Notes under the pieces: generated by a model
What the model was told of the DNA's origin: nothing
The model's input: only the letters and a program-made list of their open reading frames with translations
The model's database searches: none
Shown here: positions 1 to 64,000 of the stretch, piece by piece
Position numbering within the stretch: position 1 is the stretch's first letter
Layout: every line of letters begins with the position of its first letter
DNA from: Candidatus Accumulibacter contiguus
GTDB lineage: Bacteria > Pseudomonadota > Gammaproteobacteria > Burkholderiales > Rhodocyclaceae
DNA: 64,000 bases
Assembly: GCF_012940005.1 (NCBI RefSeq)
Contig: NZ_SPMX01000025.1
Span: forward strand, 1 to 64,000
Direction: 5' to 3'
Position numbers and translations under genes: made by a program

Positions 1-2
1 AG

Positions 3-293
3 GCCGAGCGGACCAAGGCGCATGTCTTCGTGGCGATGCTGGCCTTAAAAATCACGCGGCGGTTTGAAGCGGCTCTGCGGCAGACCTTCGGCAGCACCGA
101 AGACGACCCCGCCGCCATCACCCCGGACGACGCCCTGGTGGCCCTCGGACGATTGACCTATCTCTACACCACCGACCGCAACGGTCAGCGTCACACGCAT
201 CTGCCACGCCCGGACGATCAACAGGCCAAAATCCTCAGCGCCATCGGTCTGTCCTTCCCGCTCAAGGCCAAAGCCGACAAGCTCGCCGCGTAG
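3..293 (+). pseudogene. C-terminal end of an IS1634/IS4-type transposase (cut by the window edge)
   Basis: A reading frame is already open at the window edge and runs to a TAG at 291-293. It encodes about 96 residues with the tail usual for IS1634-type DDE transposases: a 'KAHVFVAMLALKITRRF' stretch followed by a short variable C-terminus. The catalytic core would lie left of the window, so whether the element is intact cannot be judged. Downstream (294-416) are two small inverted repeats and no gene; they could belong to the IS end. The family call rests on recognition of the tail only. Confidence 0.55.
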
Positions 294-416
294 GCAGGCG
301 CCGCTTTTGCGGCATCGGCTATTTTTTTAACAAAAACCGATAGTTACAGCATAACTGCGCTTGCTGGCTGGGGGAAGATCCGTCGGGGAAGAACGATCAG
401 GGGGTTGCGGAGCAAC

Positions 417-713
417 TCAGGCGACCGGAGGAGCCTCCACGACTCCGACCTCGATCAGCTTGCGCTCGTAGCTATCGCGATCCAGCGGGCAGTCGATGAG
501 CCGGTCAAAGTCTTGCCGGCTGAGCTTGCATTGGCGGGACATCATGCCCAGCAAGCTGTCGTCGAGTTCCTTGACACCGTGGCTGGTCTTGGTGAACACC
601 TGCGTTTTCTTGCCCGCCTTGGTGTAGTAGTTGAAATAATGGTGATCACCTTCTTTGCGTTGAAAGCCTTTTTTCTCCAGGCTTCTTTCCACATCGTTTG
701 GCTTACGCGCCAT
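417..713 (-). CDS. HicA-like mRNA interferase toxin (small dsRBD-fold protein)
   Basis: This 98-residue protein has the HicA/YcfA pattern: an N-terminal 'LEKKGFQRKEGDHHYF' segment carrying the G-x-H-H that holds the catalytic histidine, then a 'TSHGVKELDDSLLGMMSRQ' helix. HicA toxins are dsRBD-fold RNases that cleave mRNA and are normally neutralised by a HicB antitoxin. Here no HicB is next to it. The gene instead starts inside the last 11 bases of the upstream 354-codon gene on the same strand, so the two are translationally coupled. It is slightly longer than usual for HicA. It lies in the accessory region, which fits a toxin-antitoxin or defence role. The fold call is fairly confident; toxicity is inferred. 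Confidence 0.6.
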   Translation of the reverse strand: MARKPNDVERSLEKKGFQRKEGDHHYFNYYTKAGKKTQVFTKTSHGVKELDDSLLGMMSRQCKLSRQDFDRLIDCPLDRDSYERKLIEVGVVEAPPVA

Positions 714-1767
714 GGGCCACCTCGCTGAACGCGGCGAGCAACGCTTGTTTCATCTTGATTGCCTCGCCGTCGAGCGTATCGTCGGCAGCCAGCGCGTATT
801 CCTGCCATAGCATGCCGATCTGCTCATTCAGTTCGCCGACCAGCACCTCGCGGGTGCGCGCAAAGGCGTCGATACCCAATTCGCGATTAGACACGCAAAT
901 GAGTTGCTGCGTCTCGTCGGTCGCCGGCTCCAGCGTAATGCCCCGTGTTGCTTTGAGCATCAGATCGCCCACTCTGACCGTATCGACTCCCAGCGGCGAC
1001 AAGTCCAAGTCCCGGATATCGTTGACGTCGATGATTTTTTTCGGTGCGCCTGCATCATCCAAGACGACTCGGCCCGTGACCTGAATCAGTCCGCGCCGGT
1101 TTTCGATCAACAACTCCTCAACTGCATCGTCGTAGACGCACTCCATCTCGCGCTTGGTCGGGGGGTAAATGATCGTGACGATCCGATGGGTGAAATTGAT
1201 ATTGGTGAGCTGACCGGTTACGACCTGCGAAGCTTCTCGTTCCTCGATCGGCACAATCGCCTCTCGAATGACTGCTTCGCTTTCAATGTTCAGATCCCCG
1301 AACTCGACACCCGCTGCATCCCATAGCGTGAGGCTCCACTTGTCATCAGCGCGGGGGGTCATACCTCTTATCGCTTCCAGTACGCGGTGACGTAGCCCTT
1401 GGTCTGGCAATGCGGCGCTGATTCGCGCCGTATCGCGTCGTGTAATCCCCTCGATCATCTTGCGGAAAGCATCAAGGGCCGCCGCGATATGCTCGGCCAG
1501 AAGGTCTTTGCCGCCTAATTCGACCGGAACGGCGTAGCAACCTGGCTCCGGTAGGCGGCATACCAATTGAAAACGGCTCCGGGTCGCAGCAGAAATCCTT
1601 GCACGCTCACGGATCGTTCGCCCCTCGACGTACGTTCCGATAAGCTCGAACGCGCGCTGAGAACCACTGAGAATCTGCGCCAACACGGCGGCCGGGACAG
1701 CATCACCATTCTGGATGCCGCCCTCGATATGCAGGCTAAACGAGGCTTTTCCATCAGGGTTGGTCAT
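703..1767 (-). CDS. Uncharacterised protein coupled to a HicA-like toxin
   Basis: A 354-residue soluble protein with no signal peptide or membrane segment. I do not recognise its family. The N-terminal half (about 1-130) looks alpha-rich. The middle (about 185-260) looks beta-rich, with segments such as 'FTHRIVTIIYPPTKREMECVYDD' and 'IQVTGRVVLDD', suggesting a small-domain fold used for binding. Its 3' end overlaps the start of the HicA-like gene by 11 bases, the classic arrangement of a toxin-antitoxin or effector pair. It starts at ATG 1765-1767, with a consensus TATAAT hexamer at 1825-1830. From position alone it could be the antitoxin or a sensor for the small toxin; its size is unlike HicB. 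Confidence 0.6.
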   Translation of the reverse strand: MTNPDGKASFSLHIEGGIQNGDAVPAAVLAQILSGSQRAFELIGTYVEGRTIRERARISAATRSRFQLVCRLPEPGCYAVPVELGGKDLLAEHIAAALDAFRKMIEGITRRDTARISAALPDQGLRHRVLEAIRGMTPRADDKWSLTLWDAAGVEFGDLNIESEAVIREAIVPIEEREASQVVTGQLTNINFTHRIVTIIYPPTKREMECVYDDAVEELLIENRRGLIQVTGRVVLDDAGAPKKIIDVNDIRDLDLSPLGVDTVRVGDLMLKATRGITLEPATDETQQLICVSNRELGIDAFARTREVLVGELNEQIGMLWQEYALAADDTLDGEAIKMKQALLAAFSEVAHGA

Positions 1768-2223
1768 GGGTCAGTTGTTCCGAGAAGCAGAAACCCGCTG
1801 AAGCAACGGATCGCGTATGGGGAAATTATAGGGACAATGTCACATTGGCGATACCATCACGCCCGAACAACAGCCCTGATGCATGACCCGGCCGAATCGA
1901 GCCCGTTTGCCGGTAACGCCCGCTTTCGCCGCTGAGGCGGTCAGATGGCGGTTGGCTAGCGGTCAGGGAGCGCTTGCGGCGCAGTGGGTGGGGGTTTAGG
2001 TTATTTCCGGGAATCAAGATCCCGAACAACTACCGCAGCGGCTTGTTTTTCTGGCCATGAGCCCGGCCTAACACCATGACTCTTGGTACGGCAATTTGCG
2101 GAAATCACCTTAGTCAGTGGGATGCAAGAGGGTGTGGGATCTCCGGTAGGATCACCAGGCGAGCCTTCCCCGGCGCGGTGTGCGCCGCGCTTGGGAAGCG
2201 GTCTTGGGCAGGCCCGGACAAGG
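1768..2223. other. Intergenic stretch without a supported gene
   Basis: These 456 bases separate the HicA-like pair from the transposase unit. Apart from a -10-like hexamer for the 354-codon gene near 1825, I see only short open frames without good starts. The right-hand part (about 2060-2223) probably contains the outer end of the DUF4338/transposase element, but I could not identify terminal inverted repeats by eye. Confidence 0.5.
1825..1830 (-). promoter_or_regulatory. Candidate -10 element for the HicA-like pair
   Basis: On the minus strand this reads TATAAT, a perfect sigma-70 -10 hexamer, about 58 bases before the ATG of the 354-codon gene. No convincing -35 lies at 16-18 bases spacing, so the promoter may be weak or activator-dependent. 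Confidence 0.35.
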
Positions 2224-3417
2224 TTATTCGAGTTGCAGCAGGAACGGCTCGGCGAGGAGCACACGCATCCGCACAGGATCGAGCCAGGGGGCGGCGCAGG
2301 AGTTGCGGATGAAGGCAATGGCGCCGCGCACACCGAGTTCTTGATACAGGCGGCGTAACTGCCGGGTGAACCGTGCCAGGGTATTGAACCCATGCGCCAG
2401 GCGCATGAGGAGGTGATCGCCCTGCATGGCATTCCAGTCGAGGGCAAAAGCATGCTCGTAGTGGTAGCCCTGGTGCTTCTCGACAAGGAAGCCCGCTTCG
2501 ATGCCCCAGCGATGGCGGGCACCGAGGTTGCAGCGCTCATGGACATGGTCTTGGCTGAGCGGCTGGCGGGAGAGCCAGGCGTGGCGCGATGTCTCGGTGA
2601 CTGTCCTGGCCTGTTCGTCGATCCGCGCCCAGCTTTCCTCACAGACCACGACGTGCAGCTTGAGATGCGGACGTCCGTTCGAACCGAAGGCATAGTCGAT
2701 GTCGTTGACCCAGGTGAAGTGCTGTCGGCGTTTTCCCCAGGGTTGCTGGCGGATCTGCGGCTTCAGGGCATGCAGGGCGTTGAACTCCTGCCAGACGGTG
2801 GACAAATCCTGGTCCTGGAGCACGATCATGAACGGCCAGTGGTAGTCACGGCAGCACTGCATCACCGGCCCGTTGGCGTAGAGTCCGTCGAGCAGTAGCC
2901 GGATCGGCTTGACCAGATCGATGTGGGCCTGTTCGAGGTGCTCCAGGTCGATGTCGCGCAGCAGCCGAAACAGGGTGTCGGTGTGTGGCAGGGTATCAAT
3001 CTCCGGGAATAGCAGTTGGAGGTTGGCCATGAACTGCGGACGGGATAGTTCGCGGTGGGTCTCGCGCCGGGAGGAGAACGGAAAGACGAACATCAGCAAG
3101 CCGTAAAGCAGCAGCGAGGTCAGCTTGTGCCGGCGCTTCCTGGGGTCTCTCGGGTCGGGAATTGGTTCCCGTCGGGCGAGCAAGGTGGGCAGCTCTTTGC
3201 GCAGAAGACGCATCTGTTTGCTCACGGCGTCCTCGCGGGCCTCCTGTTCCTCGTCGACGGTCGCCAAGGCCGAGCCTCGGTTGGGCAAAGAAGCGGCGGA
3301 GTGGGGAACTTGTCCCGTCGCGCGCAGTTTCGCGTTCAGCGCTTTCTCCTGCCGTTTCTTTTCTGAGCGCAGCTCCTGGATGGCGGCGCGTGCCGGGCGA
3401 CGGCAGGGTTTGCTCAT
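2224..3417 (-). mobile_element. DDE transposase of an IS4-like/ISNCY-type element
   Basis: This is a 397-residue transposase. The N-terminal 100 residues are basic and helical, followed by a conserved 'PDPRDPRKRRHKLTSLLLYGLLMFVF' domain. The catalytic core shows a first acidic motif in 'RLLLDGLYANGP' (near 180) and a C-terminal 'RWGIEAGFLVEK' (near 320) resembling the Y/R-E-K signature of IS4-like enzymes, so it looks intact. Its ATG (3415-3417) overlaps the stop of the upstream DUF4338 gene in an ATGA arrangement, so the two are read as one unit. The start at 3417 is preferred because an upstream extension of the same frame only shadows the DUF4338 gene. The exact IS family is uncertain. Confidence 0.7.
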
Positions 3418-4316
3418 GACCTTGTGCTCCCCGGCACGGCGCACAGTCGGTCGCAATAATCCGAGGTCAGCGGTTTGACCCACACCTGGCGGGGTGTGCT
3501 GTGATACGACTGGCCGGGGCGGGCCAGCCCGCGCCCGCTGGTCTCCCCAAGCCACTGCCAGCCGGCGGCACGGTAGCAGGTGCCGGCATGGTGACGCGGA
3601 TCGACGAAGGTCTCCAGCAACCAAGGCTCGAAGCCCCAGTGATCGAGCCAGTCCGCGCGTGTGCGGCGCGCGAGTTGCCCGAGCACATGGCTGGCCAGAT
3701 GCGGTACGCGGACGTGCGGAAAGATCAGGAAGCGGCTGTTGTTCACCACCCGCGCCACGTTCTCGCGGCGGGCCGGCGCCGTCCAGCCGATCCAGCGGTC
3801 GCGCACGGCCACCGCCCGGGCAGCGCCCGACAGCAGGACGCAGCCCAGCCGCCGGTCGCCCGCCGTGATGAAGTAGCGCAGCCGGTAACCGAACGCCCCC
3901 TGGAAACCCAGCGGGTGCCAGCGCGCCACCAGCGCATCCCACTGCGCCACCCCGGTCGTCTCGCGTACGATCTCCAGGCGCACCGGGCCGAGCGCCAGCA
4001 ACGGACCGTCAATCGGTGCTTCGTCAATCGCCTCCACCGCTGGCGCGAGGGCGGCCGGACGGACGGGCCGCGCCGCCCGCAAGGGCGGCAGTACCAGCAA
4101 CCCGGCCGTCTGCAAGCGCTCCAGGAACTCCAGGCAGGCGTGGATCTTCGGTGTTCCCGATAGGGTGAACCAAGCCAGATGTTCGCACAGCGTTGCCGCC
4201 AACTCCTGCCGCGGCAATCCCGGCAGCCATGCCACTGTCGCACACAGATCAGCAATCTCCGCGGCGCTGAACTCGCGACCACAGTGCACCCAACTCCTCG
4301 TACTCATGACCTCCAT
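3414..4316 (-). CDS. DruA-like protein (DUF4338), partner of the adjacent transposase
   Basis: A 300-residue protein with the DUF4338 hallmarks: an N-terminal 'GREFSAAEIADL' helix pair; a central 'HPLGFQGAFGYRLRYFI' block; then 'IGWTAPARRENVARVVNNSRFLI', 'VRVPHLASHVLGQLARR' and a C-terminal 'ETFVDPRHHAGTCYRAAGW' followed by 'GETSGRG'. DruA is named from the Druantia anti-phage system, but DUF4338 proteins also occur beside transposases. Here the gene overlaps a transposase and no druB-druE-type genes are visible, so a mobile-element role is more likely. ATG 4314-4316 is chosen because a GGAGG lies 7 bases before it. Confidence 0.7.
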   Translation of the reverse strand: MEVMSTRSWVHCGREFSAAEIADLCATVAWLPGLPRQELAATLCEHLAWFTLSGTPKIHACLEFLERLQTAGLLVLPPLRAARPVRPAALAPAVEAIDEAPIDGPLLALGPVRLEIVRETTGVAQWDALVARWHPLGFQGAFGYRLRYFITAGDRRLGCVLLSGAARAVAVRDRWIGWTAPARRENVARVVNNSRFLIFPHVRVPHLASHVLGQLARRTRADWLDHWGFEPWLLETFVDPRHHAGTCYRAAGWQWLGETSGRGLARPGQSYHSTPRQVWVKPLTSDYCDRLCAVPGSTRS

Positions 4317-4497
4317 CACGGATCCTCCGGCTCAAGCTCAGACCTGTTGTCCTCCACTTATCCTGCCAGAAACCCGCGTGCCTGTCTAGCCCCCCTTTGC
4401 GAAAGTTATTTTTACCTCTCGCCGCCAAGCCTTGCTACGGCTGGGCTTTGCTGGTCATGCGTCAGGGCTGCATTCCGCCACGCACGGCACCCGGCTT

Positions 4498-5796
4498 TCA
4501 TGCCGCCCGGTATGCCTTCCCGAAGCGGCCAATGATCACTTTCCGCCCTTCCTCGATCTGGCTGTCCACGAAGTCAGCCCACCATTGCAGCATTTCCCGC
4601 CGTTGGTCGGCGTACTGCGCCCGGTTGTAGACGCCTCGGATGCCCTTGGTTTCGTGGGCCAGGGCCTTCTCTATCCAGTCCGAATTGAAGCCGGCCTCGT
4701 GCAAGTGCGTTGAGGCAGTCCGGCGGAAGTCATGAATCACGAAGTCCCGCACGTCGATTTCCAATGCCCGCACGGCCACATTCAGCGTACTGTGGGCAAT
4801 TGGTTGATGCAGGTCGCCGCGACTCGGAAAAATCCACTCTGAACCGCTTGCCAGCGCCTTCAGTTCCTCGAACATCGCCATGGCTTGGCGAGACAACGAC
4901 ACCAAGTGCGGCTTGTCCTTTTTCATCCGTTCGCCAGGGATCGACCATTCCGCCTTGGCGAAGTCGATTTCTTCCCACCGCGCTTCAATCAGTTCGCCCT
5001 TCCTGACCATGCACAGAATGAGAAGGTGCAGCGCCCGCTTCATGGACGATTGGTAGATCGACCGCAGCAGCCGGCCGATTTCATCCGACGACAGCGCCAC
5101 ATCTCGGCTTCTGGCACTGGCGATGAATTTCGCTTCCACCGCCGCCGGGTTGAACGTCACCTTCTGCCTTGCGATGGCATAGGCAAACAGGCGCTTCAGC
5201 ACGTTGCGGGTTTGCAGCGCCATCTGATCAGCGCCGCGCGCCTTGATGGCGTCGGTAATCTTCAGCACGTCATCGACGGTCACGTCGACGATCTGCTTCG
5301 TGCCAATCGCCGGCAGCACATCCTTTTCCAGGACGCGCTTGATGTTGCGTGGGGTGCTGTTGGCAGGTTCGGCAACTTCGGCGAACCATCGCCAGGCGAA
5401 GGCTTCCACCGTGTTGGCTTCCTTGGCTTCGATCTCTTGGGCCTTCACCCTCGCCACCGTTTGCGAACACCATTTCTCGAGGAAGGCGCTTGCCAGTGCT
5501 GTGACTTCCGGCAGCGTGTCGTCGGGGATCTGATCGCCACGCTTCAAAGCCATCGACGATAGCCCACGTTGCGCCAGCGTCGTACAAGCCTCGCGCCATT
5601 GCCGGGTATTGGCCAGCGAATAGGCGGGGTACTCGCCAAGGGTCAGCTTCTCCTGCTTCCCGGCAAGGCGGTAGCGGATACGCCAAACTTTTGAACCGCC
5701 GGGCATGACTTCGACGAACAGCCCGCCGCCGTCCGATTCCTGATACGCCTTGTCGCCCGGCTTGAGATTCTTCAGCCTGGTATCGGTCAGCGCCAT
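4498..5796 (-). CDS. P4-type tyrosine recombinase (island integrase)
   Basis: This 432-residue protein begins with the DUF4102 arm-binding domain typical of P4-like integrases ('LKNLKPGDKAYQESDGGGLFVEV', about 8-35). A core-binding SAM-like domain follows (about 125-215), then the catalytic domain. The tyrosine-recombinase set is recognisable: Arg in 'CMVRKGELIEARW', His-x-x-Arg in 'IHDFRRTAST', a further His in 'LAHETKG' and the nucleophile in 'VYNRAQYADQRR'. It would integrate or excise a genomic island. The gene starts only 171 bases from the 3' end of mnmE, a known integration target, and is read away from it. Inverted and direct 'GGGCACAA'-like repeats just upstream look like arm-type binding sites. 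The enzyme appears complete. Confidence 0.88.
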   Translation of the reverse strand: MALTDTRLKNLKPGDKAYQESDGGGLFVEVMPGGSKVWRIRYRLAGKQEKLTLGEYPAYSLANTRQWREACTTLAQRGLSSMALKRGDQIPDDTLPEVTALASAFLEKWCSQTVARVKAQEIEAKEANTVEAFAWRWFAEVAEPANSTPRNIKRVLEKDVLPAIGTKQIVDVTVDDVLKITDAIKARGADQMALQTRNVLKRLFAYAIARQKVTFNPAAVEAKFIASARSRDVALSSDEIGRLLRSIYQSSMKRALHLLILCMVRKGELIEARWEEIDFAKAEWSIPGERMKKDKPHLVSLSRQAMAMFEELKALASGSEWIFPSRGDLHQPIAHSTLNVAVRALEIDVRDFVIHDFRRTASTHLHEAGFNSDWIEKALAHETKGIRGVYNRAQYADQRREMLQWWADFVDSQIEEGRKVIIGRFGKAYRAA

Positions 5797-5810
5797 GTCT
5801 CACCCCCTTT

Positions 5811-5844
5811 TTGTGCCCATGAAGCAGCGCCACCATGGGCACAA
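5811..5844. repeat. 11-bp perfect inverted repeat before the integrase gene
   Basis: TTGTGCCCATG at 5811-5821 is matched by CATGGGCACAA at 5834-5844, with 12 bases between. A further ATGGGAACAA follows at once. P4-type integrases commonly have such repeated GGGCACA-like arm sites next to the attachment site, so these are probable Int/Xis binding sites or an int operator. Confidence 0.5.
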
Positions 5845-5967
5845 ATATGGGAACAATTTTAAGCGGATTGGTGCGGAACAGGCAAGCCAATAGCAGAACA
5901 AAAAACCCGATTTTACACGGTCTTTCAATTGGTTAGTGGTATGTTGCGGAACGCTCCGGCAGTCTCG

Positions 5968-5985
5968 CTATTTTCCAATACAGAA
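5968..5985 (-). other. Putative attachment site in the last 18 bases of mnmE
   Basis: On the minus strand this reads TTCTGTATTGGAAAATAG, the final codons (F-C-I-G-K-stop) of mnmE. It differs at two positions from the TTCTGTATYGGKAARTRA site used by SGI1-family islands at the same place in other bacteria. A P4-type integrase lies directly beside it. I found no second copy within 1-5967, so the other end of the island would be outside the window. Confidence 0.5.
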
Positions 5986-7338
5986 GCGCCCGAAGATCTC
6001 CCCCAGCAGATCATCGGTGCTGAACTCGCCAGTGATCGTGCTCAGCGCCAACTGCGCCAGCCTGAGTTCTTCGGCGAAAAGTTCCAGCCTTGGCAATTGC
6101 TCGCGTGCCGCGTCCATATGGCAGCAAGTTTCGGAGAGTGCATGCAAATGGCGTTCGCGGGCGATGAAGACATCTTCGGCAGGGTGCCAGCCGACGATGC
6201 GCAACAACTCCTGGCGTAACAGCTCGACGCCCTCGCCGGTTTTGGCGCACAGCGCGATCGCCACGGCATCGGCTTCTTCATGACGTGCAGCCGCACGCGA
6301 CGCGAGATCGATCTTGTTGTACACGGTCAGTCGGGCAAGGTGAACAGGGAGTTGCGCGACAATCGATCGTTCGGCTTCGCCAGCACCGGTACGGGCATCC
6401 ACCAGCAAGACGACGACATCGGCACGCTCGATCTCGCGCCAGGTACGTTCAATGCCGATCTTCTCGATCTGGTCTTCGGTCTCGCGCAGGCCTGCTGTGT
6501 CGATCACATGCAGCGGAATCCCTTCAAGCTGCAGGGTGCTGCGGACCAGGTCACGGGTGGTACCGGGAAGTGGGGTGACGATCGCCAGCTCGTCGCCGAC
6601 AAGGCGATTCAGGAGGCTGGACTTGCCTACATTCGGCTGGCCAACGAGTACTACGTGCAACCCCCCCTGCAACAGACAGCCTTGTCGTGCGCGGTCGAAG
6701 ATCTTGCCGAGGCACTGTTGCAAGCGATCAAGGCGCCCAAAGGCATCGGCTGCTTCGAGAAAGTCGACTTCTTCATCAGGGAAATCGAGGGTGGCTTCAA
6801 CCAGTGAGCGCAGTTCGATCAACTGCCCGAGGAGCTGATTCACTTCCTTCGAAAACTCGCCCTGCAGCGAACGTACGGCGCTGCGTGCGGCAGCGCTTGT
6901 CGCGGCGTCGATCAGGTCGATGACCGCCTCGGCCTGTGCCAGATCGAGTTTGCCGTTGAGGTAGGCAAGGCGGGTGAACTCGCCTGGTTCCGCCAGACGT
7001 GCTCCGAGTTCCAGGCAGCGCATGAGCAACATCTGCATGACCACCGGACCACCATGAGCATGCACTTCGAGAACATCCTCGCCGGTAAACGAATGCGGTG
7101 CAGGAAAATACAGAAGCAGCCCGCTGTCGATGACGCAGCCATCAGCAGCCTTGAAGTCGCCGAGAGTGGCAAACCGGGCGGCTGGTCGTTTGCCGCTCAA
7201 TGCTTCGGCGAAATCGATGAGGCTTGCGCCCGAGACGCGGATGATACCGATACCACCACGACCGGCAGCAGTCGCGATGGCGGCTATCGGAGCCTTGCCC
7301 GACTCAGACCTTGCTGTCGTTGGCGGCTTTTCCGCCAC
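5968..7338 (-). CDS. mnmE: tRNA uridine-5-carboxymethylaminomethyl modification GTPase MnmE
   Basis: MnmE (TrmE/ThdF), with MnmG, installs the cmnm5 group on U34 of certain tRNAs using GTP, a methylene-folate and glycine. The 456-residue protein has the N-terminal folate-binding domain (about 15-130), a helical domain, and an inserted G domain with G1 'GQPNVGKSS', G2 'TTRD', G3 'DTAGLRE' and G4 'NKID'. It ends in the invariant 'FCIGK' whose cysteine is required for modification. The start is a GTG at 7338 overlapping the end of yidC by 35 bases; the first ~15 residues are longer than usual, but no better start was found. It is the last gene of the rpmH-rnpA-yidD-yidC-mnmE series. Confidence 0.96.
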
Positions 7339-8980
7339 TCTCGATCATCCTTGTGATCTGCCATTGCTGGGCGATAGACAGGAGGTTATTGACCACCCAG
7401 TAAAGCACCAGACCTGCCGGAAAGAAGAAGAACATCGCACCAAAGATGAACGGCATCATCATCATCACCTTGGCCTGGATGGGATCGGGCGGTGTAGGAT
7501 TGAGCTTGGTCTGGATCAGCATCGTGACCACCATGATCACTGGCAGCACATAGTAGGGGTCGGCCGCGGACAAATCACTGATCCACAGGATCCACGGCGC
7601 GTCCCGGATTTCAACGGCACCAAGCAAGGCCCAGTACAGCGCGATGAACACGGGAATCTGCACCGCGATCGGCAGGCATCCTCCCAGAGGATTGATTTTT
7701 TCACGCTTGTAGAGTGCCATCATCTCCTGGTTGAGCTTCTGCCGATCGTCCCCATAACGTTCCTTGAGGGCGGTCAGGCGCGGTGTGACCGTTCGCATTT
7801 TGGCCATTGACTTGTAACTGGCCGCCGAGAGCGGAAAAAACAGGAGTTTGATGGCGACGGTCAGCAGGACGATCGCCCAACCCCAGTTGCCAACCACTTT
7901 GTGGATGGCTTCCAGACACCAGAAGATCGGTGCAGCAATGACGGTCAACCAACCGTAATCGACCACCAGTGGCAGACCCTGCGCTCCGATGCCGCCTTCG
8001 TCCTTGGGCTTGGCCAACTGATCAAGTATGACCTGAATCTGCGGTCCGGCATAGATGGGCACTGAAATGGCGACCTTGGCGCCAGGCGCAGCGACCGGTG
8101 CCGGTACGATGACCCCTGCCGACACCGCCGGATGGATGCTGTTTTCGAGCTTGCGCATGTAGAATTCGCGCGGCAGACCTGCTTCAGGAATCCAGGCGGC
8201 GACAAAATAGTGCTGAACCATCGCAATCCAGCCATTGTCGGCCTTGCTGATGAACTTGGCCTTGCCTTTTTCGATGTCGGCAAAAGCGACCTTCTGGTAT
8301 TTTTCCTGCTCGGTATACACCGCCGGACCGGTAAAAGTCGAGACCATCGAACTCTCGCCTTCGGGTGCATTGATGTCACGCTGCAACTGGTAATACGCGT
8401 GCGCGGCGATTTCCTTCTCGCCACCATTCTCGATCTCATGGGTGACGTTGATCAGATAGCTGCCGCGTGTAAACGTATAGATTTTTGTGACCTTGACACC
8501 GTTGCTCACCGGTGCTTCGAGGCGCAGCTCGACGGTCTTTGCGTCACCGGCGAGTTCCCTGTTGCCGGAAGCAGTCGAGAAGAGCGTTTTGTGGTTCGGC
8601 AGGCTCTCGCCGATCAAACCACTCTGGGCAAGATACTGGTGCTTGGCCTCAAGAAGGGCGAAGTCCTTGGTCTTGTTCTGGCTGTCCTTGTAGGCGTTGA
8701 ACTCGAGGCGAACGAGATCGCCCCCCTGCTTGGCAACCTCGGCGACAAACAGGTCGGTTCGGACCATGACGGTTTCCGACTTGTCAGCGCTTGCCACGGC
8801 GGCGGGTGCCGCCGGAAGGGGCGCATGCAGGTTCACCGAAGGCTGTGGCGCGGGCGCTTCGGCTGAACTGACAGCGGCTGGAGATACAGCCTTCGGCTGG
8901 CTGTACTTCTGCCAGGCATCCCAGAGCATGACCAAGGAAAACGAGAAGATGATGAGGAGGAGCAGGCGTCGGTTATCCAT
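7304..8980 (-). CDS. yidC: Membrane protein insertase YidC
   Basis: YidC inserts and folds inner-membrane proteins, alone or with SecYEG. The 558-residue protein has an N-terminal membrane anchor ('[18 protein letters not shown]'), a Pro/Ala-rich linker, the large periplasmic P1 domain (about 65-340), and five C-terminal membrane segments, including '[29 protein letters not shown]' with the conserved hydrophilic-groove arginine ('AVEIRDAPW' lies in the following loop). Length and architecture match Gram-negative YidC. It lies 27 bases after yidD and overlaps mnmE, as expected in a single transcript. Confidence 0.97.
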
Positions 8981-9007
8981 GAAGGCCCTATACGATTCGA
9001 ATGTTGT

Positions 9008-9217
9008 TCAGGGTACGGGGTCAAATCCACCAGGATTCCACGGATGACAGCGGCAGAGTCGGTGCAGGGCGAGGCGCCCCCCCTGGCTGGCGCCGTATCT
9101 TTCCACAGCTTCGGTTGCGTACTCGGAACAGCTTGGAAAAAAGCGGCAACGGCGGCCGAGCATCGGGCTGACCGCATATCGGTAGAAGCGTATCAGCGCA
9201 AGCAGCATTGGTTTCAT
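9008..9217 (-). CDS. yidD: Membrane protein insertion efficiency factor YidD
   Basis: A 69-residue protein with the YidD pattern: an N-terminal amphipathic helix ('[16 protein letters not shown]') and the cysteine motif '[20 protein letters not shown]', ending in '[13 protein letters not shown]'. YidD acts at the inner face of the cytoplasmic membrane and assists YidC-dependent insertion. It sits 4 bases after rnpA and just before yidC, the standard order. Complete. Confidence 0.95.
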
Positions 9218-9221
9218 CGGA

Positions 9222-9620
9222 TCATGGTCGAGATGAAGTGGCCTTGCTCAACAAACCCTGGATTTCCTGCGCCATGGCTTGCCGGTCAAGAGCTGATGGT
9301 TTGGCCGCCAGGCGAAGCACGAAATCGTTTGAGCGAAGCCGGGAACGCATCAGGCGGAACTGCTCTCTGGCCAGTCTTCGGACAAGGTTTCGATCCACCG
9401 AGCGGCGCAGGAAGCGCTTGGCGACGACCAGGCCAAGCCGCGCTCCGGGGGATTCTTCAGCGCTACGCGGGCGGTAATGTAGCAGGAAATGCCGGCTCTT
9501 CAGCGCCTTTCTGAAACCAAAAACGGATGAATACTCATCCGTTTTGATCAAGCGATAGTGCTTCGGAAAAGCGGCGGCGGATACTGCAGGATTACCAGCG
9601 GTAGAGGGCCTGCCGCTCAA
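9222..9620 (-). CDS. rnpA: Ribonuclease P protein component
   Basis: RnpA is the basic protein subunit of RNase P, which removes the 5' leader of pre-tRNA with the catalytic RNA. The 132-residue product has '[16 protein letters not shown]' and the RNR signature block '[21 protein letters not shown]' that contacts the RNA. The start shown is a TTG at 9618-9620 whose last two bases are shared with the rpmH stop (TTGA), implying translational coupling; no ATG lies near the N-terminus, and the first 15 residues are not conserved in the family. rnpA is read with rpmH, yidD and yidC. Confidence 0.94.
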
Positions 9621-9751
9621 ACTGCCAGGCGGTGGCGACCTTTGGCACGACGAGCCTTGATTACGGCACGACCACCACGGGTAGACATACGAACGAGGAA
9701 GCCGTGTGTACGCTTGCGGCGAACGACCGACGGTTGATAGGTACGTTTCAT
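9617..9751 (-). CDS. rpmH: 50S ribosomal protein L34
   Basis: This is the 44-residue L34, starting '[22 protein letters not shown]' and ending in a very basic '[13 protein letters not shown]' tail. An in-frame extension to 9805 exists but is not part of the protein, because L34 always begins with this MKRTxQPS motif. A sigma-70 promoter (TTGACA-18-TCTAAT) lies at 9789-9818. It is the first gene of the rpmH-rnpA-yidD-yidC-mnmE transcript and diverges from dnaA. Confidence 0.97.
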
Positions 9752-9788
9752 GGTTAAACCTTTGAAGTCAAAGCAAGAAAAACATAAC

Positions 9789-9818
9789 ATTAGACAGCTT
9801 CCCATAGAGGATTGTCAA
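9789..9818 (-). promoter_or_regulatory. Sigma-70 promoter of the rpmH operon
   Basis: On the minus strand a perfect -35 TTGACA (9813-9818) is followed after 18 bases by TCTAAT (9789-9794), a five-of-six match to the -10 consensus. It lies about 40 bases before the rpmH start. Confidence 0.7.
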
Positions 9819-9838
9819 GACCATATTTTTACTGGAGC

Positions 9839-9847
9839 TGTGGATAA
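9839..9847. promoter_or_regulatory. DnaA box
   Basis: TGTGGATAA, the exact complement of the consensus TTATCCACA, lies between the rpmH promoter and dnaA. Confidence 0.75.
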
Positions 9848-10059
9848 CTTCCATCCAACCGGTTAGAATTTAGCCTTCAGCGAGTTGGGCAAGAACTGCC
9901 ACGTCTGGCCGGGCAGCATCAGGTCTCACCAGTCAGGCCCGCCCCTGCCGCAACTTCCCGGCAGAGACACCATCCATCTTGTTGATTCTAAAAAGACGCC
10001 AATCATCGGGAGCGGTTGCTGCTACCGCATCACTTCAGGATTACGCTGCATGAGCCTCA

Positions 10060-11454
10060 ATGAGTAGTTTCTGGTCTTCCTGTCTGAGCCAGTTCGAACA
10101 GGAACTTCCTCCTCAGCAATTCAATACCTGGATCCGCCCCCTTCGTCTTGAAGGTGACGACGACATCGCACGTGGCTTGCGTCTGCTGGCACCGAATGGT
10201 TTCATCCTCAAGTGGGTCAAGGAGCGTTATCTGGCGCGCATCGAAGCACTGGCAAGTGAGTACTATTCCACGCCAGTGAACATCACCCTGAACCTGGGAG
10301 AACGTACTGCAGTCACAGGGAATGACAGTTCCGGACCGACAGGCAAGACACCGCCGGCGGGAACTGCGGCTGCGGTAACGACAACGTCCAGGAAAACCTC
10401 GCCGGTGGAAAAGGACCGATCGGGTTACGAGAAAACCCGGCTGATCGCCACCTTCACCTTTGACAACCTGGTCGTCGGCAAGGCCAACGACCTCGCTCGG
10501 GCGGCTGCCCGACAAGTCTCCATCAGTCCTGGGGAAGCCACATATAACCCGCTGTTCATCTATGGCGGTGCCGGTCTGGGCAAGACACACCTCATCCACG
10601 CAATCGGCAATCGGATTGTGGAACTCGATCCGGAAAAGGTGGTGCGTTATGTCCATGCCGAGGATTACTATTCAGATGTCGTTCGCGCCTACCAGCAGAA
10701 GTCCTTCGATGTATTCAAACGCTACTATCGTTCGCTGGACGTCCTGCTGCTCGATGATGTCCATTTCTTCAATGGCAAAAACCGGACACAGGAAGAATTT
10801 TTCTACGTATTCAATGCCCTGAGTGAAGCCAGAAAGCAGATCGTGATCAGTTCCGATACCTACCCGAAGAATATTTCCGGGCTCGAGGATCGGCTGATCA
10901 CCCGTTTCGACTGGGGCCTGACGGTCCAGATAGAACCCCCGGAAACGGAAATGCGGGTGGCCATTCTGAAGAAGAAAGCGGAAGCGGAAGGAGTGGTGCT
11001 GGATGACGAGGTGGCCTTCTATGTGGCCAAACACTTGCGCTCCAATGTTCGGGAACTTGAGGGTGCCCTGAAGAAGGTGCTCGCTTACTCCGCGTTTCAC
11101 GGGCAGGGAATTACTCTGGATCTGGCCAAGGAGGCGCTGAAGGATGTGATTGGTTCGGTGAACCGCCAGATCACTGTCGACAGCATCCAGAAGACGGTAG
11201 CAGAGTATTTCAAGTTGAAAGTGGCCGACCTGTTCTCGAAGAAGAGGACGCGGGTGATCGTTCGTCCACGTCAGATCGCCATGTGGCTGGCCAAGAATCT
11301 GACTTCTCAGAGCTATCCGTCCATCGGGGATGCCTTCGGTGGCCGTGATCACACGACCGTCCTGCATGCCGTACGGACCATCGATGATCTGCGCACCAAG
11401 GACAACGAGCTCAACCATGATGTGCATGTTCTCCTGCAGGTGCTGAAGGGCTGA
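10060..11454 (+). CDS. dnaA: Chromosomal replication initiator protein DnaA
   Basis: DnaA binds DnaA boxes at oriC and melts the origin as an ATP-driven filament. The 464-residue protein has domain I (1-85, 'WSSCLSQFEQELPPQQFNTWIRPL'), a variable Thr/Pro-rich linker (about 90-130), the AAA+ domain with Walker A 'GGAGLGKTH' (near 170) and Walker B 'LLLDDVHFF' (near 230), and the C-terminal HTH with the signature 'GGRDHTTVLHA' (near 426). All key residues are present. It starts at ATG 10060, before 'SSFWSSCLSQFEQEL'. It heads the dnaA-dnaN-gyrB cluster. Confidence 0.98.
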   Translation: MSSFWSSCLSQFEQELPPQQFNTWIRPLRLEGDDDIARGLRLLAPNGFILKWVKERYLARIEALASEYYSTPVNITLNLGERTAVTGNDSSGPTGKTPPAGTAAAVTTTSRKTSPVEKDRSGYEKTRLIATFTFDNLVVGKANDLARAAARQVSISPGEATYNPLFIYGGAGLGKTHLIHAIGNRIVELDPEKVVRYVHAEDYYSDVVRAYQQKSFDVFKRYYRSLDVLLLDDVHFFNGKNRTQEEFFYVFNALSEARKQIVISSDTYPKNISGLEDRLITRFDWGLTVQIEPPETEMRVAILKKKAEAEGVVLDDEVAFYVAKHLRSNVRELEGALKKVLAYSAFHGQGITLDLAKEALKDVIGSVNRQITVDSIQKTVAEYFKLKVADLFSKKRTRVIVRPRQIAMWLAKNLTSQSYPSIGDAFGGRDHTTVLHAVRTIDDLRTKDNELNHDVHVLLQVLKG

Positions 11455-11665
11455 TGGGCCGCCAGGAAAAGTCCGTGGAAAAGTGGCTGACAAAGAGTGG
11501 ACAAGATGCCCGAAACGGGCCTGTGGATAAGTTACCCCATTGTACCCACAAGCACATACCGACTTTCTACAGCCGTTAATTAGTAGCTAATATATTGAAT
11601 TACATAAAAAATAAGTACGTATCAACAGACTTGTCCGGACCATAGTCTTTATAGGATCTATATAT
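11455..11665. other. Probable replication origin (oriC) between dnaA and dnaN
   Basis: This spacer holds a perfect DnaA box TGTGGATAA at 11522-11530, several degenerate boxes (around 11474, 11497 and 11543), a short GCCCG-AAA-CGGGC hairpin at 11508-11520, and then a strongly AT-rich stretch (about 11577-11665) rich in TAAT/ATATAT that would serve as the unwinding element. The arrangement, boxes first and AT-rich DNA next, is typical of bacterial origins beside dnaA. The exact limits are inferred; the upstream box at 9839 may be part of a bipartite origin. Confidence 0.65.
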
Positions 11666-12797
11666 ATGCTTCTTACCAAAACACGGCGAGACGTCCTGCT
11701 GGCACCCCTGCAGGCTGTTTCCGGGATTGTGGAAAGACGTCACACGTTGCCGATTCTTTCGAACGTACTGCTCGAAAAAAAAGGGAGGGGTGTTGACACT
11801 TCTGGCGACGGACATCGAGATCCAGATCACCACTTCCACTGCTGACCTCAGTGGTGACGGTGATGGGGCAGTCACCGTTGCGGCGAGAAAGTTGCAGGAG
11901 ATCCTGCGCTCCTTGCCGGAAAGCGCGGAAGTCAGCCTCATTCTTGAGGGCCGGCGGATGCAGGTGAGAGCGGGAAAGAGCCGTTTCAATCTGCAGACCC
12001 TGCCTGCCGAGGATTTTCCCTGCATGGCTCTGTCGGCGGGGGAGATCAAGAAATTTTCCGTGAGTCAGAAGCAGTTTCGCCATTTGCTCGCGCAGACCCA
12101 GTATTCGATGGCAAGCCAGGATGTCCGCTACTATCTGAACGGGCTACTGCTGCTCGTTGAAGCCAGTGAAATGCGTGCGGTGGCTACCGATGGCCATCGG
12201 CTTGCCTACGCCAGCATGCCTCTCGAAGACACGGCGGGCGCTCTGGTCGAGGAGGGTGCAACGCGGCAGGAACTGATCCTGCCACGCAAGACGGTGATTG
12301 AACTCAGTCGTCTGCTGGCGGATTCCGACGAGCCGGTATCGATCGATATCATGGCGACGCAGATTCGCTTCCAGTTCGGCCAGATCAATCTGGTGTCGAA
12401 ACTGATTGATGGCAAATTCCCGGACTATCAGCGGGTCATTCCAGCGACCCAGCGCAACGTCGTGGCGGTGAATCGCATGGCGCTGTTGCAGTCGATGATC
12501 AGGGCAGCCATTCTGACCAACGAAAAATTTCGCGGTGTTCGCCTCATCCTGTCGGAGGGCAGCCTGAAGATCATGGCTGCCAATGCCGAGCAGGAAGAAG
12601 CGCAGGAAGAGATCGAAGTCGATTACAACGGTGAGCCGCTCGATGTCGGTTTCAATGTTTCCTATCTCCTCGATGTCCTGAACAACAGTTCGGACGAGAC
12701 CATCGAGTGGGGTTTCAACGACGCCAATTCAAGTGCCTTACTGACCATCCCCGGCAACGAGTCCTTCAAGTATGTGGTCATGCCCATGCGAATCTGA
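11666..12797 (+). CDS. dnaN: DNA polymerase III sliding clamp (beta subunit), frame broken at an A8 run
   Basis: DnaN is the ring clamp that tethers polymerase III to DNA. The true start is ATG 11666, giving 'MLLTKTRRDVLLAPLQAVSG' and 'HTLPILSNVLLEKK', after which the frame is lost. The rest ('GGVLTLLATDIEIQI' to the C-terminal 'YVVMPMRI') continues in another frame. The break is at the eight A's of 11775-11782; removing one A gives an uninterrupted 376-residue clamp of normal length with three clamp domains. Because dnaN is essential, a base-call insertion is the likeliest explanation, with transcriptional slippage a less likely alternative. The product is otherwise typical. Confidence 0.93.
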
Positions 12798-12843
12798 GTG
12801 CAATTCGAGCACCTTGGCAGCCACCGCGGGTTAAAAGGTTTAA

Positions 12844-15336
<2,493 letters not shown>

Positions 15337-16146
15337 TCAGCGGTGAAGGTTGATGGCGTCGCGGGTCGCCACGGCGACACTGCGGGCTGCGTTGGCGTAG
15401 TCTTCCCCTTTTCCGGCGTAGAGGATGGCACGCGAGGAATTGATGATCAGGCCGCCGCTGGCAGTACAGCCGGCGCGTACGGTGGCTTCGATATCACCGC
15501 CTTGCGCGCCAATGCCAGGAACAAGCAGCGGCATGTCACCGGTCAGGGTTCGCACCCGAGCGATTTCGCCGGGAAAGGTGGCGCCGACCACCAGAGCGCA
15601 CTGGCCGTTTGTATTCCATTCCTTGCTGACCAGACGGGCAACCCTTTCGTAGAGTTTTTCACCGCCGACATCGAGGAACTGGAGATCACTGCCGCCGGGA
15701 TTGGACGTGCGACACAGGAGAATGATGCCCTTGTCGCAATACGCCAGATAAGGATCAACCGAATCACGCCCCAGGTACGGATTGATGGTAACGGCATCGG
15801 CCCGAAAGCGCTCGAAAGCCTCGATGGCGTATTGCTCGGCGGTGCTGCCGATATCGCCACGTTTAGCATCAAGGATCACGGGGGTCTTCGGATGCCGAAC
15901 ATGAATGTGATCGATCAGTGCTTCGAGTTGCTCTTCTGCCCGGCGCGCGGCAAAGTAAGCGATCTGCGGTTTGAAGCTGCAGACCAGGTCTGCGGTAGCG
16001 TCGACGATGGCTCGACAAAACTCGAAAATGGCATCCGGCCGGTTTTGCAAATGTGCAGGGAACCTCGCCGGGTCGGGATCGAGACCGACGCAAAGCAGGC
16101 TATTGTTTTCGTGCCATGCCGAGTTGAGGGCTTTGATGAAGTTCAT
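15337..16146 (-). CDS. pyrF: Orotidine 5'-phosphate decarboxylase
   Basis: PyrF converts OMP to UMP, the last step of de novo pyrimidine synthesis. The 269-residue protein belongs to the type 2 (longer) family. It has '[13 protein letters not shown]' near the N-terminus, the catalytic '[18 protein letters not shown]' (Asp-Ala-Lys) near residue 90, '[18 protein letters not shown]', and C-terminal phosphate-binding '[12 protein letters not shown]' and '[13 protein letters not shown]'. All catalytic residues are visible. It is convergent with gyrB, and its start is followed within about 35 bases by a composite palindromic repeat. Confidence 0.96.
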
Positions 16147-16178
16147 GGGCTGATCACTTGTCGCAAAGCCGTCATTCT

Positions 16179-16350
16179 AACGGTCATGACTTTTCCAGAC
16201 ACCCCCGATCATGAAAGTCATGACCGTTTCCCTCTCCCCCCGACCCCTCCCCCGCGCGGGGGGAGGGGAGATTCGTGAGTCGCATACGCGACTTTCACAT
16301 TAACGGTCATGACTTTTCCAGACACCCCCGATCATGAAAGTCATGAATGA
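16179..16350. repeat. Composite palindromic repeat, modules A-B-C-A
   Basis: Module A (16179-16228) is a long palindrome with arms AACGGTCATGACTTT and AAAGTCATGACCGTT around a central 'CCAGACACCCCCGATCATG'. Module B (about 16230-16270) is a C-rich/G-rich hairpin of the CCCTC...GAGGGG type. Module C (16271-16302) is a small hairpin GTCGC-atac-GCGAC within 'TTCGTGAG...TTTCACATTAA'. A second copy of A follows at 16302-16345 and runs into the coding start of the next gene. Copies occur at six more places in the window. Confidence 0.85.
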
Positions 16351-17002
16351 GGACAGCGCCTTGAAAATAATCGAGCAGCAAGACTATCTGGCAATGCGTG
16401 CAGGGGCATCGGTCATTGAAGCCGATGGATTTGGCGAAAAGGTCCTGCGACTGGCCGACGGAACGATGCTCAAGCTCTTTCGGCGAAAGCGGTGGTTGTC
16501 CTCTGCGGCCTGGTATCCGTATGCCCAGCGTTTTGCTGACAACGCCGCCGCGCTCCGCAAACGGGACGTACCCGTGCCGGAGATCATCGATGTCTTGCGA
16601 ATCCCCTCGATTGCTCGCGATGCCGTGCACTACCAACCATTGCCCGGGAAGACGCTGCGTGAGATGTGCCGTGAAGGGCTGGATCCGGATACCGAACAAG
16701 AGCTGAAGACCGCCTTCACCCGTTTCGTGATTCGCTTGCATGAGAGTGGTGTGTATTTTCGTTCGCTACACCTGGGTAACGTGGTGTGCATGCCTGATCG
16801 GCGTTTTGGCCTGATCGACATTGCAGATGCGCGGATCGGCAGCAGTCGCCTGGGCAAGCACCAGCGCGTGCGCAACCTCCGTCGCTTGCAGGGCATTGCC
16901 GGCGAAAGCGAGTGGGTGGACTTCTTCATGGTGATCAACGCCAGAGGCGTTGTGGAACAAGGTCATGACTTTCATGATCGGGGATGCGTGGAAAAGTCAT
17001 GA
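16343..17002 (+). CDS. Toluene-tolerance / LPS-kinase-like protein
   Basis: This ~219-residue protein resembles the 'toluene tolerance' (Ttg8-like) family, related to the protein-kinase-like sugar kinases of LPS core synthesis (WaaP/InaA group). The kinase features are an N-terminal lysine strand ('TMLKLFRRKRW'), 'LHESGVYFRSLHLGNVVCM' in place of the catalytic HGD loop, and 'FGLIDIADARI' as the metal-binding DFG-like strand. The HxN part ('HLGN') and the Asp are present. The start codon (ATG 16343, alternatively 16334) lies in a palindromic repeat, and the last ~14 codons including the stop are the next repeat copy, so both ends are repeat-derived. It is convergent with a glycosyltransferase gene, which fits an envelope role. 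Confidence 0.7.
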   Translation: MNEDSALKIIEQQDYLAMRAGASVIEADGFGEKVLRLADGTMLKLFRRKRWLSSAAWYPYAQRFADNAAALRKRDVPVPEIIDVLRIPSIARDAVHYQPLPGKTLREMCREGLDPDTEQELKTAFTRFVIRLHESGVYFRSLHLGNVVCMPDRRFGLIDIADARIGSSRLGKHQRVRNLRRLQGIAGESEWVDFFMVINARGVVEQGHDFHDRGCVEKS

Positions 17003-17010
17003 CCGTTAGT
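16961..17010. repeat. Palindromic repeat, module A alone (reverse orientation)
   Basis: GGTCATGACTTTCATGATCG at 16961-16980 and the matching arm GGAAAAGTCATGACCGTTAG at 16990-17009 form one A module. It carries the stop codon of the toluene-tolerance-like gene (TGA 17000-17002) and that of the convergent glycosyltransferase (TAA read on the minus strand, 17006-17008). The hairpin may act as a bidirectional 3' end. Confidence 0.8.
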
Positions 17011-17978
17011 TCAGCTTGCCCGCCACACCTTTCATGCCGTCTCGCAGCCCGCACCACATCATGCGCAGATTTGCCAGGCGGTTGGGTGCCAAGAGGCCGA
17101 AGAAGAAGAGCATCTGGAATAATCGCGACAGATCCGCTTGCCTCCATCTTTTCGGCATGTAGGGTCTACGACGAAGCAGAATGCTGTTGCGAATGATATA
17201 GTAATAGCGGAACGGAGAATGTAGCGGAACCTTGCGCCAGCGCAGGAACCAGATCGCCACTCTTCGCTCGCCGAGCGAGTGCCGCATGATGGCGTCACAC
17301 ACCCCGAAAATCCCGAAGCCCAGGGAGCGGGCTCGGAAACACCATTCGGTATCGACGTGGTCGATATACAGTTCCTCGTCCATTTTCCCGACGGCTTCGA
17401 CGGCTACCAAGGGCAGCAGGGAGCCGGATGAAATCAGAAAATCCGTTTCCACAGTCCCCCCGTCCTCTCCGCAGTCGACGCGCTGGAACCGGAAGCAACG
17501 GGCTCGGACAAATTGCGATAGCGAAGCATCGCTGGCGTCGCGATAGCGTGGCCCGACCGCAGCCGCCATCAGGCCACGTTGGGCAAGGTCGAAATGAGCG
17601 GCGCGAAGCTTCATGACCGTCCCGAATTCCAGCTCACTGTCCTGGTCGAGCAGGAGCACAAATGCTGCTCCAAGCGAGCGTGCCTTATCCAGGCCGACAT
17701 TGTAGCCAGCACCCAAACCGAGATTGTCCGCCTGGACCAGCACTTCGACATCGGCCCGGAAGTTCACACTGGCCTTGCCGATCCAGTCCTGGGGGGGATG
17801 GTTTCGAGGCGTTGTCGACGACGACAACGGTGGAAACCTGGCGTGCCACGGACTCGAGCGCAGTCAGCAGGGTATTTTGCGTCGGATTATGGGTGACCAC
17901 GACAGCGACGACATCGGCGCAATATTCGCCCTCTGTCGGAGCGGACACAGGCCCCGAGGCAAGAGGTTCGGCGCGCAT
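17006..17978 (-). CDS. Family 2 glycosyltransferase (rhamnosyltransferase-like), frame broken at a C7 run
   Basis: The N-terminal part ('DVVAVVVTHNPTQNTLLTALESVARQVSTVVVVDNAS') is a GT2 nucleotide-sugar-binding start. The continuation lies in a different frame: 'DNLGLGAGYNVGLDKARSLGAAFVLLLDQDSE' (the DxD-type metal site), 'YIDHVDTEWCFRARSLGF' (catalytic E/D region) and a hydrophobic C-terminus. The frames meet at seven G's on the plus strand (17791-17797). Removing one gives a continuous 323-residue enzyme of the rhamnosyltransferase type used in polysaccharide or O-antigen assembly. The ATG at 17978 lies 11 bases after the tolC stop, so it may be the last gene of the secretion operon. Single-base insertion is likely a sequencing artefact, though phase variation is possible for a surface gene. 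Confidence 0.82.
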
Positions 17979-17988
17979 CGGTCTGTCG

Positions 17989-19320
17989 CTAGCGCGGCAG
18001 GAGCAAGCCCGCAATCTCGACGATATCCTTTTCCGACAGGACACCCGCTGACGTTTTCAACTGTAGCGTACTGACCAGGAGCTGGTACCTGGCCTGTGCG
18101 AGATCCCGTTTGGCAACGAACATCTGACGTTCGGCGTCGAGAACATCGGTATTGGTCCGAATGCCGGCCGCCATTCCACGCTTCGTTCCCTCGGCTGCCA
18201 CCACGCTGGAATTGACCGCCTCCTGATAGGCTCTGACCTTGCTGGCACCCGTCTCGACCGCCATGAACTGGCGCTTGACCTCGACCAGAACATTGTCCAC
18301 GGTAGCATCCAGTTCAGCCAGGGCACGCTCGCGGTTGGCCACCGCCTGCCCGGTCAGGGCATTGACCCGGCCTCCCGCAAACAGCGGAATATTGAGCTCT
18401 ATGCCAAAAGAATTAGTGTTGATTTTCTGATTGAGCGTGTCGACCGTCTGATTCTCCGTTCGTACGTTACGCGCAACGAAGTCGACCTGCGGTAGATGGC
18501 CGGCGCGATTGCGATTCACTTCCAGGCTGGCCATCTCGTACGCCTTGCGCTGAGCGCGAATCTCCGGATTGTTTTCCTGTGCCAGCACGTTCCATTCGTC
18601 AAGCTGGCTCGGCTGTACGCCATTCGGCATGAAATCCGGCCGCAGAATCCAGAGTTCTCCCATTGGCGTACCGGTCATGCCTTCGAGTTTACGCATCGTC
18701 ACCGCGACCCCATCGAGTGCGTCGGCGCGATTCGCGCGCGCAAGCTGAAGCCTGGCATCCGCTTCGGCAACCTCGGTCACGGTACCTTCGCCACCCTTCC
18801 GACGGCGCTCGGCAAGCTGGCGCTGCGCACCATAAGCCGTGATTTCCGCATCAGCCAGTGCCAGTTTGTCGAGGGCCAGCAAAGCATCAAAATAGGCGGC
18901 CGAGACCTTGACGGCCATTTCCGCCGCTTTCCGGTCAAACACCGCATCGCTGTAGGCGACCTGGACACTGCCCTGCTGGTAGCGTACGAAGCTCTCATAA
19001 TTGAACAGTGGCTGCCGCAGAGCGATGGTGGTATACGTGTAGTGGTAATCCAGCTGCTGGGTCACATTGACCACTGTCGACGACCGATCTCCGGTGGTCT
19101 TCGAGTAAGAGCCTGCAATCGAAACATTCGGCAACAGGCCTGCCAGACCTATGTCATAATTGTACTGGCCGGCGTCCCGCTCGTAGCGGGCCGCCCGGAA
19201 GGTCGGATCGTTTTGCCGAGCCGCCTGATACGCGTCCAGCAGGCCTGCGCCGAGTACCCCCGAAGTCATCATCGCCAGCGCGCAGCCGGTCAGCGTGACA
19301 GTCCATTTTTTCATGCTCAT
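17989..19320 (-). CDS. TolC-family outer membrane channel of a type I secretion system
   Basis: A 443-residue outer membrane efflux protein with an N-terminal signal peptide ('KKWTVTLTGCALAMMTSGVLGAG'). It then has the two repeats of the OEP domain, each with long helices and a beta segment ('ALRQPLFNYESFVRYQQG', 'IELNIPLFAGGRVNALTGQAVANRERALAELD'). It forms the exit duct for a trimeric ABC/HlyD export machine. Its start overlaps the HlyD-gene stop (ATGA), and the ABC genes lie just upstream, so it is the dedicated channel of this operon rather than a general TolC. Confidence 0.92.
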   Translation of the reverse strand: MSMKKWTVTLTGCALAMMTSGVLGAGLLDAYQAARQNDPTFRAARYERDAGQYNYDIGLAGLLPNVSIAGSYSKTTGDRSSTVVNVTQQLDYHYTYTTIALRQPLFNYESFVRYQQGSVQVAYSDAVFDRKAAEMAVKVSAAYFDALLALDKLALADAEITAYGAQRQLAERRRKGGEGTVTEVAEADARLQLARANRADALDGVAVTMRKLEGMTGTPMGELWILRPDFMPNGVQPSQLDEWNVLAQENNPEIRAQRKAYEMASLEVNRNRAGHLPQVDFVARNVRTENQTVDTLNQKINTNSFGIELNIPLFAGGRVNALTGQAVANRERALAELDATVDNVLVEVKRQFMAVETGASKVRAYQEAVNSSVVAAEGTKRGMAAGIRTNTDVLDAERQMFVAKRDLAQARYQLLVSTLQLKTSAGVLSEKDIVEIAGLLLPR

Positions 19321-20681
19321 TCCTCGGTCAATGCGGGCTTCGCCCGATCCAGCAGCGGCTTGACGATATAGTTGAGCAGTGTCCTCTCACCAGTCTTGAT
19401 GATCACCTCGGCAGGCATTCCCGCCTTGATCTCGTGCGTCGTCAGCTTCTTCATCCCTTCCGGGGTCACCACCACCTGCCCGAGGTAGTATGGTGGCATT
19501 CTGCCCTGCGGATCGTTCGTCGCATCGGCGGCCACCTGGTCAAGCTTGCCCGGAATATTGGGCGTCACCTTCTGATTGAAAGCCGGGAAAATGATGTCCA
19601 CCGGTAAACCCGGCTTGACCTTGTCGATCAAGGTGGTGGGAATCATGACATCGATACGCAATGGTTCGTTTTTTGGCACTACATCCATCAAAGGGGTGCC
19701 CGAGGCCAGCACACCGCCGATGGTATGCACTTTCAGACCAACGATGACGCCTTCCTTGGGGGCGCGGACCTCCGTATTGGCCAGGTCGAAGGCAAGTCCC
19801 TTGAGGCGGCTGTCGAGCGCGCTGACCTCTTTCTGGATCTCGGCCAGTCCGTTTTCGACCTCCTTGTGGTAATCCTGCTGGCGCGCCAGCATGCGCATCC
19901 GGATTTCGCCGATACTCCGCTGGGTACGCCCCAGATTTCCCAGATCCTCGGAGATCGCACCACCGAGTTGTGCCAGCAGCCGTTCCTGCTCGGACAGGCG
20001 GTTGCGTGGCAGGTAGCCCTCTGCCGCCATCTCCCGCAGGCCCTTCAGTTCCTCGAGCAGCAGCTTCGATTGCTGTTCCTTGGCACGCCGGGTGGCCTCC
20101 AGGCCGGTGGCAGAGGACTGCAGGCCCGCCAGCGTATTCTCCATGGCGCCAAGTTCAGCCTGCAGGGCAGCGCGGCGGGAACGCAGCAACTGCGTCTGAA
20201 TGGCCATCGCACTGGCCGCTCGCGGATCGTCCTTGTACTTCAACAGATCTTCGGGGAAAGTGATCTCCGAACGGCCCTGAACATCGGCCAGCAGTCGCGC
20301 TTCGACGGCTTTCGCCACCAACCATTGGGCGCGCGCCACCTCATACTGCGAGCGTGCCTGTGTCGGGTCAAGTCGAAGCAGAACGTCGCCCTCTTTGACC
20401 TCGTCACCGTCCTTGATCAGGATGGCGTCGACCATTCCTGGAGCGAGGTTTTGCACCGTCTTGCGATTGCCGGTCACCACCACCTGCCCGCTGGTCGGCA
20501 CACCCTGGTCCAGCGGTGCCAGGGCAGCCCACAGCAGGAAGCCACCGAAGCCCAGTCCGAGCACCCACAGACCGACACGCATCGGATGGCCGGTATCCAT
20601 CGGCAGATCAGCTCCCCCTTCAAGGGTCATGGGCAAGGCCTTGGGCCCCTGGAGACGATTCAACATATTGCGAATAGCCAT
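19317..20681 (-). CDS. HlyD/PrtE-family type I secretion periplasmic adaptor
   Basis: A 454-residue membrane fusion protein. There is a short cytoplasmic N-terminus, one membrane segment ('VGLWVLGLGFGGFLLWAALA', about 36-56), then a lipoyl half-motif ('GQVVVTGNRKTVQNLAPGMVDAILIKDGDEVKEGDVLLRLD'), a long coiled-coil hairpin (about 105-285), and the beta-barrel/C-terminal domain with 'LANTEVRAPKEGVIVGLKVHTIGGV' and the C-terminal family signature 'GMPAEVIIKTGERTLLNYIVKPL'. This is the PrtE/AprE type that links the ABC exporter to TolC. It lies 22 bases after the ABC gene. Complete. Confidence 0.94.
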   Translation of the reverse strand: MAIRNMLNRLQGPKALPMTLEGGADLPMDTGHPMRVGLWVLGLGFGGFLLWAALAPLDQGVPTSGQVVVTGNRKTVQNLAPGMVDAILIKDGDEVKEGDVLLRLDPTQARSQYEVARAQWLVAKAVEARLLADVQGRSEITFPEDLLKYKDDPRAASAMAIQTQLLRSRRAALQAELGAMENTLAGLQSSATGLEATRRAKEQQSKLLLEELKGLREMAAEGYLPRNRLSEQERLLAQLGGAISEDLGNLGRTQRSIGEIRMRMLARQQDYHKEVENGLAEIQKEVSALDSRLKGLAFDLANTEVRAPKEGVIVGLKVHTIGGVLASGTPLMDVVPKNEPLRIDVMIPTTLIDKVKPGLPVDIIFPAFNQKVTPNIPGKLDQVAADATNDPQGRMPPYYLGQVVVTPEGMKKLTTHEIKAGMPAEVIIKTGERTLLNYIVKPLLDRAKPALTEE

Positions 20682-20703
20682 AACGATGGTCCTGAATCAG
20701 TAA

Positions 20704-22431
20704 TTAAGCGGGTTGAGGAGTGAGAACGCCAGCACTCTGGACGGCTGTCCGCGGCTGCGTAGCAGCCATCACCTGCTGGCGTGTGCCATACGTCTGGATC
20801 ACACCATTGTCCAGAACCAGTATCCGGTCGGCGACGGCGAGAATGTTCATGCGATGGGAAATGAAGATCACCGTCTTGCCCTGGGCCTTCAGATCCAGTA
20901 TCGCGTGGATCAGCGCCGCTTCACCTACGTCGTCCAGATTGGCGTTCGGTTCGTCGAGTACGATCAGGCTGGGATTGCCATACAGCGCTCGTGCCAGACC
21001 GATGCGTTGCCGCTGCCCTCCGGAAAGGAAGCTGCCGGCCTCACCCATTGGCGTGTCGTAGCCCCGCGGGAAGCGCAGGATCATGTCATGAATGCCGGTT
21101 CTTTGCGCGGCTTCGATGACCTTGGTCGAGTCAATATCGCCGAAGCGGGCGATGTTTTCCGCAACGCTGCCTTCGAAAAGCTCGACGTCCTGTGGAAGGT
21201 AGCCAAGGAATGGTCCCAGTTCTTCCCGGTCGAGGCTTTCGATGTTTTTGTCATCGAGCAGAACCCGGCCCTGGAGTTCCGGCCAGATACCCACCAGGCA
21301 ACGTGCCAGGGTGGATTTTCCGGAGCCGGACGGGCCGACGATGGCAATCACTTCCCCCGCGGGAAACTCGGCAGTGAGCCCCGCGAGGATGGGTTGTGCA
21401 CGATTCGACGCTGTCGCCACGAGGTTCTCGATGCGCACTGAGCCGCGTAGCGCCTCGTGGATCAGGCCGGCCGGCCGCTCGGGATGATCGCGCAGCAAGG
21501 ACTCCAGCGCTTCGAAGGCCTTGCGGGCCGATTGCCAGCCTGTCCAGCTACCGACAATGCCATCGATCGGTTGCAGGCAGCGGCTCATCAGTACATTCGC
21601 CGCAATCATGCCGCCGGTGGTCAGTTCGCCCTTGATCACCAGCAGGGCACCAGCGCCCAGCATCAAGGATTGCTGGCTGTAGCGGATGAACTTGCTCAAG
21701 GCCTGGATGCGCCGCTGCCGATCCTGTGATGCCGAATACAGAGACATATGCCGTTGATGGTGGCCCAGCCAGCGTTGCCGCAGGTTGCCCAGCATGCCCA
21801 GAGATTCGATGACCTCGGCGTTGCGCAACTTGCTGTGCAGATACACCGCCACCTTGACCCCGGCTTCCGAGGTCTTCTGCGTCGGGCCCTGGGTCACCCG
21901 GTGGCTGAAGACCGCCACCCCGGTCAGGATGCCGGCAAATACCAGGGCAAGGAAGCCCAGTGAGGGGTGCAGCAGGAACAGCACCAGCAGGTAAATCGGA
22001 CTCCAGGGTGCGTCGAAGAAGGCGAAGATGCCATTACCGGTAATGAACTGGCGAACGTTGGTGAGATTGGAAAAAGCCTCTACCGGGTTGTCCCGACTCT
22101 GATTGAGATGCGATTCGAAGCAGGCATTGAACACCCGGCTGTTGAGTCGTTCGTCCAGGCGCACGCCCAGGCGAACCAGCAGGCGAGAACGCGACCATTC
22201 GGCAAAGGCGATCACGGCGAACAGAAACAGGACAATCAGGGAGACCACAATCAAGGTCGATTCGTTGCGGCCGGTCATGAACCGGTCATAGACCTGCAGC
22301 ATGTAGATGGTCGGAGTCAGCATCAGCAGATTGATCACCAGGCTGAAGATCCCGACGACCAGGAATTCTCGCCGGAACGACCAGAGGGTGGCCGTCAGTT
22401 CGCTTCGCTGAAAAAAGGAAGGTGTTTTCAT
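20704..22431 (-). CDS. Type I secretion ABC transporter (PrtD/AprD type), second copy
   Basis: A 575-residue fusion of an exporter membrane domain (six segments, about 20-300, starting 'FLVVGIFSLVINLLMLTPTIYMLQVYDRFM') and an ATPase domain. Walker A is 'GPSGSGKSTLARCLVG', the signature 'LSGGQRQRIGLARALYG' and Walker B 'LIVLDEPNANLD', all intact. It has no C39 peptidase, which fits export of a substrate with an uncleaved C-terminal signal. ATG 22431 ('MKTPSFFQRSEL') is chosen over a longer in-frame extension, because the family begins just before the first membrane segment. It follows a paralogous ABC gene by 46 bases and precedes the adaptor. Confidence 0.92.
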   Translation of the reverse strand: MKTPSFFQRSELTATLWSFRREFLVVGIFSLVINLLMLTPTIYMLQVYDRFMTGRNESTLIVVSLIVLFLFAVIAFAEWSRSRLLVRLGVRLDERLNSRVFNACFESHLNQSRDNPVEAFSNLTNVRQFITGNGIFAFFDAPWSPIYLLVLFLLHPSLGFLALVFAGILTGVAVFSHRVTQGPTQKTSEAGVKVAVYLHSKLRNAEVIESLGMLGNLRQRWLGHHQRHMSLYSASQDRQRRIQALSKFIRYSQQSLMLGAGALLVIKGELTTGGMIAANVLMSRCLQPIDGIVGSWTGWQSARKAFEALESLLRDHPERPAGLIHEALRGSVRIENLVATASNRAQPILAGLTAEFPAGEVIAIVGPSGSGKSTLARCLVGIWPELQGRVLLDDKNIESLDREELGPFLGYLPQDVELFEGSVAENIARFGDIDSTKVIEAAQRTGIHDMILRFPRGYDTPMGEAGSFLSGGQRQRIGLARALYGNPSLIVLDEPNANLDDVGEAALIHAILDLKAQGKTVIFISHRMNILAVADRILVLDNGVIQTYGTRQQVMAATQPRTAVQSAGVLTPQPA

Positions 22432-22477
22432 GGTGAGCCGTAGATCGTAGATGAATCTGGAAGTCGCTTGCGGACCG

Positions 22478-24218
22478 TTACGCGGCGGGGGCGGCAGCAA
22501 GACCAGCCGAAGGTGTGGCAGCCGGCGCCGCTGCCGCCTTGTGCAGAGCCGCCAGCACCTCGTCACGCGGCCCGGCGATCTGTACCTGTCCATCGCGCAA
22601 CACCAGCATCAGGTCTGCAGCAGCCAGGACACTGGTGCGATGGGTGATGACGATCAGGGTGGTGCCTTGTGCCTTGAGCCCCAGCAAGGTATTCACCAGG
22701 GCCGCTTCGCCGGCCTCGTCGAGGCTGGAATTCGGTTCATCGAGCACGACGAATTTGGGGTTGCCATAAATGGCGCGTGCCAGCCCCACGCGCTGACGCT
22801 GGCCGCCGGAAAGAAAACAACCATCGTCGCCGATGAGCGTTTCGTAAGCGTCCGGCAGCGCCAGAATCGCCTCGTGCAGTCCCACTGCTCGCGCTGCGGC
22901 CACTACCTGATCCATGTCCACCTCCCCGAAGCGCGCGATGTTCTCGGCAAGAGAGCCACCGAAAAGCTCGATGCCCTGCGGCAGGTAACCGATGTGAGGC
23001 CCCAACTCCTCCTTGTTCCAGGGATGGACATCGACGCCATCGAGCCGTACCTTGCCGTTCGCTGCCGGCCAGATGCCCACCATCAGGCGTGCCAGAGTCG
23101 ATTTTCCGGACGCCGAAGGGCCGACGATGGCCAGAATCTGTCCAGCAGGGACGCTGAAGGAAACCCCGCGGATGATCGCCACCTGACCACCAGGGGCCGA
23201 GGCGATCAAACCTTCCACCGCGAGCTGGCCCTTGGGTGCTGGCAGGGGCATGCCTTTCTGGCGCTCGGGCAAGGCCTGCAGGAGCTTGTCCAGCCGTTGA
23301 TAGGCGTCCCGCGCAGTGACGACGCTCTTCCAGAGCATGACCACCTGCACCAGCGGTGCCAGTACCCGCGGCCCCAGCACCCAGGCGACGATCATCATGC
23401 CGCTGCCACCCGCCAGCTCTCCCCTGACCGACAGCCAGGCACCAAGACCGAGGAGTGCGGCCGAAAGGGTGGTCTGCAGCATCTTGGAGAGCGCGGCATT
23501 GGCGCCCGCATGATCGGAGGCTTCTGCCTGCAGGCACAGGAAGCTGCGCTGCTTGCTCATCCAGCGCTGATGGATGCTGCGCAGCATTCCCATCGCCTCG
23601 ATCACCTGCGCGTTGCGCAGCGTGCCATTTGCATAGTTCTGGGCGGCGATGGCGTCCTTTTGGGCTGCGACCAGGGGAGGCTGGGTGTTTTTTTTCGGTG
23701 AGATAGGTCAGAAAGACCTGGAGGAGGGCAGCAAGCACCGAGATCCAACCGAGCAGCGGACTGATCATATAGATCAGAATCAGGAACAGCAGGGAAACCG
23801 GTGCGTCCATGAGAGCCGTGAGCGCTGGCGTCGTCAGGAACTCGCGGATGCTGCGCAGGTCGTTCAAGGCCTGACTGGTGCCACCGGGAATCCGGCGCAG
23901 GTTGGCTTCGAAAATCGCGCTGAACACCCGTTCCCGGAGCTTACGGTCGAGAGCCTGGCCGGCCTGATGCATGACCCCGCCGCGCGCCCATTCGAGCAAC
24001 TCCATGACCACATAGAACCACAGCACGAGCAGGGTCAACATCAGCAAGGTACTGGAATTGCGGCTGTTGATGACGCGGTCGTACACCTCGAGCATGTAGC
24101 CAGTGGGCGCCAGAATCAGCAAGGTGCAGAAGACGCTGAAAAAAGCAGCCTTCTTGAAAAAGGGCTGCAGTTCGAGGATCGCTGCACGGAGTTCAGAGCG
24201 GCTTTCAGCAGGGGTCAT
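22478..24218 (-). CDS. Type I secretion ABC transporter, first copy; frame broken at an A8 run
   Basis: This is a paralogue of the next gene. The N-terminal part (ATG 24218, 'MTPAESRSELRAAILELQPFF') has the exporter membrane segments, including 'AAFFSVFCTLLILAPTGYMLEVYDRVI'. The remainder (from about 'KDAIAAQNYANGTLRNAQVIEAMGML') lies in another frame and has Walker A 'GPSASGKSTLARLMVG', signature 'LSGGQRQRVGLARAIYG' and Walker B 'FVVLDEPNSSLD'. The frames join at eight T's on the plus strand (23688-23695); with one removed, the protein is a continuous 579 residues. Both tandem ATPases therefore look functional and could form a heterodimer. A palindromic repeat lies between this gene and the upstream TnpB-like gene. 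Confidence 0.88.
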
Positions 24219-24273
24219 GAGGATTCTCTCGGAGTGCCAGGAACTGCCGAATGGCCGGTTCATCAGCAGTGAA

Positions 24274-24393
24274 TGAAAAAGTCGCCTTGGCGACCCTCGA
24301 ATCTCCCCTCTCCGCAAGCGGGAGAGGGGCCGGGGGTGAGGGAAACGGTCATGACTTTCATGTTCGGGGGGGTCTGGAAAAGTCATGACTGTT
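24274..24393. repeat. Composite palindromic repeat, modules C-B-A (reverse orientation)
   Basis: A degenerate C module (24274-24302, GTCGC-cttg-GCGAC) is followed by a B module (24303-24342, CTCCCCTCTCC-gcaagc-GGGAGAGGGG) and an A module (24342-24393) with GGTCATGACTTTCATG and GGAAAAGTCATGACTGTT arms. It separates the TnpB-like gene from the type I secretion ABC gene and could form a strong transcript hairpin. Confidence 0.82.
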
Positions 24394-24409
24394 GGGTAGG
24401 AAACGGTGC

Positions 24410-25051
24410 TCACGGCAGTACCGCCGTGGCTTGCTGGATCGCCGGAGTTTCTTCCGACTGGCTTGCGTGCACCACCACATATTCCGGCATCTCGGCTTCG
24501 AGGCCGAGCGGTCTTTCCGCGTCGGCGTCAAGCGCCGCCAACCAGAAGGAAAGCTGATATCCCTGCGGGGTGCGTGCCAGGACGATCTCCCGCAGCTTCT
24601 CGCGCTGGAAACGCAACTCATCCTCCGCTTGCAGCGTCAGCTGGAAACGCATGCGACCATCGAGGGTGTACATGGAGAGCAGGCCATCCTTGAGGCTGAG
24701 GGTATGCCGGTCGAAATAGACGGGGGCACTCGGCAGAAACTGCAGTAGAGGCAAGGGGCGATCCGGATGAGCGGCGGCGTTGAACGGGCTATTGGGATGT
24801 TGCAGGATCAGACGGCATGTACGCGAGACCGAATAGATCGCGTTGCAGACCATCTGCGACCCCACCTGAGGAAAACGCTGACGCAGGTCGTGGTAGGTGA
24901 TGTGGTGCAGGGCCACCCGGTTCCAGCATCGGGTCTGCTGCACCACCGGCGCCAGCGCATTGCACAGTTCGGCGAACGCCACCTGCAAAGCCTGCAGGCG
25001 TGCCGTTTGCTCGGGCGTGGTGGTGAGGAGAATATGCAGCGGGGAATTCAT
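24410..25051 (-). CDS. Short TnpB-like protein without a RuvC nuclease domain
   Basis: The 213-residue protein resembles only the N-terminal (WED/REC-like) half of IS605-type TnpB. It has 'TTTPEQTARLQALQVAFAELCNA' (compare the usual 'PTPEQ...' opening), 'NRVALHHITYHDLRQRFP' (usual 'ALHHxxYxxIRxRF'), then 'YFDRHTLSLKDGLLSMYTLDGRMRFQLTL' (usual 'YDDRxLxWK...SIxTxxGR'). TnpB would next show the RuvC 'GxDxG' motif; here the protein ends after about 35 low-complexity residues, with no RuvC or zinc finger. It is therefore unlikely to be a nuclease and might be a domesticated nucleic-acid-binding protein. ATG 25051 sits within a 12-bp inverted repeat. It precedes the type I secretion operon on the same strand. 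The homology call is by eye and moderate. Confidence 0.5.
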   Translation of the reverse strand: MNSPLHILLTTTPEQTARLQALQVAFAELCNALAPVVQQTRCWNRVALHHITYHDLRQRFPQVGSQMVCNAIYSVSRTCRLILQHPNSPFNAAAHPDRPLPLLQFLPSAPVYFDRHTLSLKDGLLSMYTLDGRMRFQLTLQAEDELRFQREKLREIVLARTPQGYQLSFWLAALDADAERPLGLEAEMPEYVVVHASQSEETPAIQQATAVLP

Positions 25052-25081
25052 ATAGGAGATGTTATCACAATCTCCTATATG
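25049..25081. promoter_or_regulatory. 12-bp perfect inverted repeat covering the start of the TnpB-like gene
   Basis: CATATAGGAGAT (25049-25060) and ATCTCCTATATG (25070-25081) are perfect complements around a 9-base loop, and the ATG of the TnpB-like gene is the last three bases of the proximal arm. In DNA it looks like an operator; in RNA it would pair an AGGAG with the bases next to the start codon and could block translation. It is not obviously a member of the window's repeat family. Confidence 0.6.
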
Positions 25082-25199
25082 AAAACATGTCTCTGGAAAA
25101 AATAATGTGAAAGTCCCTTGACGCTCACGAAACCTGACCCTTTTTCGCGCAGCAGAAGTGATCCGGTCACTGCGCAAGGTTAGGCAGGTTAAACCTCGG

Positions 25200-26648
25200 C
25201 TAGGCTGTCCCGCCGACCGTCAAGCCGTCGATGCGCAGGGTCGGCTGGCCGACGCCCACCGGTACGCTCTGCCCATCCTTGCCGCAAGTTCCGACGCCGG
25301 GATCGAGACGCATGTCGTTGCCGATCATCGACACCTGATGCATCGCTTCCGGACCGCTGCCGATCAGGGTCGCCCCTTTGATCGGCGAGCCCAACTTGCC
25401 GTCTTCGATCAGGTAGGCCTCGGACATCGAGAAAACAAACTTGCCGTTGGTGATATCCACCTGCCCACCACCGAAATTGACCGCATAAATGCCCTTCTTG
25501 ACCGATTGGATGATTTCTTCGACGCTCTTGTCGCCATTCAACATCGTGGTGTTGGTCATGCGTGGCAGTGGCAGGTGCGCAAACGACTCGCGGCGACCAT
25601 TGCCCGTCGGGGAAACTCCCATCAGCCGGGCGTTGAGACTATCCTGCATGTAGCCCTTGAGGATGCCGTCTTCGATCAATACCGTACGCTGCGTTGGATT
25701 GCCTTCGTCGTCGATGTTCAGCGAACCACGCCGTTCGGCAATCGTGCCGTCATCGATGACGGTGACTCCCGGAGAGGCAACGCGGCTGCCGATGCGGCCG
25801 GCAAAGGTCGAACTGCCCTTGCGGTTGAAATCACCCTCCAGACCATGCCCCACTGCCTCGTGCAGGAGGATGCCAGGCCAGCCGGAGCCCAGGACAACGG
25901 TCATCGTACCCGCCGGCGCCGGGCGAGCGACGAGATTGGTCACCGCCTGATGCACGGCTTCGCGTGCATAACCCTGCAATAGGGCATCACTGAAAAAGCC
26001 GTAATCGGTGCGTCCGCCGCCACCCGCCGATCCCTGTTCGCGCTGGCCGGCTGCTTCGACGATGACCGTCAGCGAGACCCGTACCAGCGGTCGAATGTCG
26101 GCCGCCAGCCGGCCGTCGCTACCGGCAACCAGGACCACCTCGTATTCGCCGGCGAGATGCGCCATCACCTGCGTCACTCGCGGGTCCTCGGCGCGCGCCA
26201 GTGCCTCCAGGCGTTCGAGCAACTTGACCTTGCTGGCCGCGTCGAGCGAAGCGAGCGGATCCTGCGGCACGTACAGGCGATGCCCGCTGCTCCTCTTGAG
26301 CGCTGGTACTCGCCGTTCCTGCCCGGCCGTGGCAATCGCCCGAACCGCCGCAGCCGCATCGCCGAGGGCCTGGACGCTGATATCGTCCGAGTAGGCAAAA
26401 GCCGTTTTCTCACCCGACAGGGCGCGTACGCCGACGCCCTCGTCGATGCTGAAACTGCCGGCCTTGACGATTCCTTCCTCGAGGCTCCAGGCCTCGGAGC
26501 GGCTGTACTGGAAATAGAGGTCGGCATAATCGACCCGGTGCGCCATGATTTTGCCGAATACCCTTGTCAGGTCTGCGACGTCAAGACCATAGGGTGTGAG
26601 CAGGGTTTTTTTGGCCTGCGCGAGCAGGGTTTGAGCGTTTTCGTTCAT
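25200..26648 (-). CDS. tldD: Metalloprotease TldD
   Basis: TldD forms a heterodimer with TldE/PmbA that degrades unfolded peptides and matures some peptide natural products and CcdA. The 482-residue protein carries the metal-binding HExxxH motif in '[26 protein letters not shown]' (about residue 255) and the usual C-terminal '[28 protein letters not shown]' containing the zinc-ligand cysteine. ATG 26648 ('[14 protein letters not shown]') is chosen; the longer frame runs into the upstream gene. It is 34 bases after the nitrilase-family gene, as in many betaproteobacteria. No pmbA is in the window. Confidence 0.95.
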
Positions 26649-26682
26649 TGATTTTCCATGGTTGCTGCCGTTTGGGTGCCGC

Positions 26683-27528
26683 TTACATGACACGGTGCCC
26701 GAGCGCCGGCAGACTGGTGCGGACTTCGGCGAGGCGGGCTCGTTCAAGGTCCGCGATGACGATTCCTGGTCCTTTCAGCTTGCGGTCGAGGATATTCCCC
26801 CAGGGATCGATGAGCATGCTGTTGCCGTGCGTCTCGCGCCCGTTCTCATGACGACCACCCTGTGCCACGGCCAGCACATAACACTGATTCTCGATCGCCC
26901 GCGCCCGTAGCAGAATCTCCCAATGCGCTCGCCCGGTGGTCTCGGTAAAGGCTGCCGGAATCACCAGCAATTCTGTGACACCAAAAGCACGATAAAGCTC
27001 CGGAAATCTGAGGTCGTAGCAGATCGACAGGCCGACCCGACCAAAAGGTATGCTGAAGGACACCGGCTGACGACCGGCTTCGATCGTCGCCCGTTCGTCG
27101 TAGTGCTCGGTACCCTGCCGAAAGCCGAACAGGTGGATCTTGTCGTAGCGCGCGGCGCGCTGGCCTCGCGGATTGTAGACCAGACTCGAATTGAGGACCT
27201 TGTCGGGATGCTCGGTCCACAGCGGCAGCGAGCCGCCGATCAACCAGACCCCGTGTTCGCGGGCTTTTGCCGCAAGAAAGTCCTGGATTGGCCCATGCCC
27301 ATCGACTTCCCGCAGCCTGACTTTGTCGTCGTCACGCATGCCCATGATCGCGAAGTACTCGGGCAGCGCGAGCAATTCGGCGCCCTGCGCAACGGCCTCG
27401 TCGATGAGGCCAGTGGCAGTGCGCAGGTTCTCGTCGACGCGCGGCGTCGAAACCATTTGCAGCGCAGCGGCCCGCAGTGTCGGGACCGCTGCTGGGTCGG
27501 CTGGCAGATCACTGATGCGTGGGTTCAT
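26683..27528 (-). CDS. Nitrilase-superfamily amidohydrolase (Nit1-like)
   Basis: A 281-residue carbon-nitrogen hydrolase with the full catalytic triad: Glu in '[12 protein letters not shown]', Lys in '[13 protein letters not shown]' and Cys in '[15 protein letters not shown]'. The sequence is closest to the Nit1/YbeM group, which hydrolyses deaminated glutathione. Its ATG overlaps the yhdP stop (ATGA), and tldD follows directly. The yhdP-nit-tldD order is common in this bacterial class and suggests housekeeping peptide or metabolite repair. The N-terminal 15 residues before '[14 protein letters not shown]' are longer than usual. The precise substrate is inferred from family resemblance. Confidence 0.88.
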
Positions 27529-30500
27529 TGCGTACTCCGGTCGGGGTTGGCGGGGAATGGCAGATCAGGGGTAGGCACCGGGGTCGCCGAACGGGAGATC
27601 TTCTGCACCTTGGGGTCGTCCCATTTGCCGGTTACCAGATAGTCGAAAGCAAAGACCTTGTTGAGAGGCCCCTGCAGGATTTTATCTGCCAGCAGCGTGG
27701 CAATGCCGGCCAGCGGATTGATCACCGCAACCCCCAGGGCGGCGCTGCTGCCAAGTTCGGGCTGGACGGTTACCTTGAGATGTTGCGTTTCATTTTTCAG
27801 GTCGGCATCGCCACGCATCACCACGTGCGCCGCCGGGCCATCGATTTGCAGGCGCTGGGTGTGCATCAGCCCGCTGCTGACCGTCATTTTGCCGTGAATG
27901 CTGTCGAAAGCGAAACCGTCGCTGAAGATATCACCAAAATCAAAGCTCAGACGACGCGGCAGGCCTTGCAGACTGATCAGGCCGAGCAGCTTGCCGGCGC
28001 CGGGGTCGAGCTTCAGAAACTGACCCTTGCTGGCATCGAGCTGCATGTCGCCGCTCAGCGTCGCGTAGTCCAGTCGATCCGGGGCACCGTTCCAGCCGAT
28101 TTTTCCCTGCATGGTCGCGCTACCGGCACGCACGGCACCGGCGTAGCCCAGCCGGTCGAGCAACTTGCCGACATCGCTGCACTCCAGTGTGAAATCGAGT
28201 TGCGTGCGGTTGGCCGCGCTGATCTGCCACTGTCCGCTGCCGGACAGCCTGGCATGGGGGTTGAGTAATTCGATCTTGTCGAGCCGCCAGATCCCGCCAT
28301 CATTGTGTGCCTGCACATCGAGGCGCCCGAAGCGATGATCGCCGACGGTGAAGTCATCGACCACGATGTCTAGGGCGGGCAGATTCTTGAGCGCCTCGCC
28401 GGGTTCTGCGTCCTTGCTCACCTTCTCCGGACGGCGCCATTTCTTGAACTGCGCCTTCAACTTGCCGGTGCCCGATCCGTCCCAGACAAAACTGCCCACT
28501 GCCTGATCCGACTGTACCGTACCCCGCCATTGTGAAGTCGCTCCCGACACCCCCACGCTGACCCGGGTGTAGGAGGCGCCGAGCAGGATCACTTCGTCCG
28601 CCTTGAGATCGACCGAGACCGGCAAGCCGGAAGCGGAACCCGGCTCCTTGCCGCTGCTCTGCAGCAGCTCTTGCCAGTAGCCGACATCGAGCGTCGGGAC
28701 GCTGATCCCGACGTTGAATCCACGTTCCGGCAAAGACGCCAATGGCCGCCCAATCATGATCGCCGCTCGTTCCGGAATAGCCTCGTCGCCCTGCTTGCGG
28801 CGGACCATTTGCATACCGAACACATTGCCGATGCTTGCGCGCAACTGCTCGCGGCGTATCGCTTCGGTAGCACGCATGGTGCCTGTCGGCAGCGGTGTCG
28901 TCTCGAAATGCAGGGCCAGATTTTCGCCGGCGCTCTTGCCGAGTGGCGCTGGCAGCGTGGATGCGACGCCGACCAGATTTGAGTCCAGCAGCAGCTCGAC
29001 TTCGCGCTTGCGGACCCGCAGTTCGGCACGGTAGGTGGTGCTTCCGGACAGCTTGTCGAGCATCGCTAATTCCGCGCGTCGCCGCAAGTCGTCCACGGCC
29101 AGCGTGCCTTCGGCAATTACCAGCACCTTGCCGTCCTGCGATCCTCCGGTAATCCTGACCTGGCCACCGAACAGCTGGGCGTTGATCTCCGGTACGCGCA
29201 GGGTTTTTTCGGAGAACTGCAGGCTACCATTTACCTGCCGCAGAGGTGGCAGCGCCGGGTCGACATTCACCTCGTTGGCCAGCAGGGTGTAGGTCCCGTC
29301 GATCCGGGATTCCGCGAGCCGTGCCTCCGCCAGAGGAATCTCCAGCGCAATATTCAGGTGACCCTTGCCACTGGCACTCATGGAGTCGGTGAAGTGGTCG
29401 ATCTGGTTCGCCACCGGACTCTGCCTGATGAACTTGAGAAATTCCGAAGTCTCTCCGTCGGCGCGCCCCTTCACCTTGAGGGTCGATACCGGCGCATCGA
29501 AGTCGGGAATCTCGGCACGTGTCTCGGTCAATCGGGCACCGAGAATCGTGCCGCGCCGCGCCATCACCAGCATTCCGGTCCCCTCGAAGCGAAGATCAGC
29601 ATCGATTCCGCTGATCACCGGCCAGCCGGTACCGTAATCCAGCGTCACTCCCTGCGCCTTGACGGTGACCAGAAACTGGCCCTGCTTGCGGTCGAGAAAC
29701 GGAAAATTCGCCAGATCGCCCTTCAGGATGAGCTTGGCTTCGCTTGCTGCCCCGGCCTTGAGGGCATCACGCAGCCAGTGACGTGCATCGACATTGATCG
29801 CCGCTGGCAGGTAGCGCCAGACGGCGCGCGCGTCGGCGCGGCTGAGTGTTGCCGTCAGGTCGATGCTGCCGGGCCCTTCAGCGTGCTTGCGGTAGCTCCC
29901 CTGTGCAATACCGGCTGCGTCGGGTCCGGCAAACTCGGCGCGCGCCAACTCGGCATCGAGCCTGCCCTTGCTGATTTTCCATTTGGCCTGTGCATTCAAG
30001 GTGTCGAGTGCGATCGATGATTCGGGAAAAACATCGGGCAGTTCGATGCTCACCTGCTGCGAACGCAACTGCACGGCACCACCCTGCTCGCTGGCCTCGA
30101 ACGAGCCGGACAAGCCTGTGACGCCGAGGAAATGGCCAGCGGGTTTGAGTGCCAGACCATCAAAACGGCTTTTCAGCGAATAAGTCCGCAGGCCCTCGGC
30201 GTCACCCTGCCAACTGGCACGCAGATCACTGAGGCGGCCGCGTGGTGCGAAATCGTTCAGCAACTTCCTTGACCCTGCGTCGAGCGGCAGATAGGCCGCC
30301 AGTTTGGCGAGCGGACCCAGTTCCAGTGTGCCGGCCGTGGCACTACCACGCAGCGCGCTGCCGGTGGCGGCTGGGCGCTGCCACTCGACGTGAAAATCGG
30401 TCGGTTCGATATGAATGGCCGCTGCCGGGGAATCGCCTTCGATAGCGCGCGTCAGCAGTTCGATGCGACGCCCATCCAAGCTGATCCCGGTCGCTGCAAA

Positions 30501-31472
30501 GCGCGCGCCAATGCGACCGGACATGTGCTCGAGTTCGAGTGCCGGCAGATCCGTTGCCAGGCGCAGATTGACCGCGTCGAGCGAAAGGTCCGCCGTCAGT
30601 TCCTGCAGACTACCCGCAGCAAAGCCTGCCCAGGCGCGCACGGCGCCGCGGCCATATGGCAAGGCCAGTGGATAATCGATCCAGGTTCGCCAGACGGCCA
30701 GATCAGCATAGTCGATCTGGGCGAAGAGCTGACCTTTCCAGGAAGCCAGGTGCGCGCTATCCTTGCCTTGAAAATCGCCGCGCAGGTCGATCCTTGACGC
30801 CAGTTCGGCTGCTGGCAGGGCAGTCAGGCCGAAGCGGTGCTGGCGCCCATTGTTGTCGAGAGAGAGGTTCACGTCTTCGAGAATCAGCGGTGGCGCATCG
30901 CGCTGCGCGTCCTCCCAGAGCACTGTTGCGCCGTTGATGCGAATTCGCTTCTGGGCCAGCACCCAGTCTGCGAAACCGCTGTCGCTGTCCGGTTCGGCGA
31001 TCGCAATTCCCGCGACAAACAAACGCCCGTCGCCATCGCGCCGCAGATGCAGCTTCGGCTCGGTGATCCGCAACAGGCGCAGCCGCAACTGCCGACGTGG
31101 CAGCGACGACCACGAGAGAATGCTCTCGACGCGAGTAAAGCTCAGTGCCGGTTGTCCCAGCGCATCGGCAATGCGCACATCGGAGAGGATCAGGTCGGGG
31201 TTGATTCCCTGCCAGCTGGCCTCGATGCGTCCAATGCCGACCGACAGGCCAAGCACCTGGCTGAGCTGGCGCTCGATTGCCGGCCGATAACTCTCGATGT
31301 TCGGCAGGATCAGATAGCGCAGCGCCAGAACCAGCAGCACAAAAGCAAAATACAGCAGCCACAAGGCACGCACCGTGATACGCCCCAGCAAACGCAGCTT
31401 CGGGTGCGAGATCACTGGCAGCAGAAAATGCAGGCGATGGTAGACCGCCGGGCGCAGTTCGTCCTGATGCAT
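27525..31472 (-). CDS. yhdP: YhdP-family AsmA-like phospholipid transport protein
   Basis: YhdP is an AsmA-like bridge protein that helps move phospholipids between inner and outer membrane. This 1315-residue protein has one N-terminal membrane segment ('ALWLLYFAFVLLVLALRYLIL', about 30-50), then 'IERQLSQVLGLSVGIGRIEASWQGINPDLILSDVRI', a large periplasmic beta-rich groove, and a C-terminal AsmA_2/DUF3971-like part ('LDASKGQFLKLDPGAGKLLGLISLQGLPRRL'). The length (about 1270-1330) matches. ATG 31472 is preferred; the frame extends further upstream, but into the divergent glnE. It begins the yhdP-nit-tldD operon and diverges from glnE across about 160 bases. Confidence 0.9.
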   Translation of the reverse strand: MHQDELRPAVYHRLHFLLPVISHPKLRLLGRITVRALWLLYFAFVLLVLALRYLILPNIESYRPAIERQLSQVLGLSVGIGRIEASWQGINPDLILSDVRIADALGQPALSFTRVESILSWSSLPRRQLRLRLLRITEPKLHLRRDGDGRLFVAGIAIAEPDSDSGFADWVLAQKRIRINGATVLWEDAQRDAPPLILEDVNLSLDNNGRQHRFGLTALPAAELASRIDLRGDFQGKDSAHLASWKGQLFAQIDYADLAVWRTWIDYPLALPYGRGAVRAWAGFAAGSLQELTADLSLDAVNLRLATDLPALELEHMSGRIGARFAATGISLDGRRIELLTRAIEGDSPAAAIHIEPTDFHVEWQRPAATGSALRGSATAGTLELGPLAKLAAYLPLDAGSRKLLNDFAPRGRLSDLRASWQGDAEGLRTYSLKSRFDGLALKPAGHFLGVTGLSGSFEASEQGGAVQLRSQQVSIELPDVFPESSIALDTLNAQAKWKISKGRLDAELARAEFAGPDAAGIAQGSYRKHAEGPGSIDLTATLSRADARAVWRYLPAAINVDARHWLRDALKAGAASEAKLILKGDLANFPFLDRKQGQFLVTVKAQGVTLDYGTGWPVISGIDADLRFEGTGMLVMARRGTILGARLTETRAEIPDFDAPVSTLKVKGRADGETSEFLKFIRQSPVANQIDHFTDSMSASGKGHLNIALEIPLAEARLAESRIDGTYTLLANEVNVDPALPPLRQVNGSLQFSEKTLRVPEINAQLFGGQVRITGGSQDGKVLVIAEGTLAVDDLRRRAELAMLDKLSGSTTYRAELRVRKREVELLLDSNLVGVASTLPAPLGKSAGENLALHFETTPLPTGTMRATEAIRREQLRASIGNVFGMQMVRRKQGDEAIPERAAIMIGRPLASLPERGFNVGISVPTLDVGYWQELLQSSGKEPGSASGLPVSVDLKADEVILLGASYTRVSVGVSGATSQWRGTVQSDQAVGSFVWDGSGTGKLKAQFKKWRRPEKVSKDAEPGEALKNLPALDIVVDDFTVGDHRFGRLDVQAHNDGGIWRLDKIELLNPHARLSGSGQWQISAANRTQLDFTLECSDVGKLLDRLGYAGAVRAGSATMQGKIGWNGAPDRLDYATLSGDMQLDASKGQFLKLDPGAGKLLGLISLQGLPRRLSFDFGDIFSDGFAFDSIHGKMTVSSGLMHTQRLQIDGPAAHVVMRGDADLKNETQHLKVTVQPELGSSAALGVAVINPLAGIATLLADKILQGPLNKVFAFDYLVTGKWDDPKVQKISRSATPVPTPDLPFPANPDRSTQ

Positions 31473-31629
31473 CAGATGCAGCCGGCGCAGCGAGACTTTT
31501 GCATACAGTCGGTGGGCGTCACTAGAATGTCGGGGTACCTGGTCAGACAACCCGTGATTGTAACGGCTTTGCCGTGCCTGATCAGTGCCGGTAGTGCCGG
31601 ACCGGCCGGCAACCCCCTGCGAGAGAAGA

Positions 31630-34371
31630 ATGGACACCATCAGCAATCATCCCACCGGCGCCAGCGTACTGGCACCACCCTGGCAGGCGGCGCAGACGCA
31701 CAGCCGCTACCTGCGCGATCTGCTCGCCGTCCGCCCGGAGATCGCCAACTGGCTCAAGGAACACGCCACCTCGCCACTCACCGCCCGGCAAATGACCGAC
31801 TTTCTTGCCTCCGCCGCACCGAACAGCGACGAGAGCCTCAAACGCGCCCTGCGCCAGTTGCGCCAGCGCGTGATGGCGACGCTGATCGTCCGCGACATCG
31901 GCGGTGTGGCACCCTTGAGCGAAGTCGTCGAAAGCATGACCCAGCTCGCCGATGTCACCACCAACTTCGCGCTCGGCTTCGTGCATCGGCAATTGTGCGA
32001 GCTGTTCGGCGAACCGCTCGACAGCCATGGTGAGGCTCAGCGGCTGCTGGTTGTCGGCATGGGGAAACTCGGCGGACGTGAACTCAACGTCTCGTCCGAC
32101 GTCGATTACATCTTCGTCTACCCCGAGGAAGGACAGACCGCGGGCGGTCAGCGACGCATTGACAACTACGATTTTTTCCTGCGCCTCGGCAAGCGACTGA
32201 TCGGCACCCTCGGAGATCTCACCGGAGACGGTCAGGTATTCCGCGTCGACATGCGCCTGCGCCCCAACGGCGACTCCGGGCCGCTGGTCGGCTCGCTCGG
32301 TTCGCTCGAAAACTATTTCATTACGCAAGGCCGCGAATGGGAACGCTACGCCTGGATCAAGGCCAGGGTCATGAATGAAGGCGTCAATCTGCAGCAAGAA
32401 TGGCGCCAGGCGTTGCAGGACAGCGTACGCCCCTTCGTCTTTCGCAAGTACCTCGATTTCGGCGCCATCAACGCGATGCGCGATCTGCACGCACAGATTC
32501 GTCGCGAGGTGGCCAGAAAGGACATGGCCGAGCACATCAAACTGGGTCCTGGCGGCATCCGCGAGATCGAATTCATGGCGCAGGTCTTTCAACTGATTCG
32601 CGGCGGCCGCGAGCCGGCCCTGCAGATCCGGCCGACCTTGCAGGTCCTCGCGCTGCTCGCCGAACGTCAGTTATTACCGGTCGAGACCGAGCGGGAACTG
32701 GCGGCTGCCTACATGTTTCTGCGCCGTCTCGAGCACCGTCTGCAGTATGTGCGTGACGCCCAGACGCACCGGCTGCCGAGTACCGAAGCAGATCGCCTGC
32801 AGATCGCCGAGTCGATGGGGTTTGCCGACTGGCCGGCCTTCATGGCGACTCTCGACGCCCATCGCGCAACCGTTGGCCGGCACTTCGAGCTGGTCTTTTC
32901 GGAACCTGAAGAGGGCCGACACCCGCTGGCCGGAATCTGGGAGGAGGCAATGGCTGGCGACGAGTCCATCGAATGTCTGTCAAATCTGGGGTTTCGCGCG
33001 CCGCAGGCGCTGCTGCAACGTCTGCAGAGCTTTCGTCAGAGCGGCCGCTACCTGCAACTGCCGGCGAGCAATCGCGATCGCCTCGACGCCCTCGGCCCAC
33101 GCTTGCTCGATGCCGCTGCAGCGACGACGACGCCTGACGCCACCTGGCAGCGCGGCCTCGATTTCCTGGATACGATCAGCCGTCGCGGCGCTTACCTGGC
33201 TCTCCTGCAGCAGTATCCACAGGCGCTGAGGAAACTCGCCGAACTGATCGGCAGTTCAGCATGGGCTGCCGATTACCTGACCCGTCACCCGATCCTGCTC
33301 GACGAACTGCTCGATTCGCGCATTTTCGATGTCAGCACCGACTGGCAGCGCTTCCGGCAGGATCTGCAGGCGCGCCTAACGCAGCACGTCGGCGACGTCG
33401 AGCGCGAAATGGACATCCTGCGCGAAGCCCATCACGCACAGGTCTTTCACTTCCTGGCCCAGGACATCGCTGGTCTGCACAGCGTCGAACACCTCGCCGA
33501 CCGGCTCAGCGAGCTTGCCGACATCATGGTACAGACGACGCTGGAGCTCTGCTGGCAAACGCTGCGGCAGCGACATCCGCATCCCGAGCGGCGACCGCGC
33601 TTCGCGGTCATCGCCTACGGCAAGCTCGGTGGCAAGGAACTTGGCTTCGCTTCGGATCTCGACCTGGTCTATCTGCACGACGATCCGGAACCCGACATCG
33701 GCGAACTTTACGCGCGTCTGGGGCAGCGCATGAGTACGTGGATGTCAACCCAGACGCCGGCCGGCATGCTCTTCGAAGTTGATCTGCGTCTGCGCCCCAA
33801 CGGCGATTCGGGAATGCTCGTCTGTCCGATCGAAGCCTTTCGCGACTATCAGTTGCAGCATGCCTGGCCCTGGGAACACCAGGCACTGACGCGCGCCCGC
33901 TTCTGCGCCGGTGACCCGGCGGTCGGCGCACAGTTCGAAGCCATCCGGATAGAGATCCTGCGGCAGCCGCGCGATCTCGCCACCCTGCGTGACGAAGTCC
34001 TGGGCATGCGCAAGCGCATGCTCGATCAACACGCCTCGCGCAGTGAAGAAGACTTCGACATCAAACATGATCGCGGCGGTCTGATCGATGTGGAGTTCGT
34101 CGTCCAGTATCTGGTTCTCGGCCATGCGCACAAGCACGCCCGACTTTGCGGCAACCTGGGCAACATCGCACTGCTCGGAATTGCCGCCGAACTCGAGCTG
34201 ATCCCGGTCGAACTCGCCGCACCGGTGCAGAGTGCTTACCGCGAGTTTCGCCGCATGCAGCACGCCTTGCGGCTCAATGCCAAGCGTCGGGCGCGCGTCG
34301 AACGCAGTTCGGTCAGTCGCCGCATCGAAGCCGTTCGCGCACTCTGGGAGCGGGTATTCGCCACGCCGTGA
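31630..34371 (+). CDS. glnE: Bifunctional glutamine synthetase adenylyltransferase/deadenylase
   Basis: GlnE adds AMP to, and removes it from, glutamine synthetase under control of PII. The 913-residue protein has two nucleotidyltransferase domains. The N-terminal deadenylase domain shows 'GMGKLGGRELNVSSDVDYIFVY' and 'RVDMRLRPNGDSGPLV'; the C-terminal adenylyltransferase shows 'AYGKLGGKELGFASDLDLVYLHDD' and 'EVDLRLRPNGDSGMLV'. Each is followed by a GlnD/PII-uridylyltransferase helical domain ('LGPGGIREIEFMAQVFQLI', 'HDRGGLIDVEFVVQYLVL'). Both G-G-x-E-L metal motifs are intact. ATG 31630, with GAGAGAAG just before, is chosen over an upstream alternative. Confidence 0.96.
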   Translation: MDTISNHPTGASVLAPPWQAAQTHSRYLRDLLAVRPEIANWLKEHATSPLTARQMTDFLASAAPNSDESLKRALRQLRQRVMATLIVRDIGGVAPLSEVVESMTQLADVTTNFALGFVHRQLCELFGEPLDSHGEAQRLLVVGMGKLGGRELNVSSDVDYIFVYPEEGQTAGGQRRIDNYDFFLRLGKRLIGTLGDLTGDGQVFRVDMRLRPNGDSGPLVGSLGSLENYFITQGREWERYAWIKARVMNEGVNLQQEWRQALQDSVRPFVFRKYLDFGAINAMRDLHAQIRREVARKDMAEHIKLGPGGIREIEFMAQVFQLIRGGREPALQIRPTLQVLALLAERQLLPVETERELAAAYMFLRRLEHRLQYVRDAQTHRLPSTEADRLQIAESMGFADWPAFMATLDAHRATVGRHFELVFSEPEEGRHPLAGIWEEAMAGDESIECLSNLGFRAPQALLQRLQSFRQSGRYLQLPASNRDRLDALGPRLLDAAAATTTPDATWQRGLDFLDTISRRGAYLALLQQYPQALRKLAELIGSSAWAADYLTRHPILLDELLDSRIFDVSTDWQRFRQDLQARLTQHVGDVEREMDILREAHHAQVFHFLAQDIAGLHSVEHLADRLSELADIMVQTTLELCWQTLRQRHPHPERRPRFAVIAYGKLGGKELGFASDLDLVYLHDDPEPDIGELYARLGQRMSTWMSTQTPAGMLFEVDLRLRPNGDSGMLVCPIEAFRDYQLQHAWPWEHQALTRARFCAGDPAVGAQFEAIRIEILRQPRDLATLRDEVLGMRKRMLDQHASRSEEDFDIKHDRGGLIDVEFVVQYLVLGHAHKHARLCGNLGNIALLGIAAELELIPVELAAPVQSAYREFRRMQHALRLNAKRRARVERSSVSRRIEAVRALWERVFATP

Positions 34372-34642
34372 ACAGCGCGCTTGGCATCCTGATCCGTGGT
34401 TGCAAGAAAACTGATGGGTATCAAGGCGCAGGGCAGATCAACGCAGCGGTGGGGGCGGCGGAGTGCCAAGCGGTGGCGGTGTCGATTGGCGCACCCACCG
34501 TTCAAAGGCTCACGCGCCACGAATGACTGGGAACTGTGGGACAGGATCGACATCAGACACTGTGTTGCCGCCGGCAGTTTCTGGTACGCTTCTGGCGAAA
34601 GAACCGGAGGCGTCAATAACCAACCTGAATCAGGGTGCGATC

Positions 34643-36581
34643 ATGCCACAATTTCCACGAAGCGCCATTGGCAACCTGGCCGAACTGGAGGAAGGGCAGA
34701 TCGCGCTCTCGGGTTTTGTCGTTCAACATGACAAAGGCTTGTATGTTCGGCTCTCGCGACTCGAATCGGCGACGGCTTTTGCCGACTTCGTCAATCGCGT
34801 GATCGCGACAGGCCTGTACTTCCGGGGGCTTGATTACCCGCAGTTCCTTGCCCTGCTTTTCGACAATCCCATCGGTAGTCGCGACGATGCTGGCAAGGAA
34901 GTTTTTCTGGCTGCCGACATCACGAGTTTCCGACCGGAACGTCAGGCGCTCTACAAGGCTTGCCGGATCACGCCTGGCGAGGCGGCCTATCTGTTCGAAC
35001 CGCTGTATTGCGAAGCGCAGAGTGATCCGGAACTGCTCGATCAGGGCGACCATCCTGCGCGTTCTGCCAAGGGGCAGCAGCGCTTCGAGACACGCATTTT
35101 CCTCGACATCGACGAATTCATCGCCGCTGCGTGGGCGAAGGGAGTGCGTTTCGGGATCGACGTCGCGGCGGTGCGCGAAGGCATCGAGCTCGAAAAGCCG
35201 GAACTGCGGGTGGTCGCTCGTGACCGGCCATACGTCCCCGGCAAGGATGCCGAAATCGTCGAGCTGGCTCCCGGGTTGCACCGCAATAACGCACCGCGGC
35301 GGCTGCTTGGCGACCGGGTCGATCTGTGTCAGTTCGAGACGCGTTACCCTCAGGTCGCCGCCGGTCTCCGTCTGATAAAAAAAAATCCCGCGCCAGGCCG
35401 GCGTGGACGGGCGTGACATTTCCGGCATTGCGCTGCCGGCATCGCAACCCAAGGATTTCGATCTGCAGAAGCTGGCTGGCCCCGGCACCCATGTCAGCCG
35501 GGAAAAGGATGGCGAATTCCTGCTGGCGTCGGTATGCGGCTTTCTCAATATCGATCTGCGCAGCAATCAGTTCTCCGTGACCGATAAAATCGTCAGTCAT
35601 GAAGGGGTGAGCGTACGCACGACCGGCGACCTCCTGTTGACCGGCGAGGAGTATGAGCAGTACGGCGAGATCCAGGAGAAGCGCATCGTCCGCTGCCGCA
35701 GCATTACCGCTTACGCCGATGTTTTCGGCAACATCCTTTCCAGCGGTGGGCTCGTCTGCCTGAAACACAATCTGGTCGGCGGGAGCGCCAGCAACGATCA
35801 AGGGGACATCTTCGTCGAAGGACGGGCTTCCGGATCGACGCTGATTGCGCAACACGGCTGCATCAATGTGCAACGCGCAGACAACTGCTTGATCCTGGGT
35901 CGCAAGGTGGTCGTCGGGCAGGCGACCAACTGCGATATCGTTGCCGAAGAATTGACTGTCGAGGTTGCGGAAGCCTGTGCCCTTGCCGGCAGGAGCATGC
36001 ACCTCGGCGTCGCCCGTTCGCGCCGGGAACTTGAAAACGTATTGCTGGTGTTACTGCCCGACCTGTCGTCTTATGAGGCAAGGATCGCCGCCCTGCAACT
36101 GCAGCGTGCCTTGCTCGAGAAGGTGATTACCGAATCTCGTACCAGGATCGATGCCTTGCGTGGCGAGAAAGATGTGGCCAGATACCTGCTGGTCGGCGGC
36201 AAGTTGCGTCGCCATGAACTGACGCTGAACGCGGAACAGCAGTTGAGCTGGCGCCGACTCTCGGAACTGGTCGCACCGGCCCTGCGGACACTCTCGCAAC
36301 TGTCTGATCTGGTCAAGGAAAAGGATGCGGAGTGGCATGCGCTGGAAGCACAAATCAACGAGGTCGTCGCTGCCCGAGATCAGTCCTGCAACGGTCTGGC
36401 CTGTACCGTCGAGCGTATCGAAGGGGAGACGCGCATCCGTGCCATGTTGGTCCGATTGGCTGATCCGCCGCTCACCGATCTGCCACACAAGGATTTGAAA
36501 GCGCGCCTGCGGAAAACCGATGCGGCGACCAAACGGCTTTTCAGCGGCTCGACCGGGCGCTTTTCCTGGGTTTACAGTTGA
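34643..36581 (+). CDS. FapA-family (DUF342) protein, frame broken at an A9 run
   Basis: DUF342/FapA proteins are cytoplasmic, beta-helical proteins of unclear role linked to envelope or motility regulation. The first part (ATG 34643, 'MPQFPRSAIGNLAELEEGQI') runs to 'GLRLIKK'; the second starts at 'GVDGRDISGIALPA' and includes the repetitive beta segment ('ITAYADVFGNILSSGGLVCLKHN') and a long C-terminal coiled coil (about 430-560). The frames meet at nine A's (35377-35385). With eight, the sequence reads '...LIKKIPRQAGVDGRDISG', the conserved FapA join, giving 645 residues. The gap after glnE (34372-34642) holds nothing I can identify. Likely a single gene with an artefactual insertion. Confidence 0.82.
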
Positions 36582-36611
36582 TCACCAACGAACGATGATG
36601 TGGTCTGCCTG

Positions 36612-36704
36612 AGGCGTCGGTTCTTGCTCCGTGACTACTACTTTTACTGTGTGGACGAGGACTTTGGTCCGTTCTTCCTGAAGTTCTGCTCGTACTTTCC
36701 GTAG
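36612..36704 (+). pseudogene. Remnant of an uncharacterised protein gene
   Basis: A 30-codon open stretch without a start, 'RRRFLLRDYYFYCVDEDFGP' continuing 'FFLKFCSYFP' to a TAG at 36702, matches a piece of a widespread uncharacterised family in which 'DxDFGPFFLKFCSYFPY' is a conserved motif. Nothing before or after continues the homology, so this is a gene scar between the FapA-like gene and a composite repeat. I recognise the motif but not a function. Confidence 0.45.
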
Positions 36705-36720
36705 TCGAGACTGGCCGGGC

Positions 36721-36926
36721 TAACGGTCATGACTTTTCCAGACACCCCTGATCATGAAAGTCATGACCGTTTCCCTCCCTTGCAGGGCGCATTCCGGCTT
36801 GCCCGCCGGAATCGTTCGATGGGCGCAGAGCATGCTCTGCGAATTCCCCATCTCACCCCCCGACCCCTCCTACGCGAGGTGGGGGGGGGAGGTTCGCGAG
36901 TCGCTGACGCGATTTTCACATTAACG
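36721..36926. repeat. Composite palindromic repeat, modules A-D-B-C
   Basis: Module A (36721-36772) is followed by an extra module D (about 36778-36850) made of two hairpins: CATTCCGGC...GCCGGAATCG and GCAGAGCATGCTCTGC. A poor B module (36855-36893) and C (36894-36926, GAGTCGC-tga-cGCGA, ending TTTTCACATTAACG) complete it. The same A-D-B-C order recurs near 45.1 kb. The remaining intergenic DNA (36927-37112) holds no gene. Confidence 0.82.
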
Positions 36927-37112
36927 TCGGAATCGACGGTCTGCATTGTTGAGCGGGCAGACCGGTGAGTTCGGGAACGTGACCGGCGTCCGGTCCCGGG
37001 TAGCCAGCACTCATAATTATGTATTTCGCCAAAAAAGCCAAGGCGTTCTGGTGTAGAATTCCTTGCCAGCTACGAAGCCTTGCCATGCTCGCAAATCCCC
37101 CCAGGACCATTG

Positions 37113-37664
37113 ATGCCGCTGCCTCCATCCTCTGCCCAACGCACCCGCATGCATGTCCGCAACATTCAACTCGATGGTTACAAGCGGGATGATGCTCGCT
37201 GGGATATCGAGGCGCGACTGATCGACACCAAGGACCACGACTATCCGCTCTCGTCGGGTTTGCGGCAGCGTGGCGAAGCGGTGCACGACATGTGGGTGCG
37301 GGTGACCATCGACCATCAGATGAATGTTCTCGACGCCGTGGCCTGCACCGATGCCATGCCTTACATGGGCTACTGTGATCGGATCACCCCGGATTACGCG
37401 CAACTGGTCGGTCTCAATCTCTTTCATGGTTTTCGCACGGCAGTCAAGAATCTGTTCCGTGGCACGCGCGGTTGCTCGCATCTCAGCGAGCTGTTGATGT
37501 TCCTGCCGACCGCAGCGCTGCAGACTTTTGCCAGTGACGTACTCGATAACGACGATAGCGCGCACAAGCCCTATCAACTCGACCGTTGCCACGCACTGGA
37601 ATCGCATTCGGACGCAGTACGGCGCTATTACCCGCGCTGGTACCGTGGCCAGAAGCCCGGGTAG
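37113..37664 (+). CDS. DUF2889 domain protein
   Basis: A 183-residue protein of the DUF2889 family, which is common in betaproteobacteria and has no defined function. Characteristic segments are 'MHVRNIQLDGYKRDDARWDIEARLIDTKDHDYP', 'GEAVHDMWVRVTIDHQMNVLDAVACTDAMPY', the cysteine-containing 'RGTRGCSHLSELL' and a C-terminal 'ALESHSDAVRRYYPRWY'. The conserved His/Cys positions suggest metal binding, but this is not shown. ATG 37113 has an AGGA about 8 bases upstream; a TTG-started extension to 37080 is less likely. It precedes sucC by 57 bases on the same strand. Confidence 0.85.
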   Translation: MPLPPSSAQRTRMHVRNIQLDGYKRDDARWDIEARLIDTKDHDYPLSSGLRQRGEAVHDMWVRVTIDHQMNVLDAVACTDAMPYMGYCDRITPDYAQLVGLNLFHGFRTAVKNLFRGTRGCSHLSELLMFLPTAALQTFASDVLDNDDSAHKPYQLDRCHALESHSDAVRRYYPRWYRGQKPG

Positions 37665-37721
37665 GACGTCCTGCCTGTGGTTCGTTACGTTTCGCAACCT
37701 TAACTCAAGCAAGGAAAGCGC

Positions 37722-38882
37722 ATGAAAATTCACGAATATCAGGGCAAGGAACTCCTGAAGAAATTCGGCGTCGTGGTTCCGCGCGGGGTGTTCTGTCCGT
37801 CCGTCGATGATGCGGTCAAGGCAGCCGAAACCCTGGGGGGCAAGGTCTGGGTGGTGAAGGCCCAGATCCATGCGGGTGGTCGTGGCAAGGGCGGTGGCGT
37901 CAAGGTGGCCAAGTCGCTGGACGAGGTTCGCCAGTATGCCAGCCAGATCCTGGGCATGCAGCTCGTCACGCACCAGACCGGTCCGGAAGGCCAGAAAGTG
38001 CGCAGGCTGCTGATCGAAGAAGGCGCAGATATCCGTAAGGAGTATTACGTCGCTGCGCTGACCGACCGTGCGTCGCAGAAGGTGGCGATGATGGCATCCT
38101 CGGAAGGGGGCATGGATATCGAGGAAGTGGCCCACAAGACGCCCGAAAAAATCCTCAAGGTCTTCATTGACCCGGCGGACGGGCTGACCGACGCGCAGGC
38201 GACCGAACTGGCCACCGGCATTGGCGTTCCGGCCGAGTCCGTTGGCAAGGCGGTGGCGACGCTCAAGGGCCTCTACCAGTGCTACATGGAAACCGACGCC
38301 TCGCTGGCCGAAATCAACCCGCTGATCCTCGAAGGTAACGGCGACATAAAGGCCCTTGACGCCAAGTTCAACTTCGACTCCAACGCCCTCTATCGACAAG
38401 CCGAGATCGTCGCTTACCGCGACCTGGACGAAGAGGATCCCGACGAAGTCGAAGCATCCAAGTTCGACCTCTCGTATATCTCGCTCGACGGCAATATCGG
38501 CTGCCTGGTCAATGGCGCTGGCCTCGCCATGGCGACCATGGATACCATCAAGCTGTTCGGCGCCGAGCCGGCCAACTTCCTCGACGTCGGCGGCGGTGCA
38601 ACCACCGAGAAAGTGACCGAAGCCTTCCAGATCATGCTCCGAAATCCCAAGGTCAAGGGAATTCTGGTGAACATCTTCGGCGGCATCATGCGCTGCGACA
38701 CGATCGCCACCGGCGTCGTGGCAGCAGCCAGGGAAACGCATCTCTCGGTGCCGCTGGTGGTCCGCATGAAGGGGACCAACGAGGACATCGGCAAGAAGAT
38801 CCTCAGCGATTCGGGTCTGCCGATCATCACTGCGGATTCAATGGCTGATGCCGCCACCAAGATCGTTGCTGCGGTCAGTTAA
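37722..38882 (+). CDS. sucC: Succinyl-CoA synthetase beta subunit (ADP-forming)
   Basis: SucC and SucD interconvert succinyl-CoA and succinate with formation of ATP in the TCA cycle. The 386-residue subunit has the ATP-grasp fold with '[22 protein letters not shown]' (nucleotide binding), '[33 protein letters not shown]' and the C-terminal ligase domain '[22 protein letters not shown]' and '[19 protein letters not shown]'. ATG 37722 follows an AAGGAAAG. Ten bases separate it from sucD. Complete. Confidence 0.98.
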
Positions 38883-38891
38883 GGAGCCACC

Positions 38892-39785
38892 ATGTCGATT
38901 CTGATTAACAAAGATACCAAGATCATCACCCAGGGCATTACCGGCAAGACCGGGCAGTTCCATACCGAGAAGTGCCAGGAATACGCCAACGGCAAGAACT
39001 GCTTCGTCGCCGGCGTGAACCCCAAGAAAGCCGGCGAGAGTATTTTCGGCATTCCGATCTATGGCTCGGTCAAGGAAGCTGCTGCCCAGACCGGCGCGAC
39101 CGTCTCGGTAATCTACGTGCCGCCGCCAGGCGCTGCCGCAGCGATCTGGGAAGCGGTCGAAGCGGACCTCGATCTGGTCGTCTGTATTACCGAAGGTATC
39201 CCGGTGCGCGACATGCTGATCGTGCGCAACAAGATGCTCAAAAAGGAAGCCGCCGGCGGCAAGAAGACGCTGCTGCTCGGGCCGAACTGCCCCGGACTGA
39301 TCACTCCGGATGAAGTCAAGATCGGCATCATGCCTGGTCACATTCATCGCAAGGGGCGCATCGGCGTGGTTTCACGCTCAGGCACGCTGACCTACGAAGC
39401 GGTTGGGCAGTTGACCGAAATCGGTCTCGGCCAGTCGTCCGCGGTGGGTACCGGTGGTGACCCGATCAATGGCCTCAAGCACATCGACATCATGCGCCTG
39501 TTCAACGACGATCCGGATACCGACGCGGTGATCATGATCGGTGAAATCGGCGGTCCTGATGAAGCCGACGCCGCCGTATGGTGTAAGGCGAACATGAAGA
39601 AACCGATCGTCGGCTTCATTGCCGGCGTGACCGCTCCGGCGGGCAAGCGCATGGGCCACGCAGGTGCGCTGATTTCGGGCGGTGCGGATACCGCTGATGC
39701 CAAACTCGCGATCATGGAAGAGTGTGGCTTCAAGGTGACGCGTGATCCATCGGTAATGGGCAAACTGATCCAGTCGCTGATTTAG
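38892..39785 (+). CDS. sucD: Succinyl-CoA synthetase alpha subunit
   Basis: The 297-residue CoA-binding subunit has 'QGITGKTGQFHTEKC' (Rossmann CoA-binding), 'LLGPNCPGLITPDEVKIGIMPGHIH', 'GVVSRSGTLTYEAVGQL' and the active-site histidine in 'KRMGHAGALISGGADTADAK', which is transiently phosphorylated. AAGGAG precedes the ATG. It pairs with sucC and is followed by a clear Rho-independent terminator at about 39814-39844. Confidence 0.98.
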   Translation: MSILINKDTKIITQGITGKTGQFHTEKCQEYANGKNCFVAGVNPKKAGESIFGIPIYGSVKEAAAQTGATVSVIYVPPPGAAAAIWEAVEADLDLVVCITEGIPVRDMLIVRNKMLKKEAAGGKKTLLLGPNCPGLITPDEVKIGIMPGHIHRKGRIGVVSRSGTLTYEAVGQLTEIGLGQSSAVGTGGDPINGLKHIDIMRLFNDDPDTDAVIMIGEIGGPDEADAAVWCKANMKKPIVGFIAGVTAPAGKRMGHAGALISGGADTADAKLAIMEECGFKVTRDPSVMGKLIQSLI

Positions 39786-39813
39786 GGCGCCTGTGCTTGC
39801 CTGAAGTTCCGGC

Positions 39814-39844
39814 AAAAAGGGCAGACTCCGGTCTGCCTTTTTTT
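39814..39844 (+). terminator. Rho-independent terminator after sucCD
   Basis: GGCAGAC and GTCTGCC form a stem around a TCCG loop, preceded by a run of A's and followed by TTTTTTT, about 30 bases after the sucD stop. Confidence 0.88.
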
Positions 39845-39959
39845 GTTTGTACTGGGACTGTGATATTTGTCGGTAAAATCGCCACTGCAAGCTGTAAGCT
39901 GCTTGCGGCGGAGAGCCCGCACTGATCGTTTGATCCGAGGTTCCGGATTGGAGGCAACG

Positions 39960-40919
39960 ATGCCACTGTTTCTGAGTGAAGAAGATGTTGAAAAACTGCT
40001 GACCATGCCGCTGGCGCTTGCGGCAGTCGAGGCTGCACACCTGGATCTCGCGTCGATGCAGGCCTGCGATGTGCCCCGGCAGCGAACGCGTCTGCCACAG
40101 ACGACGCTGCATATCCTGCAAGGGGCATTGCCGCAGCTCGACGCCATCGGGTACAAGGCCTACACCAGCAACCGCTCAGGTGTGCGCTTCCTGGTCCACC
40201 TGTATCGTGCGTCAGACGGCAGCCTGCGGGCTGTACTGGAAGCCGATCGTCTGGGCATGATGCGTACTGGCGCGGCATCCGGCGTCGCGACGCGCTGGCT
40301 GGCCAGACCCGATGCCCGTGTGGCGGGCGTGTTTGGTGCCGGCTGGCAGGCGGAAGGGCAGATCGAGGCGATCGCGGCGGTGCGTCCGCTGCAACGGGTG
40401 AAGGTCTATGCACGCCATGCCGGACGCCTGGCGGCCTTTTGTACCAAGATGTCCGAACGTCTTGCGCTCGAGGTGATCGCGGCGGCTTCACCGGAAGAGG
40501 TGGTGCGTGGCAGTGATATCGTGAGCACGGTGACCACTTCGGCGACACCGTTGTTCAATGGCGAATGGCTTGCGCCGGGAACGCACATCAATGCTGCCGG
40601 ATCGAATTCACTGATCCGCCGGGAGCTTGGCGAGGACGTCCTCAAACGTTGCTCGCCGATCGTCGTCGATAGCCTTGCAACGGCGCTGTGTGAGGCGGGT
40701 GATCTACTGCCACTGCTGGAAAAAGGGCGCCTGCAGGCTCGTCAGCTCATCGAACTCGGCGACGTCATTTGCGGTCGGCAGACAGGGCGTTCGACGCCTG
40801 AAGAAATTACCCTGTTCGAGTCGCAGGGCATGGCTGTCCAGGATCTGGCGCTTGCCGTACGCCTTGAGGCGCTGGCACGTGAGCGCGGTCTCGGTGTCGA
40901 ATTGCCTTATGGCGGGTAG
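39960..40919 (+). CDS. Ornithine cyclodeaminase/mu-crystallin-family protein
   Basis: A 319-residue NAD(P)-binding protein of the ornithine cyclodeaminase / mu-crystallin family, which covers ornithine cyclodeaminase, ketimine reductases and alanine dehydrogenase-like enzymes. The N-terminal half has 'LFLSEEDVEKLLTMPLALAAVEAA', and the substrate-binding lysine is probably in 'LDAIGYKAYTS'. Residues about 125-150 give the Rossmann loop ('AGVFGAGWQAEGQIEAIAAV'), and 'GTHINAAGSNSLIRRELGEDVL' is the family signature. GGAGGCAACG precedes ATG 39960. The true substrate cannot be read from the sequence. Confidence 0.85.
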   Translation: MPLFLSEEDVEKLLTMPLALAAVEAAHLDLASMQACDVPRQRTRLPQTTLHILQGALPQLDAIGYKAYTSNRSGVRFLVHLYRASDGSLRAVLEADRLGMMRTGAASGVATRWLARPDARVAGVFGAGWQAEGQIEAIAAVRPLQRVKVYARHAGRLAAFCTKMSERLALEVIAAASPEEVVRGSDIVSTVTTSATPLFNGEWLAPGTHINAAGSNSLIRRELGEDVLKRCSPIVVDSLATALCEAGDLLPLLEKGRLQARQLIELGDVICGRQTGRSTPEEITLFESQGMAVQDLALAVRLEALARERGLGVELPYGG

Positions 40920-40983
40920 TATGGACCCCTGTCGCCATGCTTGAGGATGGCCTGCAGATTGCCTCCGGGCTTGCTGATCAGTG

Positions 40984-41827
40984 ATGGGAGAGGATGTGAC
41001 AAACACTCTTTTGGGGGCGCTGGAAATCGCCTTCCGTACCGACCCCGGATTGGTCAGGGGGACAAATGAAGATTCAGTGTTTGCCGATGCCGATCAAGGG
41101 TTGGTGATCCTGGCCGATGGGATGGGGGGGGTACAATGCCGGAGAAGTCGCCAGCAGCATGGCGACGAAGCTCCTGTCGGCCAGGCTGGCAGCGGCTTTC
41201 AAGGCGACTGCCGCGTACCAGACTGACAGCCGCAGCGGACAGATGTTTGCACATCGTTGCCTCAAGGAACAGATCGAGGCGGTGAACTTTGCGATCTATC
41301 AGGCGTCGGAAAGTCAGTCGAAGTTCGGCGGGATGGGCACCACGCTTGTCGCTGCCGTATTTTGCGATGATCAGGTGGTCGTCGCACATATTGGCGACTC
41401 GCGACTGTATCGTCTGCGGGGCGAAGAATTCATGGCCATGACCCATGACCACTCCGTCCTGCAGGAGCAAATTGATAGTGGCCTGATTTCGGCTGCAGAC
41501 GCACGTTATTCGTTGCAACGGAACCTGGTGACGCGTGCTGTCGGCGTCGATTCAGAGGTCGAAGCCGAGATCCATGTTCACCCGGTGCGGCCAGGGGATG
41601 TGTACCTGTTATGTTCCGATGGTCTCTACGACCTGGTCGAAGATGTGGAAATTCATTATGCCCTGGAGATGTTCTCCGTCAATCTTGATCTTTCTGCCGC
41701 GCAACTGATCCAGATGGCCAACGACAATGGTGGGAGCGACAATATCTCGGTGGTTGTGATCAAGGTTTTGCATGCGTTTCCGGCCGCCAAAAGGGGTTGG
41801 TCCAGACTCTGGTCATGGCGCAATTAA
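40984..41827 (+). CDS. PP2C-type serine/threonine phosphatase, frame broken at a G8 run
   Basis: PP2C phosphatases dephosphorylate Ser/Thr on proteins using two metal ions. The N-terminus ('IAFRTDPGLVRGTNEDSVFADADQGLVILADGMGG') carries the metal-binding D-G-x-G and the RxxNED motif. The rest ('YNAGEVAS', 'GTTLVAAVFCDDQVVVAHIGDSRLYRLR', 'LLCSDGLYDLV', 'DNGGSDNISVVVIKV') follows in another frame. The break is at eight G's (41124-41131); with seven the protein is a continuous 280 residues. All metal ligands are present after correction. The start is ATG 40984 or the GTG at 40996. It abuts an FHA gene and a phosphodiesterase-like gene, forming a small signalling cluster. Confidence 0.85.
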
Positions 41828-41841
41828 GGACGATGAAGGCG

Positions 41842-42525
41842 ATGGCAAAGCTCATACTCAGCATGGATGGTCTGGTTCTGAAGGAAATCCCGCTGCTCAA
41901 GGAGCGGGTGAGCATCGGCCGCAAGGCACATAATGACATTCAGATCGACAATATGGCGATCAGCGGTGAACATGCGGCGGTGGTGACCATTCTCAACGAT
42001 TCTTTTCTTGAGGATCTCAACAGCACCAACGGAACGTTGGTCAACGGTCAGCCGGTCAAGAAGCATTTCCTGAAGGATAACGATGTCATCGAGCTTGGCA
42101 AGTACAAGATGAAGTACATCGTCGATCCGCTCGCACCGAACGAGGTTTCACCCTATGACCAGACCACACAGCCGCCGCGGTCGGCACCTGTGCAAAATGT
42201 TTCGAGGGTCGCTGATGCGACGACTTCTGCCAGTGCATCGCAGCCTGCTCCGTCGGCACCCGCCGCCGCCTCGGCGGTCATTCAGTTGCTCAGTGGTTCG
42301 AATGCCGGCCATCAATTGCAACTGACCAAGACTTTGACGACTCTCGGCAAACCTGGTCAGGTGGCGGTGATTGCCAGACGACCGAACGGCTACTTCCTGA
42401 CCCACGTCGAGGGGGCATTCCCGATGTTGAACGGCCGTGCTGTTGACGCCCAGGCTCGTCATCTGAAGGACCATGACCTGATCGAGATTGCCGGGGTGAA
42501 GATGGAATTCTTCCTCAAGCAGTGA
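41842..42525 (+). CDS. FHA-domain protein (phosphothreonine binding)
   Basis: A 227-residue protein with an N-terminal FHA domain (about 20-95): 'ERVSIGRKAHNDIQIDNMAISGEHAAV' supplies the GR...S.H ligand-binding set, and 'LEDLNSTNGTLVNGQPV' the D-x-x-S-x-N-G-T loop. A Pro/Ala/Ser linker (about 100-150) leads to a C-terminal domain resembling a second, degenerate FHA ('TLGKPGQVAVIARRPNGYFLTHVEG...LNGRAVD'). FHA domains bind phosphothreonine partners. The ATG at 41842 gives the family-like start 'MAKLILSMDGLVLKEI'; 41833 is a less likely alternative. It follows the PP2C gene by 14 bases, so it may read the phosphoprotein that PP2C removes. Confidence 0.9.
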   Translation: MAKLILSMDGLVLKEIPLLKERVSIGRKAHNDIQIDNMAISGEHAAVVTILNDSFLEDLNSTNGTLVNGQPVKKHFLKDNDVIELGKYKMKYIVDPLAPNEVSPYDQTTQPPRSAPVQNVSRVADATTSASASQPAPSAPAAASAVIQLLSGSNAGHQLQLTKTLTTLGKPGQVAVIARRPNGYFLTHVEGAFPMLNGRAVDAQARHLKDHDLIEIAGVKMEFFLKQ

Positions 42526-42619
42526 TGGGCAATCGTGTTCTCTTCGGGCCAAGCAGCACGGCTTTCTTTCCTACCATAACGGGCAGATTCGGTAAGCAGA
42601 TGAATCCGGTGACTCCACC

Positions 42620-43387
42620 ATGAGAGTCAGGGTTCTCGGCTGTAGCGGAGGCATTGGCGGACATCTTCGGCGCACCACGGCGATGCTCGTCGACAATGAT
42701 CTGCTCATCGATGCAGGGACGGGCGTCGCTGATTTGTCGCTTGCTGAACTGGCGCTCATCGACCATGTTTTCCTGACTCACTCGCACCTCGATCACATCG
42801 CCTCGCTGCCGCTGCTGATCGATTCGGTCAGCGACTTGCGCGACAAGCCGCTAACGGTCTACGCGACGGCTGCGACACTCGACATCATCGGCAGGCATAT
42901 CTTCAACTGGGCAATCTGGCCAGATTTCAGCGTGATCCCGAGCCGCGAGAAAGCCATTATGCGCTTCCAGTCCATCTGCCTCGGGCAGTCGGTGCGGCTT
43001 GGTGAGAGAACGATTACGGCGCTTCCTGCAGAGCACACGGTTCCCGCAGTGGGCTATCAGCTCGACTCGGGGCTGGGCAGCCTGGTCTTTACCGGCGATA
43101 CGACCGCCAATGATGCCTTCTGGCCGGTGGTCAATCGTATTGCCAACCTGCGCTATTTGCTGATTGAAACGGCTTTTCCGAACCGCGATCAGATGCTTGC
43201 CGAAATCTCCAAGCACCTCTGTCCGAAGATGCTGGCGAATGAACTGAAGAAGCTGTCAATCCCTGCAGAAATCTATATCAGTCATTTGAAACCCAGTCAG
43301 ATCGAGCTGACAATGGCTGAAATCCAGGCCTGCGCCGGTGACTTCAAACCGAGGATGTTGCAGAACAATCAGGTTTTCGAGTTCTGA
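42620..43387 (+). CDS. Metallo-beta-lactamase-fold 3',5'-cyclic nucleotide phosphodiesterase
   Basis: A 255-residue MBL-fold protein of the class II cyclic-nucleotide phosphodiesterase type. The N-terminal 'VRVLGCSGGIGGHLRRTTAMLVDNDLLIDAGTG' is followed by the zinc-binding 'HVFLTHSHLDHIASLPLLIDS' (HxHxDH, about residue 55), 'LPAEHTVPAVGYQL' and 'GSLVFTGDTTANDAFWPVV' (metal-bridging Asp), and a C-terminal 'IYISHLKP' histidine. All ligands are visible, so a hydrolase is likely; that cAMP is the substrate is a family-based guess. It lies about 95 bases after the FHA gene and completes the PP2C-FHA-PDE cluster. Confidence 0.82.
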   Translation: MRVRVLGCSGGIGGHLRRTTAMLVDNDLLIDAGTGVADLSLAELALIDHVFLTHSHLDHIASLPLLIDSVSDLRDKPLTVYATAATLDIIGRHIFNWAIWPDFSVIPSREKAIMRFQSICLGQSVRLGERTITALPAEHTVPAVGYQLDSGLGSLVFTGDTTANDAFWPVVNRIANLRYLLIETAFPNRDQMLAEISKHLCPKMLANELKKLSIPAEIYISHLKPSQIELTMAEIQACAGDFKPRMLQNNQVFEF

Positions 43388-43723
43388 TGAAATCACGAAA
43401 AAGTATGCACCTATACATCAGCGTTTGATGGCAAACATCCACACTTGGACTGGATGCTCCGATGCGAAGGGCCGCGAACTCGTTCATTGTGTAGTAAAAC
43501 TGTCGGGAATTTTTACACTGCACACAATAGATGCGGGCTTGTGGACTTCAAGTCATTGGTTTTATGTGAAAAATTTTTTTTGGCACACTATGTGCTTGCT
43601 TTTTCACCGTCCGACCATTGCTGCATTGGTGCCGGCGAAACCAGGGGTATCACGTTCACGTAATTCTCATCCCGATTGGGGGGAACCCGTCGAAATTGCG
43701 GTACACGTACACGGAGGTTACAG
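43388..43723. other. Leader region of the PEP-CTERM gene
   Basis: No protein gene is supported here. The stretch is AT-richer than its surroundings, contains a sigma-54-type promoter match at 43581-43596 and a good ribosome-binding site GGAGG at 43713-43717, six bases before the ATG of the PEP-CTERM gene. Confidence 0.6.
43581..43596 (+). promoter_or_regulatory. Sigma-54 (RpoN)-type promoter of the PEP-CTERM gene
   Basis: TGGCACACTATGTGCT matches the sigma-54 consensus TGGCACGNNNNTTGCW at all but two defined positions, with exact GG-N10-GC spacing. It lies 128 bases before the start codon. PEP-CTERM genes in related floc-forming bacteria are known to be RpoN-controlled through the PrsK/PrsR system, so the position fits. 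Confidence 0.65.
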
Positions 43724-44593
43724 ATGACTAAAACAGGAATATTGCTGGCCGGGATGGCGCTTTCAATGGCGCCTCTCGCCGAAGCGGTGGTCATTCGCTC
43801 GGCAGTGACCACCGGTGGCGCCGCAGATCCCACCTTCAACGCGCTCATCAGCTCATTCCGGAGCGATCTGGGCGGTGTGCTCAATCCCCCCGGAGCCTGT
43901 GCGCCAGGGCCCTGTACGACAGGCAGACGGGAGATCAACTGGGATGCGGTACCAGCGGGGGCTAGTTCGCCGAATGCGTTTCCGGGTAATTTCTTCAATG
44001 GTACGACCGGTGTCCAGCCAGCTGGCCGGATTCGCGGGGCTACATTCTCCACGCCAGGGACCGGCTTTCGTGTGAGCGCCACCGAGTTCTCCGACGAAGC
44101 GAGCTTCGGCCCTGCCGAGTTCGATGCATTCAGCCCGGCGAGGATGTTCGCCAGCATGGGGAGCAATATCACCGATGTGACCTTCTCCGTACCGGGAAGT
44201 CCGGGGCTGGCAGCGACGGTGCGCGGCATGGGCGTCGTCTTCTCCGACGTGGATTACACGGGAAGCGCGTCGCTGGAGTTCTTTGACACCAGCGACGTGT
44301 CGCTCGGGCTATTCCCGGTGGAAGGTGTCTTCCCGACTGCAGACGGGCGCAACAGCCAGGGCTCATTCTCGTTCCTGGGCGTCTCGTTCGACGCAGGCGA
44401 GAGAGTCGCGCGTGTGCGCATAGTCTCGGGTGCGCACGGCATTGACGGCAACTATGTTGGCCTCGATGATGCGGTGGTCATGGATGACTTCATCTATGCA
44501 GAGCCGCAGGCGGTGCCTGAGCCACTGACGAGCGCCCTGGTCGGTGCAGGTATTGCAGGGCTGATCGCTTTGCGGCGGCGCCGCTCGGCGTAG
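43724..44593 (+). CDS. PEP-CTERM sorted exported protein
   Basis: A 289-residue secreted protein. It has an N-terminal signal peptide ('[21 protein letters not shown]'), a beta-rich passenger without a recognised enzyme motif, and a C-terminal PEP-CTERM signal: 'VPEP' followed by a membrane helix ('[13 protein letters not shown]') and an arginine cluster ('RRRRSA'). Exosortase recognises this tail, cleaves it and passes the protein to the exopolysaccharide-rich envelope. The passenger has an Asp-rich C-terminal part ('[18 protein letters not shown]'), common among PEP-CTERM proteins that bind Ca2+ or matrix. No exosortase is in the window. The frame extends upstream to 43676, but the signal peptide fixes the start. 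Confidence 0.9.
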
Positions 44594-44639
44594 GGCGGTT
44601 CGATACCCTGACGGCCATGACTGTTACCAGGGCCGTTGT

Positions 44640-45026
44640 ATGTGGAAATCAATCCTCGCCATCGCCGTTGGATCTGCGCTCGGCGCATTATTGCGCTGGC
44701 AACTCGGGATCAAGCTCAATGCTCTTTTTCCGACCATTCCACCCGGAACGCTGGCTGCGAATCTGATCGGTGCCTACGTGATCGGCCTGGCGATCGCCTT
44801 CTTCGCCTCGTTCTCGGCGCTTTCCCCGGAATGGCGCTTGTTGGTGATTACCGGTTTCTGCGGCGGGTTGACCACATTTTCGACTTTTTCCGCCGAACTG
44901 GCGACGCTGTTGCAGCAGGGGCGTGTGTTGTGGGCCCTCGGTATTGTCGCGGCGCACGTCGTGGGCTCAGTGCTGATGACTTTTGCCGGCATTGCCACCA
45001 TCGTCTGGGCGAGGAATTCGGCCTAA
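44640..45026 (+). CDS. crcB: Fluoride exporter CrcB/Fluc
   Basis: CrcB is a dimeric fluoride channel. The 128-residue protein has four membrane helices with '[15 protein letters not shown]', '[22 protein letters not shown]', '[18 protein letters not shown]' (the fluoride-path motif) and a final helix '[21 protein letters not shown]'. It starts at ATG 44640; the spacer after the PEP-CTERM gene is only 46 bases and shows no fluoride riboswitch. Its TAA stop (45024-45026) is the first bases of a palindromic repeat. A DUF190 gene follows, a common partner. Confidence 0.92.
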
Positions 45027-45226
45027 CGGTCATGACTTCTCCAGGCACCCCCGATCATGAAAGTCATGACCGTTTTCCTCCCTTGCAGGGCGCATTCCGG
45101 TTTGCACGCCGGAATCGCTTGATGGGCACGGGGCAGGCTCCGCGAATTCCCCATCTCGCCCCCGACCCCTCTTCTGCTTGCGGGCGAGGGCAGGATTCGT
45201 GAGTCGCTGATGCGACTTTCACATGA
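45023..45226. repeat. Composite palindromic repeat, modules A-D-B-C
   Basis: A (45023-45075, arms AACGGTCATGAC and GTCATGACCGTT), D (about 45080-45155, including CATTCCGGTTTGCACGCCGG), a short B (about 45158-45194), and C (45195-45226, TTCGTGAGTCGC-tgat-GCGACTTTCAC). It lies between crcB and the DUF190 gene and provides the crcB stop codon. Confidence 0.82.
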
Positions 45227-45287
45227 ATGCTGCCAGTCCGCAGTGGAAATGGCGTGACGAAGAGGATTCAAGGAGAAGGAGACAAGG

Positions 45288-45641
45288 ATGGAAGGCTCAT
45301 TTCTGAGATTCTATGTCAGCGAAAGGGAGGAACTTCACGGCGTTCGGCTCTGGGAGTGGCTGCTCGAGCGAGGCAATCAACTCGGAATCCGGGGCGGTTC
45401 GGCGTTTCGGTCGATTGGCGGTTTCGGACGACGCCATGCCCTGCATGAAGATCATTTCTTCGAATTGGCGGGAAGCGGCGGTATCGAGGTCGAGTTCGTG
45501 GTCACCGAGGAAGAAGGGCAACGTCTGCTCGATCTGATTCGCCAGGAAAAATTCCGTATCTTTTACACACGCATCCCGGCCCACTTCGCCATCATCAATC
45601 CGGACGCCAAAGACCCGCCTGGGATGACGACTGACGATTGA
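45288..45641 (+). CDS. DUF190 domain protein
   Basis: A 117-residue PII-like protein of the DUF190 family: 'EGSFLRFYVSEREELHGVRLWEWLLERGNQLGIRGGSAFRSIGGFG', 'FELAGSGGIEVEFVVTEEEGQRLLDLIR' and 'FYTRIPAHFAII'. DUF190 proteins often sit next to CrcB and are thought to sense or regulate, as PII-like proteins do; the ligand is unknown. AGGAGAAGGAG precedes the ATG. The gene is separated from crcB only by a palindromic repeat, so they likely shared a transcript before the insertion. Confidence 0.85.
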   Translation: MEGSFLRFYVSEREELHGVRLWEWLLERGNQLGIRGGSAFRSIGGFGRRHALHEDHFFELAGSGGIEVEFVVTEEEGQRLLDLIRQEKFRIFYTRIPAHFAIINPDAKDPPGMTTDD

Positions 45642-45657
45642 CGCGGCGGCCCTGAAC

Positions 45658-46478
45658 ATGTTCGGAAGCTTGCGCGAATTGCCACGAACCGTCTGGCTGC
45701 TCGGCCTGGTGAGTTTTTTCAACGATTCCACCAGCGAACTGATCTACCCGCTGCTGCCGATCTACCTCGCCTCGGCACTGATGGCCGGCCCGAAGGCGCT
45801 GGGCATCATCGAGGGAATTGCTGAAGCAACGGGTAGTCTGCTCAAACTCTTTTCCGGAGTGCTCTCGGATCGTCGACGTTCGGCCAAGCCCTGGGTGGTC
45901 GGCGGCTATGCGTTGGCTGCGATCGCGCGCCCGCTGCTGGCCTTCGCCACTTCCTGGCCGATGCTCCTGTTGCTGCGCTTTGCCGACCGGGTCGGCAAAG
46001 GCCTGCGAACTTCGCCGCGCGATGCGCTGCTGGCGCTGACGGTGGATCCGGCCAGGCGCGGACTGGCTTTCGGTTTTCATCGTAGCCTGGACAACGCCGG
46101 GGCCGTCGTCGGGCCACTGCTGGCAGCCTGGCTGCTCGCCGAACGAGTGCCATTGGCGAACATCCTTGCGTGTTCTATTTGTTGCTGGGGGTGAATCCGC
46201 AGCCGCTGCTACTGTGGCCACTGTTCGCATTCTACGGCCTGTTCCTGGCGGCGACCGAAGGGGCAGAGAAAGCCCTGGTCGCCGACCTGGTCGGCAAGGA
46301 AATGCTGGGCACCGCTTACGGCTGGTTCAACCTGACTGTGGGTCTTCTGCTGCTGCCTGCCTCGGTAATCTTCGGCTGGTTGTGGCAATCCGTTTGTCCG
46401 CTCGTGGCTTTTGCCTTCTCTGCGGCCTGTGCTTCGTTGGCGGCGCTTCTGCTGCACCTGTGGGCACTGCGGAGTTGA
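45658..46478 (+). pseudogene. MFS transporter, internally deleted and out of frame
   Basis: The N-terminal part (45658 to about 46165) is a good MFS half: 'VSFFNDSTSELIYPLLPIYL', 'GSLLKLFSGVLSDRRRSAKPWVVGGY', 'RFADRVGKGLRTSPRDALLA' and 'RGLAFGFHRSLDNAGAVVGPLLAAWL'. The C-terminal part (from about 46170) continues in a different frame at 'FAFYGLFLAATEGAEKALVADLVGKEMLGTAYGWFNL'. Between them, where the family has about 130 residues, only a few bases remain, so this is not a single-base frame error but a deletion. The total coding length is about 270 residues instead of ~400. Either the gene is dead or the assembly has collapsed a segment. It starts 16 bases after the DUF190 gene. Confidence 0.72.
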
Positions 46479-46493
46479 TGAGGATACGCATTT

Positions 46494-47243
46494 TCAGCGA
46501 AGCGTGACCTGATGGTCCTGCAAGGCCGCACGCTGTTGCCGGTAAACGGCATGAAAAATGTTCCAGTCGCCATCATTCCAGCCGTCGGTATGGCGCAGCA
46601 ACTGATCGAGATCATGCTTGCTCACGCGCTCACGGCGGATGCCCTTGCGCAGCTTTTCCAGATCGATGAAACGCACGTCACTTTCCTGATAGGTGTTGCC
46701 CATCGCCGGTGTGCGCCGGACGAATACATGCTTGCCGTACAGGCAACTGTGTTGCAGGCGATGATGATGGAGGCGAGCGCAGGCAAGGGCAGTGGCCGTG
46801 ATCAGGGATTGGCGCTGCGACTGCTCGTCATATGCAGCCACGGCATTCCACTCATCGAGGCTGATGAAGCTGTCGAGCGCGCGCGTCACCAGAATCGCGC
46901 GCCAGCGGCCGGGCTCCAGCCGGTCGCCGTAATAGAGCGCCTCGACCGCGCCGACTTGGTGCGCGCTGAGGCGCAGGATGTTCCGGTACTCGCGGTAGAA
47001 AGTCGGGATGCCGCGCCAGGGGTGACGCAACGTTCGGCACAGGTGGTTTTCCTGTCGTTTCAGGAAAATGGCGCTGCCATCATCGAGCACATGCCGGCTG
47101 ACACCACTCCAGCCGCCACGGCGTTCATTCGGCGCTTCATGCCAGTCCGTGCTGAGTGACCACAAAGCTTCGAAGTCAGCGAGCTGGCTGGCGCCCAGTT
47201 GCTCGCGCGCCAACTGGTCCGGAAATAGATCACGAGCTTTCAC
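46494..47243 (-). CDS. InaA/LPS-kinase-family protein
   Basis: A 249-residue protein-kinase-fold protein of the InaA/Kdo-kinase family. It has 'GWSGVSRHVLDDGSAIFLKRQENH' (ATP-binding lysine), 'HPWRGIPTFYREYRNILRLSA', 'CARLHHHRLQHSCLYGKHVFV' (catalytic loop variant) and 'VRFIDLEKLRKGIRRE' (metal-binding Asp). Such kinases phosphorylate lipid A-core sugars, or act in stress tolerance. It converges with the MFS remnant, 15 bases apart. It is the second kinase of this fold in the window (the other is near 16.3 kb), but the two are not close relatives. Confidence 0.8.
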   Translation of the reverse strand: MKARDLFPDQLAREQLGASQLADFEALWSLSTDWHEAPNERRGGWSGVSRHVLDDGSAIFLKRQENHLCRTLRHPWRGIPTFYREYRNILRLSAHQVGAVEALYYGDRLEPGRWRAILVTRALDSFISLDEWNAVAAYDEQSQRQSLITATALACARLHHHRLQHSCLYGKHVFVRRTPAMGNTYQESDVRFIDLEKLRKGIRRERVSKHDLDQLLRHTDGWNDGDWNIFHAVYRQQRAALQDHQVTLR

Positions 47244-47282
47244 CGGGCACGATTTTACCGAGAATGCCGTGCCATGCGCAGG

Positions 47283-47966
47283 CTAGACGGCTTTCTTGCG
47301 CAGAACATAGGTGCGCCACATGAACAGGCGCGGCAGGAAATCAAGGTGGCCGACGATCTCGAAGCCGGCATCACGGCACTCACGTTCGAACTGGGCACGC
47401 TGCACGATGAAACGGTTGTCGCTCTTCTCGCCATTTTGCTGGCGCTTCTGTTCGAGTCTGCGGCGGCGCCAGGCCTTGTAGTTGCCGTCGACCCACAGCG
47501 ACAGCACCACCGTATCGCGGGTCACACGACGGAATTCCTGCAGCATCGCAAGGCGGTTGGCCGATTCGCCAATGTGGTGCATGAGGCGAATCGAGAAGAT
47601 GCAGTCGACACTGTCATCGGGCAGTGTGATCTCGAAGGCGGAACACTGCAGCAGGCGAAAACGCCGCACTACGGCCGGGTCGCGCACTTTTCTGGCGACT
47701 TCGAGCATGGCTTCGCTGTAATCGGCAGCCAGCAGCTCGCGTTGCGGGTTTTCGGCCAGCATCGACCAGAAGCGTCCCGTGCCACAGGGCAGGTCAAGCA
47801 CCGACGCCGGGTTGCCGGCCAGGGCCAGGGCGCGGGCGGCCATGCGGTGCTCCATGCGGTCAGAGAGCTTTTTCTCGTTGTGCTTCTGAAAGTACTCCTG
47901 CGAATGGGTGTCGGTATACTTGTCCGAAAAGGACAGGTGAATGGCCGGTTTCTGCTGGTCGCTCAT
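47283..47966 (-). CDS. Class I SAM-dependent methyltransferase
   Basis: A ~227-residue methyltransferase with motif I 'VLDLPCGTGRFWSMLAE', motif II 'LLAADYSEAMLEVARKV', and a post-motif 'SVDCIFSIRLMHHIGE'. A following strand 'TVVLSLWVDGNYKAW' completes the Rossmann fold. The C-terminus is basic. The substrate is unknown; the neighbouring InaA-type kinase suggests an envelope role. The frame extends to an ATG at 48023; the ATG at 47966 ('MSDQQKPAIHLSF') is chosen because the additional residues are low-complexity. Confidence 0.75.
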   Translation of the reverse strand: MSDQQKPAIHLSFSDKYTDTHSQEYFQKHNEKKLSDRMEHRMAARALALAGNPASVLDLPCGTGRFWSMLAENPQRELLAADYSEAMLEVARKVRDPAVVRRFRLLQCSAFEITLPDDSVDCIFSIRLMHHIGESANRLAMLQEFRRVTRDTVVLSLWVDGNYKAWRRRRLEQKRQQNGEKSDNRFIVQRAQFERECRDAGFEIVGHLDFLPRLFMWRTYVLRKKAV

Positions 47967-48084
47967 GTCTTCGCTTGGAGTGGGCGCCGTGGTGCGGCTG
48001 GTGTGCGGTGGGGTATCAAGCATACCATAGAGCTGGCCGTCGGCACCGCCGACTCCTCGCGCTGACGCCTTCAGAGGGCTGCGG

Positions 48085-49203
48085 TCAGGTGAGAATCAGG
48101 TTGTCGCGATGGATGATCTCGGGCTCGTCGATGTAGCCGAGAATGTCTTCGATCTCCTGGCTGGCACGGCGCGCGATACGCCGGCCATCGCTGCTGCCGT
48201 AGTTGACCAGGCCGCGTGCCACCTCTTGGCCTTCGCTGGAGACACAGGCAACCGCTGCACCACGTTCAAAATCGCCCTGGACCGTAAGCACGCCAATCGG
48301 CAGGAGACTTTTCCCGTCCCGGAGCGCATCGATGGCGCCGCAGTCGAGAACCAGTTTGCCATTGAGCTGCAGATGGTCCGCGAGCCATTGCTTGCGTGCC
48401 GTGAGCGGCTGGGTTTCCGAGACCAGCAACGTTCCGAGCGGCTCTCCACGTGCCAGTCGAACAATCACGTCAGTCTCTCGCCCGCTGGCGATGACGGTGT
48501 GCGCGCCACTGCGTGCTGCGCGTTTGGCGGCGATCACCTTGGTGATCATACCGCCCTTGCCGAGTTCGCTGCCGACGCCGCCGGCCATCGCTTCCAGGGC
48601 GGGAGTTCCGGCAAGTCCTTCCCTGATCAGCGTGGCGCTTGCGTCCTTGCGGGGATCGGCGGTGAACAGGCCTTGCTGATCCGTGAGGATGATCAGGCAA
48701 TCGGCTTCAACGAGGTTGGCCACCAGCGCGCCGAGCGTGTCGTTATCACCGAACTTGATTTCGTCGGTAACGACAGTGTCGTTCTCGTTGATGATGGGCA
48801 CGACGCCGAACTGCAGGAGGGTGCTCAGCGTTGAACGGGCATTGAGGTAGCGCTTGCGGTCGGCGAGGTCGTCATGGGTGAGCAGGATCTGCGCGGTATG
48901 CAGGTCGTAGCGGGCAAAGGCGCGTTCATACACCTGTGCCAGTCCCATCTGGCCGACAGCCGCCGCCGCCTGCAGTTCATGCACGGCGCGCGGGCGTCTG
49001 TTCCAGCCCAGACGTTGCAGGCCGCAGGCAATCGCTCCGGAAGAGACGAGAATGACCTGCCTGCCGGTTTGGCATAGCTCGGCGATCTGCCTGGCCCACT
49101 CGTCGATGGCAGCCAGATCGAGGCCTTCTCCGTTGTTGGTGACCAGCGCCGAGCCGACCTTGATGACCATTCGGCGGGCAGAGGCGGTACGGGTGGTGGC
49201 CAT
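48085..49203 (-). CDS. proB: Glutamate 5-kinase
   Basis: ProB phosphorylates glutamate in the first step of proline synthesis. The 372-residue enzyme has the amino-acid kinase domain ('[17 protein letters not shown]', '[17 protein letters not shown]', '[45 protein letters not shown]', '[26 protein letters not shown]') and a C-terminal PUA domain (from about 275) with '[21 protein letters not shown]'. One base separates it from obgE. The obgE-proB pairing is common in betaproteobacteria. Confidence 0.96.
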
Positions 49204-49204
49204 T

Positions 49205-50314
<1,110 letters not shown>

Positions 50315-50332
50315 CTATCGCGAGATTGCAAA

Positions 50333-50364
50333 GCAAAAAGCCCTACCGGCAAGGATAGGGCTTC
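50333..50364 (-). terminator. Terminator between rpmA and obgE
   Basis: On the minus strand the stem GCCCTATCC / GGTAGGGC is followed by TTTTTGC, about 40 bases after the rpmA stop and about 30 before the obgE start. It probably lowers obgE-proB expression relative to the ribosomal genes. Confidence 0.75.
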
Positions 50365-50399
50365 GTGCAGGGCTGCCTGGCCTTGACCGCTAGCGCTCT

Positions 50400-50663
50400 T
50401 CAGACGGTCACCGGGATGATGCTGACCGTGCGCCGGTTCAGCGCTCCCTTGATCGCGAACTGCACGTGGCCGTCTATCAGCGCGAAGAGGGTGTGATCCT
50501 TGCCAATGCCCATGTTTTCTCCAGGGTGGTAGGCAGTGCCACGCTGGCGAACGATGATGTTGCCGGCGCGTACCAGTTGACCGCCGTAGCGCTTGACGCC
50601 CAGACGTTTTGCTTCCGAGTCGCGGCCGTTACGTACGCTGCCGCCTGCTTTCTTGTGTGCCAT
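50400..50663 (-). CDS. rpmA: 50S ribosomal protein L27
   Basis: The 87-residue L27 has the classic '[31 protein letters not shown]' N-terminus that reaches the peptidyl-transferase centre, and '[30 protein letters not shown]'. It lies 19 bases after rplU in the usual rplU-rpmA order. Confidence 0.98.
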
Positions 50664-50682
50664 GAGTCAGATTCCTCTCAAG

Positions 50683-51020
50683 TCAGGCCGAAGCTTCGGG
50701 CGCAGAGCCATTGGCAATGGCGTCAACGCGAATTTCGGTGTAATTCTGGCGATGCCCCTGATGCTTCATCGAATGCTTGCGACGGCGCATCTTGAAAATC
50801 CGGATCTTGTCGTGACGACCATGCGAAAGCACAGTGACCCTGACCGTGGCGCCGCTGACGGTCGGCGTGCCGACCTGCACGGTTTCGCCTTCGCCAACCA
50901 TGAGAACCTGATCAAGGGTGAGTTCTGCGCCAACTTCTGCCGGTATCTGTTCTATTTTCAATTTTTTCGCCGCTGACAACTCGATACTGCTTGCCACCGG
51001 TTTTTTATGACCGCGTACAT
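50683..51020 (-). CDS. rplU: 50S ribosomal protein L21, frame broken twice in short A runs
   Basis: The native start 'MYAVIK' lies at ATG 51020, but the frame fails at six A's (51001-51006 on the plus strand T's) and again at six A's (50962-50967). Removing one A at each restores '[20 protein letters not shown]', then '[13 protein letters not shown]', and the conserved C-terminal '[23 protein letters not shown]'. The corrected length is 111 codons, close to the L21 norm (~103) plus a short tail. Both errors are +1 in A runs. Because L21 is a core ribosomal protein, sequencing insertion is the likely cause. A strong promoter is at 51055-51083. It heads the rplU-rpmA-obgE-proB transcript. Confidence 0.92.
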
Positions 51021-51054
51021 GTTGGACTCCAAATAACGAAGCGAAGAACCGCAT

Positions 51055-51083
51055 ATTTTACGTGTTGTTCACTTTATCGTCAA
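51055..51083 (-). promoter_or_regulatory. Sigma-70 promoter of rplU-rpmA
   Basis: On the minus strand TTGACG (51078-51083) is followed after 17 bases by TAAAAT (51055-51060), a five-of-six match to each hexamer. It lies about 35 bases before the L21 start. Confidence 0.7.
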
Positions 51084-51111
51084 AGGGTTTGGCGGTGTAA
51101 GATGAACTGCC

Positions 51112-53103
51112 ATGAAAGAACTCTCTCTCACCTACCAGTATGAACGCCGGCGCTCCTCTTCCCTGAAGTGGTCGAACTGGTATTTATCGATCCTCAAGCT
51201 GGCGGTGGGTCTGCTGCTGGTACTGTTGATCGCACTGCTGTGGCTGCTGCACCGCAATGAAATCGATGAGCAGCGCTCGACGTTGATTGCCGATGTGCTC
51301 TGGCTTGAGCAAAGCATGCGTTTTCACCTCGAGGGCAATTCCGAACAGCTGCAGCAACTCGCACTCGACCTGGCACGGGCAAGAAATCAAGGGGAAATCT
51401 TCGCTCTGCGGGCTCGCCACATCCTCAAGAACAACCCCGAACTTCGGCAGTTGCTGTGGCTCGACGCAGCCGCCAGAGCCATTCACGGGATGCCGACGCA
51501 AGGCCTGCCGCGGGCGAGGCAGGAAGCGCCTGGCGAAGACCCCCTCAAACGATCGATCGAACTGGCCCGCCTAGGCAAACCGATCTACAGCGATGCCTAC
51601 CGGACGGCCGAGGCCAGCCAGTTCGAGGTGTATGTGCCGATCTTTGATGATGGCCACTACCACGGTACCCTGCTCGGTGTCTATTCGCTCAATGGCATGC
51701 TCAAGCAGCAGGTTCCCTGGTGGTTCGCCGAGAAATACCAGGTGCGCATCGTCGACGGCAACGGCAGTCTGCTGGCCAGCAAGTCAAAGATCGACGCCTC
51801 GTCGACAACGCTCAGCTACCCGGTCAGCCTTGATCCACCCGGCTATGGCATGGTGCTCCAGGTGACGGCCTATCGTGGTGCAGACAACCTGGCGCAAACC
51901 CTGATTGCGACGCTGATCATCATTCTCGCCGCAGCGGTTTTCTGGAGCCTGTGGGCGGTACGCGGGCTGATCCAGAGGCGCCTGTTCGCCGAACAGGCGC
52001 TGCGCTCGGAATACGCTTTCCGCAAGGCGATGGAAGATTCTCTGGTGATCGGCATGCGCGCGCGCGACCTCGACGGCCGGGTGACCTACGCCAATCCCGC
52101 TTTCCTGCAGATGGTCGGCTTCAGCGCCGAAGAACTGATCGGCAGGGAGCCGCCGATGCCCTATTGGGCGCCGGAGGAAATGGAGCGGACCCTGCTGCTC
52201 AACAACCGCGTACTGCAAGGCAAGGCGCCGCACGAGGGCTTCGAGATTCGTCTGATGCACAAGGACGGCAGCCGTTTCGACGCCCTCATCTACGAAGCTC
52301 CGCTGATCGACGCGGATGGCCGGCAGACGGGCTGGATGGGATCGATCATCGACGTTACCGAGCGCAAGCACGCCGAGGAGCTTGCCCGCCAGCAACAGGA
52401 AAAGCTGCAGGTCACCGCACGCCTGGTGACCATGGGTGAGATGGCGTCGACGCTGGCGCACGAGCTGAACCAGCCCCTGGCGGCGATCACCAGCTACAAT
52501 GCGGGCTGTCTGAACAAGCTCGAGTCCGGCAATTTCACTACCGCACAGCTCAAGGAGGCGCTCGGAAAACTGGCTGTGCAGGCGCAGCGGGCAGGCCACA
52601 TCATCCGCCGCGTGCACGACTTCGTGCGCAAGAGCGAACCCAAGCTCGCCGCCTGCGATCTCGCCGAAGCAATTGATGACAGCATCGGCTTCATCGAGGG
52701 GGCAGCCAAGAGCCGCGGCGTGCGTATCGTCCGCGAGATCCAGGGCATGCGCCCGGAATTGCTGGCCGATCAGGTGATGATCGAGCAGGTTCTGCTCAAC
52801 CTGATGCGCAACGGTATCGAGGCAATGGCTGAAACCCCGGCCCATCGACGGCGCCTGACGATCAAGCTTGGCCAGCTGGAAAATCATATGGAAATCCGGG
52901 TTATCGATCGTGGCCCCGGCATCCCGCCGGAGATGGAAGAAAAACTGTTTACTCCCCTGTTCTCGACCAAGGCGGACGGCATGGGCATGGGACTGAACAT
53001 CTGTCGTTCGATCATCGAGTTTCACCACGGCCGCCTCTGGGTCGAGAGCAATCCCGAGGGCGGCTCGATTTTTGTGATGACGCTTCCGATTGGCCGGCAA
53101 TGA
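51112..53103 (+). CDS. PAS-domain sensor histidine kinase (DctS/FixL-like)
   Basis: A 663-residue membrane sensor. Two membrane helices ('LAVGLLLVLLIALLWLL', about 30-46, and 'LIATLIIILAAAVFWSLWAV', about 265-285) flank a periplasmic sensor domain of about 215 residues. Then follow a PAS domain ('MRARDLDGRVTYANPAFLQMVGFSAEELIG') and the kinase core with H-box 'STLAHELNQPLAAITSY', N-box 'NLMRNGIEAM' and G-boxes 'DRGPGIPPEME' and 'GMGMGLNICRSI'. The four-amino-acid ATGA-type overlap with the next gene couples it to a FixJ/LuxR-type regulator. DctS/DctR of Rhodobacter has this architecture and senses C4-dicarboxylates; the ligand here is unknown. Confidence 0.9.
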   Translation: MKELSLTYQYERRRSSSLKWSNWYLSILKLAVGLLLVLLIALLWLLHRNEIDEQRSTLIADVLWLEQSMRFHLEGNSEQLQQLALDLARARNQGEIFALRARHILKNNPELRQLLWLDAAARAIHGMPTQGLPRARQEAPGEDPLKRSIELARLGKPIYSDAYRTAEASQFEVYVPIFDDGHYHGTLLGVYSLNGMLKQQVPWWFAEKYQVRIVDGNGSLLASKSKIDASSTTLSYPVSLDPPGYGMVLQVTAYRGADNLAQTLIATLIIILAAAVFWSLWAVRGLIQRRLFAEQALRSEYAFRKAMEDSLVIGMRARDLDGRVTYANPAFLQMVGFSAEELIGREPPMPYWAPEEMERTLLLNNRVLQGKAPHEGFEIRLMHKDGSRFDALIYEAPLIDADGRQTGWMGSIIDVTERKHAEELARQQQEKLQVTARLVTMGEMASTLAHELNQPLAAITSYNAGCLNKLESGNFTTAQLKEALGKLAVQAQRAGHIIRRVHDFVRKSEPKLAACDLAEAIDDSIGFIEGAAKSRGVRIVREIQGMRPELLADQVMIEQVLLNLMRNGIEAMAETPAHRRRLTIKLGQLENHMEIRVIDRGPGIPPEMEEKLFTPLFSTKADGMGMGLNICRSIIEFHHGRLWVESNPEGGSIFVMTLPIGRQ

Positions 53104-53699
53104 GCTCGCACGCCTATCTCGTCGACGACGACGAAGCCATCCGTGACTCCCTCGGTTGGCTGCTCGAGTCACGCGGCGTCGCCTGCCTGAGCTATCCATC
53201 GGCCGAAGACTTCCTGGAGATTTGGCAGCCTTCGCTTGCCGGTTGCCTGCTGCTCGACATCCGTATGGAGGGGATGAGCGGTCCGGAACTGTTTGACCTG
53301 TTGAACGAGCGCGGCAACCGCCTGCCGGTGATCTTCCTGACCGGTCACGGAGATGTGCCGATGGCCGTCTCGGCGCTCAAGAAAGGCGCTTTCGATTTTG
53401 TCGAAAAGCCCTGCAACGACAACGAACTGGTCAATCGCGTCATCGAAGCCCTGCAGCTCGACAAGAACCAGCGCGCCGCGGCATCGGGTGCCGATTCGGT
53501 CAACACCCTCTGCAGCCGCCTGACGACACGCGAGCGACAGGTCATGGAAAGGATTCTCGCCGGCAAGCTCAACAAGGTGATTGCCGACGAACTGCAGATC
53601 AGCATGCGTACCGTTGAAGTACACCGTGCCAATCTCTTCGAAAAAATGGGCGTCAGGACTGCTGTCGAACTGGCACAACTCCTGGCCGGAAAGCGTTGA
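53100..53699 (+). CDS. FixJ/LuxR-family response regulator (DctR-like)
   Basis: A 199-residue regulator with a receiver domain ('YLVDDDEAIRDSLGWLLESRG', phospho-Asp in 'LLLDIRMEGMSGPEL', 'FLTGHGDVPMAVSALKKGAFDFVEKP' with the Thr and Lys) and a C-terminal LuxR-type HTH ('LTTRERQVMERILAGKLNKVIADELQISMRTVEVHRANLFEKMGVRT'). It overlaps the kinase gene by 4 bases and should be its partner. Target genes are not visible nearby. Confidence 0.93.
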   Translation: MSSHAYLVDDDEAIRDSLGWLLESRGVACLSYPSAEDFLEIWQPSLAGCLLLDIRMEGMSGPELFDLLNERGNRLPVIFLTGHGDVPMAVSALKKGAFDFVEKPCNDNELVNRVIEALQLDKNQRAAASGADSVNTLCSRLTTRERQVMERILAGKLNKVIADELQISMRTVEVHRANLFEKMGVRTAVELAQLLAGKR

Positions 53700-53723
53700 C
53701 CAGGCTGCGCGGGCACCCTGCGC

Positions 53724-55130
53724 TCAGCGCTGCGAGAACAGATGACCGGCGGGCGGCGGCACTGCCCTCTGCCAGGCGAGCAGCAGTCCAGGCTCACCCG
53801 GAGGACAGGCAAAGGCCGCATCGGCGCCGATCCCGGCCACCCAGACCAGGCGCTCACCACACCACAGCAGCGGCAGGCGGAGCCGTTCCCAGGGTGGCAC
53901 GGCGGCCTCCTGCAGCAGTTTCTTGAGGGTTCTCAAGGGTCGCTGCGGGTCCGGTTGCAGACGTTCACCGCCTTGCCGGGAAGTCAGCCGGAGCGGCGCG
54001 CCGGCCAGCCTGTGGCGGTTGATGCCGGCGCCAGTGGTCGGCGTAAATGTGACGCGGTCAGCACCCCACGGCAGTTCCTCTTCACCACACCAGGGCACGT
54101 CGCCTGCGGGAACGGCTGGACACTGGCGAAGGACATGCAATTCTCCCCGGTAGGCATGGATTTCTCCATCGGCTGAGCGGATGCAGGTTTCCGAAGCCGT
54201 ATCGACCGTAGACAACTGGCGTAATGCCTCGTCGAGCCAGCGTGCATCGGGGCCGCGAAAGCCCGCCGACAGCAACTCGAAGCGCAACAGGTTGCGCGCT
54301 CTTGGCGTGCTCAGCGAATTGAAATAGGCAAGATCAATGCGCCCTGATGGCATTGCTGCGGCCGCCCGATCGGCCTGCGCCAGTTCTTCGAGCAGCAGTG
54401 CGGCTTCGGCGAAATGGTGCCCGGCACGTGCCAGCGCATTGGCAGCACCGGGAAACTGCCCCTCGATGCGCGGCATCAGCTCGTGCCGCAAGTAGTTCCG
54501 GCGGTAGCGCAAATCGCTGTTGCTCTCGTCTTCCACCCAGGTCAGCGAGTGCTCTTGTGCGTAAAGCGCGATCACCGCAGACGGCACCTCGAGCAACGGA
54601 CGAATCAGACGCGGACCGTCGCGCTGATGCCGTTCCGCAGGCATCCCGGCAGCTCCGCTGACGCCGGCACCGCGCAACATCCGGAACAGTACCGTCTCGA
54701 CCTGATCGTCGCGATGATGTGCCAGCGCCAGCCAGTCTGCAGAACAGTTCGCAAACACCGCATGGCGCAGGCGCCGTGCCGCGGCTTCCAGCCCCTCGAC
54801 GCCAGCGCGCGGCACCTCGATGCGAACGATTTCGAGAGGAACGCCGCAACGCGCGCAGAAGTCGGTACAGAATCCAGCCCAGGCGTCGGCGTTGGTACTC
54901 AGACCATGATGGACATGCACTGCCGACAGCTCGAAAGCCGGGTTCGACGAGCGCAGCTCAGCAAGCGCGTGCAGCAGGACCAGCGAGTCGCGACCACCGG
55001 AAAGAGCGACACACAGGCGGGCAGCGGGCACCACGCGCACTGCGAGGAATGCCGAGAGCGTCTGCTGGATCTGCCGGACTGCTGCCGACGCGGAATACTC
55101 AGCGCAGTGCCGGCGCTTTGACCCGACCAT
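53724..55130 (-). CDS. tilS: tRNA(Ile)-lysidine synthetase
   Basis: TilS converts C34 of the CAU-anticodon tRNA-Ile to lysidine, so it reads AUA codons. The 468-residue enzyme has the PP-loop '[20 protein letters not shown]' (P-loop SGGxDS), '[26 protein letters not shown]', '[16 protein letters not shown]' and '[20 protein letters not shown]', then the TilS C-terminal domains with '[42 protein letters not shown]'. Length and order match the gammaproteobacterial/betaproteobacterial form. It overlaps the end of accA by 32 bases and shares its transcript. Confidence 0.95.
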
Positions 55131-56067
55131 AGGCCATCAGGCGGTCCAGGCGTGCCTTGAGCAGATCGGCAGCGGGTAGTGCAGCCAGTTTCTGCAGCGC
55201 TTCCTGCAGCGCCTGCTTGAGGTTCTGCGCCATCGCCTGATGATCCCGATGGGCGCCACCGGTCGGTTCATTGACGATGCGGTCGATCAAACCCAGTGAT
55301 TGCAGGCGGGGCGCGGTGATGCCCATGATTTCGGCAGCTTCGCTCGCTTTTTCGGCACTCTTCCAGAGAATCGAGGCACAGCCTTCGGGGGAAATCACCG
55401 CATAGGTCGAGTACTGCAGCATCTGCACCAGGTCGCCGACGCCGATCGCCAGCGCCCCTCCCGATCCCCCCTCACCAATGATGGTAACGATGATCGGCAC
55501 CTGCAATTCCGCCATCACATAGAGATTGCGCCCAATCGCCTCGGACTGGCCACGCTCTTCGGCGTCGATGCCGGGATAAGCGCCCGGGGTGTCGATGAAG
55601 GTCAGCACCGGAATGCCGAACTTCTCGGCCAAGTGCATCAGGCGCATCGCCTTCCGGTAACCCTCCGGGCGCGGCATGCCGAAATTGCGGAAGATCTTCT
55701 CCCTGGTGTCGCGCCCCTTCTGGTGGCCGATCACCATCACCGGATCGCCGTTCAGGCGCGCCAGGCCACCGACAATCGCGTGATCGTCGGCAAAAGCCCG
55801 GTCGCCGTGCAGTTCCTCGAAGTCGGTGAAAATCAGACGCAGGTAATCGAGCGTGGAAGGTCGTTGTGGATGTCGTGCCACCTGGCAGATCTGCCAGGCC
55901 GAGAGCCTTGCATAGATCTCACGGGTTAGGGTCTGGCCTTTCTGCTCGAGACGCGTGATGGCGTCGGAAATATCGACGGCAGAAACATCCTGCGCAGAAC
56001 GCAGCATTTCAATCTTGCCTTCGATCTCGGCGACCGGTTGTTCAAAGTCGAGAAAACTGGTTTTCAT
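55099..56067 (-). CDS. accA: Acetyl-CoA carboxylase carboxyltransferase alpha subunit
   Basis: AccA, with AccD, transfers the carboxyl group from biotin to acetyl-CoA, the first committed step of fatty-acid synthesis. The 322-residue protein has '[19 protein letters not shown]', the coiled region '[44 protein letters not shown]', the carboxyltransferase core '[29 protein letters not shown]' and '[39 protein letters not shown]'. ATG 56067 is chosen over the TTG at 56070. The accA-tilS order is typical. Confidence 0.97.
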
Positions 56068-56156
56068 CAAGGGCAGTCTGCAAGCGTACGGATCTGAAAG
56101 CGCCCTATTCTAACCTGAAAGGCCTGCCGCTCGCCTGCCCAGCGCGCCAGCTCGGT

Positions 56157-56774
56157 TCAGTATTCAACGGGGACCGGATCGAGGCTGCGCCAGAGATACC
56201 AGGTCGCCACCGAACGCCACGGCCGCCAGCGCTCGCCATGCTCGGCAAGCAGACGCCGCCCCGGACGCTCTCCGGCATAATAGTGAATGGCCACGGCTTT
56301 CTGCAGGCCGAGGTCGTCGAGGGGGAAAACATCGGGACGCAACTGATTGAAGATCAGGAACATCTCGGCAGTCCACACACCGATGCCGCGCACCGCGGTC
56401 AACTCGGCAGTGATCTCGGCGTCACTCATCGTCGACCAGCGATTGGTGTGAATCTGCCCGCTGACGAAATGCCGAGCCAGATCCACCACATACTCGACTT
56501 TACGCACCGACAGCCCGCAGCCACGCAGCGTCTCGGCTTCCATCGCGAGCAGCGCGACCGGAGTCACCGCCGGCAGGGCTGCCAGGAAGCGCGCCCAGAC
56601 ACTGTCGGCGGCTTTCACGGAAATCTGTTGTCCGATGATCGACCGCAGCAGGGTCACGAAGGGGTCGCCACGCGAAACCAGCGTCTTACCGGCAAAACGC
56701 TTCACGAGAGCGGACAGCACCGGGTCAAGCTGCGCGAGATCGGCAGAAGCCTGCTGCCAGTAGCTGGGAGTCAT
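56157..56774 (-). CDS. DNA-3-methyladenine glycosylase II (AlkA-like)
   Basis: A 205-residue HhH-GPD DNA glycosylase that removes alkylated bases. It has 'DPVLSALVKRFAGKTLVSRGDPFVTLLRSIIGQQISVKAADSVWARF', the HhH motif 'LTAVRGIGVWTAEMFLIFNQLRPDVFPLDDLGLQKAV' with the catalytic Asp, and C-terminal 'WRPWRSVATWYLWRSLDPVPVEY'. It is short, lacking the N-terminal domain of E. coli AlkA, as in Mag-type enzymes. The ATG (56774) lies in the GTCATGAC of a palindromic repeat, so start and upstream control have been re-made by that repeat. Confidence 0.88.
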   Translation of the reverse strand: MTPSYWQQASADLAQLDPVLSALVKRFAGKTLVSRGDPFVTLLRSIIGQQISVKAADSVWARFLAALPAVTPVALLAMEAETLRGCGLSVRKVEYVVDLARHFVSGQIHTNRWSTMSDAEITAELTAVRGIGVWTAEMFLIFNQLRPDVFPLDDLGLQKAVAIHYYAGERPGRRLLAEHGERWRPWRSVATWYLWRSLDPVPVEY

Positions 56775-56881
56775 GACCGTTTCCCCTCTCCCCAAGCCTC
56801 CTCCCGCGGGTAGAGAGGGGAGCCCATCGACAAGGCTCAGGGTAAATTCGTGAGTCGCTGATGCGACTTCCACATTAAACG
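56770..56881. repeat. Composite palindromic repeat, half A-B-C
   Basis: Only the right half of A (GTCATGACCGTTTCCC, from 56770) remains, joined to a B module (56784-56823, CCCCTCTCC...GGAGGGG type) and C (56845-56881, TTCGTGAGTCGC-tgat-GCGACTTCCAC). It contains the start codon of the alkA-like gene. Confidence 0.8.
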
Positions 56882-56906
56882 TGGAGTGCCGCTGAGCGGG
56901 TCTGGG

Positions 56907-57416
56907 TCAGGCTCTTTTCCGGTCTTTTTCGCGGGCTCTTTCTTTGGCCTTGCGACGGTTCGCATCGACCTCGGGCGGGCGATAGACGAGAACCGGGACG
57001 CTGGAGTGGGTCAGTACCCGGTAGGTTTCACTGCCGAGCAGTAGCGAGGACAGACCACCGCGGCCATGTTTGGACATGAAGATGAGATCGCAGTTGTGGT
57101 CCTCGGCGGCGTTCACGATCGCCTCCCACGGGCTCTCACTCACCACCGCGAGCGCCGTGCACGCGACCCCGGCATCCTTGCACAGTTTCTTGATGAAACC
57201 GAGGTACTCCTTGGCTTTCCCTTCGCAACCCGAAACCATCTGCGCGAGCACGGCAGGCTCCACCATATTGCCATAACTCTCCGATTCCTGCTCGGTCGGC
57301 TTTGCGTACAGGGCGGTGATGGTGGCATTGGCTGCCTTGGCAAAGTCAACCGCGCGTTGTGCGGTATCTCGGGATAGTTGGCTGCCATCGGTCGGCAGCA
57401 AGATATGCTGAAACAT
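56907..57416 (-). CDS. Universal stress protein (UspA family)
   Basis: A 169-residue Usp-domain protein: 'MFQHILLPTDGSQLSRDTAQRAVDFAKAANATITALYA', the ATP-binding 'IFMSKHGRGGLSSLLLGSETYRVLTHSSVPVLVYRP' (G-2x-G-9x-G-S pattern), then a 25-residue highly basic tail ('DANRRKAKERAREKDRKRA'). Usp proteins bind ATP and aid stress survival. ATG 57416 is preferred; the frame extends to 57443. The basic tail is unusual for the family and might bind nucleic acid or polyphosphate. Confidence 0.93.
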   Translation of the reverse strand: MFQHILLPTDGSQLSRDTAQRAVDFAKAANATITALYAKPTEQESESYGNMVEPAVLAQMVSGCEGKAKEYLGFIKKLCKDAGVACTALAVVSESPWEAIVNAAEDHNCDLIFMSKHGRGGLSSLLLGSETYRVLTHSSVPVLVYRPPEVDANRRKAKERAREKDRKRA

Positions 57417-57608
57417 CCTCGTTCTCCCTCGGGTTAGCGCCATTCAGTAGCCATCGACGCGCGTGATGATAGCCCAATTCCACCCAACAACTACAAATCC
57501 GTCTGAAAAAAGTAGTCCGCAGCGAATGCGCCGAGCCGGCACTTCGCGAGGAATATGGCGGAGTCCGGCCTACAGGCTGCCTGCTGCATGTGGGCTGGCC
57601 CTACTACC

Positions 57609-59825
57609 CTATTCCTGCATGGCCATGAGCTCCTTGTCGGCGTAGCGCAGGCGCAAGGCCAAGACCTTGGCAAGCTCCTCGACCAGGGTGCACGCCAGGC
57701 GTTTGTGCTCTTCCCGGAGTACTTCGAACTGCTCGCGCTGCAGCACGAAGAGTTCGGTGTCTTCGAGCGCCGTCGCATCGTTGAGGCGGGTCATCTGCGA
57801 CAGAAATGCCATGCCGCCGAAGAAGTCGCCGCGCCCGTAGGTCAGCGAGTGGTGGCCGCCCTCTTCGACCGGGCTCGGCAGAGTGATGCGGACCGCGCCC
57901 TTGCGAATCAGGTAGAGCTCGTTGCCGGGATCGCCAAAAGAGTAGACCTTCTCGTCCTTGACCAGCGAGCGTCGTTGCAAGGCCGCTTCCAGGTCGATCA
58001 GTGTCTCCTCCTTGTGATCCTTGAAAAGTTCGAGATCCTTCAGTTCCAGTGCCGTGATCTCGGCCGTCGGTGCCATACCCTGGCCCTGGTCCAGGATCTG
58101 GTCTTCAACCCACTCGACGGCATCATCGAGTTGACCGAAGACCTTGACATGGTCGGTCATGCTGGTCAGTTCCATCTGGTCGAAGAACTCGGCAATATTC
58201 CGGCCATTTGGCAGGGTATGCGAGAGGCTGCTGAAGATCAGGAAAGCATCGCGTTCGATCAGCGAATCGCGGATCTGGCTCAGCAGATGCACTGCCGTGA
58301 CATCGACCGACTGCACGCGGCGCATATCGAGAACGATGTACTTGCGTTTGCCGAGTTCCGGTTCCAGTGCCGTGTACAACTGATCCTTGGTCCCGAAAAA
58401 GAGGCCGCCCTGCAGCTCGAGAATGACCGACTGGTAACCCTCCTTCTCGAGGATGGCCATGTCCTTGCGCAGGCGGACACGCTTCGAAAAACGGCTGCCA
58501 CCGTCCATTTTGCGACGGATCACCGTGCTGCTCAGTTGTTCGCGAATGAACAGGAACATCGCCAGCGCGACACCGACGCCGGAGGCTGCGATCAGGCTGT
58601 AACCGACCGCCACGGCGACCACCACCACGATGACGATGAAATCCATCAGGGTCCACGGCGACTCGAGCAGATGCAGGCTGTGCCGGTCGATCATGCGGAT
58701 GCCGACGACGATCAGGATGCCGGCCAGCGCGCCGACCGGAATCCAGGCGATGAATGCTCCCAGAGCCAGAAAAGCGATCAGCGACAGCACGCCTTCGACG
58801 ACCCCGGAGACGCGGGTCTGGCCACCACTCGCCAGATTGACCAGCGTCGCCCCCATCTGGCCGGCGCCTGGCATGCCACCGGCACATGCGGAAGCGACAT
58901 TGCCGAGGCCCTGCGCGATCAGCTCGCGGTTGGAATCGTGGCGACTGCGGGTCAGGGCATCGAGAACGACGGCGGTCTTCAGCGTGTCGATCGACAGCAG
59001 AACGGCGAGCGTGAAGGCCGTTCCGAGCAGACTGCCGATCTGGCTCAGCTTCAGTTCGCCGATTTCCTGCCAGCGACCGGTGATCGCCTCGAACATGCTG
59101 GACGCCGTTCCCCCAAGCGGACCGATGATCAGCTTGTTATCGGCAATGACCCACAGCGACTCATCGACCGTGGCGAGTCCGAAATAGCTCAGCACCCCGG
59201 CCAGCAGGCCGAGAATGGCCGCCGGCACAACGCGCGTGAGCATCGGTGCGGTGATCATCACGCCGGCCGTGACGGCACCGATGAGCGCGCTCTGCCACTG
59301 CCACAGTTCCGGTGAGATCAGTGCCCGCCACCACGCCGTACCGCCGGGAACACCCAGGAATTTCGGGATCTGACTGCCGATGATGATCAGGCCGACACCG
59401 GTCAGATAGCCGCTGACCACCGGAAACGGAATGTATTTGATCAGGCTGCCGATCCCCATGAAACCCAGGAGGATCTGCACCAGCCCGGACACCAGGCCAA
59501 GGGCCGTCAACATCAGCACGATCGACGGCGCGGCTACCCCGTGCTGCACGAGTTCAATCGCAAAGGCCGAGAGAACCGCTGCGGCCGGCGCGCAGGGAGC
59601 GGTAATCAGACGATTGGTACCGCCCAGCGCCGGGGCCACGAGTCCGAGAGCGGTGGCACCGAGAATCCCGGCCAGAGCGCCCAGGCCGGCATACGACGGC
59701 CCGATGGCCGCATAGATGGTCACGCCAAAAGCGATCGCCGACGGCAGGGCGACCAGCATTGCCGCAAGACCGCCCCAGAAATCGCCGACCAGCTTGTCGT
59801 TCTTGAACTTGATTGCCAGTTCCAT
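57609..59825 (-). CDS. SulP-family anion transporter with STAS and cyclic-nucleotide-binding domains
   Basis: A 738-residue membrane protein. The SulP domain (about 15-400) includes 'VALPSAIAFGVTIYAAIGPSYAGLGALAGILGATALG', 'GGTNRLITAPCAPAAAVLSAFAI' and 'AGGMPGAGQMGATLVNLASGGQTRVSG'. The STAS domain (about 460-575) has 'YIVLDMRRVQSVDVTAVHLLSQIRDSL'. The C-terminal domain (about 600-735) has the cNMP-binding fold ('VYSFGDPGNELYLIRKGAVRITL' and 'YGRGDFFGGMAFLSQMTRLNDATALEDTELFVLQRE'). The substrate could be sulfate, bicarbonate or a dicarboxylate. A strong 12-bp hairpin lies upstream at 59906-59933. Confidence 0.9.
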   Translation of the reverse strand: MELAIKFKNDKLVGDFWGGLAAMLVALPSAIAFGVTIYAAIGPSYAGLGALAGILGATALGLVAPALGGTNRLITAPCAPAAAVLSAFAIELVQHGVAAPSIVLMLTALGLVSGLVQILLGFMGIGSLIKYIPFPVVSGYLTGVGLIIIGSQIPKFLGVPGGTAWWRALISPELWQWQSALIGAVTAGVMITAPMLTRVVPAAILGLLAGVLSYFGLATVDESLWVIADNKLIIGPLGGTASSMFEAITGRWQEIGELKLSQIGSLLGTAFTLAVLLSIDTLKTAVVLDALTRSRHDSNRELIAQGLGNVASACAGGMPGAGQMGATLVNLASGGQTRVSGVVEGVLSLIAFLALGAFIAWIPVGALAGILIVVGIRMIDRHSLHLLESPWTLMDFIVIVVVVAVAVGYSLIAASGVGVALAMFLFIREQLSSTVIRRKMDGGSRFSKRVRLRKDMAILEKEGYQSVILELQGGLFFGTKDQLYTALEPELGKRKYIVLDMRRVQSVDVTAVHLLSQIRDSLIERDAFLIFSSLSHTLPNGRNIAEFFDQMELTSMTDHVKVFGQLDDAVEWVEDQILDQGQGMAPTAEITALELKDLELFKDHKEETLIDLEAALQRRSLVKDEKVYSFGDPGNELYLIRKGAVRITLPSPVEEGGHHSLTYGRGDFFGGMAFLSQMTRLNDATALEDTELFVLQREQFEVLREEHKRLACTLVEELAKVLALRLRYADKELMAMQE

Positions 59826-59905
59826 CTCAGGCTCCCTTCAATCCCTCATGAAAAATGCCGCTGCAGACCAGACGGCCCGCTTGAGCCCAAGCGACGCAAA
59901 GCAAT

Positions 59906-59933
59906 GCGGCCCAGGCTACCCAGCCTGGGCCGC
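59906..59933. other. Strong GC-rich hairpin upstream of the SulP gene
   Basis: GCGGCCCAGGCT (59906-59917) and AGCCTGGGCCGC (59922-59933) are perfect 12-base complements around a 4-base loop. There is no T run, so it is not a simple terminator; it lies about 80 bases before the SulP start and may be in its leader. Confidence 0.6.
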
Positions 59934-60013
59934 GTGCGATGTTAACACGATTGGTTCTTTTTTAGCGGAAGGTGAAAAGACCGGCTGCTGGTCGCCGGGC
60001 AAGCAGTGAACGC

Positions 60014-60049
60014 AAAACGGTCTTGCCCGAACACTATCGGGCAAGACCG
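60014..60049 (-). terminator. Terminator after the PhoU-like genes
   Basis: CGGTCTTGCCCGA (60018-60030) and TCGGGCAAGACCG (60037-60049) form a perfect 13-base stem with a 6-base loop. On the minus strand it is followed by TTTTGC, 30 bases after the last stop of the PhoU-like pair. Confidence 0.72.
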
Positions 60050-60079
60050 GCTGCGCCATTGGAAGCGGATGCAGAAGAC

Positions 60080-60796
60080 TCAGTGCGAATCCCTGCCGGC
60101 GGCAGTGGGCAGGCCAGCCATGCGGCGGGCCCGGAGTTCTCTGTCGATTCCTTCGGCCTGGTCAGCCACGCGGTCGATCTCTTCCACGAGTTGCGCCAGC
60201 GGCAGTTTCACTTCGAGGTCGATGCTGTCGTCGGCAAAGATTTTCTTGAGAATCTGCATCGAGAGACGGTCTGCCTGGTTTTCATACCAACTGACGCCAT
60301 GCTCTGCCTCGCCCGAAAACGGCTGTTCCCACCACAGCAGCGATGGGCGATAGCTCTCGACCAGCGCGTCGACCGCGGCGCAGACCTCGTCACTCAGTTC
60401 CTGCAAGTCCGGAACCAGGTACGCAGGAACGCAGCGGCGAGGGCTCGAAAAACCCGATTCGATGGCAAAACCGGTGATCTGCCGTTTCATGTCCTTGAGC
60501 AGCCGGCTCACACCGGTCAGCGGGTCGATCATTTCGGCAACCAGATCCCCCAATGCCGACTGCGGACGCACGCCGGTCTCGAGTCTCTGTTGCATGTCGT
60601 CGAGCGTGCGCAGGTGCTCCGAGATTTTTCCGGCTTGCCGCCAGCATGACCCTTCAGACCCACCTTGCAGATAAGCGTCTACCGCTTCCCTGAAGATCGC
60701 CGTAGCATCAGCTATGGCATCCAGATAGCTGTCGAGATCGCTTTCGATCGACCGCGAAATGGCGGACCTTGGTGCCGCTTGCACTTGAGTTTCCAC
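60080..60796 (-). CDS. PhoU/DUF47-like protein, second of a pair
   Basis: A 238-residue helical protein resembling the DUF47/PhoU family ('SDLDSYLDAIADATAIFREAVDAYLQGG', 'HLRTLDDMQQRLETGV', 'VPDLQELSDEVCAAVDALVESYRPSLLWWEQ', 'YENQADRLSMQILKKIFADDSIDLEVKLPLAQLVEEIDRVADQAEGIDREL'). The last segment is the second PhoU-like bundle with its E/D-xx-D motifs. DUF47 proteins normally accompany PiT phosphate transporters or act as phosphate regulators. The start is GTG 60794-60796, with AGGAGA before it. It is the same length as the preceding gene, and the two are diverged paralogues. Confidence 0.72.
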   Translation of the reverse strand: METQVQAAPRSAISRSIESDLDSYLDAIADATAIFREAVDAYLQGGSEGSCWRQAGKISEHLRTLDDMQQRLETGVRPQSALGDLVAEMIDPLTGVSRLLKDMKRQITGFAIESGFSSPRRCVPAYLVPDLQELSDEVCAAVDALVESYRPSLLWWEQPFSGEAEHGVSWYENQADRLSMQILKKIFADDSIDLEVKLPLAQLVEEIDRVADQAEGIDRELRARRMAGLPTAAGRDSH

Positions 60797-60899
60797 AATG
60801 ATTTCTCCTGCTGGAAGTAAAAAACTGGAGACTGACCCGCCTGGGGCAAGCTGCCTCTGGCTGCCAGTGCTTCTTGAAATACTGGAAATGGCTTGCATG

Positions 60900-61616
60900 T
60901 CAGCTGGCCACGAACTGTTGGGGGAAGAGGGCAAAGCCGCGGCTTCCGGCAGACAGTTGCCGGGACCAACTTTTGAGAATGACACCGGCACCAGAAAGTT
61001 CATGAGCGATTTTGTTCAGATTTTCATGCAGACCGTACGGCCAGCACGCGTGCGCTGGAGACATCCCCTGCGACGGTGCGAGGAATCGCTCCTCAGTAGC
61101 CGGTACTCCCCGCACGAGGGTTTTCCCGCTAGCCAGCGCACTCTGGCTGACGATGGCGGCGTCGGCATCGTACTCGGCTGCTGGTGAGCCATTTGCCAGC
61201 CGGGCATAGCCATTCTGCAGGCTCTCGATCGCTTTCTGGATCACCGCCAACATCTGGAAAGCGGCGGCATCCGGGGCCGACCACCCCGGATGGCAGTCGC
61301 GAGCGGCCCGGATCAGAAGCACTGCGGCCCGATCCAGAGCGTCCATCGTCGAGTGCATCTCGCCCATCCCGGCTTGCGGGAGCGAATCAACCACTGCCTG
61401 ATTTCGCCGCTGCAGTTCTTCACGACGCTGCTCCATTTCGAGCAGGCGCAGCGAATGTGCCGACTCTTTCCCCTGCAGCACCTCGGCAAGCACCCTTGCC
61501 AGATTCACCACCATCCTGGCCTGTTGGTCGATCATGACGAAGAAATCCGGCGCTTCGGCAGCACTCACGAGCGGACGGACTCTACGCACAACTTGTGAAA
61601 CGGCGATGGGGGTCAT
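60900..61616 (-). CDS. PhoU/DUF47-like protein, first of a pair
   Basis: A 238-residue helical protein, a distant paralogue of the gene downstream: 'FFVMIDQQARMVVNLARVLAEVLQGKESAHSLRLLEMEQRREELQRRNQAVVDSL', 'MHSTMDALDRAAVLLIRAARD', 'MLAVIQKAIESLQNGYARLANG' and 'LHENLNKIAHELSGAGVILKSW'. The heptad-like E/D/R pattern of helix 1 and 3 is PhoU-like, but metal motifs are degenerate. The ATG at 61616 (GTG 61625 is an alternative) has AGGTG before it. A 103-base gap separates it from the second copy. Function is inferred from the fold and the CYTH-CHAD neighbour. Confidence 0.55.
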   Translation of the reverse strand: MTPIAVSQVVRRVRPLVSAAEAPDFFVMIDQQARMVVNLARVLAEVLQGKESAHSLRLLEMEQRREELQRRNQAVVDSLPQAGMGEMHSTMDALDRAAVLLIRAARDCHPGWSAPDAAAFQMLAVIQKAIESLQNGYARLANGSPAAEYDADAAIVSQSALASGKTLVRGVPATEERFLAPSQGMSPAHACWPYGLHENLNKIAHELSGAGVILKSWSRQLSAGSRGFALFPQQFVAS

Positions 61617-62426
61617 GGCGTTCACCTGTGTTCTGCGGCAATGGCGGCTGGAGAAATGGTCATCAGTGGAATGTTGAAATGTTGATTTGCTTGCTCGGCA
61701 AGAACGATCGCGGTCGCTCTGCTCTCATAGAGTTGGATAAAGCATATATCGTACCAGCTTAAACAGAAATTTCATTCTCGCGTAAAATCAGCGCCATGCA
61801 ATCGATCGACCGGGTCTGCGCGAAACCCTTGGGGGTGCAACAAAACGCCATCAGAAACCCGCTGCCGGGCTGGCAAGACAGTCATCTCCACTTTAATTCA
61901 GATACTTGATGGAAAATGCAGGAGGCTGCCGGAGAATGCGGTGTTACACCATGACCCCAGCTAAACACCGTACCCGATACAAGATGAGCGAGCCATTCGA
62001 CACCGCAGCCATGCGGGCCGCTGAGGGCGAAGGGGGGCACCCGATGAATGATGGAAAAATCCCGTTCGTGCTGAACCGGTCGAAAGCCGATCGCTCACTG
62101 GTCACAGGTGTAACGTTCCTGCATTGCGACAGATTCCGCTGGCCGACCGTAACTGGCTGTTATGTATGGGTAATACCAATTGTCAGCAGATCGGATGGCG
62201 GCGCATCGTCCGATTTGTTGCACCCGTAAAAGTTTTAGTGGCGCCTCTGGCTGCGCGCCTAGCGACTTGATCTTTGGTGAATATTGATGGCGGCAGAGGG
62301 CTGGCATGGCTTGTGCTTGAACTGCGGTAACGGATATTCCGATCACCGTTTTCATATGCAAGTGGCTTGCTCAGTGGGAATTGGATGCTCCTGGCCAGGT
62401 CACCCCAATTCTCAGGAGCTTGTCAT
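61617..62426. other. Intergenic region before the CYTH-CHAD gene
   Basis: An 810-base divergent spacer between the PhoU-like pair (minus strand) and the CYTH-CHAD gene (plus strand). The longest open frame (61906-62229) has no homology I recognise and no good ribosome-binding site, so I do not call it. The right part has a sigma-54-like element at 62302-62317. No convincing pho box was seen. Confidence 0.55.
62302..62317 (+). promoter_or_regulatory. Sigma-54 (RpoN)-type promoter match before the CYTH-CHAD gene
   Basis: TGGCATGGCTTGTGCT matches the consensus TGGCACGNNNNTTGCW at all but two defined positions, with correct GG-N10-GC spacing. It lies 110 bases before ATG 62427. Confidence 0.5.
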
Positions 62427-63917
62427 ATGGCTATTGAAACCGAACTGAATCTCTCCCTAACGCCCGGAGTGGCCAGCAGGCTGGCCAAGCATCCGCTGCT
62501 GACCGCCGCCAAACCGATTCGCCAACGCGTCGTCAATACCTATTACGACACCGCAGACCAACGCTTGCGGCGCGAGCGGGTGATCGTTCGCCATGGCAGA
62601 CAGGGGGCGACCTCACTGTCGTCGATTCGGCGGGAGGCCCCGCCGCAGGACAGGCAGGCGGGACATGACGAGTGGGAATTGGTGGGTGCGCCCGGAGAAA
62701 TCGATTTCTCGCAGGTCAAGGACGGTACGCTGCGTCATCTGCTCGAATCCGTGCGCGCAGAACTGCGGCCGGCATTTATCGCCAGTTTCACGCGCAGCGC
62801 CTGGCTGCTGGCACCGCGCGAAGACGTACGCATCGAACTGGCACTCGATCGCGGCTGGATCGAGGCCGAAGGACGGCGCCAGGCAATCTGCGAGATCCGG
62901 CTAGAGTTGTTGTCGGGAGGTGTCGCTGACCTGTTTTCCACCGCCAGCGAACTGCAGGCCGATCTTTCCCTGCACCCGGAAGCCGCCAGCAAGCTCCTGC
63001 GTGGCTACCGGATTCTGGCAGCGGAACAATGGCCGGTGGTCAAGGCGCTTCCCATCGAGATCAACACCGGGATGTCGGCGATTGCCGCATTCCGGACGAT
63101 CGGGCTGGCCTGCCTCAAACACCTGCAGAGCAATGAGCAGGGACTGCGGGAAAGCGACAATCCCGAGTTTGTCCATCAGGCTCGCGTCGCGATCCGCCGT
63201 CTGCGTTCGGCGATTCGGGTCTGGAAGCCACTGCTCCCGCAGGACTTCGTGAGCAGCTTCGACCCGCTCTGGCAGGCTCTGGCCAGGCAACTCGGCGAAA
63301 CGCGAAACTGGGATGTGTTTCTTGCCGAGACCTTGCCATCGATCGTTGCTGCTTTCCCTCTCCCGGAAGGCGTCGCGATCGCTCGCCTGTCGAACTACGC
63401 GCAGCGTCGCTGCGCCATCAATCGCCAGGCAGCGCGCAGCGCACTCAAAACGGATGATTACTCGCGGCTGTTGCTCGAATTCACTGCCGCCATTCTGGCG
63501 CTTCCCGAGGGCGAAGCGCGCCCACTCGAAGCCTTTGTGCCGCGCTGCCTCGACAAGCGCGCCAAACAGGTCAGGCAACTCGCGGCACAGGCACTGTGCG
63601 GCGACGCGACGGCCCGCCATCGTCTGCGTGTGGCCTACAAGCGACTGCGCTACGCGATCGAATTTTTCGCGTCACTCTTCCCCGGCGAACGGCTGCGCAA
63701 CTACCACCTGTCGGCCAGCGGCCTGCAGGAAATGCTCGGCCGACTCAACGATCTGGCTGTGGCCAGCGAACTGATCCATGAAGCGCTGCCCGGTGAGCAG
63801 GGGGAGGGCATACGCTGCTGGCTCGAAGGGCAAACTGAACAGCTATTGCCCGAACTGGGCCGCCTGCTGGACGATTTTCACCAGCAGGCGGCACCGTGGA
63901 GGACGCCGGCTGCTTGA
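62427..63917 (+). CDS. CYTH-CHAD domain protein (polyphosphate-associated)
   Basis: A 496-residue protein with an N-terminal CYTH domain (about 1-200: 'IETELNLSL' start, 'VNTYYDTADQRLRRERVIVR', 'ELALDRGWIEAEGRRQAICEIRLEL') and a C-terminal CHAD domain (about 225-485) rich in Arg/His ('NPEFVHQARVAIRRLRSAIRVWK', 'HRLRVAYKRLRYAIEFFASLFP'). CYTH proteins hydrolyse or bind triphosphates, and CHAD targets polyphosphate granules; the CYTH ExExK motif is 'ETELN', with its lysine replaced. So it may bind rather than cleave. AGGAG lies 9 bases before the ATG. The neighbouring PhoU-like pair supports a phosphate-storage role. Confidence 0.9.
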   Translation: MAIETELNLSLTPGVASRLAKHPLLTAAKPIRQRVVNTYYDTADQRLRRERVIVRHGRQGATSLSSIRREAPPQDRQAGHDEWELVGAPGEIDFSQVKDGTLRHLLESVRAELRPAFIASFTRSAWLLAPREDVRIELALDRGWIEAEGRRQAICEIRLELLSGGVADLFSTASELQADLSLHPEAASKLLRGYRILAAEQWPVVKALPIEINTGMSAIAAFRTIGLACLKHLQSNEQGLRESDNPEFVHQARVAIRRLRSAIRVWKPLLPQDFVSSFDPLWQALARQLGETRNWDVFLAETLPSIVAAFPLPEGVAIARLSNYAQRRCAINRQAARSALKTDDYSRLLLEFTAAILALPEGEARPLEAFVPRCLDKRAKQVRQLAAQALCGDATARHRLRVAYKRLRYAIEFFASLFPGERLRNYHLSASGLQEMLGRLNDLAVASELIHEALPGEQGEGIRCWLEGQTEQLLPELGRLLDDFHQQAAPWRTPAA

Positions 63918-63947
63918 ATCCCGTGCAACTTTTGTGGATCGCGTCAA

Positions 63948-64000
63948 TGACTCACGAATCGCCCCTCACCTGCAAGCAGGAGAGGGGGCATCGGTTGAAG
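63948..64000. repeat. Palindromic repeat, modules C-B, cut by the window end
   Basis: 'TGACTCACGAATCGCCCCTC' (the reverse of the C module's outer part) is followed by a B-type stem, CCCCTCACCTG...CAGGAGAGGGG, running to the edge of the window. It lies about 30 bases after the CYTH-CHAD stop. Confidence 0.7.

Follow-up and report, generated by a model that had tools for sequence, protein, structure and literature searches.

The 810-base spacer between the genes for two DUF47/PhoU-like proteins (A and B) and the gene for a CYTH-CHAD protein of Candidatus Accumulibacter contiguus carries a shared putative sigma-54 promoter module twice, facing B-A in one copy and CYTH-CHAD in the other. Both copies consist of the same parts at nearly the same spacing, each oriented towards its own gene, and these parts are conserved and located almost exclusively at one gene cluster. 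Judged by its sequence, the module quite likely belongs to a sigma-54 regulon, specific to the genus and run by a two-component system, that serves bulk phosphate transport and polyphosphate binding. The common promoter design across the units of the cluster, beside a sensor-regulator pair, points to a dedicated phosphate-storage control switch. Biological phosphorus removal depends on this organism.

The window is the whole analysed stretch of 64,000 nucleotides. Its relevant features, and one feature just beyond it, are:

57609..59825, minus strand: SulP-STAS-cNMP transporter, which adjoins A in relatives
60018..60049, minus strand: terminator-like hairpin 3' of gene A (13 pairs, TTTT)
60080..60796, minus strand: gene A, orphan DUF47/PhoU-like protein (GTG start, 238 aa; profile match to A2-type DUF47)
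60900..61616, minus strand: gene B, orphan DUF47-like protein of a lineage other than A's (238 aa; profile match to D-type DUF47)
61742..61756, minus strand: sigma-54 -24/-12 box of B-A, TGGTACGATATATGC
61783..61791, minus strand: IHF-like stretch between site 2 and box of the B-A module, CTGATTTTA, at the conserved TTGATTT position of the logo (putative function)
61834..61841, minus strand: site 2 core of the B-A module, GTTGCACC, with TTTT before it
61943..61950, minus strand: site 1 core of the B-A module, GGTGTAAC
62107..62114, plus strand: site 1 core of the CYTH-CHAD module, GGTGTAAC
62217..62224, plus strand: site 2 core of the CYTH-CHAD module, GTTGCACC
62268..62274, plus strand: IHF-like stretch between site 2 and box of the CYTH-CHAD module, TTGATCT (putative function)
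62302..62316, plus strand: sigma-54 -24/-12 box of CYTH-CHAD, TGGCATGGCTTGTGC
62427..63917, plus strand: CYTH-CHAD protein of 496 aa; of three CYTH-CHAD copies in the genome, this one is specific to the cluster
C58:68006-68217, just outside the window: third module, before a Pit-DUF47 pair

In both directions of the spacer the module starts from GGTGTAAC, has TTTTGTTRCACC some 110 bp further on, and reaches a sigma-54 -24/-12 box after another 85 bp or so. The boxes have the GG-N10-GC arrangement, and rpoN is encoded in the genome. An earlier note on this DNA had proposed a sigma-54-like promoter facing CYTH-CHAD, and the box was confirmed at 62302-62316; a second one, towards B at 61756-61742, had been overlooked. 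The inner IHF-like sites are suggestive only: at least 8 of 9 positions were matched in 15 of 43 spacers, against 4.9% of simple shuffles.

A genome-wide scan of 28 genus genomes gave 54 site pairs, spread over 26 of them, compared with 4 in a reversed control. All but three (51/54) lie upstream of a cluster gene: 15 before CYTH-CHAD, 13 before B, 11 before Pit, 7 before A2-Pit', 3 before SulP and one each before A and DUF47. The distance between site 1 and site 2 is 108–112 bp in every pair listed (search window 95–118). When the box was sought across the whole stretch up to the start codon, it was found 83–87 bp from site 2 in 39 of 43 unique modules; off-distance boxes lay at 76, 79, 93 and 96 bp. 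These 43 remained from 46 rows after leaving out L065-B, L081-CYTH-CHAD (box score 14) and one duplicate. Since the 46-row search required 6/8 matches in site 1, modules with a decayed site 1 are missing from it and were seen only in another search. When one gene class was withheld from training, the resulting matrices nevertheless gave its modules scores of 42.5–73.3, and modules were also found in loci outside the training set.

The source genome has the full pattern at three places, all at the cluster. No exact module was found elsewhere in it, and thus none at ppk. The full pattern was likewise absent from 398 other genomes sampled across the order (no congener among them). Outside the genus, 4 site pairs in 3 of 33 genomes were matched by 4 in the reversed control, two further matches were rejected because they do not score as modules, and the Pit gene of a sister genus (G030, 79%) has no module. 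A candidate at G006:C151 did not score as a module either.

The module sites are conserved and the spacers between them have drifted: core identity is 0.83–1.00 versus 0.29–0.47 for the spacers, with one spacer stretch at 0.59. Not all copies are intact. Site 1 is decayed before Pit in five loci (L077, L079, L081, L082 and L083), the DUF47 modules of L086 and L088 have no box at the usual place, and G010 and G026 retain module remnants with a ruined box and have no CYTH-CHAD. No module was found at the Pit gene of G007 or at the extra D1-P1 pair of the source genome. SulP carries its own module where A and B are absent, and keeps it on a different contig of G001. Segmental duplication may have given rise to some of the copies, as the NtrC fragment before SulP in G001 suggests.

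The gene calls of the earlier note (A, B, CYTH-CHAD) and its 810-base spacer were all borne out by the coordinates, and an Rfam scan of 59800-64000 gave nothing at gathering scores. The CYTH-CHAD protein matches CHAD with an E value of 1.7e-54 (185.7 bits, curated cut-off 25.6) and CYTH with 4.9e-7 (30.2 bits, curated cut-off 23.2). The statement that no phosphate transporter is adjacent does not hold. It arose because the window ends before two DUF47-Pit phosphate transporter pairs at C58:64092-67798, within 4 kb past position 64000. Beyond these pairs follow an NtrC-type sigma-54 activator (C58:68382-69812) and a CHASE-PAS histidine kinase (C58:69813-72416). A, B and CYTH-CHAD are members of a larger phosphate-uptake and polyphosphate cluster in these wastewater bacteria, and since the Pit transporters are part of it, the proposed phosphate/polyphosphate locus stands on firmer ground than the note could see.

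The usual order in congeners is HK-NtrC-Pit-DUF47-CYTH-CHAD-B-A-SulP, with all genes co-directional; the head-to-head arrangement here is a local inversion. The divergent layout had been taken as the unit; however, among the 16 fetched loci in which both were found, CYTH-CHAD reads the same way as A in 14, the exceptions being the source genome and L073 (where the neighbour is a 51% CYTH-CHAD). Co-conservation, which had been suggested as a check, was found within the genus: A is present in 17/17 genus genomes with B (E<1e-25) and on the same strand in 19/19 fetched loci that contain both. Between A and B lie 60–124 bases in 18 of these loci and 355 bases in the remaining locus.

A and B had been described as paralogous PhoU-like proteins of equal length; both are 238 aa long and DUF47/PhoU-like, but we rejected mutual paralogy, which is not detectable in a profile comparison (E 0.086). 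The equal length is a coincidence, given 234–245 aa for A and 234–261 aa for B in relatives (split copies left out). The A profile has its match in A2-type DUF47 proteins, the partners of one Pit type (E 4.1e-18 over 199 columns), and the B profile in D-type DUF47 proteins, the partners of another (E 1.4e-9 over 172 columns in its N-terminal part); the best E values among 30 column permutations each were 0.011 (A) and 0.03 (B). Against Pfam PF01865 (DUF47/PhoU_div), A reaches 23.8 bits with a gathering score of 24.4, and 13 of 19 A proteins have E<=0.01. B has no Pfam match, and none of 16 B members hits PF01865 at E<=0.01. Sequence searches of the PDB gave 2iiu/2olt for A (E 0.006) and, for B, a coiled-coil design as best hit (E 4e-4) and a PhoU-like protein at 0.3; these hits were not used as evidence. 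From the profile matches, A and B appear to derive from two separate DUF47 lineages and not from one another. D1-P1 and D2-P2 each have a DUF47 gene beside its own Pit, and no Pit lies in the B-A unit.

The NtrC-type regulator has the domains Response_reg (receiver), Sigma54_activat and HTH_8. Its translation contains GAFTGA, a motif of the sigma-54 interaction domain. We propose that the histidine kinase would activate this regulator, which would then bind the two inverted sites, and that IHF-like bends would carry it to the sigma-54 RNA polymerase. Bulk Pit transport would be switched on jointly with the orphan DUF47-like pair and with the CYTH-CHAD protein, which is predicted to bind polyphosphate. 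The regulator is tied to the sites by adjacency and co-occurrence only, so the modules could be sigma-54 promoters that answer to some other enhancer-binding protein. We consider this rather unlikely, since the neighbouring regulator is as genus-bound as the module (27/28 genus genomes versus 1/33 others) and 17 orthologues share 99.3% identity over a stretch that includes its likely recognition helix, compared with 84% over the receiver. The one genus genome without it (G017, 90% complete) also lacks A, B, Pit P2 and SulP; the whole cluster may have been lost there or missed by the assembly, and these absences therefore count as one event. The gene is partial or fragmented in G003, G011, G015 and G022. 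The neighbours of a 55% homologue in G052 are not phosphate genes; judging from their translations, they presumably encode a cytochrome c peroxidase and a type I secretion system.

The inverted sites might instead be the termini of a small mobile or repeat element, or be left over from duplicated DNA, and have no part in regulation. Their spacing of about 120 bp from end to end resembles that of terminal repeats, and the relocated SulP of G001 has an NtrC fragment in front of its module. This reading is hardly credible: site 2 is always gene-proximal with the sigma-54 box at a set distance, almost no copies occur elsewhere, and we rejected the idea because the cores were kept while the interior drifted. 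It is also very unlikely that A, B and CYTH-CHAD form a stand-alone phosphate-storage module apart from any transporter. A adjoins B in each of the 19 loci that have the two genes, 13 of which also have CYTH-CHAD close by, but the cluster contains Pit-DUF47 with the same promoter module and A and B stem from two distinct DUF47 lineages; the trio was therefore dismissed as a transporter-free unit.

Within the proposed two-component regulon, we would tentatively say that A and B are probably soluble adaptors derived from Pit accessory proteins, which modulate Pit or tie it to the polyphosphate store. A more far-reaching and doubtful possibility is a private, essentially single-purpose Accumulibacter sigma-54 regulon that switches bulk phosphate flow and store (Pit, CYTH-CHAD, SulP) jointly and apart from the Pho regulon. 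A and B, transporter accessories recruited from two DUF47 lineages, would then form a pair without a transporter and either gate Pit between uptake and efflux or dock it to polyphosphate.

A literature search returned nothing on Accumulibacter sigma-54 with phosphate transport or on Accumulibacter with NtrC. Oyserman et al. 2016 reportedly describe Accumulibacter promoter motifs, so the novelty of the module is not certain. According to the available part of a 2025 study, the proton motive force with which Accumulibacter takes up fatty acids anaerobically comes primarily from phosphate-proton efflux via Pit, pitA transcription is higher at high phosphate, and pst and pho regulator genes are up at low phosphate; that part names no regulator for Pit (PMC12604563). 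With a defined regulator, a sensor and a site set at three promoters of the source genome, control of Pit would become directly testable.

Microlunatus phosphovorus belongs to another phylum than Accumulibacter. Its PolS-PolR is likewise a two-component system of a polyphosphate accumulator acting on phosphate genes, and binds promoters of pit, pst and polyphosphate genes; its recognition sequence, however, is GTTCACnnnnnGTTCaC, and the accessible sections of the report name ppk and pstS as targets and mention no sigma-54 (PMC6754071). The Accumulibacter FNR motif, located before respiratory and other genes (165 genes/operons), is likewise a set of promoter motifs predicted for this genus, but the sections available describe no sigma-54 module of this kind (PMC6446978). 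CHAD domains are described as binding polyphosphate and localising to granules in Ralstonia, and such phosins share the CYTH-CHAD architecture (PMC6537752); the protein studied here, in contrast, is encoded in a cluster with Pit and has a sigma-54 module, and its polyphosphate binding is predicted. Pit-DUF47 (PhoU_div) pairs occur twice in the cluster, and A and B seem to descend from such DUF47 proteins, but the B-A unit carries no transporter gene for them. Sigma-54 enhancer systems of the NtrC/DctD type combine upstream sites with a -24/-12 box. The system described here resembles them in these elements and in a response regulator with sigma-54 domain and HTH_8, and differs in having two inverted sites about 110 bp apart, a nearly fixed distance of 85 bp to the box, and phosphate genes as targets.

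The window opens a 116-kb contig (C58, of which it forms positions 1-64000) in a 5.02 Mb genome that is 98.7% complete. Of the three genes in the earlier note, two encode orphan DUF47-like proteins, A (60080-60796) and B (60900-61616), both on the minus strand, and the third a CYTH-CHAD protein (62427-63917) on the plus strand; their positions were borne out. Beyond the window end, Pfam assigned six further genes:

C58:64092-64751, minus, DUF47 protein D1
C58:64763-65809, minus, Pit transporter P1
C58:66099-66755, minus, DUF47 protein D2
C58:66758-67798, minus, Pit transporter P2
C58:68382-69812, minus, NtrC-type response regulator
C58:69813-72416, minus, CHASE-PAS histidine kinase (HK)

Among 29 loci out of 27 genomes, the commonest order was HK-NtrC-Pit-DUF47-CYTH-CHAD-B-A-SulP-Usp-AlkA-AccA, all co-directional; contig ends, losses and insertions, each in single genomes, accounted for the departures. 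In our genome, CYTH-CHAD and its promoter are inverted relative to this order and D1-P1 is additional. That insertion (C58:64092-65809, L005:4293-6010) has no module of the kind described below, and DUF47 genes similar to that of D1-P1 lie at other places in other congeners. Two genomes, G010 and G026, retain a promoter remnant, inverted as in ours, without the CYTH-CHAD gene (the G026 contig stops about 1 kb beyond).

An inverted pair of sites recurs across the intergenic regions of these loci, with a sigma-54 box between site2 and the start codon (logos: GGTGTAACGTTTCG, CRTTTTGTTRCACCCC, TGGCACGATTGTGCTT). The sites lie 108-112 bp apart in every listed pair (search window 95-118 bp), and the box follows site2 by 83-87 bp in 39 of 43 unique modules (76, 79, 93 and 96 in the other four). 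IHF-like sequences occur within the site pair and about 30 bases ahead of the box. When one gene class was left out and the matrices were built from the remaining classes, its modules scored 42.5-73.3; no total of at least 8 arose in 16 shuffled 20-kb strands. Modules were also present in loci beyond the training set, ahead of SulP (L105), Pit (L113, L174, L175, L176) and CYTH-CHAD (L129, L175, L176). The full pattern matched three times in our genome:

C58:61742-61950, module on the B-A side
C58:62107-62316, module on the CYTH-CHAD side
C58:68006-68217, third copy

The site pair has 54 occurrences, spread over 26 of the 28 genus genomes (reversed-pattern control: 4), and 51 pairs had a cluster gene downstream: 15 CYTH-CHAD, 13 B, 11 Pit, 7 A2 (a DUF47 relative of A beside a different Pit), 3 SulP, 1 A and 1 DUF47 alone. 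Of the other three, two belong to the G010 and G026 remnants and one (G006:C151) lacks a box. The exact pattern, absent from G002 and G017, overlooks variants such as the G002 Pit module, whose site2 is altered. Four of 150 family genomes (68 genera) belonged to the genus; site2 plus box matched in 3 of these and, once each, in 2 of the 146 others (reversed control: 1 match). Among 399 genomes from 159 genera, the full pattern matched ours alone, the sole genus member drawn. The module is unlike the GGTGTTACC-type repeats clustered at G030:C34:60642-60854, in a genome of a different genus.

Between species, module cores are 0.83-1.00 identical and spacers 0.29-0.47, except that in the A2 group one stretch following the box reaches 0.59. 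Modules of different genes within one genome (17 pairs) share 0.87-0.91 of their cores and 0.27-0.29 of their spacers. In 17 full-length orthologues of the regulator, identity is 99.3% over residues 452-468, treated as the recognition helix, and 84.3% over the receiver. The regulator (E<=1e-110) was found in 27 of 28 genus genomes (partial or fragmented in G003, G011, G015 and G022) and in 1 of 33 outside; our genome encodes rpoN.

In the loci retrieved, A is followed by SulP. Of 23 genomes or loci, 16 have a stable hairpin between the two (<= -26 kcal/mol in 45 nt, without shuffles), so that read-through from B-A into SulP is uncertain; the 246-nt stretch of our genome has a folding z of -5.15. 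Two long hairpins lie between A and SulP here, at window 59906-60049 (minus strand). G012 and G009 have neither A nor B, and there SulP is preceded by a module of its own; in G001, SulP sits on a separate contig together with a module and a short piece of NtrC.

Our sample of 61 genomes comprised our own, 27 congeners, nine from other genera of the family and 24 from the order. Orthologues of A (E<1e-60) were present in 21 of 28 genus genomes and B (E<1e-25) in 17, both in 0 of 33 outside; six genus genomes carried an A2-type relative without A. G017, the one of the 28 with neither A nor A2, also had no match, by the cut-offs applied, to the regulator, B, P2 or SulP, and no site pair; it has two CYTH-CHAD copies. 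CYTH-CHAD matches (E<=1e-40) numbered three in 17 and two in 11 genus genomes; outside, two in 2, one in 18 and none in 13 of 33. These copy numbers fit an enlarged polyphosphate role but prove nothing. B is broken into two frames in the complete genome G010 (L065:8932-9638), and G004:C1 holds a second A-B copy whose A has in-frame stops (L091:11271-12656).

The genus was taken to be Accumulibacter: the 20 named loci with a relative of A are titled Accumulibacter (17), 'Pseudomonadota bacterium' (2) and 'Dechloromonas sp.' (1). A genome titled Dechloromonas sp. SSD3 (L129, CP059264.1, 3264-13850) holds HK-NtrC-CYTH-CHAD-B-A-SulP and a module; its HK, NtrC and SulP identities of 72-89% are in the range typical within Accumulibacter. 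A wrong label, a mixed assembly or a transfer may explain this cluster.

In profile comparisons, A gave E 4.1e-18 with the A2 type and 0.65 with the D type (DUF47 like D1 and D2), and B gave 1.4e-9 with the D type and 0.14 with A2; A against B gave 0.086. The best of 30 permuted-column controls each reached 0.011 (A) and 0.03 (B), and reversed profiles 0.085 and 0.38. With B as a single-sequence query, E was 5.4e-4 for D1 and 0.009 for D2. The two true DUF47 families compared with one another gave an E of only 0.0033. Judged by sequence, these comparisons and controls indicate that A and B are DUF47-like by descent, each from a separate transporter partner.
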